Source: Thiomicrorhabdus xiamenensis (GTDB taxonomy: Bacteria; Pseudomonadota; Gammaproteobacteria; Thiomicrospirales; Thiomicrospiraceae). Taken from it: a stretch of DNA of 64,000 nt. The stretch's first letter is position 1; every line of letters begins with the position of its first letter. Positions 1 to 64,000 of this stretch are shown here, in pieces. A program made the position numbers and the translations under genes. Location of the stretch: positions 62,001-126,000 of the forward strand of contig NZ_CP054020.1 in assembly GCF_013282625.1 (NCBI RefSeq). The letters are read 5' to 3'. Below the pieces are notes generated by a model. That model saw only the letters and a list, made by a program, of their open reading frames with translations. It made no database searches and was not told where the DNA came from.

Positions 1-27
1 TATGGGGCTTTGTGACAGCAGGAGTCC

Positions 28-58
28 GGTTAATTGATGCATTTAATGTCAATTAACC
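28..58. repeat. Perfect 10-bp inverted repeat at left edge
   Basis: Arms GGTTAATTGA (28-37) and TCAATTAACC (49-58) are perfect reverse complements separated by 11 nt. The repeat overlaps the stop codon of the DUF924 gene. Neither side carries a clear T-tract, so it could be a weak terminator or an operator for a gene outside the window. Confidence 0.5.
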
Positions 59-598
59 TTTGAAAGCTTCCGGTGAGTTGAGATAGTCGATTTCGGCTGG
101 CGAGTTTTGCCGGCCAAGGGCTTTATTGCGGTGCGGGAAGCGACCGAATTTGCGCACGATTTCGCGGTGATGTCGGGCAAAACGGGTGTTGTTTTCCAAG
201 CCGGCGTTTTCGAAAAGACGCACCGATTCATTCTGGTCTTCAAGATTTTCACTGTGCATTAGAGGCATATACAGAAATGCTCGTTGTTCGAGCGGCAGCT
301 CAAGATCAAAAGCGTTTGCCACGGCCAGTTTACAGACGGCTACGGCCTGTTGCTCAGTCGAAAAGCTTTTGGCTTCGCCGCGGAACATATTCAGCGGAAA
401 CTGATCCAACACGATACACAGCGCCAAACACCCTTCGGCACTCTGCTTCCAGTGCTCCAATTCATTGTCGGCGGCCTGTTGCCATAAAGATTCGAATCTC
501 CGACGAATTTCCATATCGATTTCCGGGGTGGAATTAAACCAGTGCTCCGATATCGGCGGGGTGTACCAGAATTGCAGAATTTCAGACGGGGTTGTCAC
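53..598 (-). CDS. DUF924 family protein
   Basis: A soluble protein of about 181 residues that resembles the DUF924 family, alpha-helical proteins of unknown function and similar length. Recognisable blocks are an N-terminal ILQFWY segment, LDQFPLNMFRG in the middle and a C-terminal region with RHREIVRKFGRFPHRN. The GTG at 598 is preferred over an upstream ATG at 715 because GGAG lies 8 nt before it and the extra 39 residues look like random translation. It stands alone on the minus strand. No reaction is known for the family, so none is assigned. Confidence 0.85.
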   Translation of the reverse strand: MTTPSEILQFWYTPPISEHWFNSTPEIDMEIRRRFESLWQQAADNELEHWKQSAEGCLALCIVLDQFPLNMFRGEAKSFSTEQQAVAVCKLAVANAFDLELPLEQRAFLYMPLMHSENLEDQNESVRLFENAGLENNTRFARHHREIVRKFGRFPHRNKALGRQNSPAEIDYLNSPEAFKG

Positions 599-865
599 AC
601 AAAGACTCCAAACAAAAAGGGTTGCATAAAATCTTACCTGAATAAGCGGTTTTCTGGTGTTTTTTGGCTGTGTTCCTGTTGTGGCGTTAAAAGGGGAAAT
701 CCATATCGCTTGCATCGCCTAGGGTCGTTGAATAATGCCTAAATCATTTTCAACTAATTGAATTTAAAAGATATTAGTGTTTTGTAATGCTTGTTGCCTC
801 CGGTGAAATTTACGCTATAAATAAGCAAAGTCTTTCAATAAATACATGTGGTATCTGGAGGGATT

Positions 866-1246
866 ATGGCTCGTAAGTTTTTATCAATTTCCTGGATCTA
901 TCTATTGGCGGGGCTGCTTTTAGGAATCTATATGGCAGCCTCTAAAGATCATGGTCAGCTTCCGACCCACGCGCATATTATGCTGGTCGGTTTTTTGTTG
1001 AATTTTGCCTATGGTTTAACCTACAAACTTTGTCTGGCAGATGGGATACAAGCCGGTAAGCTGGCTCAAGGCCAGTTCATTTTGCATCAAATCGGTGCTC
1101 TGGTTATGGTAGCGGGGCTTTTCCTGCTGTATGGCGGCAGCGCTCCTGAAGCGACTCTTGGGCCGATTCTGGGGGTTTCTTCTATTCTTGTCTTACTGTC
1201 TGCTGTGATTATGGCGTATCAATATTTCAAGCATGGGCAGCGTTAA
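866..1246 (+). CDS. Small membrane protein with oxidase subunit I-like motif
   Basis: A 126-residue protein with four predicted membrane segments. The second begins HAHIMLVGF, which resembles the first histidine-bearing helix of heme-copper oxidase subunit I; short proteins of this kind are often annotated as cytochrome-c-oxidase-like. The ATG at 866 follows a strong GGAGGG site, so it is preferred over the GTG at 848. An intrinsic terminator follows the gene, so it is probably monocistronic. Whether it binds heme is unknown. A single such helix cannot make an oxidase, so the name describes resemblance and not activity. Confidence 0.7.
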   Translation: MARKFLSISWIYLLAGLLLGIYMAASKDHGQLPTHAHIMLVGFLLNFAYGLTYKLCLADGIQAGKLAQGQFILHQIGALVMVAGLFLLYGGSAPEATLGPILGVSSILVLLSAVIMAYQYFKHGQR

Positions 1247-1262
1247 TGAAATTGAGCGAATC

Positions 1263-1290
1263 AAAAAAGCCGACGTGATGTCGGCTTTTT
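1263..1290 (+). terminator. Intrinsic terminator after small membrane protein gene
   Basis: GCCGAC (1269-1274) pairs with GTCGGC (1280-1285) around a 5-nt loop. Five or more A residues precede the stem and five T residues follow, so it could work in both directions. It ends the plus-strand gene at 866-1246. Confidence 0.85.
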
Positions 1291-1349
1291 ATCAGCTGGC
1301 CAGCTAGATAACGTTTATTCACATGCCTGTTGTTCTGACTGAGTTCAGG

Positions 1350-1365
1350 CGTTTCACGTGAAAAG
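1350..1365. other. parS-like site A
   Basis: CGTTTCACGTGAAAAG agrees with the ParB-binding consensus TGTTTCACGTGAAACA at 13 of 16 positions and contains the complete palindrome TTTCACGTGAAA. It lies directly after the formamidase stop codon, in non-coding DNA. The same 16-mer recurs at 10576-10591. Confidence 0.65.
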
Positions 1366-2361
1366 TTATTGCGGCTGGTAAGTTCTTTCCGGGGGCGGGA
1401 ATCCGCAACTGGTTCCATCGGTAACCTGTATTTTATCTTCCCAAGGCAGTTTGTATTTGCCCTGAGCCAGATCGGTCATATAGGTATAGGGGCAATCCAT
1501 TGCACCGCCCTTGACCGCAACATAGCCGCGATGTCCGAATTGATAAATGTTGTTTTCAACGCCCCAGGTATTGCGAGCTTCGTCAACGAGATCCGGACGC
1601 ACTTCTGCGGTAATGATTTCGTCGGCAAGTCCGTTTCCTTCAGCAATGGGAACACCGTCAAAGTTTATGATCGACCCTTCGCCCATCGAATTAAAGGTTC
1701 CATCACTTCCTGCCAGGCAGACATTGGCAGTTACCATAAGATTACAGAAGGCGTTGGCCTGGTTGGTGATTTTCCAGCTGTGGCGAATAGGGGCGGTATA
1801 GCCCGCGGTACGCAACATAATATTGGCGCCTTTGTAAGCGCACTCTCTAGCCATTTCCGGGAACATTCCGTCGTGACAGATAATCAATGCCAGTTTGGAA
1901 CCGCGAGGGCCGTCGCAGACTGGAATACCCATGTCGCCAGGTTCCCATGGCTCAACCGGAACCCAGGGGTGAAGTTTGCGATAGAAAAGTTGAATTTCCC
2001 CCTGATCATCAATGATGATCCCGGTGTTGTAGGGGTTGCCGTTCGGGTTGAATTCCATAATCGAAAAGCAGCCCCAGATTTGATTCTCTTTGCACACGGC
2101 CTGAAAAGCTTGCACTTCGGGGCCGTCACGATGGCACATTATCTCCGGGTTGGTATCCATGGACAGGCCATGCAGGCAGTATTCGGGAAAAACGACCAGA
2201 TCCATGGTCGGCATTTGCCGCCGCGCCTTACGGACCAGATCGCATACCTTCTGGGTTTCACTTGCTAGATCTTCCGGGGTTTTGACGTTTGGAAGCTGTT
2301 TTTGGACCATCCCGATGACGACGCCGTTAGGGGATTTATTAAGTCCTCCGAGTCCACTCAT
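1366..2361 (-). CDS. amiF: Formamidase, nitrilase superfamily
   Basis: Hydrolyses formamide to formate and ammonia in the cytoplasm. The 331-residue protein has the nitrilase-superfamily catalytic triad in the expected places: Glu60 in FPEYC, Lys129 in YRKLHPW and Cys162 in ICHDGM. Length and the C-terminal NNIYQFGHRGYVA and GKYKLPWED blocks match AmiF formamidases better than AmiE amidases. It lies downstream of an alpha/beta hydrolase and an NCS1 permease on the same strand, but a terminator-like hairpin lies between the hydrolase and this gene, so it may also have its own promoter. The ribosome site AAGGAG precedes the ATG. Confidence 0.9.
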   Translation of the reverse strand: MSGLGGLNKSPNGVVIGMVQKQLPNVKTPEDLASETQKVCDLVRKARRQMPTMDLVVFPEYCLHGLSMDTNPEIMCHRDGPEVQAFQAVCKENQIWGCFSIMEFNPNGNPYNTGIIIDDQGEIQLFYRKLHPWVPVEPWEPGDMGIPVCDGPRGSKLALIICHDGMFPEMARECAYKGANIMLRTAGYTAPIRHSWKITNQANAFCNLMVTANVCLAGSDGTFNSMGEGSIINFDGVPIAEGNGLADEIITAEVRPDLVDEARNTWGVENNIYQFGHRGYVAVKGGAMDCPYTYMTDLAQGKYKLPWEDKIQVTDGTSCGFPPPERTYQPQ

Positions 2362-2408
2362 AGAGTCTTCTCCTTATAAATAATTTGGATTTTGCTGTGA
2401 GGAATGAA

Positions 2409-2432
2409 AAGGGCGATCGAATGATCGCCCTT
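2409..2432 (-). terminator. Terminator hairpin after alpha/beta hydrolase gene
   Basis: AAGGGCGATC (2409-2418) and GATCGCCCTT (2423-2432) form a 10-bp perfect stem with a 4-nt loop. On the minus strand it is followed by TTTTCATT. It separates the hydrolase gene from formamidase and may reduce read-through. Confidence 0.75.
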
Positions 2433-2440
2433 GTAGTGGC

Positions 2441-3454
2441 TTAGCTGGCAAGCAGCTCTTTCAGTGCGTCATCAATGAAAGTGACGTCGACAGGGTTTAA
2501 GCCAGGCCCACCGGCGAAATGCCCCCAAACAGATGGAATTGGACGGAATTCCGCATTCGGCATATTGCTGACTTCGTATTCGTTGTCTTCTGGAGGGAAA
2601 TACAGGTCGGTTGCGCCCGGCATAACAATCGCTTTAGCCGTGATGGAACCCAGTGCTTTTTCAAAGTCGCCGTTGTAGATCGGGTTGGCACTGATATCAC
2701 CGTTCTGCCAAGTCCACAGCATTGCTAGAAGGTTATTGGCGTCACGCTCAAGGAAGAAGCCTTCCCAGAATGCTACCAAGAAGTCTTCAAGTGATGAATA
2801 ACCCAGTTCTCTGAATAGTTCCTGGCGATAGAACGGCTGAGAAAAGCCCCAGCCGGCATACACGCGGGCCATTGCTCGTAGACCTTTTGTTGGTGGCTTT
2901 TCATACCAGCCGTGTTCAAAAGCAACGTCTGCAGTCAGAGCGGCTTTGACACTTTCCAGGAAAACGAAGTTATGCACCGAGGTTTTCGCCGATCCGCAGA
3001 ACGGAGCGATACGTTCAACCATATCCGGATATTGCGCACCCCATTGATACGTTTGCTGTGCGCCCATAGACCAGCCGACAACCAAGGCAATTTTTTCGAT
3101 ACCGAACACTTCTGTGACAAGGCGGTGTTGCGCCGATACATTGTCATAAAGTGTGGTACCCGGAAAACGCGCCTGATCATATGGTGCAGGGGTGTTGCTT
3201 GGAGAGGAAGAAAGTCCATTCCCCAGCATGTTCGGGATAATAATGAAATATTTTTCCGGATCCAGAGCCATGCCTTCACCGACTAGCCATTCATTATCGT
3301 AATGCTGACCGGAATACCAGGTTGGGTAGACAATCACATTGTCTTTGGCTTCGTTTAATGTTCCGAACGTTTTGTAAGCCAGTTTTGCGTCTCGAATAGT
3401 GGCTCCGCCTTGTGTAACGAAATCACCCAGTTCAAAAATTTGATAATCTTTCAC
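2441..3454 (-). CDS. Alpha/beta hydrolase, MetX-like family
   Basis: A 337-residue alpha/beta-fold enzyme of the homoserine O-acetyltransferase-like family. Catalytic residues are visible: Ser129 in the nucleophile elbow GWSMGAQ, Asp283 in GATDLYFPPED and His312 in VWGHFAGGPG. There is no signal peptide. Genomic position between an NCS1 permease and formamidase suggests it hydrolyses an imported N-containing compound whose product feeds formamidase; that is inference. It is unlikely to be a true MetX because it is isolated from methionine genes and the oxyanion region differs. It lies 30 nt downstream of the permease. Confidence 0.75.
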   Translation of the reverse strand: MKDYQIFELGDFVTQGGATIRDAKLAYKTFGTLNEAKDNVIVYPTWYSGQHYDNEWLVGEGMALDPEKYFIIIPNMLGNGLSSSPSNTPAPYDQARFPGTTLYDNVSAQHRLVTEVFGIEKIALVVGWSMGAQQTYQWGAQYPDMVERIAPFCGSAKTSVHNFVFLESVKAALTADVAFEHGWYEKPPTKGLRAMARVYAGWGFSQPFYRQELFRELGYSSLEDFLVAFWEGFFLERDANNLLAMLWTWQNGDISANPIYNGDFEKALGSITAKAIVMPGATDLYFPPEDNEYEVSNMPNAEFRPIPSVWGHFAGGPGLNPVDVTFIDDALKELLAS

Positions 3455-3484
3455 GTTATTAAAATCTCCAAAATTAAATCTAAA

Positions 3485-4843
3485 TTACTTGGCTTCGGCT
3501 GATTTGCTGCTTGACATGATTACCCAGTAAGCCAAACCACCGATGATGAATGAAGAAACCGCTGTTGACAGTCCAGGGAAAGACTTTTCAACAATGAAAG
3601 CAGCAACAGAACCGATAGCCCAAGCGATAAAGGCTTTCGGACGCCAGTCGGTGTCGATTTCAGAGTCTTTTCTCATCAGGTACTGGTCAATCAAGATAAT
3701 TGCACCGATTGGTGGAACAAGAATTCCTAGCAGGCTTAGCCATTCGATGAAGAACGCCCAAACGTTGGTTGCGGCAATAACGATACCGATCGCACCTAGA
3801 ATGACGGCTAGAAGACGCATGTGGCTTCCTACGATGCGCGACCAACCGGTTGCAGCGTTATATAGGCAGTGAGAACAAACGGAACCTAGGTTAAGCAGTA
3901 AGAATACAAAAGCGACTACAGCCAACCAGCCGATGTTTTGCGAGATCATGTAACCAAACATGTTGTCGGCACCGAAAGGATTTGCATCCGGAACAGCAAG
4001 AGCGGCGGTCATGATTCCACCGACAAGCATCGCGATCATGTTTGCAAACGGGAATGCGCTGAATGTCGCAACCAGAGAGCTTTTAGAATCTTTTGCCCAG
4101 CGGTTGAAGTCACCGGTTACGGTTCCGGCATCGATGAATAGTGCGATTACCATGGTTAAACCGATACCGAAGGCCATTGGAACTTCAGGGTTGTTACCCG
4201 GATAGGCAGCGATTTCTGCCCAAGTTGTGGTGCTGGCAGCATCGAAAGCAACCCATAAGCCCAGGATCACGAAAAGCGGGGCAGAGATCATACCGATCCA
4301 GTGCAAGCCGCGAACACCGAGGAAGGTGATAGCGATATATAGGATACCGGCGATAATCGCCATCATCGTATAGTTGATATCAAAGGCGCTATTGATCAAA
4401 GCACCGGTAATCCCGGTTTGCACCGCGAACCAGCCCAGTAACAGGGTGGCTAAGAGTCCGGAGGCTAAAACGTAGCCTTTACGCCCGAAAACGACACTGG
4501 CGATCAGTGCAAAGTTGTACCCTTTTTTGGTTCCAAGAAGTCCTAATCCGCCAACGTAGGCGAACATTAATACGTTACCGATGATCATTGCCCATAAGGC
4601 ATCGATGAATCCCATCCCCATTACCAGCAGAGAGCCGGTCATGGCGCCGGTGATGATCATCGGGAAGCCGATCCATACCATACTGACCGAAAACATGCTT
4701 CTTCTGGCATTTGCCGGCACGGCACAGTGTTCATACTCTTCACCGAGTACGTGATCGACTTCTTCTTCGAGGTGTTCTATTTTTGCTTCGTATTCATCTA
4801 TTTTTGATGGAACACTCTGCTTCGTATTCTCCAATCCTGACAT
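3485..4843 (-). CDS. NCS1 family permease (CodB-like)
   Basis: A 452-residue inner-membrane protein with about 12 hydrophobic segments, of the nucleobase-cation-symport-1 family that carries cytosine, purines, allantoin and related compounds. The N-terminal acidic cytoplasmic stretch is followed by FPMIITGAMTGS, typical of TM1. The ATG at 4843 is chosen because AGGAG lies about 9 nt upstream; an earlier in-frame ATG at 4924 would add 27 residues without a clear ribosome site. It is first in a minus-strand group with a hydrolase and formamidase, which suggests import of a formamide-yielding nitrogen source. The substrate cannot be read from sequence. A palindromic operator lies upstream. Confidence 0.85.
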   Translation of the reverse strand: MSGLENTKQSVPSKIDEYEAKIEHLEEEVDHVLGEEYEHCAVPANARRSMFSVSMVWIGFPMIITGAMTGSLLVMGMGFIDALWAMIIGNVLMFAYVGGLGLLGTKKGYNFALIASVVFGRKGYVLASGLLATLLLGWFAVQTGITGALINSAFDINYTMMAIIAGILYIAITFLGVRGLHWIGMISAPLFVILGLWVAFDAASTTTWAEIAAYPGNNPEVPMAFGIGLTMVIALFIDAGTVTGDFNRWAKDSKSSLVATFSAFPFANMIAMLVGGIMTAALAVPDANPFGADNMFGYMISQNIGWLAVVAFVFLLLNLGSVCSHCLYNAATGWSRIVGSHMRLLAVILGAIGIVIAATNVWAFFIEWLSLLGILVPPIGAIILIDQYLMRKDSEIDTDWRPKAFIAWAIGSVAAFIVEKSFPGLSTAVSSFIIGGLAYWVIMSSSKSAEAK

Positions 4844-4891
4844 GGTTGGCTGCTCCTTGTAAATTTGCGTTATTACATTGAAAGTGAAACT

Positions 4892-4947
4892 AAAGTTAAG
4901 GAAAGTTGTTAAAAAAATGGCCAATGTTTAACTTTGTTCAAAGTTAA
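4892..4947. promoter_or_regulatory. Operator-like half-sites upstream of permease
   Basis: TTAACTTT (4928-4935) and AAAGTTAA (4940-4947) form a perfect palindrome with a 4-bp centre. A third copy, AAAGTTAA, lies at 4892-4899. They sit 49-104 bp upstream of the permease start codon. The binding protein is not in the window. Confidence 0.55.
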
Positions 4948-5334
4948 GAGTTTCTTTGACTCAGAAAAACTTAATAAACTTTATTGATTAAGAATAATTT
5001 TGGCCTAAATACTTTTTAATTAATTAAAACAATGTGTTACGCGTAAACATGCATTTTTATAAAAGTTTAAATTGTTTTTTTGGTGCTAAATTTCCATTTT
5101 GTTTATATAAGTTGGTGCATTTGGATAGGTAATAAAATATTGATTTTTAAGGGAAATTTTAAGTAAATGTTGTTAAATGTATGTTTTTGGTAGATAGAAT
5201 GAATCAGTTTGTATGTTTTTGTTTGTTTGCTTTTTTGGAGAAAAATAAATTCCGTAAACCTAAATTCAGGGTTTGAATTCATTAAGTGAATGGATAGGGT
5301 TCTAGAAGAGTTTAAAGTGTATGCGGGCTGATAC

Positions 5335-5375
5335 AAAAAACCCCCGAATAGACATTCCTATTCGGGGGTTTTTCT
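5335..5375 (-). terminator. Terminator of RND efflux operon
   Basis: CCCCCGAATAG (5341-5351) pairs perfectly with CTATTCGGGGG (5358-5368). A-rich and T-rich runs flank it on both sides, so it can act bidirectionally. It lies 20 bp past the stop codon of the RND pump gene. Confidence 0.93.
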
Positions 5376-5394
5376 TATAAAAGTGTTCGATTAA

Positions 5395-8300
5395 TTAACT
5401 TGGCTTTTTGCGAAGAATGCTTTTATTTTCGCTTAAACCGGCAATCAATTTAAAGAACATAGGAACAAACAGCGGAGCTAAGAGGGTCGCTGCGATCATG
5501 CCGCCGACCAGTCCTGTTCCGACCGATACACGAGCCGCCGCACCTGCACCTTCCGAAAGCATGAGCGGGATGGCTGCAATGGTAAAGGCCAGCGAGGTCA
5601 TAACAATCGGACGGAAACGGGTTTTTGCCGCCAGCTCGGCCGCTTCACTCAGTGACATGCCTGCACGGCGTTTCTGCATGGCAACCTCAACGATCAGAAT
5701 CGCGTTTTTCGCCGACAGACCGATCAGCGTCAGAAGACCGAGTTCGAAGTAAATATCGTTGCTCAGTCCGCTGAACATGACCATCAGCGAAGCCCCCAGT
5801 ACCGCAAAGGGCACTGCAGTAATTACCGCCAGCGGGATTGACCAGCGTTCATACTGAGCTGCCAGAATCAGGAATACAAACAGCAACCCGAAAAGGAAAG
5901 CTTGCGATCCGGAATCCGAAGAGGCTTTCTGTTGATAAGCTTCGCCGACCCAACCAAGCTGGAAACCATCCGGCAAGACTTCCGCAGCCACTTCCTCAAA
6001 AGCGGCCAGAGCCTGTCCGGACGAGTAACCTGGTGCCGGATCGCCCATCATTTTAGCTGATGCGAACAGGTTGAAGCGATCCACGGTATCGGCACCGGTT
6101 TTCCGTTCGACCGTTACCAATGCGCTTAACGGAATCATATTGCCGTCTTGCGAACGGACAAAGACCTGTGACAGTTTATCCGGCGTGTCGCGATAGTCGG
6201 CTTCAGCCTGCAGGTTCACTTTGAAGGTGCGTCCGAACAGAGTGAAGTCGTTGACGTACAAACTTCCGAATGTCGCCTGCATTGCCGCAAAAATCTCGTA
6301 AGCCGACACATTCAACAGCTGTGCTTTTTCACGATCTACCAGTGCTTCATATTGTGGTACACGGGTATTGAATGTGGTGCGAACCTGCTGCAGTTCAGGG
6401 CGTTGAGACGCCTTGGCCACCAATTCCTGCGCGACTTTATTCAAGGCTTCGGAACCGGTTCCGTTACGGTTTTGCAGGTAGGCTTCAAAGCCACCGGTCA
6501 TACTCATCCCCATAATGGTTGGCATACCGATCGGGATACTGAAGGCATTCGGGATGGCATTCAGTTGACCAAACAGCTGGCCGACAATCGCGTTGGACGG
6601 CAAGCCTTGTTCCAGACGTTGATCCCAGTGTTCGAGTTTTACGAAAGAGACACCGGAGTCGGTACGGTTAGTAAAGGTTTGCAGGTCAAAACCGGCAAAG
6701 CTGACCGAGTGCTTGACCCCCGGGTGAGCCAGTAAGGTTTCGCTGACCTGATCACGTACGTCTTCCATCTGTGCCAGCGACGAAGCTGGAGGCAGGTAGC
6801 TCAGAACAAACAGGGTTCCCTTATCCTCTTGCGGTACCAGGCTTTTCGGCAGGCTTTGCAAAGTGTCGTAAGTGACATAAACCAGCCCGCCGAACAGCAG
6901 GATGCTGACCAAGCTGTAGCGCATAACGGTGCGAACACCGGCACTGAAACCTTTGGTCAAGCCTTCAAACCCACGGTTAAAGCCGCGGAACAGGAAGTTT
7001 GCCTGCTGATGTCCTTCTTTGAGCATATTCGCGCACAGTGCCGGAGTCAGCGTCAGAGCGACAATACCGGAAATGGTTACCGAAATAACAATGGTGATGG
7101 CGAACTGTTTATACATTTCGCCGCTCAGACCTTCGATAAAGGCCACCGGAATAAAGACCGCACCGAGAACCAGAACGATGGCGATAATCGGTCCGGTAAT
7201 TTCGTTCATTGCCTGAATGGTCGCTTCTCTTGGTCCTTTATGTTCCGTGCGCATAATCCGTTCGACGTTTTCGACCACGATAATGGCATCGTCGACCACG
7301 ATCCCGATGGCCAGAATCATGCCGAACAGTGTCAGCTGGTTGATCGAAAAGTCGAGCAGATACATACCGACGAAAGTACCGACAATCGATACCGGAATCG
7401 CCAGGACAGGAATCAAGGTGGCACGCCAGTTCTGTAGGAAAAGGAAGACCACCAGTACCACCAGAATCAGCGCTTCAACAAGTGTATACAGAACCTTATC
7501 GATCGAAATCTTAACGAATTCGTTGGTGTCATACGGAATGGAGTAGTCCAGCCCCTGTGGGAAACGCTCGGCTAATTCGGCCATTACAGCGTCAACTCTC
7601 TCGCCGGTTTCCAGAGCGTTGGCACCAGGTTGCAGGAAAACGCCCATCGGAACGGTCGGTTTGCCGTCAAAAGTGGCGTTGAAGTTGTACGCCTGAGCGC
7701 CGAGTTCGACACGGGCTACGTCTTTCAGACGCAATAGGGCGCCGTTCGGTTCTGAACGCAGAATAATGTTTTCGAACTCTTCCGGATTATTCAGGCGTCC
7801 TGCCGTGGTAACCGTATAGGTAAAGGCCTGTCCGGTTTCGTTCGGTTCGGCACCGAATTTCCCGGCGGCAAACTGAGAGTTCTGCTGACGGATAGCCGCT
7901 TGGACATCGGCCGGCGTCAGGTCAAACTTCTTCAATTTGTTCGGGTTGAGCCAGATGCGCATTGAGTAGTCTTTGGAACCGAACTGGCGAACTTCGCCGA
8001 CGCCCGGAATACGCGCTAATTCGTCAACTACGTTAATCAGACCGTAGTTAGCGATAAAGACCGTATCAAGACTTTCGTCACCCGAATACAGGGAGATGAC
8101 TTTCAAAATACTCGGGGAGCGTTTATTGACCTTAACTCCCAGTTGCTGGACTTCGGCCGGCAGTTTGTTCAAAGCGCCTTGCACTTTGTTATTGACGTTG
8201 ATGTTCGCCTGATCGATATCGGTACCGATCTGGAAGGTCACGGTCAGAGTCAGAACCCCGGAGGATGAGGATACACTGTTGATATACAGCATATTATCAA

Positions 8301-8517
8301 CCCCGTTAATCGCCTGCTCCAGAGGCGCGGCGACGGTTTCAGCCAGAGTTTCGGCACTGGCGCCCGGATAGGTTGCCTGCACCTGAACCTGAGGCGGCAC
8401 AATTTGCGGATACTCCGAGATCGGCAGGGATTTCATCCCCATGTAACCGGCGATAACGATTATCAGCGAAAATACTGATGCGAAAACCGGCCGATCGATA
8501 AAGAATTTCGACAGCAT
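5395..8517 (-). CDS. RND multidrug efflux transporter, HAE1 family
   Basis: Proton-driven inner-membrane pump that exports drugs or toxic compounds through a tripartite complex. At 1040 residues it has the full AcrB-family length. Present are the N-terminal FFIDRPVFA signature, the paired aspartates of the proton relay in TM4 (GIVVDDAIIVVENV) and the TM10 lysine (GLSAKNAILIVEV). Its start overlaps the adaptor stop by one base (TAATG), so the two are translationally coupled. No outer-membrane TolC gene lies in this window; the complex probably uses one encoded elsewhere. The specific substrate is unknown. Confidence 0.95.
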   Translation of the reverse strand: MLSKFFIDRPVFASVFSLIIVIAGYMGMKSLPISEYPQIVPPQVQVQATYPGASAETLAETVAAPLEQAINGVDNMLYINSVSSSSGVLTLTVTFQIGTDIDQANINVNNKVQGALNKLPAEVQQLGVKVNKRSPSILKVISLYSGDESLDTVFIANYGLINVVDELARIPGVGEVRQFGSKDYSMRIWLNPNKLKKFDLTPADVQAAIRQQNSQFAAGKFGAEPNETGQAFTYTVTTAGRLNNPEEFENIILRSEPNGALLRLKDVARVELGAQAYNFNATFDGKPTVPMGVFLQPGANALETGERVDAVMAELAERFPQGLDYSIPYDTNEFVKISIDKVLYTLVEALILVVLVVFLFLQNWRATLIPVLAIPVSIVGTFVGMYLLDFSINQLTLFGMILAIGIVVDDAIIVVENVERIMRTEHKGPREATIQAMNEITGPIIAIVLVLGAVFIPVAFIEGLSGEMYKQFAITIVISVTISGIVALTLTPALCANMLKEGHQQANFLFRGFNRGFEGLTKGFSAGVRTVMRYSLVSILLFGGLVYVTYDTLQSLPKSLVPQEDKGTLFVLSYLPPASSLAQMEDVRDQVSETLLAHPGVKHSVSFAGFDLQTFTNRTDSGVSFVKLEHWDQRLEQGLPSNAIVGQLFGQLNAIPNAFSIPIGMPTIMGMSMTGGFEAYLQNRNGTGSEALNKVAQELVAKASQRPELQQVRTTFNTRVPQYEALVDREKAQLLNVSAYEIFAAMQATFGSLYVNDFTLFGRTFKVNLQAEADYRDTPDKLSQVFVRSQDGNMIPLSALVTVERKTGADTVDRFNLFASAKMMGDPAPGYSSGQALAAFEEVAAEVLPDGFQLGWVGEAYQQKASSDSGSQAFLFGLLFVFLILAAQYERWSIPLAVITAVPFAVLGASLMVMFSGLSNDIYFELGLLTLIGLSAKNAILIVEVAMQKRRAGMSLSEAAELAAKTRFRPIVMTSLAFTIAAIPLMLSEGAGAAARVSVGTGLVGGMIAATLLAPLFVPMFFKLIAGLSENKSILRKKPS

Positions 8518-9704
8518 TATTTACCTCCCGCGTTCTTATCGGCGGATTGTGGCGGCAGAACGGTGACTGGAGTTTTAGGGCGCAACTTGATCAGGTTCCC
8601 GGTAATGACTTCATCACCGGCCTTAAGACCGCCCTTAACCAGCCAGCGTCCCTGATAAAGACCGGCAAGCTGAATCGGCAGCATTTGTGCCATGCCGTCT
8701 TTTGCCACATAAACAAACGCCTGAGCGCCGACTTGCATTACCGAGGATTCCGGAATACTCGGCATGTTTTGCCATTCTCCAAGAGTTGCTTCGAGGCGAA
8801 CGAACTGACCGGGAAGAAGTCGGTTGTCCTGATTGGCAAAGGTTGCTCGAACCGGTTGACTGGCGGTCGCTGCATCCAATTGCGTATCGATAAAATCAAC
8901 CTGACTTTCTTGAATCGTGGAACCACTGGCGCTGATTAACGCGACTTTCGGCGTGTCGAAAGGCTTGACCAAACCGGCATCCACTTGTTCCAAAAATGTC
9001 TGACGATCATTATCGGAAATCGAGAAATGCGCATAAACCGGATCGGTTTGAGTAATGCTGTTCAGTAAGCTGACACCGGCTTCCGGATTGATCAGATCGC
9101 CGACATCCATCTGACGTTGCCCGATGACACCGCTGATTTCCGCTTCGATTGTCGTGTCGTCCAGTTCGATCTGAGCACTGTGCAGTTTGGCTTGCGCTGC
9201 ATCACGATCCGCCAGGGCAACCTGCCATGCGGTATAGGCGTCATCGACATCCTGAATACTGACAGACTGTTTCTCGCGCAGCTTTTTGACACGGTCATAA
9301 TTGATCTTGCTTTGCGTTACCTGAACCTTGGCGCTTTGCAGAAGCGCTGCTGCCTGTTCTTTTGCCGCCACATAGCGACGGTCATCAATTTGATACAGCT
9401 TGTCGCCGGCTTTGACCAGCTGGCCTTCCTGATAGAACTGCTTTTCGATAATACCTGTGACACGGGCATGTACTTCAACCGATTTACTGGCTGCCAGCTG
9501 TGCAGGGTAGTTCGCCTTGTATGGGAAATTCTGCAGGCTGACTTTTTCAACCTGAACCGGCATAGGCGGTCTTTCCTGTTTGCCTGCAGCATTGCCGTCG
9601 GCAGCAATGACTTTATTGCTGTGTACAAGACCCAGCATTAAAAAGGAGCAGATTACCAAAGGTAAAAACGATTTGCGGTGTGATGTTGCGAGAGAGTATT
9701 TCAT
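8517..9704 (-). CDS. RND periplasmic adaptor subunit (AcrA-like)
   Basis: Membrane-fusion protein of the adjacent RND pump, 395 residues. It has an N-terminal hydrophobic signal segment, then a split lipoyl/barrel-sandwich domain (VEVHARVTGIIEKQFYQEGQ and the matching DTTIEAEISGVIGQRQMDVG part) around a helical hairpin, and a C-terminal beta-barrel. There is no good lipobox (the Cys is preceded by VI rather than a small residue), so it may be a non-lipidated adaptor. It is first in the operon and divergent from a TetR regulator gene 195 bp away. Confidence 0.92.
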   Translation of the reverse strand: MKYSLATSHRKSFLPLVICSFLMLGLVHSNKVIAADGNAAGKQERPPMPVQVEKVSLQNFPYKANYPAQLAASKSVEVHARVTGIIEKQFYQEGQLVKAGDKLYQIDDRRYVAAKEQAAALLQSAKVQVTQSKINYDRVKKLREKQSVSIQDVDDAYTAWQVALADRDAAQAKLHSAQIELDDTTIEAEISGVIGQRQMDVGDLINPEAGVSLLNSITQTDPVYAHFSISDNDRQTFLEQVDAGLVKPFDTPKVALISASGSTIQESQVDFIDTQLDAATASQPVRATFANQDNRLLPGQFVRLEATLGEWQNMPSIPESSVMQVGAQAFVYVAKDGMAQMLPIQLAGLYQGRWLVKGGLKAGDEVITGNLIKLRPKTPVTVLPPQSADKNAGGK

Positions 9705-9899
9705 ATAGAGCCAGCCTTAAAGAGTGATTAAGTCTTTAATTATTAAACGAAAAGAATATTTTATACATAAAAGTGTAATTGTCACTACATTTATTTTAAA
9801 AAAATCGTATGATTCTTTTATCAATGCCGCTTTAAAAGCATTTTCGGGGATTATGTATATAATATGTGGTGTAAAAATTTGAGCTGTTTAAGGGAATCT
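9705..9899. promoter_or_regulatory. Divergent control region of efflux operon and TetR gene
   Basis: A 195-bp AT-rich region between the adaptor gene and the TetR gene. TATATAAT at 9854-9861 is a likely -10 box for the TetR gene. AGTG (9772-9775) and CACT (9783-9786) form a partial palindrome that could be the repressor site; this is weak evidence. Confidence 0.5.
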
Positions 9900-10571
9900 A
9901 TGACGCAAAATCCTGCCAATCAATCCACTGATAAAGAAACTGTTGCACAGGCTAAACCGGAAGTTTCGACCAATAAACGAGGTCTGGAGCGCCGAAGAAA
10001 ATTGCTTGAGGTGGCGGAAAAACATTTCTTTTCATTTGGTTATGCGGGTACCAGCGTCAATGAGATCGTCAAGGAAGCCGGAGGTTCCCTGAATACGCTC
10101 TATCGCTATTTCGGCAATAAACTCGGGCTTTTCGAAGCGGTCTTCCGGCTGAAAACCGATGAGCTGTTTACGCCTTTTGCCCATATGGATTTCTGGCAGG
10201 ACGATATCGAAACCAACCTTTTTCGGTTTGGTGAATGTCTGCAAAGAGTGACTTCAACCCCGGATGGAATTGCTGTTTATCGCTTGGTCGTGACCGAAAA
10301 TAACTTTGAGCAGAGCGAGATACAGCGTATTTTTTATCAACTCGGTCCGCAGACGGGGATTCGAATCCTTGGCGATTATCTGCAGCGCATGAAAGACAAG
10401 GGAAAACTCGAGCTCGAAGATCCTTATCTGGCGGCTTCTCAGTTTATCGAAATGATTAAAGGGCCTTTCCTTTATCCGCGACTGTTCGGTGAAACGATTG
10501 AAGAGCAACAGCTGCATCAGGCGCTTAAACAGGCGATTCATATTTTTCTCAATGGCTGCCTGCAAAAATAG
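9900..10571 (+). CDS. TetR family transcriptional regulator
   Basis: Likely repressor of the divergent RND efflux operon, 223 residues. The N-terminal helix-turn-helix reads SVNEIVKEAGGSLNTLYRYF, a typical TetR DNA-binding block; the rest is the helical ligand and dimer domain, of the AefR-like type. The ATG at 9900 has AAGGGA just upstream. An in-frame ATG at 9864 is rejected because it sits at the likely -10 box. Autoregulation together with efflux control is the usual arrangement and is inferred here. Confidence 0.9.
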   Translation: MTQNPANQSTDKETVAQAKPEVSTNKRGLERRRKLLEVAEKHFFSFGYAGTSVNEIVKEAGGSLNTLYRYFGNKLGLFEAVFRLKTDELFTPFAHMDFWQDDIETNLFRFGECLQRVTSTPDGIAVYRLVVTENNFEQSEIQRIFYQLGPQTGIRILGDYLQRMKDKGKLELEDPYLAASQFIEMIKGPFLYPRLFGETIEEQQLHQALKQAIHIFLNGCLQK

Positions 10572-10575
10572 CCGT

Positions 10576-10591
10576 CGTTTCACGTGAAAAG
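10576..10591. other. parS-like site B
   Basis: CGTTTCACGTGAAAAG, identical to the 16-mer at 1350-1365 and matching the parS consensus at 13 of 16 positions. It lies between the TetR stop codon and a terminator, in non-coding DNA. Confidence 0.65.
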
Positions 10592-10594
10592 AAA

Positions 10595-10620
10595 CCGAGG
10601 AAAGGGTACCCTTTCCTCGG
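10595..10620. terminator. Terminator between tetR and yceI genes
   Basis: A 26-bp perfect palindrome running from CCGAGGAAAGGG to CCCTTTCCTCGG, between two convergent genes. On the minus strand it is followed by TTTCTTTTC, so it serves best for the yceI operon. Confidence 0.85.
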
Positions 10621-10626
10621 CAAGAC

Positions 10627-11211
10627 TTACTTACGAACCCCTTCGATATCCAGAGTCAGAAAGACCTCGGTTGAGGCCGGTCCTAAATCATAGGTAATTC
10701 CGTAATCGGCCATTTTGAAGCTGGTTGTACCGCTGAAACCGGAGCGGTAGCCGCCCCATGGATCTTTTCCTTCACCGATTTTATGAGCGTCGATGGTTAG
10801 AGGTTTGGTCACGCCGTTCAGGGTGAAATCGCCGGTAATCGTCAATTTATCGCCTTTGGCCTGGACATTGGTACTGACGAACTTTGCCTGCGGGTATTTA
10901 CTGACATTCAGGAAATCCTTGCTGCGCAGGTGTTTGTCGCGCTCCGCATGGTTGCTGTTCAGGCTGGTGGTGTCAATGGTGACCTGTACCTTACTCTGAC
11001 CCGGTTTACTGCTGTCGTAGCTGTAATTGCCGGAAAATTTTTCGAAACGCCCGTTCAGCCAGCTGTAGCCGAGATGTTTAATCTTGAACTGAATTGCGGC
11101 GTGCATGCCTTGAGTGTCGATCTGGTATTCGGCAGCCTGAGCACTGTGTACCGGCGCCGCCAGTAGAGCCGGGGTTAAAAGCAGTGCGCCTAAAGTCGCT
11201 TTAATCTTCAT
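10627..11211 (-). CDS. YceI family periplasmic protein
   Basis: A 194-residue secreted lipocalin-like protein; YceI proteins bind polyisoprenoid or quinone-like lipids in the periplasm. The N-terminus is a clear signal peptide (LGALLLTPALLAAPVHSAQA). Family blocks follow: HAAIQFKIKHLGYSWLNGRF-type core, SNHAERDKHLRSKDFLN and the closing FLTLDIEG. The ATG at 11211 has GGAG upstream and overlaps the cytochrome b561 stop by 4 bp (ATGA). The yceI-cybB pairing is common and suggests a shared periplasmic redox or stress role. Confidence 0.93.
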   Translation of the reverse strand: MKIKATLGALLLTPALLAAPVHSAQAAEYQIDTQGMHAAIQFKIKHLGYSWLNGRFEKFSGNYSYDSSKPGQSKVQVTIDTTSLNSNHAERDKHLRSKDFLNVSKYPQAKFVSTNVQAKGDKLTITGDFTLNGVTKPLTIDAHKIGEGKDPWGGYRSGFSGTTSFKMADYGITYDLGPASTEVFLTLDIEGVRK

Positions 11212-11768
11212 AATATGTCTCCTTTGCTGATTGTCAGCATACGTTTTAAAGTTTTGTCTTGGTTGATGAAATGGTGTTTCAATGCAGCTGCCAGGTGCAG
11301 TAGCACCAGAGCGATCAATGTCCATGCGATAATCTCATGGACTTCACCGGCAATATCCGCCTGTTGCTCGAATTGCCAAGGTAAAGCGGGTATCGAGAAG
11401 AGCCCGAAGACACTGATCGCTTCTCCTTCTGCACTGGATATGAAATAACCGCTAAGACCGAGTAGAATCACCAACAGATAGAATGTCAGGTGAGCGCTTT
11501 CGGCCAGAAAATTCTGCATTGGGCTTTTGCCCAGTGCGGCCGGTTTCGGATTGCTCCAACGCCATAGCAGGCGCAGCAGCATTAAACCGACGACAAGTAC
11601 GCCGATACTCTTATGCAGGCTCGGAGCTTCGTGGTACCAGTTGTGGTAATAGCCGAGATCGACCATCCAGGTTCCCAGCCAAAATAGCCCGAGCAGAGCT
11701 GCTGCCAGTAGCCAATGTAAAGTGATCGCTACCAGCCCGTAGCCTTTTGTATCGTTGCGCCATTGCAT
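11208..11768 (-). CDS. Cytochrome b561 family protein
   Basis: A 186-residue inner-membrane di-heme b cytochrome. Four hydrophobic helices carry the conserved histidines: HWLLAAALL in TM1, LHKSIGV in TM2, and the pair VHEIIAW and LLHLAAALKHHF towards the C-terminus. It probably passes electrons between quinol and a periplasmic partner. It is first in a two-gene operon with yceI, overlapping it by 4 bp, and divergent from a LysR regulator 150 bp away. Confidence 0.92.
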   Translation of the reverse strand: MQWRNDTKGYGLVAITLHWLLAAALLGLFWLGTWMVDLGYYHNWYHEAPSLHKSIGVLVVGLMLLRLLWRWSNPKPAALGKSPMQNFLAESAHLTFYLLVILLGLSGYFISSAEGEAISVFGLFSIPALPWQFEQQADIAGEVHEIIAWTLIALVLLHLAAALKHHFINQDKTLKRMLTISKGDIL

Positions 11769-11919
11769 TGCATTTCTCCATAATGGGGAACGGATAACTC
11801 TGTTCCTTGATCCATGTTTAATAATTTAAATTTTTTCCAATCAATAGAGAATATGCTGATAATAAAAAGACTTTTTCCATTTAAGTGGTAATGACTGAGA
11901 TAAATTACTGAGGGTAACT

Positions 11920-12822
11920 ATGCAACCGGATGTTTTTGAGGGAATGAGTGTTTTTGTGAGTGTCGTTGAGGCGGGCAGTTTCAGTTCTGCAGCGCAGAAC
12001 CTCGGCGTGTCGGTCTCATTTGTCAGCAAACAGGTAAACCGCCTGGAAGAGCGGTTGAATGCCCGACTTCTGCAGCGTTCGACCCGTAGTTTGAGTCTCA
12101 CCGAAGTTGGCCAGATGTATTACACCAAAGCGCGCGATATTGTGCGTTCCGCGCAGGAGATGGAAAACAATATTCACTCCTTGCAGCAAAATCCGGTCGG
12201 TACCATCAAGGTCAGTGTGCCCTTGAGTTTCGGACATTTACACCTGCAGTCTGTGATCACCGACTATATGCGTCTGTACCCCCAGGTGGAATTGCAGGTT
12301 GATTTCAGCAGCCGTCTGGTTGATTTGGCTGGAGAGGGGTTTGATGTCGCTCTGCGTTTGGGCGAATCGAAAGATTCCAGTCTGATCAGTCGTAAAGTCA
12401 CGGAATTTAATTTAGTCACCTGCGCAACTCCGGCGTTCTGGCAGAAGTATCCGCAAATTACCCATCCCAGCCAGCTTCGGCAGCTACCGGCAATCAAATA
12501 CCACTATCAGCAGGCCCCCTTGATGATGGAGTATTTTGTCAACGGCCAGAGTCTGCATATTGATGTCCCGGCCAAGGCGCAGACCAATCACTTGCCTCAG
12601 CAACTGGAGCTGATACTGGCCGGAATCGGCTTCGGCCGCCTGCCGACTTTCATTGCCGACGATTATTTGAACAGCGGTCGTTTACAGGCCGTATTGCAAT
12701 CCTATGAAATGCCGGTTCAGGGGATTTATATCGTCTATCCGCACCGGCATCATCTCTCTGCAAAAGTAAGAGCTTTTGTGGATCTGGTTTGCGATGCCTT
12801 CAAGAAAGAGATTGGAAAGTAG
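11920..12822 (+). CDS. LysR family transcriptional regulator
   Basis: A 300-residue LysR-type regulator. The N-terminal winged helix-turn-helix reads GSFSSAAQNLGVSVSFVSKQ followed by a typical LTEVG turn. The remainder is the periplasmic-binding-like effector domain. It belongs to the CrgA/DsdC-like branch often next to its target. It is divergent from cytochrome b561 and yceI and may control them. The effector is unknown. Confidence 0.9.
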   Translation: MQPDVFEGMSVFVSVVEAGSFSSAAQNLGVSVSFVSKQVNRLEERLNARLLQRSTRSLSLTEVGQMYYTKARDIVRSAQEMENNIHSLQQNPVGTIKVSVPLSFGHLHLQSVITDYMRLYPQVELQVDFSSRLVDLAGEGFDVALRLGESKDSSLISRKVTEFNLVTCATPAFWQKYPQITHPSQLRQLPAIKYHYQQAPLMMEYFVNGQSLHIDVPAKAQTNHLPQQLELILAGIGFGRLPTFIADDYLNSGRLQAVLQSYEMPVQGIYIVYPHRHHLSAKVRAFVDLVCDAFKKEIGK

Positions 12823-12897
12823 GCCGGTAAATAATTTTGAGTTTTGCCGCTTGAGTCATTAAGCTTGCAGACATCCCGCAGTGTAAAGGACAAGTCT

Positions 12898-14163
12898 ATG
12901 TGGCCGGTGTTCCGTTTCCCCGCTTTCAGGGCATTTTTCGGCATTCAGTTTCTCGGTGCCTTTAACGACAACCTCTATAAAAACGCTCTGGTGATCCTGA
13001 TTACCTTTAAATTAAGCCAGTCCGAAGAGCAGACCGGTCTTCTGGTGACGCTGGCTGCCGGACTTTTTATTCTGCCGTTTCTGCTTTTTTCCCCTTTGGC
13101 GGGGCAGCTTGCCGATGCCTACGATAAACGCTGGCTGATCCGTAAAATCAATCTTGCCGAAGTTGGTGTGATGCTGCTCGGTGCTATCTCTCTTATTCAA
13201 CAGTCGATCGAACTGCTGCTGTTTACACTGTTTCTGATGGGAACCCAGTCGGCTTTTTTCGGCCCGATCAAATACGCGTTTCTGCCGGAGATTCTGCCGG
13301 AAAAACAGCTCATCAAAGGGAATGCGCTTTTTAGCGGTTCGACCTTTGTCGCTATTTTGCTGGGAACGATTCTCGGCGGTCTGGGGGTAATGCCGGATGA
13401 CGGCGTTTACCTTATGGGAGCGGCGGTGATTGTCGTCGCTTCATTAGGTTATCTGGCCAGTTTCGCCGTCGGAGAAGTTCGGCCGCATCCGGGCTACCCC
13501 GAAAAAATCCGTTTTTGGGGTAACACCCGGTCCATTTTTCAGCAGGCGCTCCGCCATAGGGAAGCCTTTTTTGCGGTGCTGGGCATCTCCTGGTTCTGGT
13601 TTTTCGGTGCGGTGATTCTGAGTCAGATTCCGACTCTGGTGAAATACGGCCTGCAGGCCGATGATCAGGTTGTGGTCTGGTTTCTGACTCTTTTTTCGAT
13701 TGGCATCGCTCTCGGATCGGCAGGCATAGCACAGCTTTTCAAAGGGCAGGTTCATCTGCGCTGGCATCCGCTTCTACTGATTTTGATGAGTACCAGCCTG
13801 CTGATGGCGGTCTGGCTGATTCATCTGCATACGCCGGTCGGCGGAAATTTCGCTCTGACAACGCTGAGCGAGTTTCTTTCCAGTACTTACGGCTTGGCAT
13901 TAAGTGTCAGTTTTGCGTTGATGGCCTTCTTTGGCGGTGCTTATATTGTGCCTCTGTACACCCTGATGCAGTGCAAGACACCTGCCGAGCAACGGGGGCA
14001 GATGATAGCCGTCAATAACCTGATCAATTCAGCGCTGATGGTGCTGTCGTCACTGCTGCTTATGTTCGGATTCGGAGTGGGTCTTTCATTACTTGCCATG
14101 CTGGTTATTTTGGCGGTTGCGAACATTTTGGTAATCGTATTGTTTAAAATGGGTGCAAATTAG
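12898..14163 (+). CDS. lplT: MFS transporter, LplT-like lysophospholipid transporter
   Basis: A 421-residue inner-membrane transporter with about 12 helices. The N-terminus FFGIQFLGAFNDNLYKNAL is characteristic of the LplT/YihN-like branch of MFS, which flips lysophospholipids from the outer to the inner leaflet. It lies 48 bp upstream of an aas gene on the same strand, the same functional pair as E. coli aas-lplT but in opposite order. The ATG at 12898 has AAAGGA 7 nt upstream; a TTG at 12844 is less likely. Confidence 0.85.
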   Translation: MWPVFRFPAFRAFFGIQFLGAFNDNLYKNALVILITFKLSQSEEQTGLLVTLAAGLFILPFLLFSPLAGQLADAYDKRWLIRKINLAEVGVMLLGAISLIQQSIELLLFTLFLMGTQSAFFGPIKYAFLPEILPEKQLIKGNALFSGSTFVAILLGTILGGLGVMPDDGVYLMGAAVIVVASLGYLASFAVGEVRPHPGYPEKIRFWGNTRSIFQQALRHREAFFAVLGISWFWFFGAVILSQIPTLVKYGLQADDQVVVWFLTLFSIGIALGSAGIAQLFKGQVHLRWHPLLLILMSTSLLMAVWLIHLHTPVGGNFALTTLSEFLSSTYGLALSVSFALMAFFGGAYIVPLYTLMQCKTPAEQRGQMIAVNNLINSALMVLSSLLLMFGFGVGLSLLAMLVILAVANILVIVLFKMGAN

Positions 14164-14211
14164 CAAATTTTGTGTACTTTTTTAACTTTTTTCTTTTAGG
14201 GTGTCATGTAA

Positions 14212-16374
14212 ATGAAGTGGTTGTTCAAATCTTTGGCAAAGCTGATTTTTAAACTGTTGTATCGGGTTGAAGTCAGAGGCTTGGAACACTACCGGGCGGT
14301 TAAGCAGGAAAAACAGCCGCTGCTGATTATTGCGAATCACGTATCCCTGCTGGACGGTCCGCTTCTGGATCTTTTTGTACCGGGCGAAACCACGTTCATG
14401 GTCGACAAAAGCCACACCAACAAATGGCATGAACGCTGGATTCTGGCGATGAGTCACTATTTCAGTGTCGATATGCACAGTCCGTATGCGGCCAAGCATA
14501 TGATCGAAGAGCTGCGAACCGGTAAGCAGTGCATGATTTTTCCGGAAGGACGGATTACCACCACCGGCGCCATGATGAAAATTTATGACGGAACCGGGAT
14601 GGTTGCGGCCAAAAGCGGTGCGATACTGCTGCCGATTCACATTGATGGTGCGGTTCTGAGTCGTTTTTCTTATCTGGATGGTAGTCGCTTCGGTTTTATA
14701 AAACGTTTCTGGTTTCCGAAAATCACCCTGACGATTTCTCCGGCTCAGCAACTCTCCGTTCCTAAGGGCGTCAAAGGGCATGACCGTCACCGGCTGCTAA
14801 CCGAGCAGGTGGCCAAGATCATGCGCGACAGTGCCTATCTGGGCGCCATTCAGAAAAAATCCCTGTTTACTGCTTTATTGCAGGCCAAGTCGAAATTCCG
14901 TGCCGGTGATATCTGTGTCGAGGATATTAACCATCAGGAACTGACGCTGAAAAAGATTGTGCTTGCGGCCAAAGTTTTGGGCAAGGCTTTGCACAAAGAA
15001 CTTAAGGATGAGAAGCGTGTCGGTTTAATGCTGCCGAATGTCAGCGGTATGCCGGCCAGCTTTTTTGCGTTGCAGGCCTACGGTTATGTTCCGGCGATGA
15101 TTAACTTTACCGCCGGAAAAAACGTGATTCGCTCCGCCTGCCAAACAGCGGAATTGAAAACCATTATTACCTCGCAGCGTTTTATCGATGCGTTCGGATT
15201 GCAGGAACTGGTCGAAGAACTGTCGTCGGACGTGCGTTTTATTGTTCTCGAAGAGGTTCGGGAAAGCATCGGCACTCTTGATAAGCTCGGGGGCATGCTG
15301 GCGTCGGCGAAATCTCTGCCGGGCAATCGCCTTGATCCCGAGTCGGAAGCGGTGGTGCTGTTCACATCCGGCTCAGAAGGTGCGCCCAAAGGGGTGGTGC
15401 TGTCGCATAACAATATTGTCAGCAATATCGAGCAGATCAGCGCCATGCTGAACCTGATGCCGAACGAGCAGCTGTTCAATGCGCTGCCTACCTTTCACTG
15501 TTTCGGTCTGACCGCCGGGATGCTGTGGCCGATTTTGAAAGGGGCAAGAGTTTTCTTCTATCCGTCGCCGGTTCATTACCATCAGGTTCCGGAACTGGTG
15601 TATCAGAAAAATGCCCGCCTGATTTTCGGAACCGATACCTTCTTTACGGGCTATGCGCGCAAGGCGAATCCGTATGATTTTTACAGCATGCGTGCTCTGG
15701 TAGCCGGTGCCGAACGTCTGCGTCCGGAAACCCGTCAGGTCTATGCGGAGAAATTCCATCAGCCGATCTATGAGGGTTACGGCGTTACCGAAACCACTCC
15801 GGTTTTGAGTGTTAATATTCCCACCAGCTTCAAACATGGTTCGGTGGGAATGTTTGTGCCGATGATCGAGCATCGTCTTGAGCCGATTCCGGGGATTAAA
15901 GAGGGTGGTCGCCTGTTTGTCAAAGGGCCGAATGTGATGCTCGGTTATCTGATGCCGGATAAACCGGGTGTGCTTCAGCCTCCAAGCGGAGGCTGGCATG
16001 ATACCGGCGATATCGTTGATATCGATCAGGACGGTTTTGTGTGGATTAAAGGGCGCGCCAAGCGTTTCGCCAAGATCGGCGGGGAAATGGTTTCCTTAAC
16101 GGCGGTGGAAGCCTATATCAATCAGGCCAGCCCGGAAAGCCATCATGCGGTCGTTGCGATCGAGGATAAACGCAAGGGCGAACAATTGGTTCTGGTGACC
16201 GACGATCATACCTTAAGTCGTAAAACGGTGATTGATGCTGCCAGAGCGAATCAAGTGTCCGAATTGATGATTCCGAAAACCGTGGTACTGGTTGAACAGG
16301 TTCCGGTTCTCGGTACCGGTAAGGTTGACTATCCTGCGGTTCAGCAGCTGGTTGAGCAGCAGTCAAAAGTCTGA
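14212..16374 (+). CDS. aas: Bifunctional 2-acyl-GPE acyltransferase / acyl-ACP synthetase
   Basis: Re-acylates lysophospholipids using acyl-ACP that it makes itself. At 720 residues it matches E. coli Aas (719). The N-terminal PlsC domain has the HX4D motif (His43-Asp48 in NHVSLLDGP) and FPEGRITTTG. The C-terminal half is an AMP-dependent synthetase: the P-loop TSGSEGAPKG, YGVTETTPVLS, and GWHDTGDIV with the downstream KRFAKIGGEMVSL lysine region. With the LplT-like transporter upstream it forms a complete lysophospholipid rescue module at the inner membrane. Confidence 0.95.
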   Translation: MKWLFKSLAKLIFKLLYRVEVRGLEHYRAVKQEKQPLLIIANHVSLLDGPLLDLFVPGETTFMVDKSHTNKWHERWILAMSHYFSVDMHSPYAAKHMIEELRTGKQCMIFPEGRITTTGAMMKIYDGTGMVAAKSGAILLPIHIDGAVLSRFSYLDGSRFGFIKRFWFPKITLTISPAQQLSVPKGVKGHDRHRLLTEQVAKIMRDSAYLGAIQKKSLFTALLQAKSKFRAGDICVEDINHQELTLKKIVLAAKVLGKALHKELKDEKRVGLMLPNVSGMPASFFALQAYGYVPAMINFTAGKNVIRSACQTAELKTIITSQRFIDAFGLQELVEELSSDVRFIVLEEVRESIGTLDKLGGMLASAKSLPGNRLDPESEAVVLFTSGSEGAPKGVVLSHNNIVSNIEQISAMLNLMPNEQLFNALPTFHCFGLTAGMLWPILKGARVFFYPSPVHYHQVPELVYQKNARLIFGTDTFFTGYARKANPYDFYSMRALVAGAERLRPETRQVYAEKFHQPIYEGYGVTETTPVLSVNIPTSFKHGSVGMFVPMIEHRLEPIPGIKEGGRLFVKGPNVMLGYLMPDKPGVLQPPSGGWHDTGDIVDIDQDGFVWIKGRAKRFAKIGGEMVSLTAVEAYINQASPESHHAVVAIEDKRKGEQLVLVTDDHTLSRKTVIDAARANQVSELMIPKTVVLVEQVPVLGTGKVDYPAVQQLVEQQSKV

Positions 16375-16494
16375 TTGCATCACTGTTGCGGCCTGGAGCC
16401 GGCGGATATCCAGTTTTTGTCGAATATCCACCGTTTGCTGCATAACAGAGCATAAAGCCGTAAAAAGCTTTAACTTCGCTGCCTATGGAAGCTT

Positions 16495-19170
16495 TTACAG
16501 CTTTTTCTCGACCAGAATAATGCCTTTATCCTCGGTACAAGGACTGAGCTGGAAACCGAATTGCTCGGCCAGAGCCAGCATCCCTTGATTCTGTTTCAAC
16601 ACTTCGCCATTGAGTTTATCCAACCCTTTTCGGCGAGCATCTTCAATCAGGCATTCCAGTAATTGTGTACCGATCCCTTGGTGCTGGTAACCGTCATGCA
16701 CGACCAAGGCGAATTCAGCAGTTTTACCGTCGGGGTTAATACTGTAGCGAGTTACCCCAAGCTCTTTAGGATGGCCGTCCTCTTCGCAATAGGCGATAAA
16801 GGCCATTTCCTGGTCATAGTCAATCTGGGTAAAACGTACCAGCATCTCCTGACTTAGCGATTTCACACTTTGCATAAAGCGCAGGAATTTGGTCTTTTCC
16901 GAAAGGTGATCGACAAATTCGCTCTCCATCTGAGCGTCTTCGGCACGAATCGGACGGATACAGAATTCCATGCCGGATGAGGTCGTACTGTGCTTTTCCA
17001 GATGCAGAGGGTAAGGATGGATTGCCATATGGGCATAAGGCACCATGCTTTTCGATGCGCGTTCGACACGGATACGTGCATCAACCGCGAGAACCTGCTG
17101 ATGGTTGGCTAAAATCGGGTTCAGGTCGAGTTCGGCCACTTCCGGCAGCTCGCTGACCATTGTTGACAGGTTAGTCAGAATTTCGACCAGCTTATCGACC
17201 TGTACCGCGGGCAGATTGCGGTAATTTCCGAGCATTTTGCTGACCTTGGTTGAGGCGATCATCCGTTTGGCGATAAATTCGTTGATCGGCGGCAGGGCAC
17301 TGCTGCTGTCTTTGAGAATTTCCACCATGGTTCCACCGGAACCGAAAGAGATAGCCGGGCCGAAAACCGGATCGCGGCTGACGCCGATAATCAATTCACG
17401 CGCGAAAGGCATATTGAGCATGGACTCGACGCTGACGCTACGAATGTCTTCGTTTGGGAAGTGTTCTTTAACCGAAGCGACCAGGCGGTCATAGGCATGA
17501 TGCAGTTCGGCAGGCGTTTGAATATTGAGTTCAACACCGCCGCTGTCCGATTTATGGGTGATTTTGTCCGAATTCACTTTTAGAGCGACCGGGAAGCCGA
17601 TGTTTTCCGCTGCGACCAGCGCTTCGGTAGCGGAGTTGGCAATCATCGCCTGGGTAACAGGGATATGGAAAGCTTTTAGAAGCGCCTTGGTTTCCAGCGT
17701 ATTAAGCAGCGTACGACCTTCCCGCAGAGCGTTGTGAATAATCTGTCTGGCACCGTCGATATCGCAATGACTGGTTTCGTTCGGTTCCGGAATCTGTTTT
17801 AACAGGGTCTGGTTGTGATGATATTCGGTAATGAAGTGCATCGCTTCGACGGCAGCTTCCGGTGTCCGGAAGGTTGGGATATGAGCTTTATAGAACGCTT
17901 CCCGTGCCGGTCCAACCAGATTTTCACCCAACCACGCCGTCAGAAGCGGCTTTTTATGGTTGGAGGTTTTCTGCATTTCGATCAGGCTGTGGGCAATTGC
18001 CACCGGGTCAGTCATCGCTTGCGGGGTCAGCAGGACCAGTACGGCGTCAATTTCCGGGTCGTCCATGCAGATCTCGATCGCTTTGCGATAACGTTCCGGC
18101 GTCGCGTCTCCCAGAATATCGACAGGGTTGTTATGCGACCAGTGTGCCGGCAGTATTTCGTTTAGGGCTTTGAGCGTCGTTTCACTCACCTTCGGCATCT
18201 GAATGCCCAGCTCCGCAGCCAGATCCGTAGCCATAACACCCGGACCGCCGCCGTTGGTGACGATCATTAAACGATTCTGTTTAATGGTTAAATCGTAGGT
18301 CAGTGTTTTCGCCGCCGAGAATAGCTGACTGATGGTCTTCGCGCGCACCACACCGGTACGTTCGATCGCCGCATTGAAGATATCGTCCGATCCGACCAGA
18401 GCGCCGGTGTGTGAGATAGCCGCTTGAGTTCCGGCTGGCATGCGACCGGATTTGAGCAGAATAACCGGCTTGACGCGCGCGGCTTTGCGCAGGCCGCTCA
18501 GGAAGCGGCGGGCATTGGTAATCCCTTCGATATACAACAGAATACTGTGGGTCTGGGCGTCGCTGGCGAGATAATCGAGGATTTCGCCGAAATCCAGATC
18601 GGCGGCGTCACCGGTGGATGCGACCAGCGAGAAGCCGATTTCATTGGTTTCCGCCCAGTCCAGTACACCGGTACAGAGTGCACCGCTTTGCGAGACCAGT
18701 GCCAGTTTTCCGCTTTGAGCCTGATTCTTGCTGAAGGTGGCGTTAAGACCGATTTTAGGACGGATAATACCGAGACAGTTAGGGCCGAGCAGGCGAATAC
18801 CGAGTTGGCGTGCGGTTTTGAGCAAAGTCTTCTGCAACAGTTTGCCTTCTTCGCTTTCAAAGCCGGCGGAAAGGACGATGGCAAAGGGGATATTGGCTTG
18901 GCCGCAGGCTTTGATAATCGGCATAATCGTATGTGCCGGCGTAGCGATTACGGCCAGATCGATTGATTCTCCGACATCTTCCAGAGACGCGAAGCATGCT
19001 TGACCTTGGACTTCCTTGTGCTTAGGATTGATAGCATAGATTTTTCCTTGAAAGCCGGCAGTCAGTAAATTGTTAAAGGCGGTACCGCCCACTGAGTCCT
19101 CTCTGTCACTGGCACCGAAGACAGCCACCGACTTGGGATTAAAAAGCTGAGTTAGGTAATGTGGTTGCAT
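16495..19170 (-). CDS. patZ: PatZ/Pka-type protein lysine acetyltransferase
   Basis: An 891-residue fusion resembling E. coli PatZ (886). Order: a CoA-binding Rossmann domain (VAVFGASDREDSVGG near residue 14), succinyl-CoA-ligase-like domains (LALVSQSGALC, then NGGGPGVMATDLA), an ATP-grasp domain at about 480-700 (GFPVALKVNSDKITHKSDSGG) and a C-terminal GNAT domain (ALVVHDGYQHQGIGTQLL). Family members acetylate lysines of metabolic enzymes such as acetyl-CoA synthetase. It is divergent from a deacetylase-family gene, giving a neat writer-eraser pair. Alternative: an active ADP-forming acyl-CoA synthetase, less likely given the GNAT domain. Confidence 0.92.
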   Translation of the reverse strand: MQPHYLTQLFNPKSVAVFGASDREDSVGGTAFNNLLTAGFQGKIYAINPKHKEVQGQACFASLEDVGESIDLAVIATPAHTIMPIIKACGQANIPFAIVLSAGFESEEGKLLQKTLLKTARQLGIRLLGPNCLGIIRPKIGLNATFSKNQAQSGKLALVSQSGALCTGVLDWAETNEIGFSLVASTGDAADLDFGEILDYLASDAQTHSILLYIEGITNARRFLSGLRKAARVKPVILLKSGRMPAGTQAAISHTGALVGSDDIFNAAIERTGVVRAKTISQLFSAAKTLTYDLTIKQNRLMIVTNGGGPGVMATDLAAELGIQMPKVSETTLKALNEILPAHWSHNNPVDILGDATPERYRKAIEICMDDPEIDAVLVLLTPQAMTDPVAIAHSLIEMQKTSNHKKPLLTAWLGENLVGPAREAFYKAHIPTFRTPEAAVEAMHFITEYHHNQTLLKQIPEPNETSHCDIDGARQIIHNALREGRTLLNTLETKALLKAFHIPVTQAMIANSATEALVAAENIGFPVALKVNSDKITHKSDSGGVELNIQTPAELHHAYDRLVASVKEHFPNEDIRSVSVESMLNMPFARELIIGVSRDPVFGPAISFGSGGTMVEILKDSSSALPPINEFIAKRMIASTKVSKMLGNYRNLPAVQVDKLVEILTNLSTMVSELPEVAELDLNPILANHQQVLAVDARIRVERASKSMVPYAHMAIHPYPLHLEKHSTTSSGMEFCIRPIRAEDAQMESEFVDHLSEKTKFLRFMQSVKSLSQEMLVRFTQIDYDQEMAFIAYCEEDGHPKELGVTRYSINPDGKTAEFALVVHDGYQHQGIGTQLLECLIEDARRKGLDKLNGEVLKQNQGMLALAEQFGFQLSPCTEDKGIILVEKKL

Positions 19171-19217
19171 CGACCTGATTCCTTCAATAAGAATAAGTAA
19201 ACTCTCTTAGGTTATAC

Positions 19218-20138
19218 ATGTTTCTCTATATTAGCCACTCTGAATGTAAAAAACATGACAATGGATATGGTCATCCGGAAAATTCGCAAAGAATCGGTGC
19301 TATAGAAGATCAGTTAATTTCCCAGCGTCTGATGGATTATCTACTGGTCGAGGACGCCAGAAAGGCGGATAAAGAGGATATTCTGCGGGTGCATACTGAG
19401 CATTACTGGGACGTGATGCAAAAAAACCTCCCGCAGGAAGGTCGGGTGCAGATTGATGAAGATACCGCTTTGGTCCCGGATTCTATTTCTGCGGCACTGC
19501 ATGCCTGCGGTGCGGTATTGGACGGCATTGACGCCTTAATGGCAAACCGCGCCAGCGGTGTCTTTTGCAATGTCCGTCCGCCGGGCCACCATGCCGAAGT
19601 TCATCAGCCGATGGGCTTTTGTCTGTTCAACAATATTGCGGTCGGGGCTGCTTATGCGTTTGAAAAGTACGGCTTGGAGAGAATTTCCGTTCTCGACTTC
19701 GACGTTCATCATGGTAATGGAACAGAAACCTATGCCGAAACGGAACCCAGATTGCAGCTGATCTCCAGTTATCAGAAAGGTATTTTCCCTTTTACCAAAG
19801 ACGAAAGCGTATACGAGAATATCGTCAAGATTCCGCTCGAATCGGGGACGGGGGGACAGGCGTTTATCGAAGCCTGGGAAGATAAGGCATGGCCAGCTCT
19901 GAAAGCGTTTCAACCGCAATTGATTCTGGTTTCAGCCGGTTTCGACGCGCATAGAGGTGATCCCTTAGCTCAGCTGAATCTGATTGAATCGGATTTTGCT
20001 TTGTGGGCCGAATCGCTACACCGGGTTCTTCCGGATATCGGAAATCCCAAAGTCTTGTCCGTCCTCGAAGGCGGTTATAACTTGCAGGCGCTCGCCTTGA
20101 GCGCGGCTATTTATATCAAGGCGATGTCCGGTTTTTAA
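19218..20138 (+). CDS. Histone deacetylase superfamily protein
   Basis: A 306-residue zinc-dependent amidohydrolase of the arginase/deacetylase fold (AcuC/AphA/HDAC-like). The catalytic His pair is His124-His125 in RPPGHHAE; zinc ligands are Asp162 and His164 in DFDVHHGNGT and Asp243 in SAGFDAHRGDP. Substrates in bacteria include acetyl-lysine, acetylpolyamines and related amides. It is divergent from a PatZ-type acetyltransferase only 47 bp away, which points to removal of acetyl groups from protein lysines; that is inference from position. Confidence 0.93.
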   Translation: MFLYISHSECKKHDNGYGHPENSQRIGAIEDQLISQRLMDYLLVEDARKADKEDILRVHTEHYWDVMQKNLPQEGRVQIDEDTALVPDSISAALHACGAVLDGIDALMANRASGVFCNVRPPGHHAEVHQPMGFCLFNNIAVGAAYAFEKYGLERISVLDFDVHHGNGTETYAETEPRLQLISSYQKGIFPFTKDESVYENIVKIPLESGTGGQAFIEAWEDKAWPALKAFQPQLILVSAGFDAHRGDPLAQLNLIESDFALWAESLHRVLPDIGNPKVLSVLEGGYNLQALALSAAIYIKAMSGF

Positions 20139-20147
20139 CGTTTCCGT

Positions 20148-21860
20148 TTAGCGCTTCTGGCTGGTTTGCGGATAGAGCGTCTGTAACTGGGTGTTTCTTG
20201 TCGAGCTCTGTGTGCTGGCGGTTTTAGGTTTGATCTGACCCAATAGCGCGCAGATTTCGGCCTTTAATTTTTCCGTATCGATTGCTTCTGATTGTGGAGC
20301 AAACAGCTGTTTTTCAAACAGATGGATTTTCTGCTGCAGAGATTCGGCATCCAGTTTGATGAGTTCGCTCGTTCGGGTTATGTGCAGTTGTTTTTGCAAA
20401 TGCTGGCGAAGGTGACGATAGAAGGTTTTGTCGTCCGCCTGACACCACTGTCGAAAATTCAAGTCAGGCCGATGGTCGTCATGCGCAATTTCTGTTTGCT
20501 GTTCAGCCGATTTTTGTTTTCTGGCAAGCCACCACAAAAGCAGTGTTATCAACCAGGCAATAGCAAATAAAGCAGTCAAAAGCGGCCAAATTGACCATTC
20601 AAGTCGGTTTTTGCTTTGATTCTCCGTTAAGTTGTTGCCAGAGTTGTTTACATCCGCAGGGTTTTTCTGTGATGAAATTTGCTGATAATCCGGTTGATTC
20701 TCTGTCGGTAAGACCGAAAAGACCTTCCCTTCCAGTGTCACTGTTTCAAAGTGTTGCGTTTCGGTATTGAACCACTTGAGTCGGTAGCTTGGAATACGGA
20801 TCTCGCCGGGGGCGGTCGGTACGATATTCTGTGTAACTTTGATGCGGCTGACCAGTCCGGAATCGAGCTTGTCTTCTTCGCTTTGCGGTGGCTGGCTATA
20901 GACTTTATAAGTGGCTCCGTCCGGCGTTTCGATAGGCGGCAGCTGGCTTGCCTTAAGCCCGAATGCCTGCAGAGTGATAACGCGACTCAGGCTGTCGCCG
21001 ACGCGGATTTCTTGCGGTGTTTGCTGCCAGTTCTGTTGAATCAGCATGGATTTTGCCGGCAGCCATGGTTGTTGCTTCGAATAAGGCTGTCCGCCATCGG
21101 CTGCGGGAAGGATTTGCACAGTGATGTTGTTGGCCCGCTCGTCGATCGCTTTCTGGCGGCCTTCGACTCTGGCGATTCCGCTGACTTGGGTCCCGGCAAT
21201 GGTCAGCTCTCCACTCTGTTGCGGAAACAGAGCGTACAGCCATTCGTGCACCGTATAGGTATTGCCGTCAATTATGGTGTTGTAGATCGACTCGTCTTTA
21301 AGTACTTCATTTAGTGTGTTGCCAAAGTCAATCGGGCGGATGTTTCCGGTTCCCGGTAGCAGTTTGCCACGGTAATAGAAACGCAGTTTATACAAGAATT
21401 GTTGCTGGACATATCCCGTTTGATGGTCGATTTCCGCACGTAAAAAGAAATTCTTTTCTGCGCTGCTGTCGCTGTGCTGGCTTTTTTGCACGAAAAGTTT
21501 CAGAGGTTCGCTGTGGATCTTGCCGAGTTTCAGGGATGGTACCAGCAACTCGCCACTTTTTTTAGGCAGCAAGCGCAGATGCCAGCGTGTTTTGGCATTC
21601 TGCTGGCCGTTTATGAATTCGTAAAAGTTACTTCTCTGGCGGGAGAGCACCTGAAAGTCCTGATCCAGAGCGGAGTAGTCCAGATTATTACCAAGGGTCT
21701 GAAAATCCGCTTCGACCCACAAGGAAATAATATCGCCCTGTTCGATCTGTTGGCGCTCGGTTTTTACGCTGAGGGTATCAGCGTATGCCGTCAGAGTGAG
21801 TCCGGTTAGGAAAACGGCTATAAGAAAACCCAGTAAATGTCTGATAGGGGAACTTACCAT
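20148..21860 (-). CDS. batD: BatD-like protein
   Basis: A 570-residue membrane-anchored periplasmic protein of the BatD (oxygen tolerance) family. It starts with a signal peptide, continues as beta-rich repeats (LSVKTERQQIEQGDIISLWVEA-type opening) and has one transmembrane segment near residue 430 (LLTALFAIAWLITLLLWW) before a basic cytoplasmic tail. It is the last gene of the MoxR-Bat operon and overlaps the upstream gene by 7 bp. Bat proteins help envelope stress tolerance; the molecular role is not settled. Confidence 0.88.
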   Translation of the reverse strand: MVSSPIRHLLGFLIAVFLTGLTLTAYADTLSVKTERQQIEQGDIISLWVEADFQTLGNNLDYSALDQDFQVLSRQRSNFYEFINGQQNAKTRWHLRLLPKKSGELLVPSLKLGKIHSEPLKLFVQKSQHSDSSAEKNFFLRAEIDHQTGYVQQQFLYKLRFYYRGKLLPGTGNIRPIDFGNTLNEVLKDESIYNTIIDGNTYTVHEWLYALFPQQSGELTIAGTQVSGIARVEGRQKAIDERANNITVQILPAADGGQPYSKQQPWLPAKSMLIQQNWQQTPQEIRVGDSLSRVITLQAFGLKASQLPPIETPDGATYKVYSQPPQSEEDKLDSGLVSRIKVTQNIVPTAPGEIRIPSYRLKWFNTETQHFETVTLEGKVFSVLPTENQPDYQQISSQKNPADVNNSGNNLTENQSKNRLEWSIWPLLTALFAIAWLITLLLWWLARKQKSAEQQTEIAHDDHRPDLNFRQWCQADDKTFYRHLRQHLQKQLHITRTSELIKLDAESLQQKIHLFEKQLFAPQSEAIDTEKLKAEICALLGQIKPKTASTQSSTRNTQLQTLYPQTSQKR

Positions 21861-23818
21861 TTTTTCTCCATTTGCTTCTCTTCAGGCGGACGTCGCTGGT
21901 ACTGGTATTCGAATTTGCGTTTTAAGAACAGGCCAGGTTGATCCGGAATTTGCTGTAACCAGGCTTCGGTTGCCTGCTGTTCTTCCCAGTTCTGTTTTTC
22001 GCTTGGCGTGCCTTTTGTGGATTCGTCAATTAAGCGCGACGATCCGGCTGTTTGAGAAGGTTGCTGGTCTTCCGCAGATTGCTGTTCTTCTGCGGCTGTT
22101 GCATTGGGTGATTTTTGCTCACCGTTTTCCTGTGCATTTTCGCTTTGCCCGTTGTTACCGTCGGCATCGGAGGAGGTCTGATCGGCGTTTTGTCCGCCAG
22201 AGTTGCGATTGTTATCTTGTTGTGAAGATTCTTGATCTTGGTTGTTTTCGGCTTTACTGGTATCGTTTTGCTCCGATCCTGTCTGTTTTTGTTCTTTTTG
22301 GGTTTGTGTTCCTTGATTCTGACGGTTCTGCTTTTCAGACGGAGTTTCTTGCTCAGGAGCGTTTTGTGAGTTGGCGTTCTGTTGCTCTTGCTGATCCTTC
22401 GCTTGGTTTTGTTGCTGCTGTTGCTGTTCTTGTAACAGGCGGTTGATCAGTTGCAGATTTTCTTTGGCGTCCTGCATATTGGGGTCTGTTTTCAAAGCCT
22501 GCTGATACGCTTTTTGCGCGCCTTTCAGGTCACCGCTTTTAGCCAGGGCATTGCCCAGGTTATATCTGCCGCGGGCGCTCTCATCCTGTTCGAAAAATTT
22601 GGCCGCTTCCTTATAACGTCCTAAACGGTACAGGCTTGCCGCGCGCCATTGTTTATCTTCGAAAAGGGCTTCCGCGGACTCGAAATTATTACGGTTGAAG
22701 GCTTTATAAGCTTGTTGGTTATGCGACTGAAACATATTGGCCAGATCGTCCAGTTGACTTTCTGCATAGGCCGGGTCGGGCATGCTGAGAGAGAAGGTCA
22801 ATATTAGCGGAGCCAAGGCAAAAAGCAGGCCGCGACGGAACAGAAAAGCGATCAGCGGAACGAGCAGCAGTAAAATAGCGGCGCCTTCATCCAAAGGATG
22901 CACCACCTCTTTGTTATTTTCCTTATCTGCGGCGGCAGCCTGAAGCCGACTGGGCAGGAGCCAGTCGAGATCATTTTGCTCTACCTTCAGTGACTGAATC
23001 GGAGCTTGCAGTTTCTGGCTCAAATTGGCAAAACGTTGCACAGGAACGGAGGCTAATACAACTTGTCCCTGGTCGTCTTTGAGCAGTCCGTAGTTCGGCA
23101 GGTTTATCGCCGCGCCCTGAGCGGTTCCTACGGTCATGATGCGCAAAGAGTAGCGGTTTTGCGCGAACCATTTTTCGATCGCTATAGCCTGATCCGGTTC
23201 GATATCATCGGTTATCCAGATAAGATGTCCTTGGGTGATATGCGCTCCTTCGAGCAAGGCTTTGGCCTGCTCCAGACCGCTTAGCGGGTCAGAACCGTAC
23301 TGTGGCATAATCAGCGGGTTCAATGGCGGAATCAGGCTAAGCAGTGTCTGGTTATCTTCGGAAATCGGGCTGATGGTATGGGCGCTACCGGCATATACAA
23401 CCATACCGACCGGCATTTCCGGGTGTTGAGTCAGCAGGTCGGTGAGTTTATATTTGACCCGGTTCAGGCGTGTCGGCGTTAAATCGTCGGCAAGCATCGA
23501 CAGGGACAGGTCAAGCACAATCACGGTGCCCTGTTGTGATTTCTGTGCGGGAATATCAACCGATTTCAGACTCGGCCCCGCCAGAATGACGCTCATAAGC
23601 AACCAGACAAGGCCTAGGGCGATGAGCCAGAGTTTATGAAAAATACCGCTTTCGTTGTGCGGCTGAGAAAGCAGAAGCTGGCGGAATTTAGGAGCAATCA
23701 CTTGATGCCAGGCTCCCTGTTTGGCTTTGACCTGCCAGGCGCGCCAAAGCAGCCAGGCAACCGGCAGTAGCATCAGAAACCACCATGGACGCAGAAAGTT
23801 AACCTCAAAACCGAGCAT
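21854..23818 (-). CDS. BatB/BatC fusion: VWA plus TPR protein
   Basis: A 654-residue protein. N-terminal membrane helices are followed by a von Willebrand A domain with an intact MIDAS start (VLDLSLSMLADD), another helix near 320-350, then TPR repeats (about 360-450: GRYNLGNALAKSGDLKGAQKAY) and a long Gln/Asn/Glu/Ser-rich tail. BatB and BatC are separate in some genomes, and here they are one chain. The low-complexity tail of about 160 residues is probably disordered. It directly abuts BatA with no intergenic space, indicating translational coupling. Confidence 0.9.
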   Translation of the reverse strand: MLGFEVNFLRPWWFLMLLPVAWLLWRAWQVKAKQGAWHQVIAPKFRQLLLSQPHNESGIFHKLWLIALGLVWLLMSVILAGPSLKSVDIPAQKSQQGTVIVLDLSLSMLADDLTPTRLNRVKYKLTDLLTQHPEMPVGMVVYAGSAHTISPISEDNQTLLSLIPPLNPLIMPQYGSDPLSGLEQAKALLEGAHITQGHLIWITDDIEPDQAIAIEKWFAQNRYSLRIMTVGTAQGAAINLPNYGLLKDDQGQVVLASVPVQRFANLSQKLQAPIQSLKVEQNDLDWLLPSRLQAAAADKENNKEVVHPLDEGAAILLLLVPLIAFLFRRGLLFALAPLILTFSLSMPDPAYAESQLDDLANMFQSHNQQAYKAFNRNNFESAEALFEDKQWRAASLYRLGRYKEAAKFFEQDESARGRYNLGNALAKSGDLKGAQKAYQQALKTDPNMQDAKENLQLINRLLQEQQQQQQNQAKDQQEQQNANSQNAPEQETPSEKQNRQNQGTQTQKEQKQTGSEQNDTSKAENNQDQESSQQDNNRNSGGQNADQTSSDADGNNGQSENAQENGEQKSPNATAAEEQQSAEDQQPSQTAGSSRLIDESTKGTPSEKQNWEEQQATEAWLQQIPDQPGLFLKRKFEYQYQRRPPEEKQMEKKW

Positions 23819-24823
23819 TTAGCCTCCTAACCTGCGCAGGTGTAGCCATGCCAGCAGCAGACTTAACAGCATTGCCGCGCCGAGCGGCCAGAAGTACAGC
23901 TCGCTACGCAACCGATAGCTGAAAACTTCATGCTGAACCGATTCAAGCTGGTTGATGTACTGATAGATCTGTTGCAACTGTTCGGTGTCGTTGGCGCGAA
24001 AAAACTGCCCGCCGGTCATCTCGGCGATTTTGCTCAGGGTGGTGACATCCATATCGGTTTTACTCGGGATCAGGCCGTTGAAACCGCTGCGTTCCTTGCC
24101 GACGCCGACGGTATAGATCTTAAGGTGCATTTTCTGAGCTTGTTCGGCGGCTTTGAGGGGATCGATTCCGCTGGTATTGGAGCCGTCGGTCAATAGAATC
24201 AGCACGGCATCGGTTTGTTTGGTTTTCCGTAGGTGTTTCAACGTCAGGCCAATAGCGTCTCCGATGGCAGTATTATTACCGGCCATACCGATCTGGCTTT
24301 CATCCAGCAGCGTTTTAACCGTGTTCAGATCATAGGTCAGGGGACTTTGCAAAAAAGCCTGTGAGCCGAAGACGATCAGCCCCATGCGGTCGCCCTGTCG
24401 TTGGGCGATAAAGTTGGCAACCACCGATTTGACGGCAATCAGGCGGTTGACGTTATCGCCGCCGAGATACATATCCGCTTTCTGCATGGAACCGGACAGA
24501 TCCACCGCCAGCATCATCTCTTTACCGCTCTGCTGGAAAGGCGTCGGGGTTAAAAACCAGACCGGGCGGGCGGCTGCGGTTACCAGCAGAAACCATAGTA
24601 AGGCGTAGCCGAAGGGGACGCGGAACTTAGGGTGCTGCGGTTCAATCAGATTTTCGCTCGGCAGGCTGTGACCGACGCGGGCAACGATTTCCGGCGCAAA
24701 GAGGGTGCTCTGATTTTGTGCTACCGGCCTTAAAAGGATACGAATTATCCAGGGCAACGGAAGAAGAGCAAACATCCATGGCCAGATAAATTCGAAGTTT
24801 GCCAGAAGACTCGACCAGTTCAT
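23819..24823 (-). CDS. BatA-like VWA domain protein
   Basis: A 334-residue inner-membrane protein: two N-terminal helices, a periplasmic/cytoplasmic VWA domain with MIDAS motif LAVDLSGSM and TDGSNTSGIDP, and a C-terminal helix. The ATG at 24823 is chosen since AGGA lies about 9 nt upstream and it overlaps the upstream stop by 4 bp (ATGA). It probably forms a complex with the BatB/C product and is acted upon by the MoxR ATPase of the same operon. Confidence 0.9.
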   Translation of the reverse strand: MNWSSLLANFEFIWPWMFALLPLPWIIRILLRPVAQNQSTLFAPEIVARVGHSLPSENLIEPQHPKFRVPFGYALLWFLLVTAAARPVWFLTPTPFQQSGKEMMLAVDLSGSMQKADMYLGGDNVNRLIAVKSVVANFIAQRQGDRMGLIVFGSQAFLQSPLTYDLNTVKTLLDESQIGMAGNNTAIGDAIGLTLKHLRKTKQTDAVLILLTDGSNTSGIDPLKAAEQAQKMHLKIYTVGVGKERSGFNGLIPSKTDMDVTTLSKIAEMTGGQFFRANDTEQLQQIYQYINQLESVQHEVFSYRLRSELYFWPLGAAMLLSLLLAWLHLRRLGG

Positions 24824-25290
24824 TGATGGTGTCCTTTTATCCAGCGTGTGGCATAGTCGTGCCATTGTTCGAGCAATTGACGGCTGTTTTCGTTTTCAGG
24901 TGCATAGGCCGCCTGCTGGATCTGTTCAATCTGCGGAGGTTGGGCAATATAACCGGCATTCTCCTTCAAGAAATCAATCCATTGTTGCTGATGCAATGCC
25001 GCGACTCTACGCCGACCATAGGCGGTAATGGCGACCTGCTTCAGCAGCGCATTGATGTGCATGATTTTCTGGTTGCTGCTCTGTTCGCTGTGCATGATGG
25101 ATTGCAGAGTATCCTGTGCCTGACGTCGATAAACATTACGGCGTTTCAGATCGGTAAAGTACCAGATGACACCGATGATAATCGAGGTAATCGACAGAAG
25201 CAGAATCCACCAGGCAAAAGCCAGGGGCCACCAGCCGATCGGATCGGGTAGGTGAATGTCGTGCAGTTGCTGTAATACTTCGGGGTTCAT
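24820..25290 (-). CDS. DUF4381 domain protein
   Basis: A 156-residue protein with one N-terminal membrane helix (WWPLAFAWWILLLSITSIIIGV) preceded by the family motif LHDIHLPDPIGWWP, and a basic helical cytoplasmic part. DUF4381 proteins are regular members of MoxR/Bat operons between the DUF58 and VWA genes, as here. Function is unknown. It overlaps BatA by 4 bp. Confidence 0.88.
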   Translation of the reverse strand: MNPEVLQQLHDIHLPDPIGWWPLAFAWWILLLSITSIIIGVIWYFTDLKRRNVYRRQAQDTLQSIMHSEQSSNQKIMHINALLKQVAITAYGRRRVAALHQQQWIDFLKENAGYIAQPPQIEQIQQAAYAPENENSRQLLEQWHDYATRWIKGHHQ

Positions 25291-25297
25291 CTTTGCC

Positions 25298-26218
25298 TCA
25301 GTGAATCAAATGCGTTTGCAGAGCCGCTTTGACCGGGTGATCCTGATTGCTGATCTCAACCAGCGGGATGCGCAGACCGTAAAAAGCGTGCTGAACGTTA
25401 TTCCATTGCTGCTGATACAGTTCGCGGTAGTTTTCGCGTGTTTGTTTTCGGAAACTGTCCAGCCGCATGGTTTGTCCCTGAAATCCTTGAATATTCAGCC
25501 AGCCGAGTTCAGGAATTTCCCGGTCGAGCGGATCGAAAATATGTACCGCGACAATTTCGGCATGGCGGCGCAGCTGTTTCAATGGAGTCAGTAGGTTTTC
25601 GTCAAATTGCAGCATATCGCCAATCAGAAACACTTTTGAGCCCGGTTTGAGGTTTTTTTGAAGCAATTGTAACGCCTGTTGCCAATAATGATGGCTGCCG
25701 ACGCCCGGTTTTTGATTCTGTTGTTGTAACTGGATGGCTTGTTGCAGAAAACTAAGCAGGTTCTGCTGCGGCTTTTTCGGGGCGTTCCAGATTTGTTGCC
25801 GGTGATTGAAACAGACGCCGCCGACCCGCTCGTGCTGTTGCAGTGAGACCCAGCCGAGAATGGCGGCAATATTCAGTACCTGATCGGTTTTAAGTCGAAC
25901 CTGTGATCCGAAAAAGAGCGCGGGCGTTTGTTCGGCAAGAATTAACGTCGGCCGTTCGTGTTCTTCGACAAAAATTTTGGTATGTGTTTTCTGGGTTCTT
26001 GCCATGACTCGCCAGTCGATATGGCGGATATCGTCCCCCGGTTGATACTGGCGAACTTCACTGAAAGTCATGCCGCGTCCCTTGCGAACCGCATGGTGGT
26101 CGCCGTGGCTGCTGGCAAGCAGTTTTTGCTGCTGAACAAGCTTTTTTTGTTTCACGTGAAATCGCCAGGACAGCAGATCATCGAGTCGGGTGTAAATAGA
26201 GTCCTGAACTTCGTTCAT
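25298..26218 (-). CDS. DUF58 domain protein
   Basis: A 306-residue soluble protein of the DUF58 family that nearly always follows MoxR. The signature region is RQYQPGDDIRHIDWRVMART, with a distorted VWA-like fold afterwards (FLIGDMLQFDENLL). It lies 10 bp after moxR and 7 bp before the DUF4381 gene, so the operon is compact. Codons for FHVK near its N-terminus contain a parS-like palindrome. Confidence 0.92.
   Translation of the reverse strand: MNEVQDSIYTRLDDLLSWRFHVKQKKLVQQQKLLASSHGDHHAVRKGRGMTFSEVRQYQPGDDIRHIDWRVMARTQKTHTKIFVEEHERPTLILAEQTPALFFGSQVRLKTDQVLNIAAILGWVSLQQHERVGGVCFNHRQQIWNAPKKPQQNLLSFLQQAIQLQQQNQKPGVGSHHYWQQALQLLQKNLKPGSKVFLIGDMLQFDENLLTPLKQLRRHAEIVAVHIFDPLDREIPELGWLNIQGFQGQTMRLDSFRKQTRENYRELYQQQWNNVQHAFYGLRIPLVEISNQDHPVKAALQTHLIH
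26148..26163. other. parS-like site C
   Basis: TGTTTCACGTGAAATC agrees with the parS consensus at 14 of 16 positions, including the full 12-bp palindrome. It is inside the DUF58 coding sequence. parS sites inside genes are common in other bacteria. Confidence 0.65.
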
Positions 26219-26228
26219 GTATATGTAC

Positions 26229-27203
26229 CTAAGCTACAGGAACCAGTTCGAGTATTTTATCTGTGATGTCGTCGGCATTCAGGTTTTGCGCCTGAGCCTC
26301 AAAGTTCAACAGCAGGCGATGACGGAAGACATCATGGATAACCGCTTGCACATTATCCGGACTGACAAATTCCTGTCCGTTTAACCAGGCATGCGCTCGG
26401 GCGCATCTGGAAAGGGCGATCGTAGCTCTGGGACTGACCCCGACGTCGATCCAGTCGGCCAGCTCCTGGCTGTACTGTTCGGCTTGGCGTGTCGCGATGA
26501 CCAGTTGCACTATATAGTCTTTGATGCTGTCTGCAACATGCAGATTGAGCACTTCACGACGTGCCTGAAATAGCTGCTCCTGAGTCATTAGCGCATTTTC
26601 GAGCTTCTCTTCCGTACGCGCTTCGCTCTCGACCAGTTCAAGGATTTTCAATTCCGAATCGGCATCGGGGTAATCGACATTCAGATGCAGCATAAAGCGA
26701 TCCAGCTGCGCTTCCGGTAGCGGGTAAGTTCCTTCCTGTTCCAGTGGATTCTGCGTTGCCATAACCATAAACAAAGCGGCCATCGGCAAGGAGCGTTTGC
26801 CGACGCTGACCTGTCCTTCAGCCATGGCTTCCAGTAGCGCGGCTTGAACTTTCGCCGGGGCGCGGTTGATTTCGTCAGCCAGAAGCAAATTATGGAAAAT
26901 CGGCCCGCTTTGAAATTCGAAAACCCCTGTTTCCGGGCGGTAGATTTCAGTTCCGGTAATATCGGACGGAAGAAGATCCGGTGTGAATTGAATGCGGTGG
27001 AAACTCCCTTCAATCAGCTCGGCCAGCGTTTTGATCGCTTTGGTTTTGGCCAGTCCCGGAGGCCCTTCAACCAGAATGTGTCCGTCGGCCAAGAGCGCGA
27101 TCAGCATACGTTCGGTCAGTTTCGGCTGGCCGATAATCTGTTGGTTAATCTGCTTTTGCAGGCGTTGGAATCCGTTTAAGAGCTGTAAATCGATGCTAGA
27201 CAC
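26229..27203 (-). CDS. MoxR family AAA+ ATPase
   Basis: A 324-residue AAA+ ATPase of the MoxR group, thought to act as a chaperone for VWA-domain proteins. Walker A is GPPGLAKT (47-54), Walker B is LLLADEINRAPAK, and sensor 1 is MATQNP. It is the first gene of the six-gene Bat operon. A second MoxR begins at the right edge of the window, so the genome has at least two. Confidence 0.94.
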   Translation of the reverse strand: MSSIDLQLLNGFQRLQKQINQQIIGQPKLTERMLIALLADGHILVEGPPGLAKTKAIKTLAELIEGSFHRIQFTPDLLPSDITGTEIYRPETGVFEFQSGPIFHNLLLADEINRAPAKVQAALLEAMAEGQVSVGKRSLPMAALFMVMATQNPLEQEGTYPLPEAQLDRFMLHLNVDYPDADSELKILELVESEARTEEKLENALMTQEQLFQARREVLNLHVADSIKDYIVQLVIATRQAEQYSQELADWIDVGVSPRATIALSRCARAHAWLNGQEFVSPDNVQAVIHDVFRHRLLLNFEAQAQNLNADDITDKILELVPVA

Positions 27204-27426
27204 AGGCTATCCGTTTATTAAATTTTTTTGGCTATTATACGCAATGGCTACCGGAGCTAAAGCCTTGTGATCTGTTAAAAAGCGTAATCGTCATTCTTTC
27301 GAATCGCTTTTGTCTTCGCGGGCAAACAGGGTATAAAAGTTATTTATAAGCACAATTAATTTACCTTGATAATGTCTTTTAATTGGGTTAAAAATTCTCG
27401 CGCTTAATTCATAAAGGAGCCTTGTC

Positions 27427-28338
27427 ATGAAAAAGCTATTAACCGCTCTGTTTACTGCAGCGGCAATTACAACTGCCTCATGGGCACCAACTGCAATGGC
27501 GGCTGACGTTAAGGAAGTTACTCAGCAGCAACACGGACTGACGTTGAATGCCAATTTACTTATGGCTGACGGCAAAGGGTTCTCCGACGAGATGGTGTTA
27601 TTAACCCATGGAACTCTGACGCATAAAGAGCGTTCGACTTACGCGGCGCTTCAGAAAAATCTGGCTGCACAGGGCGTTAGCTCCTTGTCCATCAACCTTT
27701 CTCTAGGCTTGGATAATCGTCATGGAGAGTATGATTGCGCTGTTCCGCATACTCATAAACATACGGATGCTCTACAAGAGATCGGTTACTGGATGGATTG
27801 GTTGAAGCAGCAGGGCACGGAAAAAGTGGTTCTTATGGGGCACTCGCGCGGCGGTAACCAAACGGCCTGGTACGCGGCTGAGCACGACAGCGATATGATT
27901 GATAAGGTTATTTTGATTGCTCCGGCAACCGGTGCACAGCAATCGGCGGATGAGTATGCGCAGAAAGCAGGTACCTCTTTGCAGCCGATTCTGGACAAAG
28001 CGCAAAAGCTGGTTGCAGAAGGCAAGGGTGATCAGATGTTGGATAAGACCTATTTTATCTATTGTAAAGACGCTCAGGTGACGGCTGCCGCCTTTGCCGA
28101 TTACTACACGGTGAAGCCGCAGTTCGATACGCCGACTCTGTTACAGAATCCGCATAAACCGACTCTGGTTGTGATGGGTAGCGATGATGATGTGGTTCCC
28201 GACCTGCCGCAGGCGATTCAACCTTTGGTTGAGGCCGGTAAAGTTTCTTCGGTAACGGTTGAAGACGCCGGTCACTTCTTTATGGATTTCGCCAATGAAG
28301 ATCTGGCGACCGCAGCCGCGGAATTCATTGCCGAATAG
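27427..28338 (+). CDS. Secreted alpha/beta hydrolase
   Basis: A 303-residue protein with an N-terminal signal peptide ending near AMA-AD. The alpha/beta-hydrolase elbow is GHSRGGNQ, with the oxyanion region LTHGTLTHK; the likely acid and base are Asp in VMGSDDDVVPDL and His in DAGHFFMDF. It is therefore probably a periplasmic esterase or peptidase-like enzyme with unknown substrate. AAAGGAG precedes the ATG. It stands alone between the Bat operon and a convergent gene. Confidence 0.8.
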   Translation: MKKLLTALFTAAAITTASWAPTAMAADVKEVTQQQHGLTLNANLLMADGKGFSDEMVLLTHGTLTHKERSTYAALQKNLAAQGVSSLSINLSLGLDNRHGEYDCAVPHTHKHTDALQEIGYWMDWLKQQGTEKVVLMGHSRGGNQTAWYAAEHDSDMIDKVILIAPATGAQQSADEYAQKAGTSLQPILDKAQKLVAEGKGDQMLDKTYFIYCKDAQVTAAAFADYYTVKPQFDTPTLLQNPHKPTLVVMGSDDDVVPDLPQAIQPLVEAGKVSSVTVEDAGHFFMDFANEDLATAAAEFIAE

Positions 28339-28342
28339 TTTT

Positions 28343-28723
28343 CTATAAAGCAAGATAGTCGGAAGAGTGCGGCGCCTGCTTCAGCGGTGCGTCGTAGTTT
28401 TCCGGCTCATCGCTGAACACTCTGACATTCCAATCTGCCGCCAGACCATCTTCGGCCAGACAATACTTCTCGAAAAAATTCACGATCTCTTTTCTCTGGC
28501 AGTGTGCCTCAAAGGCCACCATATCCTGCCATATCTCGTTAAAAACAATCGGAAAACCGCTGCCTTCGGCAAACGGGCTGCTAATCTGACGGGTGACTCG
28601 GTACTGCAGACAGCCATCTTCTCTTAAGGTATTCGGTTCAAGCGACTGCAGGATTTCAAACAGTGCTTCAGATTGTCCGGGTTTCGGTTGAAATTCTGCG
28701 ATGCAGTAGACTTTTTTAGACAT
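28343..28723 (-). CDS. Antibiotic biosynthesis monooxygenase-like (ABM) protein
   Basis: A 126-residue protein with the dimeric alpha+beta barrel of the ABM/YgiN quinol monooxygenase family: an opening beta strand (KVYCIAEFQPKPGQ), CLQYRVT, a FNEIWQDMVAFEAHC helix and a closing HCQRKEI region. Such proteins oxidise quinols or act in dealing with reactive metabolites. It is convergent with the hydrolase gene and has a long inverted repeat upstream. Confidence 0.75.
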   Translation of the reverse strand: MSKKVYCIAEFQPKPGQSEALFEILQSLEPNTLREDGCLQYRVTRQISSPFAEGSGFPIVFNEIWQDMVAFEAHCQRKEIVNFFEKYCLAEDGLAADWNVRVFSDEPENYDAPLKQAPHSSDYLAL

Positions 28724-28788
28724 GCAAAAACCCCTGATAGGTGGATGATAATCGAGGTCAACAATCTATCATTTATGGGGAAGAAAGT

Positions 28789-28827
28789 CCTTTTTAATTG
28801 CAGCCCGGTTGGACGCAATTAAAAAGG
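28789..28827. repeat. 12-bp perfect inverted repeat
   Basis: CCTTTTTAATTG (28789-28800) and CAATTAAAAAGG (28816-28827) are perfect reverse complements around 15 nt. It lies between the DUF2189 gene and the ABM gene, both on the minus strand. It could terminate the former or be an operator for the latter; the A/T runs are inside the stem, which is not typical of a terminator. Confidence 0.6.
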
Positions 28828-28876
28828 CAAACAAGGACGGGAAGAAATCAATTTGCTTTATTTTTTTGGGGGAGAG

Positions 28877-29701
28877 TTATTTGATTTCGGTTTTAGGGTC
28901 GATTTCAATCAGGTCATTAAAAGCATGCCATGAAGCGTAACCTAAAAGCGGCATGACGATCAGCATAGCGATCCCGAAAGTGACGATACCTATCGTAATC
29001 AGCGAGCCGATAATCAGAGCCCAAAGCGCCATAACGCCTTTGTTTTCCATTACGACTTCAAAACTCAGGATCATTGCCTGGACGACACCGATATTGCTGT
29101 CGCGAAGCAGTAGTGGGATCGTGACGACGCTAAGAGCAAAGACCAATGCTGCAACAAACACTCCGGCGACTAAAAAGTAGGTCATAAAGGTTTGTCCTGC
29201 ATCGGAAGTCAGGAAGCCCATAACACCTGCATCCGGATCGACAATCAGCAGACTGTTCGATTTCACTACGGCTGCGATTAGAGGAACCACACGACTCCAG
29301 ATCGCGATAATGACCCCTAGTGCCAGAGCGAAAAGCGCGAACTCTGAGATATTATGACGCCAGGCAAACATCGACGCCGCCAGATTAGGTTTTTCGCCAT
29401 CTTGCAATTGTCTGGAGATAGCATAGAGACCGGTTGCAAGAAACGGCGATAACATCACGAAGAAGGTTGCGACCTGGAACATCATGATCGGCTGATCCCG
29501 GAAACTGGCGTAAACCAGCAGCACGGACAGAGTCATGACAGCACCATAAAACAGCGAAGCAGCCGGAGCGTGTGCCATGTCCATCCAGCCTTTTTTCAGC
29601 CAGTGGCCAATGTCACCGTAACGGCAATCTTTCGAAACGATATGTTCGCCTTTTTCCGTGATGTGCTCATGAATTCCATGATGGTGTATTGTTTGTGGCA
29701 T
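28877..29701 (-). CDS. DUF2189 family integral membrane protein
   Basis: A 274-residue inner-membrane protein with about six hydrophobic segments. The conserved start of the membrane part, WLKKGWMDMAHAPAASLFYG, and the closing PLLGYASWHAFNDLI match DUF2189 proteins (often annotated as cytochrome-c-oxidase-like, subunit unclear). A His-rich N-terminus precedes it. The ATG at 29701 has GAGGGA immediately upstream. Function is unknown. Confidence 0.85.
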   Translation of the reverse strand: MPQTIHHHGIHEHITEKGEHIVSKDCRYGDIGHWLKKGWMDMAHAPAASLFYGAVMTLSVLLVYASFRDQPIMMFQVATFFVMLSPFLATGLYAISRQLQDGEKPNLAASMFAWRHNISEFALFALALGVIIAIWSRVVPLIAAVVKSNSLLIVDPDAGVMGFLTSDAGQTFMTYFLVAGVFVAALVFALSVVTIPLLLRDSNIGVVQAMILSFEVVMENKGVMALWALIIGSLITIGIVTFGIAMLIVMPLLGYASWHAFNDLIEIDPKTEIK

Positions 29702-30105
29702 AGTTCCCTCCATTTCGATCTCTATCGAAATTTATTAATTTGCATTTGAATGCAGACAGGCTCAACTTGATTTGCCGTTGAGTGTTGGTGTGCGGGATAG
29801 CCCGATTGGCCGGGGTGTTTGTGGTTAAGAAGTTCTTTGTAAAAGCTCGAAATAAATCCCGCTCGCGCTTTTTTAAAGAAAGACAATCTAATAATGAACC
29901 TTATCTTGCCTTAACTCTATTTAACACTTTTTAAACATTTTTAATAAAATCAAATATTTAAATTAAATCTTACGGTTTTTTTATATTAGAAATTAATGAA
30001 TTGTACGTATGGCCCTTAAGGAGCGCTTGCCGATGTGCTCTCGTAAACGCAGGCTTTGTCTTACAATAAGGTTTTTATCAGATCCGCGAGCATCGCTCGA
30101 TTTTT
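29702..30105. other. Divergent intergenic region
   Basis: About 400 bp between the minus-strand DUF2189 gene and plus-strand cmoM. It is strongly AT-rich in 29880-30000. It presumably holds both promoters, but no confident promoter, operator or RNA was identified. Confidence 0.5.
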
Positions 30106-30903
30106 GTGACAGGACATCATCCCTTGAGCCAGAGTAAAACCACCTTGAAAGATAGAAATTTCGATAAATTGGTCGATAAATTCGAGAAAAAAGTCTATGA
30201 CACCGTCAAGGGTGAATGGCGCCTGAAACTGTTAAAAGAGGATCTGGCGGACTTGCGCGACCAACCTGGCATGACGTTTTGGGACGCGGGCTGCGGTTTC
30301 GCGCAGATCAGTCAGTGGTTAGCTGAAGCGGGGCATCAGCCGGTTCTATGCGATCTTTCGCATCAGATGCTGCTGCGTGCGCAAAATAACTTTTCTGCGG
30401 CCGGTTTAAGTGCGGAGTTTATCGAAGGTCCGGCACAGGAGGTGGCCAAGCAGCTTGAAGCCAAAGACCTGGTACTGTTTCATGCGGTTCTGGAGTGGTT
30501 GGCCGAACCGAAAACGACTTTGCAGAGTGTAGCGGACAGGGTTAAACCCGGCGGCTACTTTTCCCTGCTGTTTTATAACCGCAACTCGGTGGTGATTCGC
30601 AATACGTTGCGCGGCGGCTGGCGACTGCCTTATCTGATGAATGATGAATATATCGGAAAGGGTAAAAAGCTGACGCCGCCTAATCCGCAGATTCCCGAAG
30701 AGGTTTGTCGCTGGCTGGAAGAGTGGGGCTTTGAAATCGAAGTGCATACCGGAATTCGCGTTTTCCACGATTACATGACGCATGAAGTGCTTGCCGAAAG
30801 CGATCTCGATGATCTGCTGGCATTGGAGTACCGCTATTGCCGCGAACCGACCTACCGCAATATGGCGCGCTATATTCACCTGCTGGCGAAGCGCGTCGAT
30901 TAG
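30106..30903 (+). CDS. cmoM: tRNA 5-carboxymethoxyuridine methyltransferase
   Basis: A 265-residue class I SAM methyltransferase resembling CmoM (SmtA), which methylates cmo5U34 to mcmo5U in certain tRNAs. The SAM motif I is WDAGCGFAQISQWLAE; the N-terminal block NFDKLVDKFEKKVYDTVKGEWRL and the C-terminal EYRYCREPTYRNMARYIHLLA are diagnostic of the family. The GTG start at 30106 is tentative because no strong ribosome site is seen. The cmoA and cmoB genes lie 1.8 and 4 kb downstream, supporting the call. Confidence 0.88.
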   Translation: MTGHHPLSQSKTTLKDRNFDKLVDKFEKKVYDTVKGEWRLKLLKEDLADLRDQPGMTFWDAGCGFAQISQWLAEAGHQPVLCDLSHQMLLRAQNNFSAAGLSAEFIEGPAQEVAKQLEAKDLVLFHAVLEWLAEPKTTLQSVADRVKPGGYFSLLFYNRNSVVIRNTLRGGWRLPYLMNDEYIGKGKKLTPPNPQIPEEVCRWLEEWGFEIEVHTGIRVFHDYMTHEVLAESDLDDLLALEYRYCREPTYRNMARYIHLLAKRVD

Positions 30904-31050
30904 GCTTTATCGACTTTCGTGTTGGTGCCGATTGGATCATCGACGGCTTACTTGGACAGAGTGGCAAGTTTCAAACATATTTGATGAGCCTTATGCGCGT
31001 GATAATATGGAAATTCTGGAAACCTAACTGGCTCGTCCCGGAGATTCCGA

Positions 31051-31638
31051 ATGTCCAAAAAGATTGCAATTATTCAGGGTCATCCCGACCCGAGCGAAAG
31101 TCATCTGAATTTTTCTCTGGCAGAGGCGTACAAGGCCGGCGCGGAAGCGGCCGGTCATGAGGTCAAGGTGATTACCGTCGCCAAATTGAGTTTCGCTCTG
31201 CTGACCAGCGAGGAAGAGTTCGACAAGCATCCTCCGGTAACCGATATTCAAGGGGCGCAGGACGTCATTAAATGGGCCGAGCATATTGTAATCTTTTATC
31301 CGCTCTGGCTTGGAACCATGCCGGCCATTCTGAAAGGTTTTTGGGAACAGGTTTTGCGCCCGGGCTATGCGCTTTCGACGGGCGATAGAAATCAATGGCC
31401 GAAAAAACTCCTGTCCGGTCGGAGCGCGCGAATTGTGGTCACGATGGGGATGCCCGCTTTTGTCTACCGCTGGTTTTATCGTGCGCACAGCCTGAAGAAT
31501 CTGGAGCGTAATATTCTCAGTTTTTCCGGTTTTGCACCCATTCGCTCGACTCTGATCGGCGCTGTACAGAATCTAAGCGAGCGCCAGAGAAAAGTCTGGC
31601 TGGATAAGGTCTATCGGCTCGGTCAGAAAGGCCAGTAG
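31051..31638 (+). CDS. NAD(P)H dehydrogenase (quinone)-like flavoprotein
   Basis: A 195-residue flavodoxin-fold protein of the MdaB/KefF/YwrO family. The FMN or FAD phosphate loop is GHPDPSESHLN and the isoalloxazine side includes YPLWLGTMPAILKGFWEQV. Members reduce quinones by two electrons, using NAD(P)H, or act as ancillary subunits of Kef channels. A Kef-like antiporter is located 5 kb away on the other strand; linkage is only suggestive. Confidence 0.85.
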   Translation: MSKKIAIIQGHPDPSESHLNFSLAEAYKAGAEAAGHEVKVITVAKLSFALLTSEEEFDKHPPVTDIQGAQDVIKWAEHIVIFYPLWLGTMPAILKGFWEQVLRPGYALSTGDRNQWPKKLLSGRSARIVVTMGMPAFVYRWFYRAHSLKNLERNILSFSGFAPIRSTLIGAVQNLSERQRKVWLDKVYRLGQKGQ

Positions 31639-31755
31639 CCGGATTGCTCTATACGGTATGCGAAAACCCTTGACCGATCCGCGGATTCTGGTCGAAGTCG
31701 AGGAAAAACTCTTATAATATCCGCCAATTTCGTTGAATAGCTGTTTTAACCTCTT

Positions 31756-32634
31756 ATGAAAACCTCCTCTCTGCTGCGTACTTTAATCCGTCCACTGTTT
31801 CGCTTCTTGCTTCGCCGCCCGAAGTTTCTGCTTCTGGTACCGATCGCTTTTGGTGTCTGGTATGCCTATGAAACTCAAGTCGCGCGCCCGAATATGGCCT
31901 ATATGGGGGTCCCGAAAGTCGAAATGGCTCTGCCGGGAAGCGGTTTCTCGCATATTCTGCGCTACGACGGTTTTATGCTCGAGTATTCGGAGGGGTTGAA
32001 AAACCCTTTGTGGGTGACCTATAAGGTGACCGAGCAGAAATATAAATCCGGCAAACGTCCGAGCCGTTTCAGCAGAGAGTGGTTGACGCTTTCACGTGTC
32101 ACTCATGAAGATTACACCGGTTCGGGGTACGACCGCGGGCATATGGCACCGAATTATGTGATTGCCAGCCGTTACGGGCGTTCGGCACAGCAAGATACTT
32201 TTACCATGACCAATATTACGCCGCAGGCGCCGAAATTGAATCAGAAATCCTGGCAGCGTCTGGAAGAAGTCATCGCGAATGACTTTTCCGAGAAATACGG
32301 TGATTTCTGGGTAGTGACGGGACCGATCTTCGCAGATCAGCCTAAGCGGATACAAAAATCGAATGTCGCGATTCCGGATGCGTTTTACAAGATTCTGATT
32401 CGTCCGGGTACGAATGAACAGCCGGCGAATGCGTTGGCGTTTATTTTTCCGCAGAATGCCAAGCCGAACGCCAGTTTAATGCGCTTTGTTGTCTCGGTTG
32501 ACGAAGTTGAAGACCGTACCGGCATCGATTTCTTTGCCGATTTGGATGACGGCTTTGAAAACCTGCTTGAATCGAGTAAAACACCGGATGCCTGGAATTT
32601 GCGGGCGGTTGCGAATCGTCCGTCGCGTTACTAG
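31756..32634 (+). CDS. DNA/RNA non-specific endonuclease (NucA-like)
   Basis: A 292-residue protein with an N-terminal membrane anchor (about residues 20-37) and a beta-beta-alpha-metal nuclease domain. The active site motif DRGH is in GYDRGHMAPN, and the metal-binding asparagine region is TMTNITPQAPKLNQKSW. Anchor and fold suggest a periplasmic, magnesium-dependent nuclease that degrades incoming or environmental nucleic acid. No inhibitor gene is adjacent. Confidence 0.88.
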   Translation: MKTSSLLRTLIRPLFRFLLRRPKFLLLVPIAFGVWYAYETQVARPNMAYMGVPKVEMALPGSGFSHILRYDGFMLEYSEGLKNPLWVTYKVTEQKYKSGKRPSRFSREWLTLSRVTHEDYTGSGYDRGHMAPNYVIASRYGRSAQQDTFTMTNITPQAPKLNQKSWQRLEEVIANDFSEKYGDFWVVTGPIFADQPKRIQKSNVAIPDAFYKILIRPGTNEQPANALAFIFPQNAKPNASLMRFVVSVDEVEDRTGIDFFADLDDGFENLLESSKTPDAWNLRAVANRPSRY

Positions 32635-32658
32635 GGCCTGAATTCGATAGGATATGAG

Positions 32659-33405
32659 ATGAAACTACCCAGTCAGAAAGATACGATTTACAGTCAGCAG
32701 CACGAAGCGGTCGGCGCATTCCAGTTTGATGAGTCGGTGGTGGCAGTTTTTCCGGATATGATTCAACGATCGGTTCCGGGGTATCAGACGATTCTGACCG
32801 GTATCGGCGAACTGACCAAAATCCATGCCCAGCCGAATACCCGTCTTTACGATCTCGGTTGTTCGCTCGGAGCGGCGACTCTGACCATGCGTCGCGCTCT
32901 GGATGAAAATTCCGGCTGTTCGATCGTTGCGCTGGATACCTCTACGGCGATGGTCGAGCGCGCTCAGGAGTATTTACTCGCTTTTCATTCAGAGGTACCG
33001 GTCGAACTGCATTGCGCCGATATGTGTGATTTCGATATTCAGAATGCATCGGTAGTGGTGATTAACTTCACCTTGCAGTTTATCGATCCGCAGGAGCGTT
33101 TGACCTTGCTCGAACGTATCTATCAGGGGTTGGTTCCCGGGGGGATTCTGATTCTGTCGGAAAAGATTCATTTTGAAGATCCGGCCCTGCAAAAGAGCAT
33201 CGAACATCTGCATCTCCAGTTCAAGCGTGCCAACGGTTATTCGGAATTGGAAATCAGTCAGAAGCGCTCTTCGCTGGAAAACGTGTTGATTTCCGATAGC
33301 GAAGCGACACATTTGGATCGTTTGCAGCAGGCGGGATTCGAATCGGCAGGCATTTGGTTCCAGGCGTATAACTTCGCTTCATTTCTGGCGATCAAGGCAA
33401 AATAA
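32659..33405 (+). CDS. cmoA: Carboxy-SAM synthase
   Basis: Makes carboxy-S-adenosylmethionine from SAM and prephenate, the donor used by CmoB. The 248-residue length matches E. coli CmoA (247). Diagnostic blocks: FDESVVAVFPDMIQRSVPGY at the N-terminus, YDLGCSLGAATLTMRR (SAM site), NFTLQFIDPQER, and SFLAIKA at the end. It is 24 bp downstream of the nuclease gene. Its usual partner cmoB lies beyond an inverted diguanylate cyclase gene. Confidence 0.95.
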   Translation: MKLPSQKDTIYSQQHEAVGAFQFDESVVAVFPDMIQRSVPGYQTILTGIGELTKIHAQPNTRLYDLGCSLGAATLTMRRALDENSGCSIVALDTSTAMVERAQEYLLAFHSEVPVELHCADMCDFDIQNASVVVINFTLQFIDPQERLTLLERIYQGLVPGGILILSEKIHFEDPALQKSIEHLHLQFKRANGYSELEISQKRSSLENVLISDSEATHLDRLQQAGFESAGIWFQAYNFASFLAIKAK

Positions 33406-33420
33406 GCGCCGTTCAAAGTT

Positions 33421-34806
33421 CTAGTGTTCGGCAATGACCTGATTTTTGCCGCTGTTTTTGGCGATATACAGAGCCTGATCGGCGCGGCGAATCAGGTCGC
33501 CGAGCACATCTCTGTGCATTTCCAGCTGGCTGACGCCGATACTGACGGTAAATTCGATTTTCTGGTTATCCCGAGTAATGACATGCGACGCGGCCACCGC
33601 ATGGCGCAGCTTTTCACAGACCTCTTCGGCCGTTTCAAGCGAACTTTGCGTTAAAACACCGGCGAACTCCTCACCACCGTAACGGCAGAAAAGATCCGTT
33701 TCGCGCAAAAAACCGGCGCAGAGCGTGGCGACTCTTTTTATCACCAAATCGCCGACATCGTGTCCGTAGGTGTCGTTAATCTTTTTAAAGTCGTCGATAT
33801 CCATAATAAACAGACTCAGTGGGATGGAATAACGCTGCGCGCGTGCTATATCCCTGCCGGCCTCTTTCATAAAGTGACGGCGATTGCCGATGCCGGTCAG
33901 ATAGTCGGTGATAACGAGTTTATTGATTTTCTCCTGCAGGCGTTTTTCTCTGGTAACGTCGAAATTGACACCAATCATGCGCTCGGGTTCACCTTGGGCG
34001 TTGTGGATGATTTTGCCGTAAGCATGCAGGTGGCGGATTTCACCGTTTGGCCAGATGATACGAAACTCGCGATTGTATTTTTTGCCGTTGATGATTGACT
34101 CTTTCACCGCCTTGTCGGCCTTTTCCAAGTCAGCCGGATATACGGTTTTGCTCCAGGATTCATAGCCGTTGGTAAAGGTCTCGGGGTCAACTTTGTACAG
34201 CTGGAACATTCGTTCATCCCAGTGCAGCTCTTGAGTTTTAATATTGAGATCCCAGACACCGATTTGTGCCGAGTCAACCGCGACTTCGAAGCGTTGGCTC
34301 AGACTGCTCAGATCTTCCAGCGCCTGCATCTGTTGAGTGATGTCATGGTGCACGCCAAGCATTCGAGTCGGACGATTATTCTCATCTCTGATTGCCATGC
34401 CGCGGCAGCGAACCCAGACGGTGTGGCCATCCGCATGCCGGTAGCGTAAAACCTGGTCATAGGGAGTATCCGGGGTTTGCAGGTGTTCATTCAGCTGTTC
34501 TTCGGCACGTTTTAGATCTTCGGGAAAAATGAGCGCTTGCCATTCCGATATCGAATGCCGTTTTTCCTTTGGGTCATATCCCAGGGTCTGCCAGAATTGG
34601 GGATTCATCCACTCGTTTTCCGGGTGCTCCATATCCCAGTACCACATACCGTCGCTGGCACCTTTCTGAATAAACTCGAAAATGGTCGAGTCTGTCTGCA
34701 CGAGCCTATAGAGCTCTTTTTTAAGGTAATTTTCTGACATCGGTTGCAGGTGTGATTGAAAGTCGAACTTAGTTTCATCATACCCATAATTTTGTCGGGC
34801 GTGCAC
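33421..34806 (-). CDS. Diguanylate cyclase with two PAS domains
   Basis: Makes c-di-GMP. The 461-residue protein has two PAS-PAC sensor units (about 30-165 and 170-295; HHDITQQMQALE and NFDVTREKRLQEKI linkers) followed by a GGDEF domain. The active-site motif is GGEEF, and a canonical inhibitory I-site RETD lies five residues before it, so product feedback is expected. No membrane segment, so it senses a cytoplasmic cue. The start is uncertain: GTG at 34806 or ATG at 34740. It is inserted in reverse between cmoA and cmoB. Confidence 0.92.
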   Translation of the reverse strand: MHARQNYGYDETKFDFQSHLQPMSENYLKKELYRLVQTDSTIFEFIQKGASDGMWYWDMEHPENEWMNPQFWQTLGYDPKEKRHSISEWQALIFPEDLKRAEEQLNEHLQTPDTPYDQVLRYRHADGHTVWVRCRGMAIRDENNRPTRMLGVHHDITQQMQALEDLSSLSQRFEVAVDSAQIGVWDLNIKTQELHWDERMFQLYKVDPETFTNGYESWSKTVYPADLEKADKAVKESIINGKKYNREFRIIWPNGEIRHLHAYGKIIHNAQGEPERMIGVNFDVTREKRLQEKINKLVITDYLTGIGNRRHFMKEAGRDIARAQRYSIPLSLFIMDIDDFKKINDTYGHDVGDLVIKRVATLCAGFLRETDLFCRYGGEEFAGVLTQSSLETAEEVCEKLRHAVAASHVITRDNQKIEFTVSIGVSQLEMHRDVLGDLIRRADQALYIAKNSGKNQVIAEH

Positions 34807-34916
34807 TCTTAGTTATAGCTAAAAACCGAAAACTGAAAGCTTTCTTAGTCGGAATTAATTAAATGCGAGAGGGCAGACGAAGCCTTATAATTGCCGCCAT
34901 CGATTCATTTATTGGA

Positions 34917-34932
34917 GTTTTCACGTGAAGCA
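34917..34932. other. parS-like site E (weak)
   Basis: GTTTTCACGTGAAGCA agrees with the parS consensus at 13 of 16 positions but the outer palindrome is broken. It overlaps the cmoB start codon, so the resemblance may be chance. Confidence 0.3.
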
Positions 34933-35917
34933 GCATTACGATACTTTCTGGTCGCATCTAGGTGACTCGCGCTTTGAAATTTGGAAAGAGGTGTTACCGC
35001 CCTTAATCGAAGAAGCGTTGAATCCGGAAGGTAACGGCAATTTGCCGCGCTGGCTGGATGCTCTGCAAAAAATTAAAGGCTACCCGCAGGCAGACGATTA
35101 CGATCTCAATGTCGATGCTGTTTCTGTTACCAATAAGACGCCGTTAAGCGGCGAAGAGAAAGCGGAACTTGAGCGGACACTGCGCGCTTTTCATCCGTGG
35201 CGCAAAGGGCCTTTTTCGATCCACGATATTTTTATCGACACCGAATGGCATTCGGATTGGAAATGGCAGCGAGTGCGTCCGCATCTGGCACCGCTGGAAG
35301 ATCGTCGAGTGCTCGATATCGGTTGCGGTAGCGGTTACCATCTTTGGCGTATGCTTGGTGAGAAACCGAAGCTGGCGGTCGGAGTTGATCCGAGTCTGCT
35401 GTTTATGAATCAGTTTCTGGTATTGAAGCACTTTATCGGCGAGCAGGAGCCCGGCTTTTTCCTGCCGTTGACGCTTGAGCAGTTGCCGGTGTCGCAGAAG
35501 GGCGGCGCTTTTGATACGGTTTTTTCAATGGGGGTGTTGTACCACCGCCGTTCACCGATCGACCATATTCTTGAGTTGAAAAACCAGATGCGGCCGGGAG
35601 GCGAACTGGTTTTGGAAACGCTAGTGGTTCCGGAATCTTTCGGTCAGCTGCTGGTGCCGGAAGACCGTTATGCGCAAATGCGTAATGTGTGGTTTCTGCC
35701 ATCGGTTCCCGAGCTGGAAATCTGGTTACGCCGCTGCGGCTTTAAGAATGTCCGTTGTGTTGATCTGGATCAGACTTCGACCAAGGAACAGCGTACGACG
35801 GATTGGATGGAATGGAACTCTCTGGAGAGTTTTCTTGACCCGCAGGATCCGAATAAAACCATCGAAGGTTATCCGGCGCCTTTGCGAGCCGTAATGGTGT
35901 GCAATAAGCCGCAATGA
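34925..35917 (+). CDS. cmoB: tRNA U34 carboxymethyltransferase
   Basis: Transfers the carboxymethyl group of carboxy-SAM to 5-hydroxyuridine 34 of tRNA. At 330 residues it is close to E. coli CmoB (323). Diagnostic blocks are LRAFHPWRKGPF, DTEWHSDWKWQRV, the SAM-binding LDIGCGSGYHLWRMLG and GVLYHRRSPIDHI. The GTG start is preceded by TTGGAG. With cmoA and cmoM it makes the wobble modification cmo5U/mcmo5U that broadens decoding. Confidence 0.95.
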   Translation: MKQHYDTFWSHLGDSRFEIWKEVLPPLIEEALNPEGNGNLPRWLDALQKIKGYPQADDYDLNVDAVSVTNKTPLSGEEKAELERTLRAFHPWRKGPFSIHDIFIDTEWHSDWKWQRVRPHLAPLEDRRVLDIGCGSGYHLWRMLGEKPKLAVGVDPSLLFMNQFLVLKHFIGEQEPGFFLPLTLEQLPVSQKGGAFDTVFSMGVLYHRRSPIDHILELKNQMRPGGELVLETLVVPESFGQLLVPEDRYAQMRNVWFLPSVPELEIWLRRCGFKNVRCVDLDQTSTKEQRTTDWMEWNSLESFLDPQDPNKTIEGYPAPLRAVMVCNKPQ

Positions 35918-35960
35918 TAGGATCTACAGGTTGCACTATGCGCTCGGTAAACCGGGAGGC

Positions 35961-36797
35961 TTAGAAGCGCAGCTGCGTACCGGCTTGGAAGACAAAAGCC
36001 CGTTGCGGGTAGCGGCTTAAAAAACGCGCGATAACTTTCGGGCCGGTACAGTGCGAAAGGCCGATATTGGGTACATCCTGTAGGATTTCTTCTGTTGCCA
36101 GCAACCGTTCTTCGGTCGCTTTCGCCAGATGCGTTCCGCCCATTACTGCGTGAATCTTATCGTCAGGGAACTGTCTCTTAATCAGATTCAGCGTGTTGAT
36201 CACCCCTGCGTGGCAACAGCCTAGGAGAACGATCAACCCAAGGTCGCTTTTCACCACCAGACTCATATCGTCTTTGATCGGGTCCTTGATTAAGCTTTTG
36301 CCGTCCTCGGCATAAATTTTTAGACGCTCGTCGCCGTGATCTTCAAGAGGGTTTTCTTTTGGCACTTCGCCGGTGGTGAAAATCCCCGGCGCAACTTCGA
36401 TTGGTTTGTCTGAAAGCTGCCAGAAGGGCTCTTTGTGGTATTCGACAGGTGCGGAAACCGGTTTGAGCTTGCCGTCGGGCGTTTCGCTGAAGCGTTCGCG
36501 GAACATATCCAAGTGGGCGTGAACTGGACGCGTGCCGATTTTATCAAACAGTATTCTCAGCCCGCCGGTGTGATCATAATGCCCGTGACTGAGCACAATC
36601 TGGTCGATTTTCTGCGGATCGATTTGCATTTCCTGCAGGTTATGCAACAGAACCGTGCCGGATTGCCCGGTATCGAAAAGCACCGTAGCGTGCGGTGTTT
36701 CAATCAGCACTGACATACCGTGCTCGCCCCATAAACGGGAGCTGAGCTTAACGGAGTTTTCGACCAGACAGGTAATGGTAATCATGGGGCAATCCAT
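35961..36797 (-). CDS. MBL-fold metallo-hydrolase
   Basis: A 278-residue metallo-beta-lactamase-fold protein. Metal ligands are HGHYDHTGG (HxHxDH), the His in GCCHAG and the C-terminal His in LSHCTGPK. The overall pattern resembles the group annotated as 7,8-dihydropterin-6-yl-methyl-4-aminobenzene-5'-phosphate synthase-like, found in many prokaryotes. No neighbouring gene suggests the substrate. Confidence 0.82.
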   Translation of the reverse strand: MDCPMITITCLVENSVKLSSRLWGEHGMSVLIETPHATVLFDTGQSGTVLLHNLQEMQIDPQKIDQIVLSHGHYDHTGGLRILFDKIGTRPVHAHLDMFRERFSETPDGKLKPVSAPVEYHKEPFWQLSDKPIEVAPGIFTTGEVPKENPLEDHGDERLKIYAEDGKSLIKDPIKDDMSLVVKSDLGLIVLLGCCHAGVINTLNLIKRQFPDDKIHAVMGGTHLAKATEERLLATEEILQDVPNIGLSHCTGPKVIARFLSRYPQRAFVFQAGTQLRF

Positions 36798-36905
36798 CGC
36801 TTTTCCAATGAAATAGAGCGTTATTGCAACCGATTGCTTCTATTTAAGCAAATACGAAAAACTGATCGATCCGGATACAGCCGGGTGATAAAGTCCGATT
36901 TGCGC

Positions 36906-38105
36906 TCATTTGTAAGGCATTAATTTCGCTTCGCCCGCCTGACGAATCATATGTCGGGTAATCGCCGGTCCGATCAGTTCAAAGATCACCGTTACCCCGA
37001 GAATTACCGCCAGTAGATGCCGTTCGTGTTCCGGAAAGTGCTGCGCTGCCAGCAAAGTCATCCCGATTGGCACCCCGGCATGCGGCAGCATCGCCAGTCC
37101 CATCCAGTGGTAGTTCGGGTTTTTACAGCCCGCCCAGGTCGCGCCGATCCATGAACCTGAAAGACGGCCGACTATTCTCAGGACAAGATAGGCCAGTCCG
37201 ATCAAGCCCGCCTGCCACAAGGATTGCAGATGCAGTGAAGAGCCCGCTAAAAGGAAAAACAAAATTAGTAAGGGCCACTGAATCGCCTCAAGCTCTTCAA
37301 ATGGCCGCTCCTGATGATTCTGACTGAAATTCGCTACGATTGTGCCCATCACCATGGCCGAAAGAATATAGGATACTTCCAGGTAGAGCGCGGCTCCCGC
37401 ACACAGCAGAACGATGCCCAAAGCTTCTGCCTGAGTCGCTTTTCCCGGATAGATATGACTGCTGATAAAGGCCATCGGAAAGCCGAGAAGCAGACCGAGC
37501 AGAACAGCGCCGAAGATTTCCCATAAACCGTCATGCAAACTGTTGTAAGCGTCGCCGTTGCCGGTCGAAATCGCCGCCGCAACCAGGAGAAGACTGAATA
37601 ACAGCATGCCCCAGGCATCGTCAATGGCGACAATTCCCAGCAACGTATCCGTATAACTGCCTTTGGCATTCAGTTCGCTGACGACATCCACTACAGGAGC
37701 CGGAGCGGTTGCCGGGGCGATTCCTGCCAGAATCAGGGCAATTTCTATCGGAACACCCAAAAGATACAGGCCGGAAAACATCAGCAGTGCGGTCATAAAC
37801 ATGACGGAGAGCGAGATGCCTAAAATGGGTCTGCCCATGGTTGTCAGTTTCTGTTTTGTCAGGTTTTTCCCGAGCTCAAAACCGATAATCGACAGGGCGA
37901 TATTGGTCAGAATCGGAAACCAGTCCTGAATAAAGGGCGGTAACCAGTTCAAAACCGAAGGTCCGATTATAAATCCGGTCAGGATTAGTAGCGTCACCCT
38001 TGGTAAAGGCGTATGCCGTCCTAGCAGGTCGGCAATCAGGCCGATAATAAACAGCCCGCCGAAAGTTAACAGAATCAGCGCGATTGAATCGTTTCCCTGA
38101 TGCAA
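36906..38105 (-). CDS. Monovalent cation:proton antiporter, CPA2 family
   Basis: A 399-residue inner-membrane protein with 11-13 helices, of the KefB/NapA-like Na+(K+)/H+ exchanger family. The family opening GGLFIIGLIADLLGRHTPLPRV and the core AIDDAWGMLLFS with its paired aspartates are present. There is no TrkA-N regulatory domain at the C-terminus. The TTG at 38105 is preferred because GGGAGG lies 6 nt upstream. It stands divergent from the CRISPR locus regulator. Confidence 0.88.
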   Translation of the reverse strand: MHQGNDSIALILLTFGGLFIIGLIADLLGRHTPLPRVTLLILTGFIIGPSVLNWLPPFIQDWFPILTNIALSIIGFELGKNLTKQKLTTMGRPILGISLSVMFMTALLMFSGLYLLGVPIEIALILAGIAPATAPAPVVDVVSELNAKGSYTDTLLGIVAIDDAWGMLLFSLLLVAAAISTGNGDAYNSLHDGLWEIFGAVLLGLLLGFPMAFISSHIYPGKATQAEALGIVLLCAGAALYLEVSYILSAMVMGTIVANFSQNHQERPFEELEAIQWPLLILFFLLAGSSLHLQSLWQAGLIGLAYLVLRIVGRLSGSWIGATWAGCKNPNYHWMGLAMLPHAGVPIGMTLLAAQHFPEHERHLLAVILGVTVIFELIGPAITRHMIRQAGEAKLMPYK

Positions 38106-38317
38106 TGCCTTCCTCCCCGCGTACCATGGCAATTTTTGCTCAGTTTACTGCAAGCCAAAACACCTGTGTGAACAAGTTGTGAATAGCTTGGATTATTTTT
38201 ACAGACGATCGAATAAGAACGTTCTGCATAATAAAAAGGTGATTTTTTATTGGTAATTTTTAGTATTACTGGTATAAAAATACTCATTTGCATCAAAAAT
38301 AGGTGTCAAATAAAGGT

Positions 38318-39283
38318 ATGAATAAGTCGGATCGTTGTCAGGCGATAAAAGTTCAGTTACGAAACCGCAGGCGTCCGACGCCAATAGAATGGCTTGCGAT
38401 GCAGTATGAATGTTCAGAAAAGACGATTCGCAGGGATATTGAATACCTCAATGACAGGCAACAACTTCCCTGTTATATCCATCAGAATCAGGTCTATCTT
38501 GATGAACAGCGCATGCAACAACTGGAATTAGACGGTTACTGGCTTTCCGCCGACGAGTTGCAAGCGTTATTCGCCCTGAATATTACCATTGAACAACTTT
38601 CGCAAGGTGCACTTGCACAGCAACTTGAACCAATTAAAAACCGTCTTAAAAAACTGTTTATGGATAGCGGTTCAGCCAATGAATTGGTACGAAAAATCAA
38701 AATTGTCGAGATTGGGCAAAGAAACATTTCCACCAAAATATTCAACCAGATTGTTGATGCGCTCACGCAGTGTGAACAGTTGGAAATTCAATATTGGAAA
38801 CGTAATGTCGATCAAACTGGACGCCGAGTCGTTTCCCCTCAACAGCTGGTTCGATATAAAGATAATTGGTATCTCGATGCTTTCTGTCATCGAAGTAATG
38901 ATATTCGCAGTTTTTCAATTGATGCAATTAGAGAGTGTCGAAGCCTTTATCAGAAAGCGCACTGCATTGATAGCGACACCTTAAAAAATCACTTTTCGGA
39001 CAGTTATGGCATTTTTGGTGGTGAGGCAAAATGCTCGGCGGTTTTACACTTCAATGAATACATCAGCCGCTGGATACAAAACGAAACCTGGCATCCCGAG
39101 CAGATTATTGAAAAACAAACTGACGGCAGCTTGATTATGCATTTGCCTTACCAGCACGATATCGAACTAATCCAGGACATTCTCAAATATGGCGCGAACG
39201 TTAAAGTCATCGCACCTCCGGAATTACAAGAAAAGGTTAGGCAACAACTCCTACAGGCAAGCGAGCTTTATCTAGAAGAATAG
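38318..39283 (+). CDS. WYL-domain transcriptional regulator
   Basis: An approximately 321-residue regulator: an N-terminal DeoR-like helix-turn-helix (WLAMQYECSEKTIRRDIEYL) and a central WYL domain (RRVVSPQQLVRYKDNWYLDAFCH) followed by a WCX C-terminal domain. WYL proteins are ligand-sensing regulators often linked with phage defence. It lies 77 bp before cas1 on the same strand and shares the AT-rich composition of the cas genes, so it is probably part of the CRISPR locus and may tune its expression. Start may instead be GTG at 38303. Confidence 0.9.
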   Translation: MNKSDRCQAIKVQLRNRRRPTPIEWLAMQYECSEKTIRRDIEYLNDRQQLPCYIHQNQVYLDEQRMQQLELDGYWLSADELQALFALNITIEQLSQGALAQQLEPIKNRLKKLFMDSGSANELVRKIKIVEIGQRNISTKIFNQIVDALTQCEQLEIQYWKRNVDQTGRRVVSPQQLVRYKDNWYLDAFCHRSNDIRSFSIDAIRECRSLYQKAHCIDSDTLKNHFSDSYGIFGGEAKCSAVLHFNEYISRWIQNETWHPEQIIEKQTDGSLIMHLPYQHDIELIQDILKYGANVKVIAPPELQEKVRQQLLQASELYLEE

Positions 39284-39360
39284 ATAGATGAATTCCAGGG
39301 ACAAGGATTGTCCTTCATGGTTGCTAGAATGAGATTTATTTTGTTCAGAATTTGGAAGTT

Positions 39361-40308
39361 ATGGAACAACTGACTGATTTAAAAGCGATTTTGCATTCCA
39401 AGCGAGCAAATATTTATTATTTGGAAAAATGTCGTGTTATGCAAAAAGACGGTCGCGTACTGTATTTAACAGAAGATCAAGCCGAGAAGCGCTATTGGAA
39501 TATACCGATTGCCAATACCACGGTGATTTTATTGGGAACTGGTACTTCGATCACTCAGGCGGCTGTCCGGATGCTAAGTTCAGCGGGCGTTTTAATCGGT
39601 TTTTGTGGTGGCGGAGGAACCCCTTTGCTTTCAGCAACCGAGGTTGAATGGCTGTCACCGCAAAGTGAATATCGACCGACCGAGTATCTTCAAGGTTGGA
39701 TGCAGTTTTGGTTTGACGACGACAAAAGGTTAGAGGTTGCAAAGTATTTTCAACAACGTCGTTTGGCCTTTATGCAAAAGGTTTGGTCATCGGATCGGGA
39801 TCTTCAAGCAGAAGGTTTTTATCCCGATGATATGGCAATGGAAAAGGCGATTGATCAATTCCATTCCAAAATAGACTCCGCTCTAAATGTTACTGAGTTG
39901 CTGACCGGCGAAGCGCGATTTACCAAACAGCTCTACGCTTATGCGGCGCAAAAAACCAAACATAAAGAATTTATTCGCAATTCGGATGCCGAAGATTTGG
40001 CTAATGAATTTTTGAATCATGGTAATTATCTCGCTTACGGCTTAGCGGCAACGACGCTCTGGGTTTTGGGTATTCCCCACGGTTTTGCGGTGATGCACGG
40101 AAAAACGCGCCGTGGTGCTTTGGTGTTTGATGTGGCTGACTTAATCAAAGACACGCTTATTTTGCCGTGGGCGTTTATCTCTGCCAGAGAACAAGCGACC
40201 GAACAGGAATTTCGGCAGCAGTGTTTGCAGAGCTTCACGAAGCATAAGGCATTGGACTTTATGTTCGACACAGTTAAGCAGATGAGTTTGGAGGGAGTCC
40301 ATCTATGA
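39361..40308 (+). CDS. cas1f: CRISPR-associated endonuclease Cas1, subtype I-F
   Basis: The integrase that inserts new spacers together with the Cas2 part of Cas2-3. The 315-residue protein shows subtype I-F blocks: LKAILHSKRANIYYLEKCRV, YWNIPIANTTVILLGTGTSI, GFCGGGGTPL and SEYRPTEYL. The catalytic Glu is in TGEARFTKQLYAYA, and His and Asp are in MHGKTRRGALVFDVADL. The ATG at 39361 fits the family N-terminus. Its stop overlaps the cas2-3 start by 4 bp (ATGA). Confidence 0.96.
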   Translation: MEQLTDLKAILHSKRANIYYLEKCRVMQKDGRVLYLTEDQAEKRYWNIPIANTTVILLGTGTSITQAAVRMLSSAGVLIGFCGGGGTPLLSATEVEWLSPQSEYRPTEYLQGWMQFWFDDDKRLEVAKYFQQRRLAFMQKVWSSDRDLQAEGFYPDDMAMEKAIDQFHSKIDSALNVTELLTGEARFTKQLYAYAAQKTKHKEFIRNSDAEDLANEFLNHGNYLAYGLAATTLWVLGIPHGFAVMHGKTRRGALVFDVADLIKDTLILPWAFISAREQATEQEFRQQCLQSFTKHKALDFMFDTVKQMSLEGVHL

Positions 40309-43300
40309 TGGTGACGTTTGTCTCTCAATGCGAGAAAAAAGCGCTCAATAAAACGCGCCGTGTTCTAGACAGTTTTGCTGACCGAATTGGTGATCGAACT
40401 TGGCAGACGATTATTACCGAAGAAGGCTTGCAAGCGGTTAAAAAGCTTTTAAGGCAGAGTGCTACTAAAAATACCGCCGTTGCCTGCCATTGGATGCGCA
40501 GTCGTATCCGTTCGGAGCTGATTTGGATTATCGGTAACCGCAATAAGTTTAATGAACAAGGTATCGTTCCGGTTAACTCGACACGTCAAAACATTATTAA
40601 TACCCAGCGGGAAAATGATTGGCATTTACTGCCTTTAATTAAATCGCTGGTTGCCGTTGCAGCCTTGTTTCACGATTGGGGTAAAGCATCGGAATGGTTT
40701 CAATCGAAACTCACCACCAAATCTAATCAAGTGATTGGTGATCCTTTACGACATGAATGGATTTCCGTTTTGTTTCTTAATGCCTTCGTAAATGGCGAAA
40801 GTGATGAGTTATGGTTAGCAAGATTAGCCAATGGTGAGTTTGATAAAGAGATATTAATCAAACGCGTTGTTGAAAATACTGCTGCGCCTTTGCATCAGTT
40901 ACCGCCTGCGGCCTTATCGGTTGCATGGCTGATCTTAACGCATCATCGTATGCCGCAGGTGAAGAAATATTATGGCACTGAATTGGATGATTTTGGGACG
41001 CTGTTTAAAGTTCTCAAGGCGAATTGGCAGTATCAAAATAAATTTGATGACGACGAGTATCGGCAGAATGAACCGCGCTGTTTTGACTATCCGCGAGGTC
41101 TGCCGAGTGACTCAAATCTATGGTTAAAACCTGCCAAGAAATGGGCTTCGAAATTGAGTGCCCAAATTGAACATTTACACTCGATTATCAAAACTGACAC
41201 TTGGCGTTGGGTTATGCAACAAGCTCGTATGAGCCTCATGCTGGGTGATCATGCCTACTCTTCTCAAGTTTCAGATTCTAAATTTCAACCTCAGCTTAAA
41301 CTTTATGCAAATACCAAAAAAGAGGGTAAGAAGCGTAAATTGGACCAAAGTTTGGAGGAGCATCTTTTAGGTGTAATGAAAGCGGCATTGCACCGTGTGC
41401 ATCATTTTCCGATGTTCGAAGCGCTTTCGAATGAATTGGGTTATGTACAAGATAACCGGGTTTTGAAAAAGAAAAGTCCGGCGGCATTTCGTTGGCAGGA
41501 CAAAGCGGTTGAAAAGCTCACTCAGTGGCGTACAGAGCAAAGCCGATTCAAATCATTTGAGGTTGCACAATACGGTTTTTTTGCGGTCAACATGGCCAGT
41601 ACCGGAAAGGGAAAAACTTTTGCTAATGCTAAAATTATGCGAGCGCTCTCTTATGATCAAAAAAGTCTCCGTTATATATTGGCGCTTGGTTTGAGAACGC
41701 TGACTTTGCAGACTGGCGACGAATATCGCCAACGCATTGGATTGCAAGATGACGAGTTGGCCGTATTAATTGGTTCTCGTGCCGTTCAGGTGCTGCACCA
41801 ACAGGCGCAAAATCAAACTTCTGAAGCCGAAACGTTCTCCGGTTCTGAGTCCGGAGAGTCGCTATTTGATGATGAAATTATTTATGACAGTCCGATTCCG
41901 GACGGGATTCTACAAACGGTTCTGACCAATGCTAAACAGCAAGCTATGCTTTATGCACCAGTATTGGTTTGTACCATAGACCATATTATGGGAGCGACCG
42001 AAACCGCACGCGGCGGGCGCTATATTTTGCCAAGTTTGCGATTGATGTCTTCGGATTTGGTCATCGATGAAATTGACGATTTTACTGGTAAGGACTTAAT
42101 TGCTATTGGACGTCTAGTTCATTTAGCAGGAATGTCCGGCAGAAAAGTGATGATTTCTTCGGCAACCATACCACCGGATTTAGCCAAGGGGTTATTTAAT
42201 GCCTATCAGGCTGGCTGGCAAGTCTTTGCGCAAGCTCGGCAAAAAAGTCAAAAGGTCGGCTGTGCTTGGATCGATGAGTTTGCGAGTCAAGTGGAAACTT
42301 TGCCGGACTCCAATGAGAGCCTTGCAACTTATGGAGAGTTGCATCAAAAGTTTACCCAAAAACGCTTAGCGAAATTAAACCAGCAGCCTGCGAAGCGTAA
42401 AGTAAACTTGGTTAAGTGTTCTTTAGAGCAATTTCACGAACAGGTCAAAACGAGTGGCCTCAGTGCCGAAACGTTCTATTTTCAGCAGATTCAAAACGAA
42501 ATTTTGCGCAAGCATCAACAGCATTCGCAAGTTGAGGAAAAAAGCCAGAAGCGCATTAGTTTTGGTGTAGTCAGAGTTGCCAATATCAATCCCTGTATCT
42601 CGCTAAGTCGCTATTTATTACAGAGCGATATCGAAGATACCGAAATCCGTGTCATGGCCTATCACTCACGCCAACTTCTGTTGATGCGTAATGCACAAGA
42701 AAAGCATTTAGATGAGCTGTTAAAGCGTGATCCGGATCATCCGCAGACAATTTTTAAGAATTCCATCATCCAAAATCATATCCAAAATAGCACTGCCAAA
42801 AATGTGATTTTTGTTTTGGTCGCCACGCCTGTAGAAGAAGTAGGTCGCGATCACGATCTAGATTGGGCGGTAATCGAACCTTCCTCCATTCGTTCAATAG
42901 TACAAATGGCAGGGCGTGTATTACGGCATCGTTCAATTGAGAACCTTGAACATCCAAATATTGGAATTCTGCAATACAACCTGAAAGGTTTTCAGCAGGC
43001 ATTGAAAAATCCGGACAATCCTTGGCCGGTCTTTAACCATCCCGGATATGAAAATGCAGAACATCTTTTGCATAGTCATGATCTGACTGAGTTAATTGAT
43101 TTTAAGCAGTTAGAGCAGAATTTAGATGCAAGTTTAAGGATAACTAAAAACGAAAATTTACAGCCTAAAAACAATCTGGCGGATTTGGAGCACGTGGTGA
43201 CTGAGCAATGCTTATTAGAGAAAAAAGCTGGCCCGGAATCCTTAAAAGGTTGGTTGCAGGGCTATTGGTGGTTGACGGCGATTCCGCAGTCTTATGTGCG

Positions 43301-43616
43301 CTTTCGTGAAGGCGTCCAACAAGTTGAGCTGTATTTAATGCCGGATAGCAATAAAGAATGGGTGTTTAAGCAGAGAAACGATGCATCTGAATTAGTCGAA
43401 ATTGAAAAGCGTTATGGCATAAGACACGAGCAACAGTTGAGCGACAAAGAGAATAACAGCCTTTGGTTGTATCGGGATTACCAACAGCTGCTAAAAGACT
43501 CGCCGGAACACTATATGCCCTTGGCAGCAGCCATTTTTGGTGAGATTTCATTGGATGAATATCTACTGGATTCAGAGCTAATTTATAACCCGCAACTAGG
43601 ATTGGAAAAAAAATAA
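40305..43616 (+). CDS. cas3f: Cas2-Cas3 fusion nuclease-helicase, subtype I-F
   Basis: Degrades DNA bound by the Csy complex and participates in adaptation. The 1103-residue protein has a Cas2-like domain (about 1-95), an HD nuclease (His123-Asp124 in LFHDWGKASEW), and a superfamily-2 helicase with Walker A STGKGKT (about residue 430), DEID box near 588, SAT motif near 618, and QMAGRVLRH motif VI. All key residues are present, so interference should be functional. The stop codon lies within the T-tract of the antisense mini-array terminator. Confidence 0.96.
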   Translation: MMVTFVSQCEKKALNKTRRVLDSFADRIGDRTWQTIITEEGLQAVKKLLRQSATKNTAVACHWMRSRIRSELIWIIGNRNKFNEQGIVPVNSTRQNIINTQRENDWHLLPLIKSLVAVAALFHDWGKASEWFQSKLTTKSNQVIGDPLRHEWISVLFLNAFVNGESDELWLARLANGEFDKEILIKRVVENTAAPLHQLPPAALSVAWLILTHHRMPQVKKYYGTELDDFGTLFKVLKANWQYQNKFDDDEYRQNEPRCFDYPRGLPSDSNLWLKPAKKWASKLSAQIEHLHSIIKTDTWRWVMQQARMSLMLGDHAYSSQVSDSKFQPQLKLYANTKKEGKKRKLDQSLEEHLLGVMKAALHRVHHFPMFEALSNELGYVQDNRVLKKKSPAAFRWQDKAVEKLTQWRTEQSRFKSFEVAQYGFFAVNMASTGKGKTFANAKIMRALSYDQKSLRYILALGLRTLTLQTGDEYRQRIGLQDDELAVLIGSRAVQVLHQQAQNQTSEAETFSGSESGESLFDDEIIYDSPIPDGILQTVLTNAKQQAMLYAPVLVCTIDHIMGATETARGGRYILPSLRLMSSDLVIDEIDDFTGKDLIAIGRLVHLAGMSGRKVMISSATIPPDLAKGLFNAYQAGWQVFAQARQKSQKVGCAWIDEFASQVETLPDSNESLATYGELHQKFTQKRLAKLNQQPAKRKVNLVKCSLEQFHEQVKTSGLSAETFYFQQIQNEILRKHQQHSQVEEKSQKRISFGVVRVANINPCISLSRYLLQSDIEDTEIRVMAYHSRQLLLMRNAQEKHLDELLKRDPDHPQTIFKNSIIQNHIQNSTAKNVIFVLVATPVEEVGRDHDLDWAVIEPSSIRSIVQMAGRVLRHRSIENLEHPNIGILQYNLKGFQQALKNPDNPWPVFNHPGYENAEHLLHSHDLTELIDFKQLEQNLDASLRITKNENLQPKNNLADLEHVVTEQCLLEKKAGPESLKGWLQGYWWLTAIPQSYVRFREGVQQVELYLMPDSNKEWVFKQRNDASELVEIEKRYGIRHEQQLSDKENNSLWLYRDYQQLLKDSPEHYMPLAAAIFGEISLDEYLLDSELIYNPQLGLEKK

Positions 43617-43638
43617 AAGCTACTCAATAAAGGTAGCT
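43606..43638 (-). terminator. Intrinsic terminator of antisense mini-CRISPR unit
   Basis: On the minus strand AGCTAC (43638-43633) pairs with GTAGCT (43623-43618) around a 9-nt loop and is followed by TTTATTTTTTTT (43617-43606). There is no T-tract on the plus strand, so the terminator serves minus-strand transcription only. It sits directly after the second degenerate repeat. Confidence 0.75.
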
Positions 43639-43714
43639 ATTAACAGGCTGCCTAGGCGGCAGAGAAGGGTATTTTATTTAATCTATTTTCTTAGCTGCTT
43701 ATACAGCAGAGACA
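43606..43714 (-). ncRNA. Putative Cas-regulating guide RNA (creR/creA-like mini-CRISPR)
   Basis: An antisense unit between cas2-3 and cas8f. Read on the minus strand: degenerate repeat 1 (43714-43687) matches the array repeat at 20 of 28 positions. Its 8-nt crRNA handle CTAAGAAA is intact and its stem is changed from CTGCC/GGCAG to CTGCT/AGCAG by a compensated pair. A 19-nt guide (43686-43668) ATAGATTAAATAAAATACC follows. Repeat 2 (43667-43640) matches at 19 of 28: the hairpin CTGCCGCCTAGGCAG is intact but the handle is lost. Each repeat keeps just what Cas6f processing of a single crRNA needs. An extended -10 box precedes it and a terminator follows. RNA guides of this sort (CreR, CreA) are known beside other type I systems. 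Confidence 0.8.
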
Positions 43715-43717
43715 AAA

Positions 43718-43726
43718 ATGATACCA
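43718..43726 (-). promoter_or_regulatory. Extended -10 promoter of antisense mini-CRISPR
   Basis: On the minus strand TGGTATCAT is an extended -10 element (TGnTATAAT with one mismatch). The expected start is near 43711, within the first bases of degenerate repeat 1 and upstream of its hairpin. No good -35 box is seen at 17 bp, as often with extended -10 promoters. Confidence 0.6.
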
Positions 43727-43768
43727 AAATTTAGCAAAACTCGCTTAAGTCAAAAAAAAACATATTTA

Positions 43769-43786
43769 ATTTAATTTATTCTATGG
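43769..43786 (-). promoter_or_regulatory. Predicted Csy-complex target of the mini-CRISPR guide
   Basis: On the minus strand CC (43786-43785, the I-F PAM) is followed by ATAGAATAAATTAAAT (43784-43769). Against the guide it matches positions 1-5, 7-11 and 13-16; the only differences are at 6 and 12, which are flipped out and unread in Cascade complexes. It abuts the -35 box of the promoter facing cas8f. Confidence 0.78.
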
Positions 43787-43815
43787 TTGATTTTATTGGT
43801 TGGTGTGACTATTAT
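43787..43815 (+). promoter_or_regulatory. Sigma70 promoter upstream of cas8f
   Basis: TTGATT (43787-43792), 17-bp spacer, TATTAT (43810-43815); predicted start near 43822. A-rich and T-rich tracts upstream could act as an UP element. The guide target lies immediately upstream, so a bound Csy complex would hinder RNA polymerase. Confidence 0.7.
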
Positions 43816-43821
43816 TACAAG

Positions 43822-43960
43822 CAAGCCATCGCTTCGCTTGCCAAATAAGCAGCCAGACACCTGCTATATCAAGGTCTTGTAAGCCTCTTTTGGACGACGC
43901 AAAGGATAGGTATCAAAAACAGTCGTGGCATGTGAAGGGCTGAGTGATGGCCCTTTTATT
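43822..43960 (+). ncRNA. Leader or small RNA ending in intrinsic terminator before cas8f
   Basis: From the predicted start near 43822 to the hairpin AAGGGC (43935-43940) / GCCCTT (43950-43955) followed by TTTATTT. There is no convincing reading frame; an ATG-TGA minimal pair lies at 43930-43935 and a TTG-started 14-codon frame at 43838, neither with a good ribosome site. The 5' end can fold (GCAAGC 43821-43826 with GCTTGC 43836-43841). It may be an attenuated leader of cas8f or an independent small RNA, for example a creT-like toxin RNA. Confidence 0.5.
43935..43960 (+). terminator. Terminator-like hairpin 23-28 nt before cas8f
   Basis: AAGGGC and GCCCTT form a 6-bp stem with a 9-nt loop, followed by TTTATTTAT. 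It lies just upstream of the AGGAGG ribosome site (43969-43974) and start codon of cas8f at 43983. Unexpected position for a terminator unless transcription past it is regulated. Confidence 0.65.
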
Positions 43961-43982
43961 TATACATTAGGAGGCAGATTGA

Positions 43983-45266
43983 ATGCTTGATCCTGCAATA
44001 CAAGAGTTCTTAGCCGAGCGTAAAGAAGGTTGGCTAAAGAAAAAGATTAAACCGAGTTTGAGTGAAGCTGAACAGGCTGAGTTTGAGCAAGAAGCAAATC
44101 AACTGTTTTCATTAGCGGAATGGCTGCCGAATGCGGCCAAGCGCGCCAAACAGTTAAATCTGGTTTCGCATCCGTCTAAGTTCTCTCATCCGGGCGCAAA
44201 AACTTCATCGGTGATTGCACAGGCTCGACCTGAAAATGATGGTTTTTTGCGATTTGGCAATGTAGAAAAAGTCGAAATGGATGTGCTTGGGAATGCTGCG
44301 GCCATTGACGTTTATAAATTTCTCTCGTTGAAATTGCAAGATGATCAAACGGTTCTGGAGCATTTAGAGCAACAGAGCAAAACCATTCAGCAGCAGTTCG
44401 CCATCTCAAGCGAATCTTTTGAGTCTCTGCATCAAGGATTTATGGAGATTAAATCGGATGGCTTTAGTCGAGTTTCTACCAGCGGCAGTGTGAAACAGGT
44501 CTATTTTCCTGTTGAGGAAGAAGAAAATGGCTATCACTTGTTATCCATTTTGACCTCCTCCGGCATGATGTATGAATTAAAGAAGCGTATTAACTACATT
44601 CGTTTTTCGGATGCGGCGAAACAGGCCAGAGAAGACCGTAAAGGTGGCGAATACAATGTCGATGGTGTTCGTGAGATCTATGATTTAACCGCGATCGGTT
44701 TTGGTGGTACCAAACCGCAGAATATCAGCATTCTTAATAATGCCAATGGTGGTGTGGCTTACCTTTTGAAGTCAGTACCGCCAGATCTTTCTCGACGCAA
44801 TGTCCGTTTACCCAAAAAAGATTTCTTTAATCAAACACTGTGGACAAAAGAATTCGAGTGGATTTTTTCCGCGTTAAATAGTGTCTTAATTGAGGATGCA
44901 CGTAATAACATCGATATTCGTTTAAAGCGTGATGAACTCTTTGCTCACGCCGTTGAGAATACATCGAGAATCTTATGGAAAGTTCGAACGATTGAGGCGG
45001 GGTGGTCAAATTCCGATACCTACGATTCATTGCCGCAATGGCAAAAGCATTGGCTGGATGCTGCTTATGAATGCAAACGCGCTGAAAATGACGATTATAT
45101 TGACCAAGCCGTTACAGCCTTCAGCCGTTGGTTTATTACCGCTTTTGAAGCTTATCTGAAAGTGGAAAAAGTGATGTTTGACGATGTTGATATTCGTCAC
45201 TTTATTGGACAAGCCGATTTGTTTGATTCCGCAATGCAATTGCAAATTAAGGAGGCATTTCGTTAA
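43983..45266 (+). CDS. cas8f: Cas8f (Csy1), large subunit of the Csy complex
   Basis: Recognises the CC PAM and anchors the crRNA 5' handle together with Cas5f in the type I-F surveillance complex. A 427-residue protein with Csy1-like blocks: IQEFLAERKEGWLKKKIKP at the N-terminus, THPSKFSHPGAK-like HPSKFSHPGAKTSS, and FGGTKPQNISILNNANGGVAYLL. AGGAGG lies 8 nt upstream of the ATG. It is the first gene of cas8f-cas5f-cas7f-cas6f and its expression is the likely object of the adjacent guide RNA and terminator. Confidence 0.94.
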   Translation: MLDPAIQEFLAERKEGWLKKKIKPSLSEAEQAEFEQEANQLFSLAEWLPNAAKRAKQLNLVSHPSKFSHPGAKTSSVIAQARPENDGFLRFGNVEKVEMDVLGNAAAIDVYKFLSLKLQDDQTVLEHLEQQSKTIQQQFAISSESFESLHQGFMEIKSDGFSRVSTSGSVKQVYFPVEEEENGYHLLSILTSSGMMYELKKRINYIRFSDAAKQAREDRKGGEYNVDGVREIYDLTAIGFGGTKPQNISILNNANGGVAYLLKSVPPDLSRRNVRLPKKDFFNQTLWTKEFEWIFSALNSVLIEDARNNIDIRLKRDELFAHAVENTSRILWKVRTIEAGWSNSDTYDSLPQWQKHWLDAAYECKRAENDDYIDQAVTAFSRWFITAFEAYLKVEKVMFDDVDIRHFIGQADLFDSAMQLQIKEAFR

Positions 45267-46156
45267 TGGCTCAACATCTTTTATTGATTCCCCGAGTAAA
45301 AATTCACAATGCCAATGCGCTGTCCAGCAGCTACACCATCGGCTTTCCTGCAATGACTGCTTGGATGGGGGCGGTGCATTTTCTGGAAAGGCAGTTGGCA
45401 AATACCGACTTTTCCGATATTCGTTTTTCGGCTATGGCGGTTTCCTGCCACTCGATTGATCTGCAAACCTATAAAGAATCCGGCGGTTATGTGAATTCGA
45501 TCATCGGTACCGGAAATCCGTTAGATAAAAGCGGTAATCGTCCTTCGTTTATTGAAGAGGCACGCTGTCATCTAGAAGCTTCATTGGTAATCGAGTGTGA
45601 AAATTTCGGATTTACTGACCGTGAAGAATTTACTGCTTTGATTGACCAATTAGTAAAGGGGAAATGGAAATTGGCAGGGGGCGATATTTTATCTGCCCGT
45701 GCTAGTCTGCTATTTGAAGTCCATTCTAAGGAAACGTTTATCCCTTTACGAAATCGGCTCATGCCGGGTCACTGTTTAGTAGAAAGGCGTGATCTGATGA
45801 TTGAGGCGATGAAAGAAGGGAAGGACGCTTTAGATGCACTTTTGGAGAGCCAGTTACTGCATTCTGAATGCGAAAAAACCGAGGAAGGAATTGTCACCTG
45901 GCATAAGCAGAAACGTAAGCAACCAGGTTGGATTGTGCCAATCTCAACCGGTTATCAAGGACTCAGTGATTTAGGGGTTGCTCAACATCAACGTGATCAA
46001 TCCACGCCGCATCGTTTCGCGGAAAATATTGTGACGCTAGGCGAATTCAAAATGCCGTTTCGTTTTCAAAGTTGGGACGAAATGCGTTGGGAATATCATA
46101 CAGATTTACAAAAAGACCTCTACTTATGTCAGCAGGCATCCGCACAAAATAATTGA
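45266..46156 (+). CDS. cas5f: Cas5f (Csy2)
   Basis: Forms a heterodimer with Cas8f at the 5' end of crRNA. The 296-residue protein begins LLLIPRVKIHNANALSSSYT and continues GFPAMTAWMGAVHFLERQL, both typical Csy2 segments. Its ATG overlaps the cas8f stop codon (TAATG) and its ribosome site AAGGAGG lies inside cas8f, so translation is coupled. Intact and of usual length. Confidence 0.94.
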   Translation: MAQHLLLIPRVKIHNANALSSSYTIGFPAMTAWMGAVHFLERQLANTDFSDIRFSAMAVSCHSIDLQTYKESGGYVNSIIGTGNPLDKSGNRPSFIEEARCHLEASLVIECENFGFTDREEFTALIDQLVKGKWKLAGGDILSARASLLFEVHSKETFIPLRNRLMPGHCLVERRDLMIEAMKEGKDALDALLESQLLHSECEKTEEGIVTWHKQKRKQPGWIVPISTGYQGLSDLGVAQHQRDQSTPHRFAENIVTLGEFKMPFRFQSWDEMRWEYHTDLQKDLYLCQQASAQNN

Positions 46157-46171
46157 TATTGGAGAATACAC

Positions 46172-47206
46172 ATGGCAAAGAAAATTACGGCATCCGTTTT
46201 AGCTTTTGAAAAGAAACTTGTTCCATCTGACGCTTTTATGTATGGCACAAATTGGGCACAAAAAAATGACTCTAAAATTAAACATCCCTTAGCGCTTAAA
46301 GAAAAATCGGTAAGAGGAACCATTTCGAATCGTTTAAAAAAGGCTTTGCAATCTGATCCGGCAAAACTGGATGCTGAGGTGGAGAAGGCAAACCTGCAGC
46401 GAGTGGATAGTTGCTCCTTGAATACCGAGCAAGATACCTTGGCTCTAACGTTTACGTTAAAAATTCTAAGTGGTGTTGAGCAGCCGTCAGCCTGTAATAG
46501 TGAAGAATTTCTGCAAACCTATCAACAGGCGGCAAAAGACTATATTGATGAATTCGGTTTTAAAGAACTGGCTCGTCGTTATGCAACCAATTTGGCAAAT
46601 GCCCGCTTTTTATGGCGTAACCGAATCGGAGCAGAGCAGATCGAAGTGCAAGTTAAGGTGCTTAACCAGGGATCGGACGCACAATGGACGTTTAATGCTT
46701 TAGATTTTAGTACTCGAAGTTTTGATTCTGAGGACAGACAAGTCGAAGAACTGGCGACACAAATTGCCCAAGCTCTAGCCGGTGAAACGGATTTTTTGCT
46801 ACTAGAAGTCAATACATTTGCATTAGTCGGTATGGCACAGGATGTTTATCCAAGTGAGGAGTTGGTATTAGATAAATCGAGCGCTAAGGGCCAAAAGAGC
46901 AAGATTCTTTATGCCGTTGATGGGCAGGCAGCAATGCATTCACAAAAAATCGGTAATGCTCTGCGCTGTGTCGATACTTGGTATCCGGATTATGAAGAGG
47001 TCAATACCGGGCCGATTGCCGTTGAACCTTATGGTGCGGTGACTAATTTAGGTAAAGCCTATAGAGCGCCGAAACAAAAAGCGGACTTCTTTACCTTATT
47101 TGACCGTTTTGCTTTAGGTGAAGAGTTAGACAATGCAGATGAGCAACACTATGTCATGGCAGTATTGGTTCGAGGTGGTGTTTTCGGTGAAAGCGGAAAG
47201 GACTAA
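46172..47206 (+). CDS. cas7f: Cas7f (Csy3), backbone subunit
   Basis: Six copies normally coat a 32-nt spacer in the Csy complex. The 344-residue protein contains LAFEKKLVPSDAFMYGTNW, NLQRVDSCSLN, ELARRYATNLANARFLWRNR and a C-terminal PIAVEPYGAVTNLGKAYR, all Csy3-like. Intervals of six nucleotides result from each subunit displacing one base, which is the basis for reading the guide match at 43769-43784. It lies 15 bp after cas5f and 3 bp before cas6f. Confidence 0.95.
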   Translation: MAKKITASVLAFEKKLVPSDAFMYGTNWAQKNDSKIKHPLALKEKSVRGTISNRLKKALQSDPAKLDAEVEKANLQRVDSCSLNTEQDTLALTFTLKILSGVEQPSACNSEEFLQTYQQAAKDYIDEFGFKELARRYATNLANARFLWRNRIGAEQIEVQVKVLNQGSDAQWTFNALDFSTRSFDSEDRQVEELATQIAQALAGETDFLLLEVNTFALVGMAQDVYPSEELVLDKSSAKGQKSKILYAVDGQAAMHSQKIGNALRCVDTWYPDYEEVNTGPIAVEPYGAVTNLGKAYRAPKQKADFFTLFDRFALGEELDNADEQHYVMAVLVRGGVFGESGKD

Positions 47207-47209
47207 TCC

Positions 47210-47776
47210 ATGAAATATTATCAAGAGATTACGTTATTGCCAACGCCGGAAATATCGCAATATTTTTTGTGGCAAAAGATTTATCAGCCTCTGCATATGC
47301 TGATGGTTGAGACAAAATCAAAACCTAAAGACCGTTGGGTGAGTGTTTCTTTTCCCAAATATTCAAAGAAAGCATTGGGGGATAAGTTAAGGGTTTTTGC
47401 TTTGAGTGAGCAGGCTCTGGAAGAATTTGCACTTAAAAAGACATTGCGAAAGTTCGAAGACTACGTTCATATTACGGGGATTCGTCCTGTTCCGGCTTCG
47501 ATAGAAGCCAAAACGCTTTTCAAGCGAGTACAGCCGAAGCAAAACAATCTTAGTTATGCCAGACGTTACGCTAAATATCGTCAGATGGATATTGAAGAAG
47601 CTTTTGCGCAGCTAAATCAGAAACCCTCTAAAAGCTTGCCATTTATTAATTTAAAGAGTCTCAGTACTAAGCAAAATTTGCGTTTGATTCTTCGGCAAGA
47701 AAAAGTGCCTTTAGACGAAGACAGGGAATTGATCTTTAATGCTTATGGCTTAAATAACCCTGTACCGGATTTTTAA
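47210..47776 (+). CDS. cas6f: Cas6f (Csy4) crRNA endoribonuclease
   Basis: Cuts the CRISPR transcript after the repeat hairpin and stays bound to the 3' end. The 188-residue protein has the catalytic histidine at position 29 (QPLHMLM), the same position as in Pseudomonas Csy4, an arginine-rich helix for RNA binding (NNLSYARRYAKYRQ) and the closing FNAYGLNNPVPDF. The expected target hairpin CTGCC-GCCAA-GGCAG occurs in the adjacent array and, in varied form, in the antisense mini-array. Confidence 0.95.
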   Translation: MKYYQEITLLPTPEISQYFLWQKIYQPLHMLMVETKSKPKDRWVSVSFPKYSKKALGDKLRVFALSEQALEEFALKKTLRKFEDYVHITGIRPVPASIEAKTLFKRVQPKQNNLSYARRYAKYRQMDIEEAFAQLNQKPSKSLPFINLKSLSTKQNLRLILRQEKVPLDEDRELIFNAYGLNNPVPDF

Positions 47777-47905
47777 CCCAAGTTTTTAACCGCTCTTTAA
47801 AAATTTGGAAAATCAATGGTTTACGATTTTGGCAGAATTTTTTGGCAAAACCAGAAAAAAGTCGTAAGTCACTATTTTTATTCATTTTCTTTAAAATAAT
47901 GAATA
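47777..47905 (+). promoter_or_regulatory. CRISPR leader with IHF site
   Basis: A 129-bp AT-rich region between cas6f and the first repeat. AATCAATGGTTTA (47811-47823) fits the IHF consensus WATCAANNNNTTR without mismatch; IHF bends the leader during spacer integration in type I-F systems. It should also hold the array promoter, which was not located with confidence. Confidence 0.8.
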
Positions 47906-50900
47906 GCTCGCTGCCGCCAAGGCAGCTAAGAAATTGCTATCGGCTTCAACATAACCGGCGAAATCGCTCGCTGCCGCCAAGGCAGCTAAGAAAATTCAAA
48001 GCGGCACCTATATCCAGGCGCAATGGCTCGCTGCCGCCAAGGCAGCTAAGAAAAGCTCCATAATCGCGCCTTGCAACATTTCCACGCTCGCTGCCGCCAA
48101 GGCAGCTAAGAAAAAGCAAAGCCGCATCGCTAAACATAAGCGGCAGCTCGCTGCCGCCAAGGCAGCTAAGAAATGAAACGTCGTCACCTGTCGAAATTGT
48201 TTCCTGCTCGCTGCCGCCAAGGCAGCTAAGAAAAAGCGGATTGATGGGCCAGTTACCGTTTGCCCGCTCGCTGCCGCCAAGGCAGCTAAGAAAGTTTAAA
48301 GTTCGTAGCGCGGCCATTCGCAATGGCTCGCTGCCGCCAAGGCAGCTAAGAAAAGCAATGGTTATGAACGCCTTGGCGAAATTAGGCTCGCTGCCGCCAA
48401 GGCAGCTAAGAAAAAACGGAAACCCTCGTTACGTGGTGGCTTATCGCTCGCTGCCGCCAAGGCAGCTAAGAAATGATCTGTGGCGACCAGACATTTCCCT
48501 ATGCTGCTCGCTGCCGCCAAGGCAGCTAAGAAATCTACCGGACTGAATCAAGCCAGTTTTTCAGCGCTCGCTGCCGCCAAGGCAGCTAAGAAATAGCTTT
48601 TTAGCCGCCATAATGCGGCAATGCCCGCTCGCTGCCGCCAAGGCAGCTAAGAAATCTCGGCTCTCTCTGAAAGCTTTTTTCATATCGCTCGCTGCCGCCA
48701 AGGCAGCTAAGAAATAAACTTATCTTCCATCGCTTCACCTGACACGGCTCGCTGCCGCCAAGGCAGCTAAGAAATTGGATCTGGATTCGGCCATTCAGTT
48801 AAAGAGGCTCGCTGCCGCCAAGGCAGCTAAGAAAAAAGAGCAATCCATACGCATCAGGCTTGGCCCGCTCGCTGCCGCCAAGGCAGCTAAGAAAACATTA
48901 TTTGCTTGTCCGCCGCCACCGCCAAGGCTCGCTGCCGCCAAGGCAGCTAAGAAAAAAAAAATGCCTGCGATTGTTGATAAAGAAAGCTCGCTGCCGCCAA
49001 GGCAGCTAAGAAAGAACTGAAGCGCAAGGAGTCGCGCGCGCATTTGCTCGCTGCCGCCAAGGCAGCTAAGAAATGAACTCATTGCAACTTGATATAGGCG
49101 CTTGCGCTCGCTGCCGCCAAGGCAGCTAAGAAAAGCATTACATCTTTTTCGATGTAGTCGATGATGCTCGCTGCCGCCAAGGCAGCTAAGAAAAGCGCAA
49201 AGGTGATCTTGGTATTGCGGATCTCGCTCGCTGCCGCCAAGGCAGCTAAGAAATGTTGCGTAGCTTGTTGCATAGGCAACGCATGGCTCGCTGCCGCCAA
49301 GGCAGCTAAGAAAGTTAAATACCCGCTAAGTTTTTGCTGATCGGGTGCTCGCTGCCGCCAAGGCAGCTAAGAAAGTACACGTTGACGGATGAAAAATCCG
49401 CTATGCGCTCGCTGCCGCCAAGGCAGCTAAGAAAATGTCCTCTTCGTCGTTATCCAGCAGCGCGTGGCTCGCTGCCGCCAAGGCAGCTAAGAAATCATGC
49501 TGGATCTTCTTAGCCCATGCGTATGAGCTCGCTGCCGCCAAGGCAGCTAAGAAATCCAAATAACGACTTTTGTTCAATTGATCCCCGCTCGCTGCCGCCA
49601 AGGCAGCTAAGAAATTTGCTTGCCTGCTGTTGTCCGTAAGCAGGATGCTCGCTGCCGCCAAGGCAGCTAAGAAAAAGTAAGCACGGTTCTCGGCAAATAA
49701 ATAAAAGCTCGCTGCCGCCAAGGCAGCTAAGAAATATTAGCGGAAGCTCTTTTTGCAGGTGTGTTTGCTCGCTGCCGCCAAGGCAGCTAAGAAAGTTCAG
49801 TATTTGCGCCAGGTATGCGGCATTCTGCTCGCTGCCGCCAAGGCAGCTAAGAAAAACTAAATAACCGCCGGCGGCGCTTGGCTTATGCTCGCTGCCGCCA
49901 AGGCAGCTAAGAAACGAAAGCGAAGCCAACAGGGATCTCTGATCGAGCTCGCTGCCGCCAAGGCAGCTAAGAAAAAAAAAATCACCCTCAAACGAAAGGC
50001 CATGAAGCTCGCTGCCGCCAAGGCAGCTAAGAAAAGCCTGCAAGACAAAGGATTAATCGAATCAACGCTCGCTGCCGCCAAGGCAGCTAAGAAAGAAACG
50101 GCCACCGGTACCGGTAACAAAGAAACCGCTCGCTGCCGCCAAGGCAGCTAAGAAATGTCCTTCGCCGATCCAGTGATACACCGATGTGCTCGCTGCCGCC
50201 AAGGCAGCTAAGAAAAACAGGTGTACGGCGGGGTGGTCGGTACCGTTGCTCGCTGCCGCCAAGGCAGCTAAGAAAAAGTCCATACCATTAAGCAGGCCAA
50301 GCAGCTTGCTCGCTGCCGCCAAGGCAGCTAAGAAAAAATACCACCAGGCTGGCAAACCGGCGTTCGAGCTCGCTGCCGCCAAGGCAGCTAAGAAAAAAAC
50401 AATATCTACCTCGCTAACCGAAACGGTGCTCGCTGCCGCCAAGGCAGCTAAGAAAAACCTCGGCCTAAGTTCATGGCTTCCTCAATTGCTCGCTGCCGCC
50501 AAGGCAGCTAAGAAAGGAACCCTCGCCCCCAGGTGTGTTAAGACGGAGCTCGCTGCCGCCAAGGCAGCTAAGAAAGATGGGGTGATTATCGCAGGGCATG
50601 GCCGCCTGCTCGCTGCCGCCAAGGCAGCTAAGAAAACAAAACGCCGGAACTCTACAACGTCATGATCGCTCGCTGCCGCCAAGGCAGCTAAGAAATCGCG
50701 CATTTTCGACAGCCAATCATTACCAACGCTCGCTGCCGCCAAGGCAGCTAAGAAACAAGACGAACACAAGCCCCAAGAACCCTGTCTGCTCGCTGCCGCC
50801 AAGGCAGCTAAGAAAGTAGGAACCCAGGTCTTTTTCGGCCTGTATCCGCTCGCTGCCGCCAAGGCAGCTAAGAAACGATATATCTTCTAATGATGATAAA

Positions 50901-53756
50901 TCGCTCAGCTCGCTGCCGCCAAGGCAGCTAAGAAACACCATATAAAAGCGGTCTGGTAACATATCTAGCTCGCTGCCGCCAAGGCAGCTAAGAAATGCAG
51001 CGAATTCGCTTCGACATTGATAAATGAGCTCGCTGCCGCCAAGGCAGCTAAGAAAATTCGTCGATGACGGTGGATAGCCAGACGGATGCTCGCTGCCGCC
51101 AAGGCAGCTAAGAAACTCAATATAGACCTTTGACCCCTTGTTAAGATGCTCGCTGCCGCCAAGGCAGCTAAGAAAAACCTTTAATTTCCCGTCAACGTAT
51201 TTTTTAGGCTCGCTGCCGCCAAGGCAGCTAAGAAACGCCAGAGAACCCCGACCTGGTTGATTTTTTGGCTCGCTGCCGCCAAGGCAGCTAAGAAAAATGC
51301 TAGATGCTCTGATCACAAGCCCGAATAGCTCGCTGCCGCCAAGGCAGCTAAGAAAAGCAGACGGAATCGCTCGTTTAACACGAGTACGCTCGCTGCCGCC
51401 AAGGCAGCTAAGAAAATGAACAGCGCTTGATGGTTGATCTATCGCCTGCTCGCTGCCGCCAAGGCAGCTAAGAAAATGCAACCGGCATATTCGCACGACA
51501 CCAGCCCGCTCGCTGCCGCCAAGGCAGCTAAGAAAACGCCGATGTTGGATGCGCTAATCGCAAGCCCGCTCGCTGCCGCCAAGGCAGCTAAGAAAAGACG
51601 AAAGTTTTCCATGTGGATCATGTAAGAGCTCGCTGCCGCCAAGGCAGCTAAGAAATTTGAGAAAATCGGTGTGACCAAAGAAATGCTGCTCGCTGCCGCC
51701 AAGGCAGCTAAGAAATTTGAGAAAATCGGTGTGACCAAAGAAATGCTGCTCGCTGCCGCCAAGGCAGCTAAGAAACTTTAAATGCGGAATAACTTCGCGC
51801 ACTTTGTGCTCGCTGCCGCCAAGGCAGCTAAGAAAGGCGCTTCTTATACGCTCGATTGGGTAGTTGAGCTCGCTGCCGCCAAGGCAGCTAAGAAAATTTA
51901 GAGCAATGGTTACGACCACCCCAAACAGCTCGCTGCCGCCAAGGCAGCTAAGAAAAGGGAACGGTTGTTGCGCTTGTGTACGAGATAGCTCGCTGCCGCC
52001 AAGGCAGCTAAGAAATGCAACGGCAGTCAATGCCCCGGAATTGTCCAGCTCGCTGCCGCCAAGGCAGCTAAGAAAGATCAGGTTATTCACCATTACACGC
52101 CTTTGCGGCTCGCTGCCGCCAAGGCAGCTAAGAAAAATTTTCCAAACGGTGCGAACTACTACTCGCCGCTCGCTGCCGCCAAGGCAGCTAAGAAATCAAA
52201 TCATCATGTACAAACCGTTTTTGAGCAGCTCGCTGCCGCCAAGGCAGCTAAGAAATCTCGTTTTAATCAGCGCATTAAGCTGATGCAGCTCGCTGCCGCC
52301 AAGGCAGCTAAGAAAGGAAGCGTGGCGGCCAAACCTTTTTTGTTATTGCTCGCTGCCGCCAAGGCAGCTAAGAAAATTGTCAGTGGTAATCACTTCTGAT
52401 TTCTTAAGCTCGCTGCCGCCAAGGCAGCTAAGAAATTTTCTCACAATGATTCCATGCACCGGAGTCCGCTCGCTGCCGCCAAGGCAGCTAAGAAAAGTAT
52501 GCCACCTATTGAAATAGCAGACGGTCAGCTCGCTGCCGCCAAGGCAGCTAAGAAAATTTTCTTAATCCACGCCGGACGACTTGAAGCGCTCGCTGCCGCC
52601 AAGGCAGCTAAGAAAAGATTTAAGCGCGAGAGTTGAAGTTGCTTTAAGCTCGCTGCCGCCAAGGCAGCTAAGAAATTTGAAAGCCGTGCCGTACTTCGCT
52701 CAATAACGCTCGCTGCCGCCAAGGCAGCTAAGAAATCTGGTGCTTGCTTCCCCCAGTAGGTCGTTAGGCTCGCTGCCGCCAAGGCAGCTAAGAAATTATA
52801 ACCAGATGACTGCTTCTCAAGCATTATGCTCGCTGCCGCCAAGGCAGCTAAGAAAAAAATAAGGCGGTAGGGCTGCTTATTTATTTTGCTCGCTGCCGCC
52901 AAGGCAGCTAAGAAATTGCGGAAAAGGAACTTCCAAGCTAGGCCAACGCTCGCTGCCGCCAAGGCAGCTAAGAAAGAGATCAATACGGGCAACGCCAATA
53001 AATATTTGCTCGCTGCCGCCAAGGCAGCTAAGAAAGCGTTAGGACGGACTGTTAAAGATGTATTAAGGCTCGCTGCCGCCAAGGCAGCTAAGAAAATGAT
53101 TTACGTCAGCGAAAACGTTGTGAAACCGCTCGCTGCCGCCAAGGCAGCTAAGAAAAAAGCAGGTGCATGTGTCCGGGTTTACCCCTTGCTCGCTGCCGCC
53201 AAGGCAGCTAAGAAAGAAAACCTGAAAGCCAATACGACCGAGGCGACGCTCGCTGCCGCCAAGGCAGCTAAGAAAGGAATGTCTTTCGCCCCGACGGCAA
53301 AAAGTGCGCTCGCTGCCGCCAAGGCAGCTAAGAAATTGCGTTGATGCGTAAGATTTTGCCGCATCAAGCTCGCTGCCGCCAAGGCAGCTAAGAAATAAGT
53401 CAAACACTAAATACAACATTTAGTTAATGCTCGCTGCCGCCAAGGCAGCTAAGAAATATTATGGATAATCTTTTTCTCGATACTTTTTGCTCGCTGCCGC
53501 CAAGGCAGCTAAGAAAATACGGAAATCAGCCAACTGGAACCACGGCAACCTCGCTGCCGCCAAGGCAGCTAAGAAAAAAAAACCGACTGGGTGCAGATCG
53601 GGGTTTTGCTCGCTGCCGCCAAGGCAGCTAAGAAAATCGCCTGGCCAAACTGCAACATGGCATTATCCGCTCGCTGCCGCCAAGGTAGCTAAGAAATCCG
53701 GCTGCTGCGCCACCGGTGGCGGAATAATGCTCGCTGCCGCCAAGGCAGATTAGGAA
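47906..53756 (+). CRISPR. Type I-F CRISPR array, 98 repeats and 97 spacers
   Basis: A 28-bp repeat beginning GCTCG, with hairpin CTGCCGCCAAGGCAG and handle CTAAGAAA, recurs at a 60-bp period. Spacers are 32 nt, except five of 33 nt (such as 48594-48626, 49314-49346, 50095-50127, 53396-53428, 53636-53668) and two of 31 nt (48955-48985, 53577-53607). All repeats appear identical apart from the distal end: first base changed at 53549, one change in the stem at 53669-53696, and a degenerate last repeat at 53729-53756. That polarity places the leader at 47777-47905 and transcription on the plus strand. One spacer is duplicated in tandem. The length implies long and active adaptation. Confidence 0.98.
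51656..51747 (+). repeat. Tandem duplicate spacer
   Basis: The spacers at 51656-51687 and 51716-51747 are identical over all 32 nt. A repeat-spacer unit was probably duplicated by recombination or slippage, since independent acquisition would rarely give neighbouring identical copies. Confidence 0.95.
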
Positions 53757-53808
53757 GTGAAGTAGAAATCCCAGAGTTTTACTTTAGGGGGTAATATCAT
53801 GTTTTAGT

Positions 53809-54225
53809 CTATTTTCCTGCAGCCGTTTGGATCAGGGTTTTCATGACGTTATTCAGTTTGTCGAGATTCGGGCAGTCGCTGATTTGATGTCTTTCGGCGA
53901 GATAGGTCAGGTCGTTGAAGCTCAACCAGACAACTCCGTTTTCGTCTTCCCAAGCGAGGGCTTTCAAAGGGAGGTCCAAGCCGATTACTTGCGTGCATTC
54001 CATTAACGGGGTTCCGCCTTGCGGGCTGCCGAAAATAAGCAGTTCAGTGGGACGCAATTCGGAACCAATTTTTTGGGCTCCGGCCGAATGGTTGATGCGG
54101 GCAAAGATATTCATCTTTTTTTTGTGAACTTCTCTTTCCAGATTATCTATGGATTCGGTGACTGAAAAAGCACTGCGGAGAGTGATTACGCCGTTTGCCT
54201 GTTGTGTCTCGGTTTTGGTTGTCAT
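53809..54225 (-). CDS. DUF302 family protein
   Basis: A 138-residue cytoplasmic protein with a DUF302-like core: FSVTESIDNLEREVHKKKMNIFARINHSAGA, LLIFGSPQGGTPLM and the ending LPLKALAWEDENGVVWLSFND. The fold is known from structures but the function is not. The ATG at 54225 has AGGA 7 nt upstream; an earlier in-frame ATG adds an unrelated tail. It lies just past the distal end of the CRISPR array and converges with it. Confidence 0.85.
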   Translation of the reverse strand: MTTKTETQQANGVITLRSAFSVTESIDNLEREVHKKKMNIFARINHSAGAQKIGSELRPTELLIFGSPQGGTPLMECTQVIGLDLPLKALAWEDENGVVWLSFNDLTYLAERHQISDCPNLDKLNNVMKTLIQTAAGK

Positions 54226-54507
54226 GTTTTTTCCTGATCGTTGATGGTGCGGTTTAAGCTGTTTTCCCGGCAGAGAATGAGCATATTTCACGCCATGCCG
54301 TAAATCGTTTTTTAAAAGATTTGCTTAGAAAATTCCAGGATTTTTTTGTAATTTGCAGTTGTGTATTGGTCTTGTCGTTTGCACTGTTTATGTACGTCGC
54401 TTGTGTTTTTTATGGGCAAGATAGGATTGCGCTTAGTTCTTGTTATATGGCGGTCTGAGGTGGTTTTCCGTTATGATTCCAGAATCACTTAAAAATGGAG
54501 AAAATCG

Positions 54508-54810
54508 ATGATTCATCCGGATTCCCGTGCAAAGGCACATCATATTTTATTGGAGAGTGAGGAGGCTGCATTGGCGTTGATTCCGCAAATTCAGTCGCTG
54601 GAAGATTTCGAGCGTCTGGCGCGTGAGTATTCAACTTGTCCGTCGGCTAAGATTGGCGGCGATATCGGTCTGGTTAAGCCGGAGGTGATCGTTGCGGAAC
54701 TGGCCGAGCAGATTTTTAGCGATTTGCCGTTGAATCAGGTGCTTGGTCCTTTTAAAACGGTACATGGTTATCATCTTGTCTGGATTAAACGACGCCATTT
54801 AGCCGGTTAG
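54508..54810 (+). CDS. Small parvulin-type peptidyl-prolyl isomerase
   Basis: A 100-residue single-domain parvulin, similar in size to E. coli PpiC (93). It speeds cis-trans isomerisation of prolyl bonds in the cytoplasm. Motifs: AKAHHILLESEEAAL, FERLAREYSTCPSAKIGGDIG and LGPFKTVHGYHLVWI. No signal peptide. The ribosome site TGGAG precedes the ATG. Confidence 0.92.
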   Translation: MIHPDSRAKAHHILLESEEAALALIPQIQSLEDFERLAREYSTCPSAKIGGDIGLVKPEVIVAELAEQIFSDLPLNQVLGPFKTVHGYHLVWIKRRHLAG

Positions 54811-54925
54811 ATTACACCGCGCCGATTGGCTTTCAGGCTTTTTAACGTATCAATGCCTTTCTAAAAGTTAAGTGCTATGATGGTAAAGATCAGTAAACAA
54901 AATAGACACTAATGCGGGTGAGATT

Positions 54926-55336
54926 ATGAAAATGCTTCTAAAAATGTTTACCGTTGCTGCGGTTATGGGGCTGGCATCGCAAACCGTTTATGCCAAACCA
55001 GAGCATGCCGAAAATTCCGGCAAACACGATAAGGTACATAAGCAGGATAAAAAAGATAAGCGTGACAGCGATTACCGCTATGATCGCGATGGTGACCGCT
55101 ACGCCGATTCGTCGCTTCCGCCTGGCTTGCAGAAACGTGCTCAGAACACTGGCAAGCCTCTTCCTCCGGGTTGGCAAAAGAAACTGCGTCGCGGAGATAT
55201 CATGGATCGCGATATTTACCGTCACGGTAAAGTGATCGAGCCAGTCGATGTTCGAGGTATTGTTACCGTTAGCATTGACGGCAAGATGGTGCGTCTATAT
55301 CAGGCAACACGCGAAATCATCGATATTCTGAATTAA
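54926..55336 (+). CDS. RcnB-like periplasmic protein
   Basis: A 136-residue secreted protein: a signal peptide ending near VYA-KPEH, a Lys/Asp/His-rich linker (HDKVHKQDKKDKRDSD region) and a C-terminal RcnB/CigR-like domain with the PPG repeats SLPPGLQKRAQ and PLPPGWQKKL then a Val-Asp-rich strand. RcnB proteins modulate nickel/cobalt homeostasis; CigR is a related inner-membrane effector. Which of these fits here cannot be decided. Confidence 0.8.
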   Translation: MKMLLKMFTVAAVMGLASQTVYAKPEHAENSGKHDKVHKQDKKDKRDSDYRYDRDGDRYADSSLPPGLQKRAQNTGKPLPPGWQKKLRRGDIMDRDIYRHGKVIEPVDVRGIVTVSIDGKMVRLYQATREIIDILN

Positions 55337-55461
55337 CCTTTTTGCTCCTTTTGGCCTGAGGGTTTGGGCTCGATTGTCGAATTTGAGCGGTAATCCGGTG
55401 TGGGGGCGGTTAAATCGCACGGTCGCCAGAAATGATTGGGTATTTCATGAGGAGCGAGAGG

Positions 55462-55920
55462 ATGGTTCGCAGTAAAAACACGGCCAAAGGCGTGTTGATC
55501 GAGCATGACAAGATCCTGTTTATCCGCAAGGAATATTCTGACGGACGTCGAATCTATACTTTGCCGGGCGGGACTCAGGAACCGGGAGAAGCTTTGCAAG
55601 ATACCGTCGTTCGCGAGGTATGGGAAGAAGTCGGTGCCAGAGTTCGGGTCAAGGGTCTGGCTAAAGTCTACGAACATCAGCGTCCATCAAAGTCCGATCC
55701 GCAAACCCTAAAGCATAAGGTTGAGTTCGCTTTTGTATGCGAATTGACCGAACCTTATACGCCGCACAATGGTTCTCATCCTGACCCCAGTCAGGTTGAC
55801 GTCGAATGGCTGACTTTAGGTGAGTTGGCGGATAAAACGCTCGATCCTCGTCCTTTAGCCGATTTGCTGCAAGATATTTCCAAGCATGTCGGACCTCTGT
55901 ACCGGAATTTATTGGATTAA
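55462..55920 (+). CDS. Nudix hydrolase
   Basis: A 152-residue pyrophosphohydrolase of nucleoside diphosphate-X compounds. The Nudix box is complete: from Gly in GGTQEPGEALQDTVV to REVWEEVG. The ATG at 55462 follows GGAG by 8 nt; the longer frame from 55432 lacks a site. The substrate is not apparent. It forms a loose run with the following DUF423 gene. Confidence 0.9.
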   Translation: MVRSKNTAKGVLIEHDKILFIRKEYSDGRRIYTLPGGTQEPGEALQDTVVREVWEEVGARVRVKGLAKVYEHQRPSKSDPQTLKHKVEFAFVCELTEPYTPHNGSHPDPSQVDVEWLTLGELADKTLDPRPLADLLQDISKHVGPLYRNLLD

Positions 55921-55970
55921 CCGTGTACCGATGACGGTGTTTTCAAAAGAAGAATGAAAGGGAAGAAGCG

Positions 55971-56375
55971 ATGACGTTGAATTCAGAGAGAGTGTCGGTT
56001 TGGCTGCAATGGTCAAGTTTTCTGCTGTTTCTGGCGGTGGCTCTCGGCGCTTTTGGCGCGCACGGTTTGCAGGAGCATTTTTCCGTAAAGCAGTTGGATG
56101 TTTGGCATAAAGCGGTTAACTATCAGGTTATTCACGCTTTCGCTCTGCTGGCGATAGCGGTTCTTGTACACCTATTTTCCGAACAGAGCGCTTTCTGGAC
56201 GAAAGCCGGTTGGAGTTTTCTGACCGGTATTTTTCTGTTCAGCGGCAGTCTGTATTTATGGGCTTTAAGTGGTTTGAAGTTTTTGGTGTTTTTGACGCCG
56301 ATCGGCGGTATGGCTTTTTTGCTGGGATGGCTGTTGCTGTTTTTAGGCGCAAGAGACATTCGCCGCTCCACGTGA
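55971..56375 (+). CDS. DUF423 family inner-membrane protein
   Basis: A 134-residue protein with four membrane helices, like E. coli YgdD. Conserved features are LGAFGAHGLQEHF at the first loop, HKAVNYQVIHAFALL, and the closing TPIGGMAFLLGWLLL. Function is unknown. A parS-like site overlaps the stop codon. Confidence 0.92.
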   Translation: MTLNSERVSVWLQWSSFLLFLAVALGAFGAHGLQEHFSVKQLDVWHKAVNYQVIHAFALLAIAVLVHLFSEQSAFWTKAGWSFLTGIFLFSGSLYLWALSGLKFLVFLTPIGGMAFLLGWLLLFLGARDIRRST

Positions 56376-56379
56376 AACA
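56364..56379. other. parS-like site D
   Basis: CGCTCCACGTGAAACA matches the parS consensus at 13 of 16 positions, with the right half perfect. It overlaps the stop codon of the DUF423 gene. Confidence 0.5.
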
Positions 56380-56510
56380 CTTACCTTGAGATAAAAAAGT
56401 TAAAAAAACACGGCGGCAAGCGGTTCCGGATACTCTGCTATGAGCCGTTTAAAGGTAAACTGGATCAGTTTAGCGTCGTGTTTGCCAATGCGCATTTTTG
56501 GGGAGAATGC

Positions 56511-57653
56511 ATGCCAGTTGACCATCCTGCCATAGAGAAAAGAGAGCGCATAAAGGGCTCTTTGTCTTACAGCGCCAAAAACAGTTCTTTCACGGACGAA
56601 TTGCAGCGGTTGCATCAGTTTTTACTGGAAGACCATCCGTTTATAGAGCGCATCGGTATCATTGATTACGATGCAGATACCGATGAATTGATCACGTTCT
56701 TTGATAGCAATACCCGGGAAAGACCGATCAACCATTATCGTTTTAAACTTTCCGAGTCGGAATCCCTGAAAGAAATTGCCGAGCAGAATTGCGGTCGTCT
56801 GATTCAGGATTTGGACGAATTGGCGATGATTCAGCGCACCCATACGCAAAAAATCCGTGAGGCCGGTTTTCGTTCCAGCTATACCTTACCGATGAAGTAT
56901 CAGGAGACTCTGTACGGATTTATCTTTTTCAACTCCTATTCGAAGAATGTATTCAGCGAAAGGGTGACTTACCGTCTAGAGTTTCTGGCGGATATGATTA
57001 CCCTGATGGTGGCCAATGACCGTAATATGCATCAGCTGTTGCTGGCGACCTTGAAATCGACGCTGGCCTTTTCGGGCTGTCATGACTCGGAAACGCGTGC
57101 GCATCAGGATCGGGTGGCGCACTATTCGCGATTAATCGGTATGCAGATTGCCGACCGCTATCAGCTGGATGACGAGTTTATCGAGCAGCTGTTTCTGTTT
57201 GCGCCACTGCACGATGTCGGCAAAATCAGTATTCCGGACGGTATTCTGATGAAGCCGGGGCGTTTGACCGACGAAGAATTCGAAATTATGAAAACTCATG
57301 CCGATAAAGGTGCGGATCTTATTCGCGAGATGATGAGTTACTTTGATATGCATGAGTTGCGCCAAGTGAAAATGCTGGAGAATATCGTCCGTTTTCATCA
57401 TGAATCCTTTGATGGCAATGGTTATCCGGTAGGGCTTGCGGGACAGGACATTCCGATTGAAGCACGGATTGTCGCAGTCGCGGATGTGTTTGATGCCTTG
57501 ACCAGTCAGCGCCGTTATAAGGAAGCCTGGGATAATGAAACGGCCTTTGCGGAGTTGAACAAGCTGGCCGGATGCCATCTCGATCCGGACTGTGTTGTTG
57601 CGCTGCACGCCTGTAAAAGAGAAGTGCAGGAGTTGCAGCAAATCTTTAAATAG
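56511..57653 (+). CDS. HD-GYP domain protein (c-di-GMP phosphodiesterase)
   Basis: Likely degrades c-di-GMP. The 380-residue protein has a GAF-like sensor region (about 60-185) and an HD-GYP domain with HDSETRAHQDRVAHYSR, the HD pair in LHDVGKI, and HHESFDGNGYPVGL, the GYP motif. DVFDALTSQRRYKEAW follows. No membrane segment. The ATG at 56511 has GGGGAG just upstream. It could balance the diguanylate cyclase at 33421-34806. Confidence 0.92.
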   Translation: MPVDHPAIEKRERIKGSLSYSAKNSSFTDELQRLHQFLLEDHPFIERIGIIDYDADTDELITFFDSNTRERPINHYRFKLSESESLKEIAEQNCGRLIQDLDELAMIQRTHTQKIREAGFRSSYTLPMKYQETLYGFIFFNSYSKNVFSERVTYRLEFLADMITLMVANDRNMHQLLLATLKSTLAFSGCHDSETRAHQDRVAHYSRLIGMQIADRYQLDDEFIEQLFLFAPLHDVGKISIPDGILMKPGRLTDEEFEIMKTHADKGADLIREMMSYFDMHELRQVKMLENIVRFHHESFDGNGYPVGLAGQDIPIEARIVAVADVFDALTSQRRYKEAWDNETAFAELNKLAGCHLDPDCVVALHACKREVQELQQIFK

Positions 57654-57668
57654 TTGGGTTTTGGGTTG

Positions 57669-58541
57669 TCAGGCACGCGTCTTTTGGATGATTTTAAGCA
57701 CAGCCAAAGTCAATACGCCGATGATCAGTCCGACCAGCAATTCTCCGAGTAAAACCGGCAAGCCTTCAAGGAAGTGGTGCAGGCCGGTCAGATTATGGAC
57801 AAAGATTCCACCTCCTACCAGCAGCATTGCCAAGGTTCCCACAACCGCCAGAATTCGAATGATTTTCGGCAAGGCGGCGATCAATCCTCTGCCGGTTTTC
57901 TGCATTAAACCGCGCTTTATTCCGCGCTCGTTTGCGGATTTTTCCAGCAGGTGCAGACCGGCATCGTCCATGCGCACCATCAAAGCTACCAGACCATAGA
58001 CACCTACCGTTGCCAGCAGGGCGATAAAAGTGACTGCGCCGATTTGAGCCGGTAACGAGGCATCGGCTACGGCGCTCAGAGCGATAATGATAATTTCGAT
58101 CGAGAGAATGAAGTCGGTAGTAATTGCCGAGCGGATTTTGCGTTTTTCCAGAGCGAGAAGTTCGTTTTTATCGACGGCCGTTTGGGCTGCGGGCGCTTGC
58201 GTGGCTCTATGGAACAGGAACTCATAGATTTTTTCTGCACCTTCGTAACTTAGGTAGATTCCTCCGAGCAACAGAATCGGAACAATCAGTTGCGGTAAAA
58301 AGGCGCTCAGCAGAAAAGCTACAGGCAGGATCAACAGTTTATTGAGAAAAGAGCCCTTGGTAATCGCCCATAGAACGGGCAACTCACGACTGGCGTGAAA
58401 ACCGGACGCACGTTGTGCTCCAACCGCCAGATCGTCACCCAGAACACCGACGGTTTTCTTGGTGGCGACTTTCGACAAGGTGGCAACATCGTCAAATAAA
58501 GTGGCGATATCGTCTAAAATTAGCAAAATACCACTGGCCAT
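57669..58541 (-). CDS. DUF808 family membrane protein (YedI-like)
   Basis: A 290-residue inner-membrane protein with several helices; the family is widespread in bacteria and of unknown function. The N-terminal MASGILLILDDIATLFDDVA and the region KTVGVLGDDLAVGAQRASGF are the family signature. The ATG at 58541 has GGGAGGG 7 nt upstream, so the longer frame is rejected. It converges with the HD-GYP gene. Confidence 0.92.
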   Translation of the reverse strand: MASGILLILDDIATLFDDVATLSKVATKKTVGVLGDDLAVGAQRASGFHASRELPVLWAITKGSFLNKLLILPVAFLLSAFLPQLIVPILLLGGIYLSYEGAEKIYEFLFHRATQAPAAQTAVDKNELLALEKRKIRSAITTDFILSIEIIIIALSAVADASLPAQIGAVTFIALLATVGVYGLVALMVRMDDAGLHLLEKSANERGIKRGLMQKTGRGLIAALPKIIRILAVVGTLAMLLVGGGIFVHNLTGLHHFLEGLPVLLGELLVGLIIGVLTLAVLKIIQKTRA

Positions 58542-58674
58542 GCGGCGGCCCTCCCGGCAGAGTTGTTTTCCGCATTTTAACGCTTGTCGTTCAGGCTGCG
58601 CCAGATTAAAACAAGATGAATACACACAAAAGCCCGTTCCGGCTCGTTGGAATGCGGCAAAAATAGAGAGAGTT

Positions 58675-59364
58675 ATGAAACCGCATACATCCAGTGAACG
58701 ATTAAGCCCAAAGCAGCGCCTTCGAATTCAGACACGGCACAGGGTTTCTATCGAGCGTTTCGGCTATCAGCCCCAAGCGCTGTATTGGAGTAGTCGGGAA
58801 ATTCAACAGATCCGTTTCGATATTCTGTCTCGGGTGTTTGCGCAGCAAGCACCGCGCGGTGAAGAGAGCGCCTTTTCGGTACTCGATGTCGGCTGTGGTT
58901 TTGCGGACTTGCGCAATTATCTATGGGATAAGGGATTGGATATTGATTATGTCGGTATCGATTTGTCCGAGGATATGGTGCAGAGCGCCCGTTTTCAATA
59001 TCCGGATATTCAGGTTCAGCAGGGGGATCTGTTTGATCAGGGCTTTGCGGCTGAGCAATTCGAATTTGTTTTGCTGTCCGGAGCACTGAACGAAGTGGTG
59101 GAGGCGGATCAGGAAGGGCAGGGCCGCTATGCCAAGGCGATAATTTCCGAAATGTACCGAATCTGCAGCAAGGGTGTGGCGTTCAATCTTCTGGATGCGC
59201 GCAACGAATGGATTGCAAGTCGCCCGGATCTGCAGAGTTTCGTGCCGCAGGAGATCGTCAATTATTGCCAAACGTTCGCTGACCGGGTTGCTTGGGAAGA
59301 CGGCTATCTTGATAACGATTTTACGGTTTTTTTGTATAAGGACGCCGAAACCGTCGATGCCTGA
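58675..59364 (+). CDS. Class I SAM-dependent methyltransferase
   Basis: A 229-residue protein with the Rossmann-type SAM motif I VLDVGCGFADLRNYLWD, motif II acid loop YVGIDLSEDMVQ and a motif IV-like VLLSGALNEV. The substrate is unknown; residues around the active site do not match a named family that I recognise. The ATG at 58675 is preceded by GAGAG. A longer frame starting at 58459 overlaps the divergent DUF808 gene and is rejected. Confidence 0.82.
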   Translation: MKPHTSSERLSPKQRLRIQTRHRVSIERFGYQPQALYWSSREIQQIRFDILSRVFAQQAPRGEESAFSVLDVGCGFADLRNYLWDKGLDIDYVGIDLSEDMVQSARFQYPDIQVQQGDLFDQGFAAEQFEFVLLSGALNEVVEADQEGQGRYAKAIISEMYRICSKGVAFNLLDARNEWIASRPDLQSFVPQEIVNYCQTFADRVAWEDGYLDNDFTVFLYKDAETVDA

Positions 59365-59656
59365 CGCGTCAAAATGGTCGATCCAATGGATATGGCGCGA
59401 GGGGTTTGCTGCGAGATGATTTTTCATTCAACGCGGCCGCGAATGTCGGCTTTTCGGTGCGGAGACTGAACTTTCCGGAGCGGGGGTGCGCTTACCGAAA
59501 GTTGATCTATTCGCCATTTTGATGGACACTTGAAAGAAATGGCTCTTCGAACCGTCAGGCAAAGCGGCCTTAGAAACGCCATTTTCCGCTTAAATAAATA
59601 CAACAAACGCAGAGGGGGAGGCGTTTTAAAGTAACCGTCTGAAAGGGGGTAATCTC

Positions 59657-59968
59657 ATGGAAGGTGCAACCGTTATTAATATTAAATGCCAGTTGAAAGC
59701 AAAACAGCTGCTGGAGTGTTTCGACCGGAATCTCAAGCGCTTGCAGGAGCAAGGTGTCGATGCGAGCGGTAATGAGTCGGAGGCGGATACGATTGATCTG
59801 CTTTCCGAATGGCTTGAAGAAGCGATTGAAAACGGTGCCAGAGTAGAGGATCTTCAGGATCGGGCCGTCCATCTGGCTGAATTTGCTTTTTCACGAGGTT
59901 ACAGCCGCCAGGAAGTAGAAGAGTTGCTGACAATGCGCCCCAACCCTAAAGGTGACCGACCCTGGTAG
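59657..59968 (+). CDS. Hypothetical protein, 103 residues
   Basis: I do not recognise this protein. It is acidic and predicted all-helical with no membrane segment: residues 1-35 contain a Leu-heptad-like stretch, and the C-terminal half has SRGYSRQEVEELL, similar to a small helical bundle. A strong AGGGGG ribosome site precedes the ATG, which supports it as a real gene. Neighbours on both sides are unlinked in function. Confidence 0.65.
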   Translation: MEGATVINIKCQLKAKQLLECFDRNLKRLQEQGVDASGNESEADTIDLLSEWLEEAIENGARVEDLQDRAVHLAEFAFSRGYSRQEVEELLTMRPNPKGDRPW

Positions 59969-60041
59969 CCGATTTGTCCGGCTAATTCCTTCAAAGCCGA
60001 GTCTTGATTGACGGTTTCCGCTATTTGCCTTAGGAGCCTGT

Positions 60042-60950
60042 ATGAAAGTTACTCTGGATCTCGATAAATTACTCAGCGACGGAAAGATTTCCGAAGAGGA
60101 GTTTACCCGCCTGAAAGTCCTGTCGGCTGAATCCACTTCTTTATTGGCATTTAACATTCTGATCGGCTTTGGAGTAATTGCCGTCAGCGGAGCGACCCTG
60201 GCGCTGGTTCCAGCAGCGACCACGGCGATTGGAATCGGCGCCTTTGTTCTGATTGCCGGCTTGGGACTCTTAAACAGCAATCTGTCACAATGGCGTTTGT
60301 TGGCCAATATCTGTGTTCTGACCGGTTCTCTTATGATGGGCGGCGGGATTATCGCCGAGTACCGAGGTGCTCTGGAAGCGATTTTAGTCGTTAGCGCTGT
60401 CTTTGCTGCTGCGGCAGTTTTGGCTAAAAGTTCGTTGCTGACGGTTTTGGCGGTTTTGATGCTCTCCGCAAGCATAGGCGCCAGAACCGGTTATTTTCAT
60501 GCCAGCTATTTTCTGGTGATTCAAGAGCCATTGATGACGATTGTGTTGTTCTCTTTGTTGGCTACAGGACTGTATTTTCTATCGCAAAAGCTTTCCTCAG
60601 ACTTCCAGCGATTGGCGATCGTTGCTTCCAGAACTTCGGTGTTTTTAGTGAATTTCGGTTTCTGGGTCGGTTCCCTGTGGGGCGAGCGTTCAGCGAGTAG
60701 GGAAATTATAGTTTCCGACACCGTTCTTGCAGTCGCCTGGGCGTTGGCGCTTCTGGCGGCGGCCGTATGGGCCTGGAAAAACAATTCGCGTTGGATGCTC
60801 AATACTACGGCGGTTTTCGCCGGGATTCATTTTTATACCCAGTGGTTTGAGCATCTGGACGTCACGCCGGGAAGCGTCTTGCTTGCCGGATTGGTTACTT
60901 TGGGCGCTGGACTGTGGCTGAGGACTCTGAAAAAGAGCGAGCCCTCTTAA
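60042..60950 (+). CDS. Polytopic membrane protein of unknown function
   Basis: A 302-residue inner-membrane protein with a short soluble N-terminus rich in charged residues (LDKLLSDGKISEEEFTRL, like a short helical SHOCT-type module) followed by 8-10 hydrophobic helices. It resembles DUF2157-like membrane proteins in outline but I cannot assign it with certainty. TAGGAG precedes the ATG. It converges with the GNAT gene. Confidence 0.7.
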   Translation: MKVTLDLDKLLSDGKISEEEFTRLKVLSAESTSLLAFNILIGFGVIAVSGATLALVPAATTAIGIGAFVLIAGLGLLNSNLSQWRLLANICVLTGSLMMGGGIIAEYRGALEAILVVSAVFAAAAVLAKSSLLTVLAVLMLSASIGARTGYFHASYFLVIQEPLMTIVLFSLLATGLYFLSQKLSSDFQRLAIVASRTSVFLVNFGFWVGSLWGERSASREIIVSDTVLAVAWALALLAAAVWAWKNNSRWMLNTTAVFAGIHFYTQWFEHLDVTPGSVLLAGLVTLGAGLWLRTLKKSEPS

Positions 60951-60964
60951 GCAGACTGAATTTT

Positions 60965-61447
60965 TTATGCAGTTTCCAATAATCGTTTAAGTTTCCGGCC
61001 GCCGGTGATTTCGAAGCCCTCCCGCTGGTAAAAGGCCAGGGTTTGATCAAACTCAGGAAGCGAAGGTGTTGTCACCTCTAAGCGCTTCCAGCCCTGTGTG
61101 CATCCATAGTCGACAACCTTCTGTATGAGCATTTTGCCTACGCCTTTGCGGCGATATTCCGGTTTGACATAAAATTCGGCCAGTGTGCCGAAATGGCCTT
61201 CGGCATAGAGTGCGTAGCTCGGGTAAAGGCTGGCGAAGCCGATGAATTGCCGATCGATTTTGGCTGCAATGACTCGGTAGTGCCCTTCGGCAATAAACTC
61301 GCGCAAGCGTTGTACGGTTTCGTGTTCGTCAAAGCAAAAAGCCGCCTGACCGGTTTTTTGCATGATTTCCTGCAAAAGCTCACCGGTAAGCGCGGCGATT
61401 TCTTTCGCGTCGTCCTTGCCTACTTGCAGAAATTGAATTTGATTCAT
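60965..61447 (-). CDS. GNAT family N-acetyltransferase
   Basis: A 160-residue acetyl-CoA-dependent acetyltransferase. Motif A is VKPEYRRKGVGKMLIQK, with beta-strand 4 before it (FGTLAEFYV) and the EVTTPSLPEFDQTLAFYQREGF tail typical of motif B. The acceptor is unknown. The ATG at 61447 is chosen as it starts the NQIQFLQVGKDD strand; AGGA is 11 nt upstream. Confidence 0.88.
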   Translation of the reverse strand: MNQIQFLQVGKDDAKEIAALTGELLQEIMQKTGQAAFCFDEHETVQRLREFIAEGHYRVIAAKIDRQFIGFASLYPSYALYAEGHFGTLAEFYVKPEYRRKGVGKMLIQKVVDYGCTQGWKRLEVTTPSLPEFDQTLAFYQREGFEITGGRKLKRLLETA

Positions 61448-61634
61448 ATTGAACCGTCCTTGCTCCAAATTAGCGCCTGTTCAACCTCTGGCTGGTGCAA
61501 CTTCAGCGGGTTTTTCCCTCTGAAAATGAACACAACTATGCGCCATTGCGGCTATTTGTATGACAGCACAGCGCTTTTAGAAGGGTTGGCACGTTTTCTG
61601 GTAAGGCTGTGCAAAACAATAATCAGAGGTTTTT

Positions 61635-61670
61635 AGCTCATCCTAGTTTGTGGCGGGATGGGCTTTTTTT
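61635..61670 (+). terminator. Orphan plus-strand terminator
   Basis: AGCTCATCC (61635-61643) pairs with GGATGGGCT (61656-61664, one G-U pair) and a run of seven T follows. The flanking annotated genes are both on the minus strand, so the transcript that it ends is unknown. Confidence 0.6.
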
Positions 61671-61680
61671 GTATCCGAAA

Positions 61681-62325
61681 TTAGCGTGTCTGTTCCCAGT
61701 CAGGATAGCCATCGGCCATTCGGCTGGCGTCAAAATCATGCTGCCTGAGGTTTTCCACCGCTTCGTACGACCATAGGCAATAAGGCCCGCGGCAATACAC
61801 GATGATCGGCTTGTCCCGGGAGAGATCTTCGATCTGGTCGCCGAGTTCCTCGATGGGAATATTGATGGCACCGTCTATATGTCCGGCCTGATACTCATCT
61901 TCCGGTCTTACATCAAGCAGAGTGATGCTTTCGGCCTGTAATGCCTTTTTGATCTCTCCAGGGTTAAAGGGCGTTAGCGGTGCCCGAGGCTGAAGTTTTT
62001 CATTAAGAATCGTGGAGACTTCGGCCATTTGCCTCTCGGCAATATTTCGCATCGTCTGTACCAGCGTCACGATATCCGGGTCGCTGAGGCGGTAAATACG
62101 CTGCTTTCCCTGAGTTTCGCAAACGACCAGACCGCTCTGTTTAAGGTGTTGTAAATGCTTGGAGACATTCGCAAGGCTTAAATTGAGTTTTTGACTCAAG
62201 GTTTCCACTTGAGTGGGAGCCTGCGCCAGAATGTCGAGTATAAGCAGGCGATTGGCATGACCCATGGATTTGCCGATCTGCGCCAATTGTTCAAATAAAC
62301 ATCGTTTTAGATTATCGGTTGTCAT
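61681..62325 (-). CDS. ArsR-type regulator fused to rhodanese domain
   Basis: A 214-residue protein: an ArsR winged helix (about 10-95; QVETLSQKLNLSLANVSKHL) then a rhodanese domain (about 115-210) with active-site loop YCRGPYCLWS including the catalytic Cys, and DVRPEDEYQAGHIDGAINIP. These fusions probably sense sulfane sulfur or thiol reagents and regulate sulfur-metabolism or transport genes. It is divergent from an MFS transporter with a matching palindrome on its promoter. Confidence 0.9.
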   Translation of the reverse strand: MTTDNLKRCLFEQLAQIGKSMGHANRLLILDILAQAPTQVETLSQKLNLSLANVSKHLQHLKQSGLVVCETQGKQRIYRLSDPDIVTLVQTMRNIAERQMAEVSTILNEKLQPRAPLTPFNPGEIKKALQAESITLLDVRPEDEYQAGHIDGAINIPIEELGDQIEDLSRDKPIIVYCRGPYCLWSYEAVENLRQHDFDASRMADGYPDWEQTR

Positions 62326-62472
62326 TCTGCTTTAAGGTCATTGGTCATGAAATAGTAAATCCCGGGGAAGCCGGGTTTCCTGTGAAAAGAAAGCAATAAG
62401 CGGCTCTCCACAATATAGCGACCGAAGCATGTCTTGTCGACCCTGCTTTTGCCTCAATCTGGAAAGGGGAAT

Positions 62473-62519
62473 TTGACAATCCAGAAATCTGCCACTAACA
62501 TTCAACCAGTTAGTTGAAT
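62473..62519 (+). promoter_or_regulatory. Promoter and operator of MFS gene
   Basis: TTGACA (62473-62478), 17 bp, TAACAT (62496-62501). A perfect inverted repeat, ATTCAAC (62500-62506) and GTTGAAT (62513-62519), covers the end of the -10 box and the start point. A bound ArsR dimer there would block transcription. Confidence 0.75.
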
Positions 62520-62531
62520 GAGGGCAGTTAA

Positions 62532-63788
62532 ATGCAAGATTCTGCGTTAACCGGGCGTTACTTTGAGAACGGAATTCGCTGTAACCTGCCGCAGTTTTTG
62601 CATCAGTTACTACAGGTCTTTCTGGTCGGATCTATGATCGGACTGACGCGCACGGTGCTTCCGGGACTGTCTTCTACAGAATTCGGTTTGGCCGAGCAGC
62701 AGTTTATATTGCTTACCGCGTTTGTCGTGGTGTTCGGTTTTATCAAGGCGGTGATGAACTTGCTGGCGGGGCGGATGTCCGAGCGTTTCGGGCGGAAAAA
62801 TATACTGATTCTCGGGTGGATAGCGGCATTGCCGATTCCGGTTTTGTTCTATTTCGCCGATAACTGGTATTGGATTTTAGCGGCCACTCTGTTTCTGGGG
62901 TTAAATCAGGGGTTAAGTTGGTCGATGGCGCTTAACAGTAAACTGGATTTGGCTAAGCCCACTCAGAGGGGGCTGGTTAACGGTTTAAATGAATTTTCCG
63001 GTTATGCTGCCGTTGGCTTGGCCGGATTGCTTGCCGCAGCGGCGGTTGAATGGCTGGGGGCGCATTTGGCGTTGGGTATTTTATCGGCGCTCACTCTGTT
63101 TGCCGGTTTATATCTGGCGGTTTTTCACATTGTCGAAACCAGGCCTTGGGCTGAAGGCAATGGCGTCAGTCAATCGACTTCCCGACGACAAAGCCGGCCT
63201 CTAAACACGTTGTTTGCCTACGCCACTCTGCGATACTCTCCGCTTGTTGCGCTGAACCAGGCGGGCATGGTTGAGAAGTTTGTCGATGCGTTGGTTTGGG
63301 TGCTTCTGCCGGTTTATTTGCTCAGTCGGGAGTTGTCGCTGATTCAAGCCAGCGCTATTATTTCAGTTTACGGCGTCGTTTGGGGAGCCTCCCAGTTAGT
63401 AACAGGTCCTTTATCGGATAGAATAGGTCGTAAGCCTCTCATTGTGGCTGGAATGTGGCTATGTGCGCTGGGCGTCTGGGCGATTATTCACAGCCATGAC
63501 AGCGGGTGGTGGACGCTGGAAGCCGCTCTGATTGGTCTTGGGATGGCAATGCTTTATCCGACTCTGGGTGCAGCCGTGGCCGATCATGCAGACGCTCAGG
63601 AAAGAGCAACGATTTTAGGCGTTTACCGGTTCTGGCGCGATTTCGGTTATGCAATCGGCGCCTTGATTATGGGACTGGCAGCTCAGTTTACCGGACGCTT
63701 GGAAAGCGCTTTTGAACTGGTTGCGGTCGCGATGGTAATTTCGGGTCTTTGGGTTTGGCTTAAAGTCCCTCGTAAACAGATTCATTAA
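62532..63788 (+). CDS. MFS transporter
   Basis: A 418-residue inner-membrane transporter with about 12 helices. The loop motif GRMSERFGRKNILILGW between TM2 and TM3 and its repeat GPLSDRIGRKPLIVAGMW in the second half are MFS signatures. Its substrate is unknown; the divergent ArsR-rhodanese regulator suggests export or import of a sulfur-linked or toxic compound. GAGGG precedes the ATG. Confidence 0.9.
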   Translation: MQDSALTGRYFENGIRCNLPQFLHQLLQVFLVGSMIGLTRTVLPGLSSTEFGLAEQQFILLTAFVVVFGFIKAVMNLLAGRMSERFGRKNILILGWIAALPIPVLFYFADNWYWILAATLFLGLNQGLSWSMALNSKLDLAKPTQRGLVNGLNEFSGYAAVGLAGLLAAAAVEWLGAHLALGILSALTLFAGLYLAVFHIVETRPWAEGNGVSQSTSRRQSRPLNTLFAYATLRYSPLVALNQAGMVEKFVDALVWVLLPVYLLSRELSLIQASAIISVYGVVWGASQLVTGPLSDRIGRKPLIVAGMWLCALGVWAIIHSHDSGWWTLEAALIGLGMAMLYPTLGAAVADHADAQERATILGVYRFWRDFGYAIGALIMGLAAQFTGRLESAFELVAVAMVISGLWVWLKVPRKQIH

Positions 63789-63803
63789 GTGGCAGGTAAA
63801 CCT

Positions 63804-64000
63804 ATGTCGAGTCAATTAGAATTTCAGGCATTGAAAGAACATTTGCAGACTGTGATTGTCGGGCAAGAAGCGCTTCTCGATAAAATGATGGTCGCACTTC
63901 TGACCGGCGGGCATGTCCTGCTGGAGGGGCCGCCAGGGCTGGCTAAAACGACCGCGGTTAAGGCGCTGGCACAGGGCGTTCATGCCGCTTTCCAGCGTAT
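63804..64000 (+). CDS. MoxR family AAA+ ATPase, partial (3' end outside window)
   Basis: The first 65 residues are present, MSSQLEFQALKEHLQTVIVG... through the Walker A GPPGLAKTTAVKAL. It starts 15 bp after the MFS stop. It is distinct from the MoxR at 26229-27203 but alike in the N-terminal ATPase core. A second MoxR operon presumably continues to the right. Confidence 0.88.
   Translation, partial: MSSQLEFQALKEHLQTVIVGQEALLDKMMVALLTGGHVLLEGPPGLAKTTAVKALAQGVHAAFQR

What the first reader, a model, noticed from the sequence alone, without database searches (positions are those of the whole stretch)
43606..43726. Antisense mini-CRISPR transcription unit inside the type I-F cas operon
Seen in the sequence: in minus-strand order, an extended -10 (TGGTATCAT), degenerate repeat 1 (20/28 with the array repeat; 23/28 with the widespread I-F repeat having a GTATA loop), a 19-nt guide, degenerate repeat 2 (19/28), and a hairpin plus T-tract terminator. 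Repeat 1 keeps the complete handle CTAAGAAA and a compensated stem; repeat 2 keeps the whole stem and most of the loop but has lost the handle. That division of retained parts is what is needed to yield one processed short crRNA. Known: CreR and CreA guides beside other type I systems use the same two-degenerate-repeat design to direct Cascade to nearby promoters. Inferred: this is an autoregulatory or addiction guide here, with a truncated 19-nt spacer that should assemble a shorter Csy complex.
Basis: partly seen in the sequence, partly recalled or inferred. Interest (0 to 1): 0.95.

Follow-up and report, generated by a model that had tools for sequence, protein, structure and literature searches.

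The report
CRISPR guide repressing its own operon
Inside a bacterial CRISPR operon sits a tiny stand-alone guide gene whose sequence fits the promoter of the very proteins that would use it, so this immune system probably holds itself in check; the design is of a known kind but recurs in dozens of related systems and has not been tested here by experiment.

Summary
In detail: on the minus strand of the cas2-3/cas8f gap lie a -10, a repeat with intact 5' handle, a 19-nt spacer, a second repeat with stem but no handle, and a terminator. The finding named no target; there is one. The spacer matches a CC-flanked site (43766-43786) that abuts the -35 of the only predicted promoter before cas8f, with mismatches at positions 6, 12 and 17-19.

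A survey of type I-F loci gave 47 distinct units of this design. Mismatches fall on positions 6 and 12 in 59 of 94 cells, on the other positions 1-17 in 49 of 701, the rhythm expected of a type I R-loop. In 40 of 46 units a promoter-like pair starts at the PAM (background 119 of 809). Two Amphritea loci with 98-99% identical flanks differ by the unit.

Best reading: a CreR/CreA-type guide by which the Csy complex represses the Cascade promoter. Type I-F CreTA in this same gap is published (Acinetobacter). Whether this window is purely autoregulatory or also controls a toxin RNA is open: a conserved leader of unknown function lies between promoter and cas8f. No expression data exist.

The parts
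43718..43726 (-). extended -10 of the guide gene (TGGTATCAT)
   Evidence: sequence; -10-like hexamer at this offset in 31 of 42 units, shuffled mean 5.2
43687..43714 (-). degenerate repeat 1: source of the 5' handle CTAAGAAA
   Evidence: 23/28 to the I-F repeat, 20/28 to the array repeat; Rfam CRISPR-DR4 E = 0.0016, below gathering
43668..43686 (-). 19-nt guide (spacer)
43640..43667 (-). degenerate repeat 2: 3' hairpin kept, handle lost
   Evidence: 19/28, stem 5/5
43606..43639 (-). terminator hairpin and T-tract of the guide gene
   Evidence: sequence and fold; not called by the generic scan in the window; called at the same place in L046
43766..43786 (-). guide target: protospacer 43766-43784 with CC PAM 43785-43786 (GG on the plus strand)
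   Evidence: positions 1-5, 7-11, 13-16 match; only zero-mismatch site of the pattern in the genome
43787..43815 (+). promoter in front of cas8f: TTGATT-N17-TATTAT, directly next to the PAM
   Evidence: only promoter called in 43560-44020, but 1.2 expected by chance; same arrangement in 40 of 46 units, background 119 of 809
43847..43929 (+). conserved leader block of unknown function
   Evidence: 84.5% over 71 nt to L046; sliding identity up to 0.80 against 0.38-0.65 in the rest of the gap; does not fold better than shuffles
43934..43956 (+). terminator-like hairpin before cas8f
   Evidence: called, 0.4 expected by chance; no such site called in L046
40305..43616 (+). cas2-3
   Evidence: TIGR02562
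43983..47776 (+). Cascade genes cas8f, cas5f, cas7f, cas6f
   Evidence: TIGR02564, TIGR02565, TIGR02566, TIGR02563
47906..53756 (+). CRISPR array, 98 repeats
   Evidence: 95 exact and 3 variant repeats; 90 of 97 spacers are 32 nt; no spacer matches the gap region with a CC PAM at 14 or more of 17

Best explanation
It is a creR/creA-type gene. A short minus-strand RNA starts at the edge of repeat 1 and ends at the terminator (inferred). Cas6f cuts at the two hairpins, leaving a crRNA with the 8-nt handle from repeat 1, a 19-nt guide and a 3' hairpin from repeat 2 (inferred). The Csy complex carrying it binds the CC-flanked site at 43766-43786 (match and mismatch rhythm shown; binding inferred). 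There it covers the DNA next to the -35 of the promoter that drives the leader and cas8f-cas5f-cas7f-cas6f and blocks initiation (inferred). The R-loop is about 16 bp, so Cas2/3 should not be triggered (inferred from published I-F1 biochemistry). The outcome is negative feedback on Cascade that eases when array crRNAs or anti-CRISPRs draw Csy proteins away, as described for CreR in other types.
For: PAM-flanked target next to the promoter, single zero-mismatch site in the genome. In 120 loci screened by repeat features alone, 42 of 42 minus-strand pairs scoring 40 or more have a CC target at 0.73 or more of the scored positions, against 1 of 8 pairs scoring 31-39 (threshold chosen afterwards; 3 of the 42 duplicate another). 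47 distinct units: mismatches at 6 and 12 in 59 of 94, other positions 1-17 in 49 of 701. Guides fit their own target better than all other targets in 42 of 47. Promoter at the PAM in 40 of 46. In 32 of 46 units the PAM is 29-121 nt from the csy1 start, so the repressed promoter is csy1's own. R1 keeps at least 6 of 8 handle bases in 42 of 42 (5 were required for acceptance), R2 has 5 or fewer in 36 of 42 (no requirement).
Against: No transcript or binding data. In the window the PAM is 196 nt from cas8f, with a conserved block and a terminator-like hairpin between, which weakens the claim that Cascade is the main output. The window's promoter call by itself is at chance level, and its unmasked guide-target score is reached by 1 in 100 shuffled guides (p = 0.01). 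Transcription from cas1/cas2-3 could also reach cas8f.
Confidence: 0.68

Rival explanations
1. A CreTA addiction module: the guide (CreA) represses a toxic small RNA (CreT) encoded in the leader, about 43822-43956; loss of Cascade frees the toxin. Repression of cas8f is secondary or absent.
For: Published I-F CreTA of Acinetobacter lies in the same gap with the same guide layout (PMC10097628, sections 6, 8-11). The window's leader has room (about 160 nt), a block conserved with L046 and a terminator-like hairpin before cas8f.
Against: By eye, the Shine-Dalgarno site plus mini-ORF of the published creT (seen in L043) is not in the window or L046: the purine-rich stretch is there, but the nearest downstream start is a GTG 14 nt away in the window and GTA in L046. 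The block does not fold better than shuffles. The terminator is not called in L046. In 32 of 46 units of this design there is no such interval.
Confidence: 0.26
2. A decayed relic of a CRISPR array without function.
For: Both repeats are degenerate and the spacer is short.
Against: The handle is kept in R1 and lost in R2, guides and targets change together, mismatches keep a 6-nt rhythm, and a promoter hexamer sits at a fixed offset.
Confidence: 0.03
3. An RNA decoy or antisense RNA: the repeats bind Cas6f or the transcript pairs with the cas2-3/cas8f mRNA, without a DNA target.
For: Solitary I-F repeat RNAs are used by phages against CRISPR (PMC10651486, search listing and start of abstract only). 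The unit is antisense to any read-through from cas2-3.
Against: PAM, promoter adjacency and mismatch rhythm would have no reason to be kept.
Confidence: 0.03

Closest known systems
CreTA of type I-F (Acinetobacter WCHA45, LoGeW2-3, ANC3789; PMC10097628)
   Same: Same cas3-csy1 gap, two degenerate repeats, guide divergent from the operon, CC PAM, partial match; the published 20-nt guide mismatches at 6, 11 and 18 (section 9).
   Different: There the target lies downstream of the creT promoter and a 33-bp mini-ORF RNA is the toxin (sections 6, 8, 10); here the PAM abuts the -35 and no such mini-ORF was seen.
CreR, cas-regulating RNA (I-B, I-E and V-A according to PMC13131331, passages)
   Same: crRNA-like guide outside the array with partial complementarity to a cas promoter.
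   Different: Subtype I-F; in the window a conserved leader lies between promoter and gene. The primary CreR paper was not held, so its I-F coverage is unknown to me.
Two-repeat creA genes (PMC8501985, abstract and passages)
   Same: Two divergent degenerate repeats, one giving the 8-nt 5' handle, the other the 3' handle.
   Different: The term search found no mention of I-F there; their toxins are rare-codon mini-ORF RNAs.

Membership tests
CreR (cas-regulating guide) | crRNA-like gene with degenerate repeats outside the array | tested here: met
CreR (cas-regulating guide) | partial complementarity, with PAM, to a promoter of the cas genes | tested here: met
   the promoter is 196 nt from cas8f
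CreR (cas-regulating guide) | represses cas expression through the effector complex | not testable with these tools
   needs expression data
CreTA, type I-F | creA: two degenerate repeats, PAM-flanked partial target in the cas3-csy1 gap | tested here: met
   layout as in PMC10097628
CreTA, type I-F | creT with Shine-Dalgarno site and short ORF downstream of the target, as in Acinetobacter | tested here: not met
   by eye on the leaders of window and L046, so other creT types are not excluded
CreTA, type I-F | toxicity of the repressed RNA | not testable with these tools
   needs expression in a laboratory host
canonical CRISPR array | near-identical repeats with 32-nt spacers | tested here: not met
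   R1 20/28 and R2 19/28 to the array repeat, spacer 19 nt

The most novel reading that the evidence does not exclude
Type I-F operons widely carry an exchangeable cassette that gives the Cascade genes a private promoter together with the guide that shuts it. In its long-leader form, as in this window, the repressed promoter also makes a second RNA before cas8f: a covarying structured family in five other loci, a different conserved block in the window and a Methyloprofundus MAG. These RNAs would be new CRISPR-repressed toxins or new cis-acting sensors, making each such unit a hybrid of CreR and CreTA.
Probability: 0.36. Interest if true: 0.8.

Novelty: new variant of a known kind. Interest (0 to 1): 0.62.

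Why it matters
In what I could read, guides that repress their own cas operon are described for types I-B, I-E and V-A, and a guide that represses a toxin for Acinetobacter I-F. The survey here points to direct repression of the csy1 promoter as the commonest form among the I-F units found (32 of 46). The 47 guide-target pairs, with mismatches concentrated at positions 6, 12 and 18, are a natural data set on which base pairs matter for Csy binding without cleavage. Nearly identical loci with and without the unit (Amphritea) make the cost and benefit of self-regulation testable, and the leader RNAs are concrete new objects to test.

Tried and rejected
Relic array and antisense-only readings: rejected on the handle pattern, guide-target co-variation and mismatch rhythm.

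Window leader as a member of the covarying leader family of L080, L061, L077, L082 and L052: a covariance model from those five, searched in 80 sources, did not recover the window or L046. With filters off on 209 bases the window gives E = 0.023 and L046 E = 0.92. Not claimed. Window leader as a structured RNA: it does not fold better than its shuffles (z = -0.68; block alone z = -0.32, L046 block z = +0.63).

Leader as a known RNA family: in the window, apart from the repeat, only chance-level matches; none at gathering in L080, L046, L082.

More copies of the window-type leader: none in phages; none in viral contigs by pattern; in plasmids one 36-base hit in a Mycoplasmopsis. In 237 genomes of L046's family four matched, one being L046's own copy over its length; the other three matched over 23-31 bases only and, by eye, look like tandem or dispersed repeats or coding sequence. 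None among the other loci surveyed.

Ten units were first read by eye and tested, then replaced by the automatic survey.

Full report
WHAT IS THERE. The window is part of a 2.59-Mb single-contig genome. It carries a type I-F operon, cas1, cas2-3, cas8f, cas5f, cas7f, cas6f, each named by NCBIfam, and an array of 98 repeats with mostly 32-nt spacers. Between cas2-3 (ends 43616) and cas8f (starts 43983) lie 366 bases. On the minus strand of this gap the described unit is present as stated: -10, R1 with handle, 19-nt spacer, R2 without handle, terminator. The repeat pair scores 45, against a maximum of 37 in 400 dinucleotide shuffles.

TARGET. The spacer matches a site 79 bases further on, 43766-43784 on the same strand, flanked by CC (the I-F PAM according to PMC10097628). 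Positions 1-5, 7-11 and 13-16 match; 6, 12, 17, 18 and 19 do not. With positions 6 and 12 (and 18) left out the score is 0.93, the next best CC site scores 0.53. A search of the whole genome for PAM plus matched positions gives one site without mismatch, this one, and four with two mismatches, one of which is the guide gene itself with AA in place of CC. With shuffled guides the window's unmasked score (14 of 17) is reached with p = 0.01, which alone would be only suggestive in such AT-rich DNA.

SURVEY. I gathered cas8f loci from the window's family (4 of 62 genomes, its own included; 5 of the same 62 with the Pfam model), its class (32 of 369), plasmids (16 records matched, seven fetched), genome contigs (best 80 of 544 relatives, hence biased towards the window's kind) and the family of the Methyloprofundus MAG of L046 (40 of 151, 30 loci). 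A script looked for a repeat pair by repeat features and then, separately, for a CC-flanked target in 120 loci. Of minus-strand pairs scoring 40 or more, 42 of 42 have a target at 0.73 or more of the scored positions; of the eight weaker pairs (31-39) one has (counted from the listing; threshold set afterwards; three loci duplicate others). A second script with positions 1-17 weighted equally, plus handle-anchored recovery of units with other loop lengths, gave 55 loci with unit and target among 133 unique ones of 150, and 47 units distinct in guide and target. In that second set the shuffled-guide test (p at most 0.03) was a condition of acceptance, so it cannot also prove that units have targets; the repeat-only count does.

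MISMATCH RHYTHM. In the 47 units mismatches number 0, 0, 1, 0, 0 at positions 1-5, 30 at position 6, 1 to 5 at each of 7-11, 29 at 12, 1 to 12 at each of 13-17 and 29 of 43 at 18; positions 6 and 12 together 59 of 94, other positions 1-17 together 49 of 701. In the 55-locus set the phase test gives 68 of 110 for phase 6 and 1 to 7 of 110 for the other phases. That every sixth base is flipped out of the duplex in type I effector complexes is recalled, not from a call. Matching fades after position 17; spacers are 15-31 nt. An I-F1 complex is reported to assemble with spacers from 14 nt, while truncated R-loops abolish Cas2/3 cleavage (PMC7296934, abstract); this would explain how a chromosomal target is tolerated.

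CO-VARIATION. Tried against all 47 targets, a guide fits its own best in 42 of 47 cases; mean match 0.95 to the own target, 0.40 to others. L046 (Cas8f 63% identical to the window's) has another guide and a correspondingly different target in the same place. L003, in the window's family, also differs, with a mismatch at position 3; L073, named Hydrogenovibrio sp. S010_36, carries the same unit as L003.

PROMOTER. In 40 of 46 units with a minus-strand target a -35/-10-like pair starts within four bases of the PAM, against 119 of 809 other GG positions in the same stretches. In the window it is TTGATT-N17-TATTAT; that scan hit alone is at chance level (1 found, 1.2 expected). One unit, L101, has its best target on the plus strand. 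The PAM is 29-121 nt from the csy1 start in 32 of 46 units, 183-196 nt in seven including the window, and 201-280 nt in seven (start codons of ten loci set by hand).

CASSETTE. Of 121 loci with a well-placed csy1 start, 105 were unique; eight of these had no upstream frame of 250 aa and were left out. Gaps of 110 nt or less carry a unit in 0 of 47, gaps over 150 nt in 42 of 49, one gap of 150 nt has none. The seven large gaps without a detected unit are L041, L050, L054, L056, L062, L070 and L102. The 29 class loci are not in this table. Two Amphritea loci with flanks 98.3% and 99.4% identical differ by the whole unit (L097 without, L098 with); L098 is not among the 47 because its csy1 key equals that of L097. 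L002, in the window's family, lacks the unit, while L046, 86% identical to it over 700 bases of csy1, has it.

GUIDE GENE. R1 keeps the whole handle in 30 of 42 units and at least 6 of 8 bases in 42 of 42 (5 were required); R2 matches in 5 or fewer in 36 of 42. This is the pattern reported for two-repeat creA genes (PMC8501985, abstract and passages). A -10-like hexamer stands 30-34 bases into the aligned upstream stretch in 31 of 42, shuffled mean 5.2, maximum 12 of 1000.

LEADER. In the window about 160 nt lie between the predicted start and cas8f. The block 43847-43929 is 84.5% identical over 71 nt to L046; its sliding identity (up to 0.80) is close to the best coding windows (0.82-0.83) and above the rest of the gap. 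It does not fold better than shuffles. A terminator-like hairpin follows that the scan does not call in L046. Five other loci with nearly the same spacing share a different leader that is structured: 17 of 37 pairs change on both sides and 0 of 500 shuffles reach this. Its model does not recover the window's leader. By eye L011, L015 and L018 have a Shine-Dalgarno site and mini-ORF resembling the published creT. So units with room for a second product differ in what they carry.

WHAT IT IS. A Csy-bound private guide that blocks a promoter inside its own cas operon is strongly supported by sequence. Whether the window's unit is CreR (output Cascade) or CreTA (output a toxin RNA) is not settled. 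I favour autoregulation because most units sit directly on the csy1 promoter and the published creT features were not seen here.

LITERATURE. I-F CreTA in the same gap is published (PMC10097628: abstract, introduction, sections 6, 8-11 and 15 read). [quoted passage not shown] a third mentions it (PMC12948488, passages). The primary CreR paper was not held (its identifier was recalled). Searches of the open library listed no paper that I recognised as reporting an I-F CreR; subscription papers and supplements were not searched.

Noticed in passing
L080, L061 (=L029), L077 (=L142), L082, L052 (=L023): between the guide-repressed promoter and csy1: A leader RNA of about 163 positions with strong covariation (17 of 37 pairs changed on both sides); no Rfam family at gathering in the two tested, L080 and L082.
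   Followed up: partly
L097 and L098 (Amphritea atlantica C1R06, Amphritea sp. 1_MG-2023), cas3-csy1 junction: Flanks 98.3-99.4% identical, but one has a 19-nt junction and the other a gap of about 236 nt with the whole guide unit: a natural with/without pair.
   Followed up: partly
L020, upstream of csy1: A 63-codon frame lies between the guide-repressed promoter and csy1 and overlaps the csy1 start; its product was not searched.
   Followed up: no
L041 (Methylomonas koyamae plasmid) 1117-1879; L044 (Vitreoscilla filiformis plasmid) 450-1484: Protein toxin-antitoxin-like genes are annotated inside the cas3-csy1 interval: GNAT plus DUF1778, and VapC plus XRE.
   Followed up: no
L101 (Parendozoicomonas), about 90 nt upstream of csy1: The guide's best CC-flanked match lies on the plus strand, unlike in the other 46 units.
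   Followed up: no
window 51656-51747: One array spacer is present twice in neighbouring units.
   Followed up: no
window 38303-39283: A 326-aa frame just upstream of cas1 looks by eye like a DNA-binding transcriptional regulator (recalled impression of a WYL-type protein); NCBIfam gave no match.
   Followed up: no
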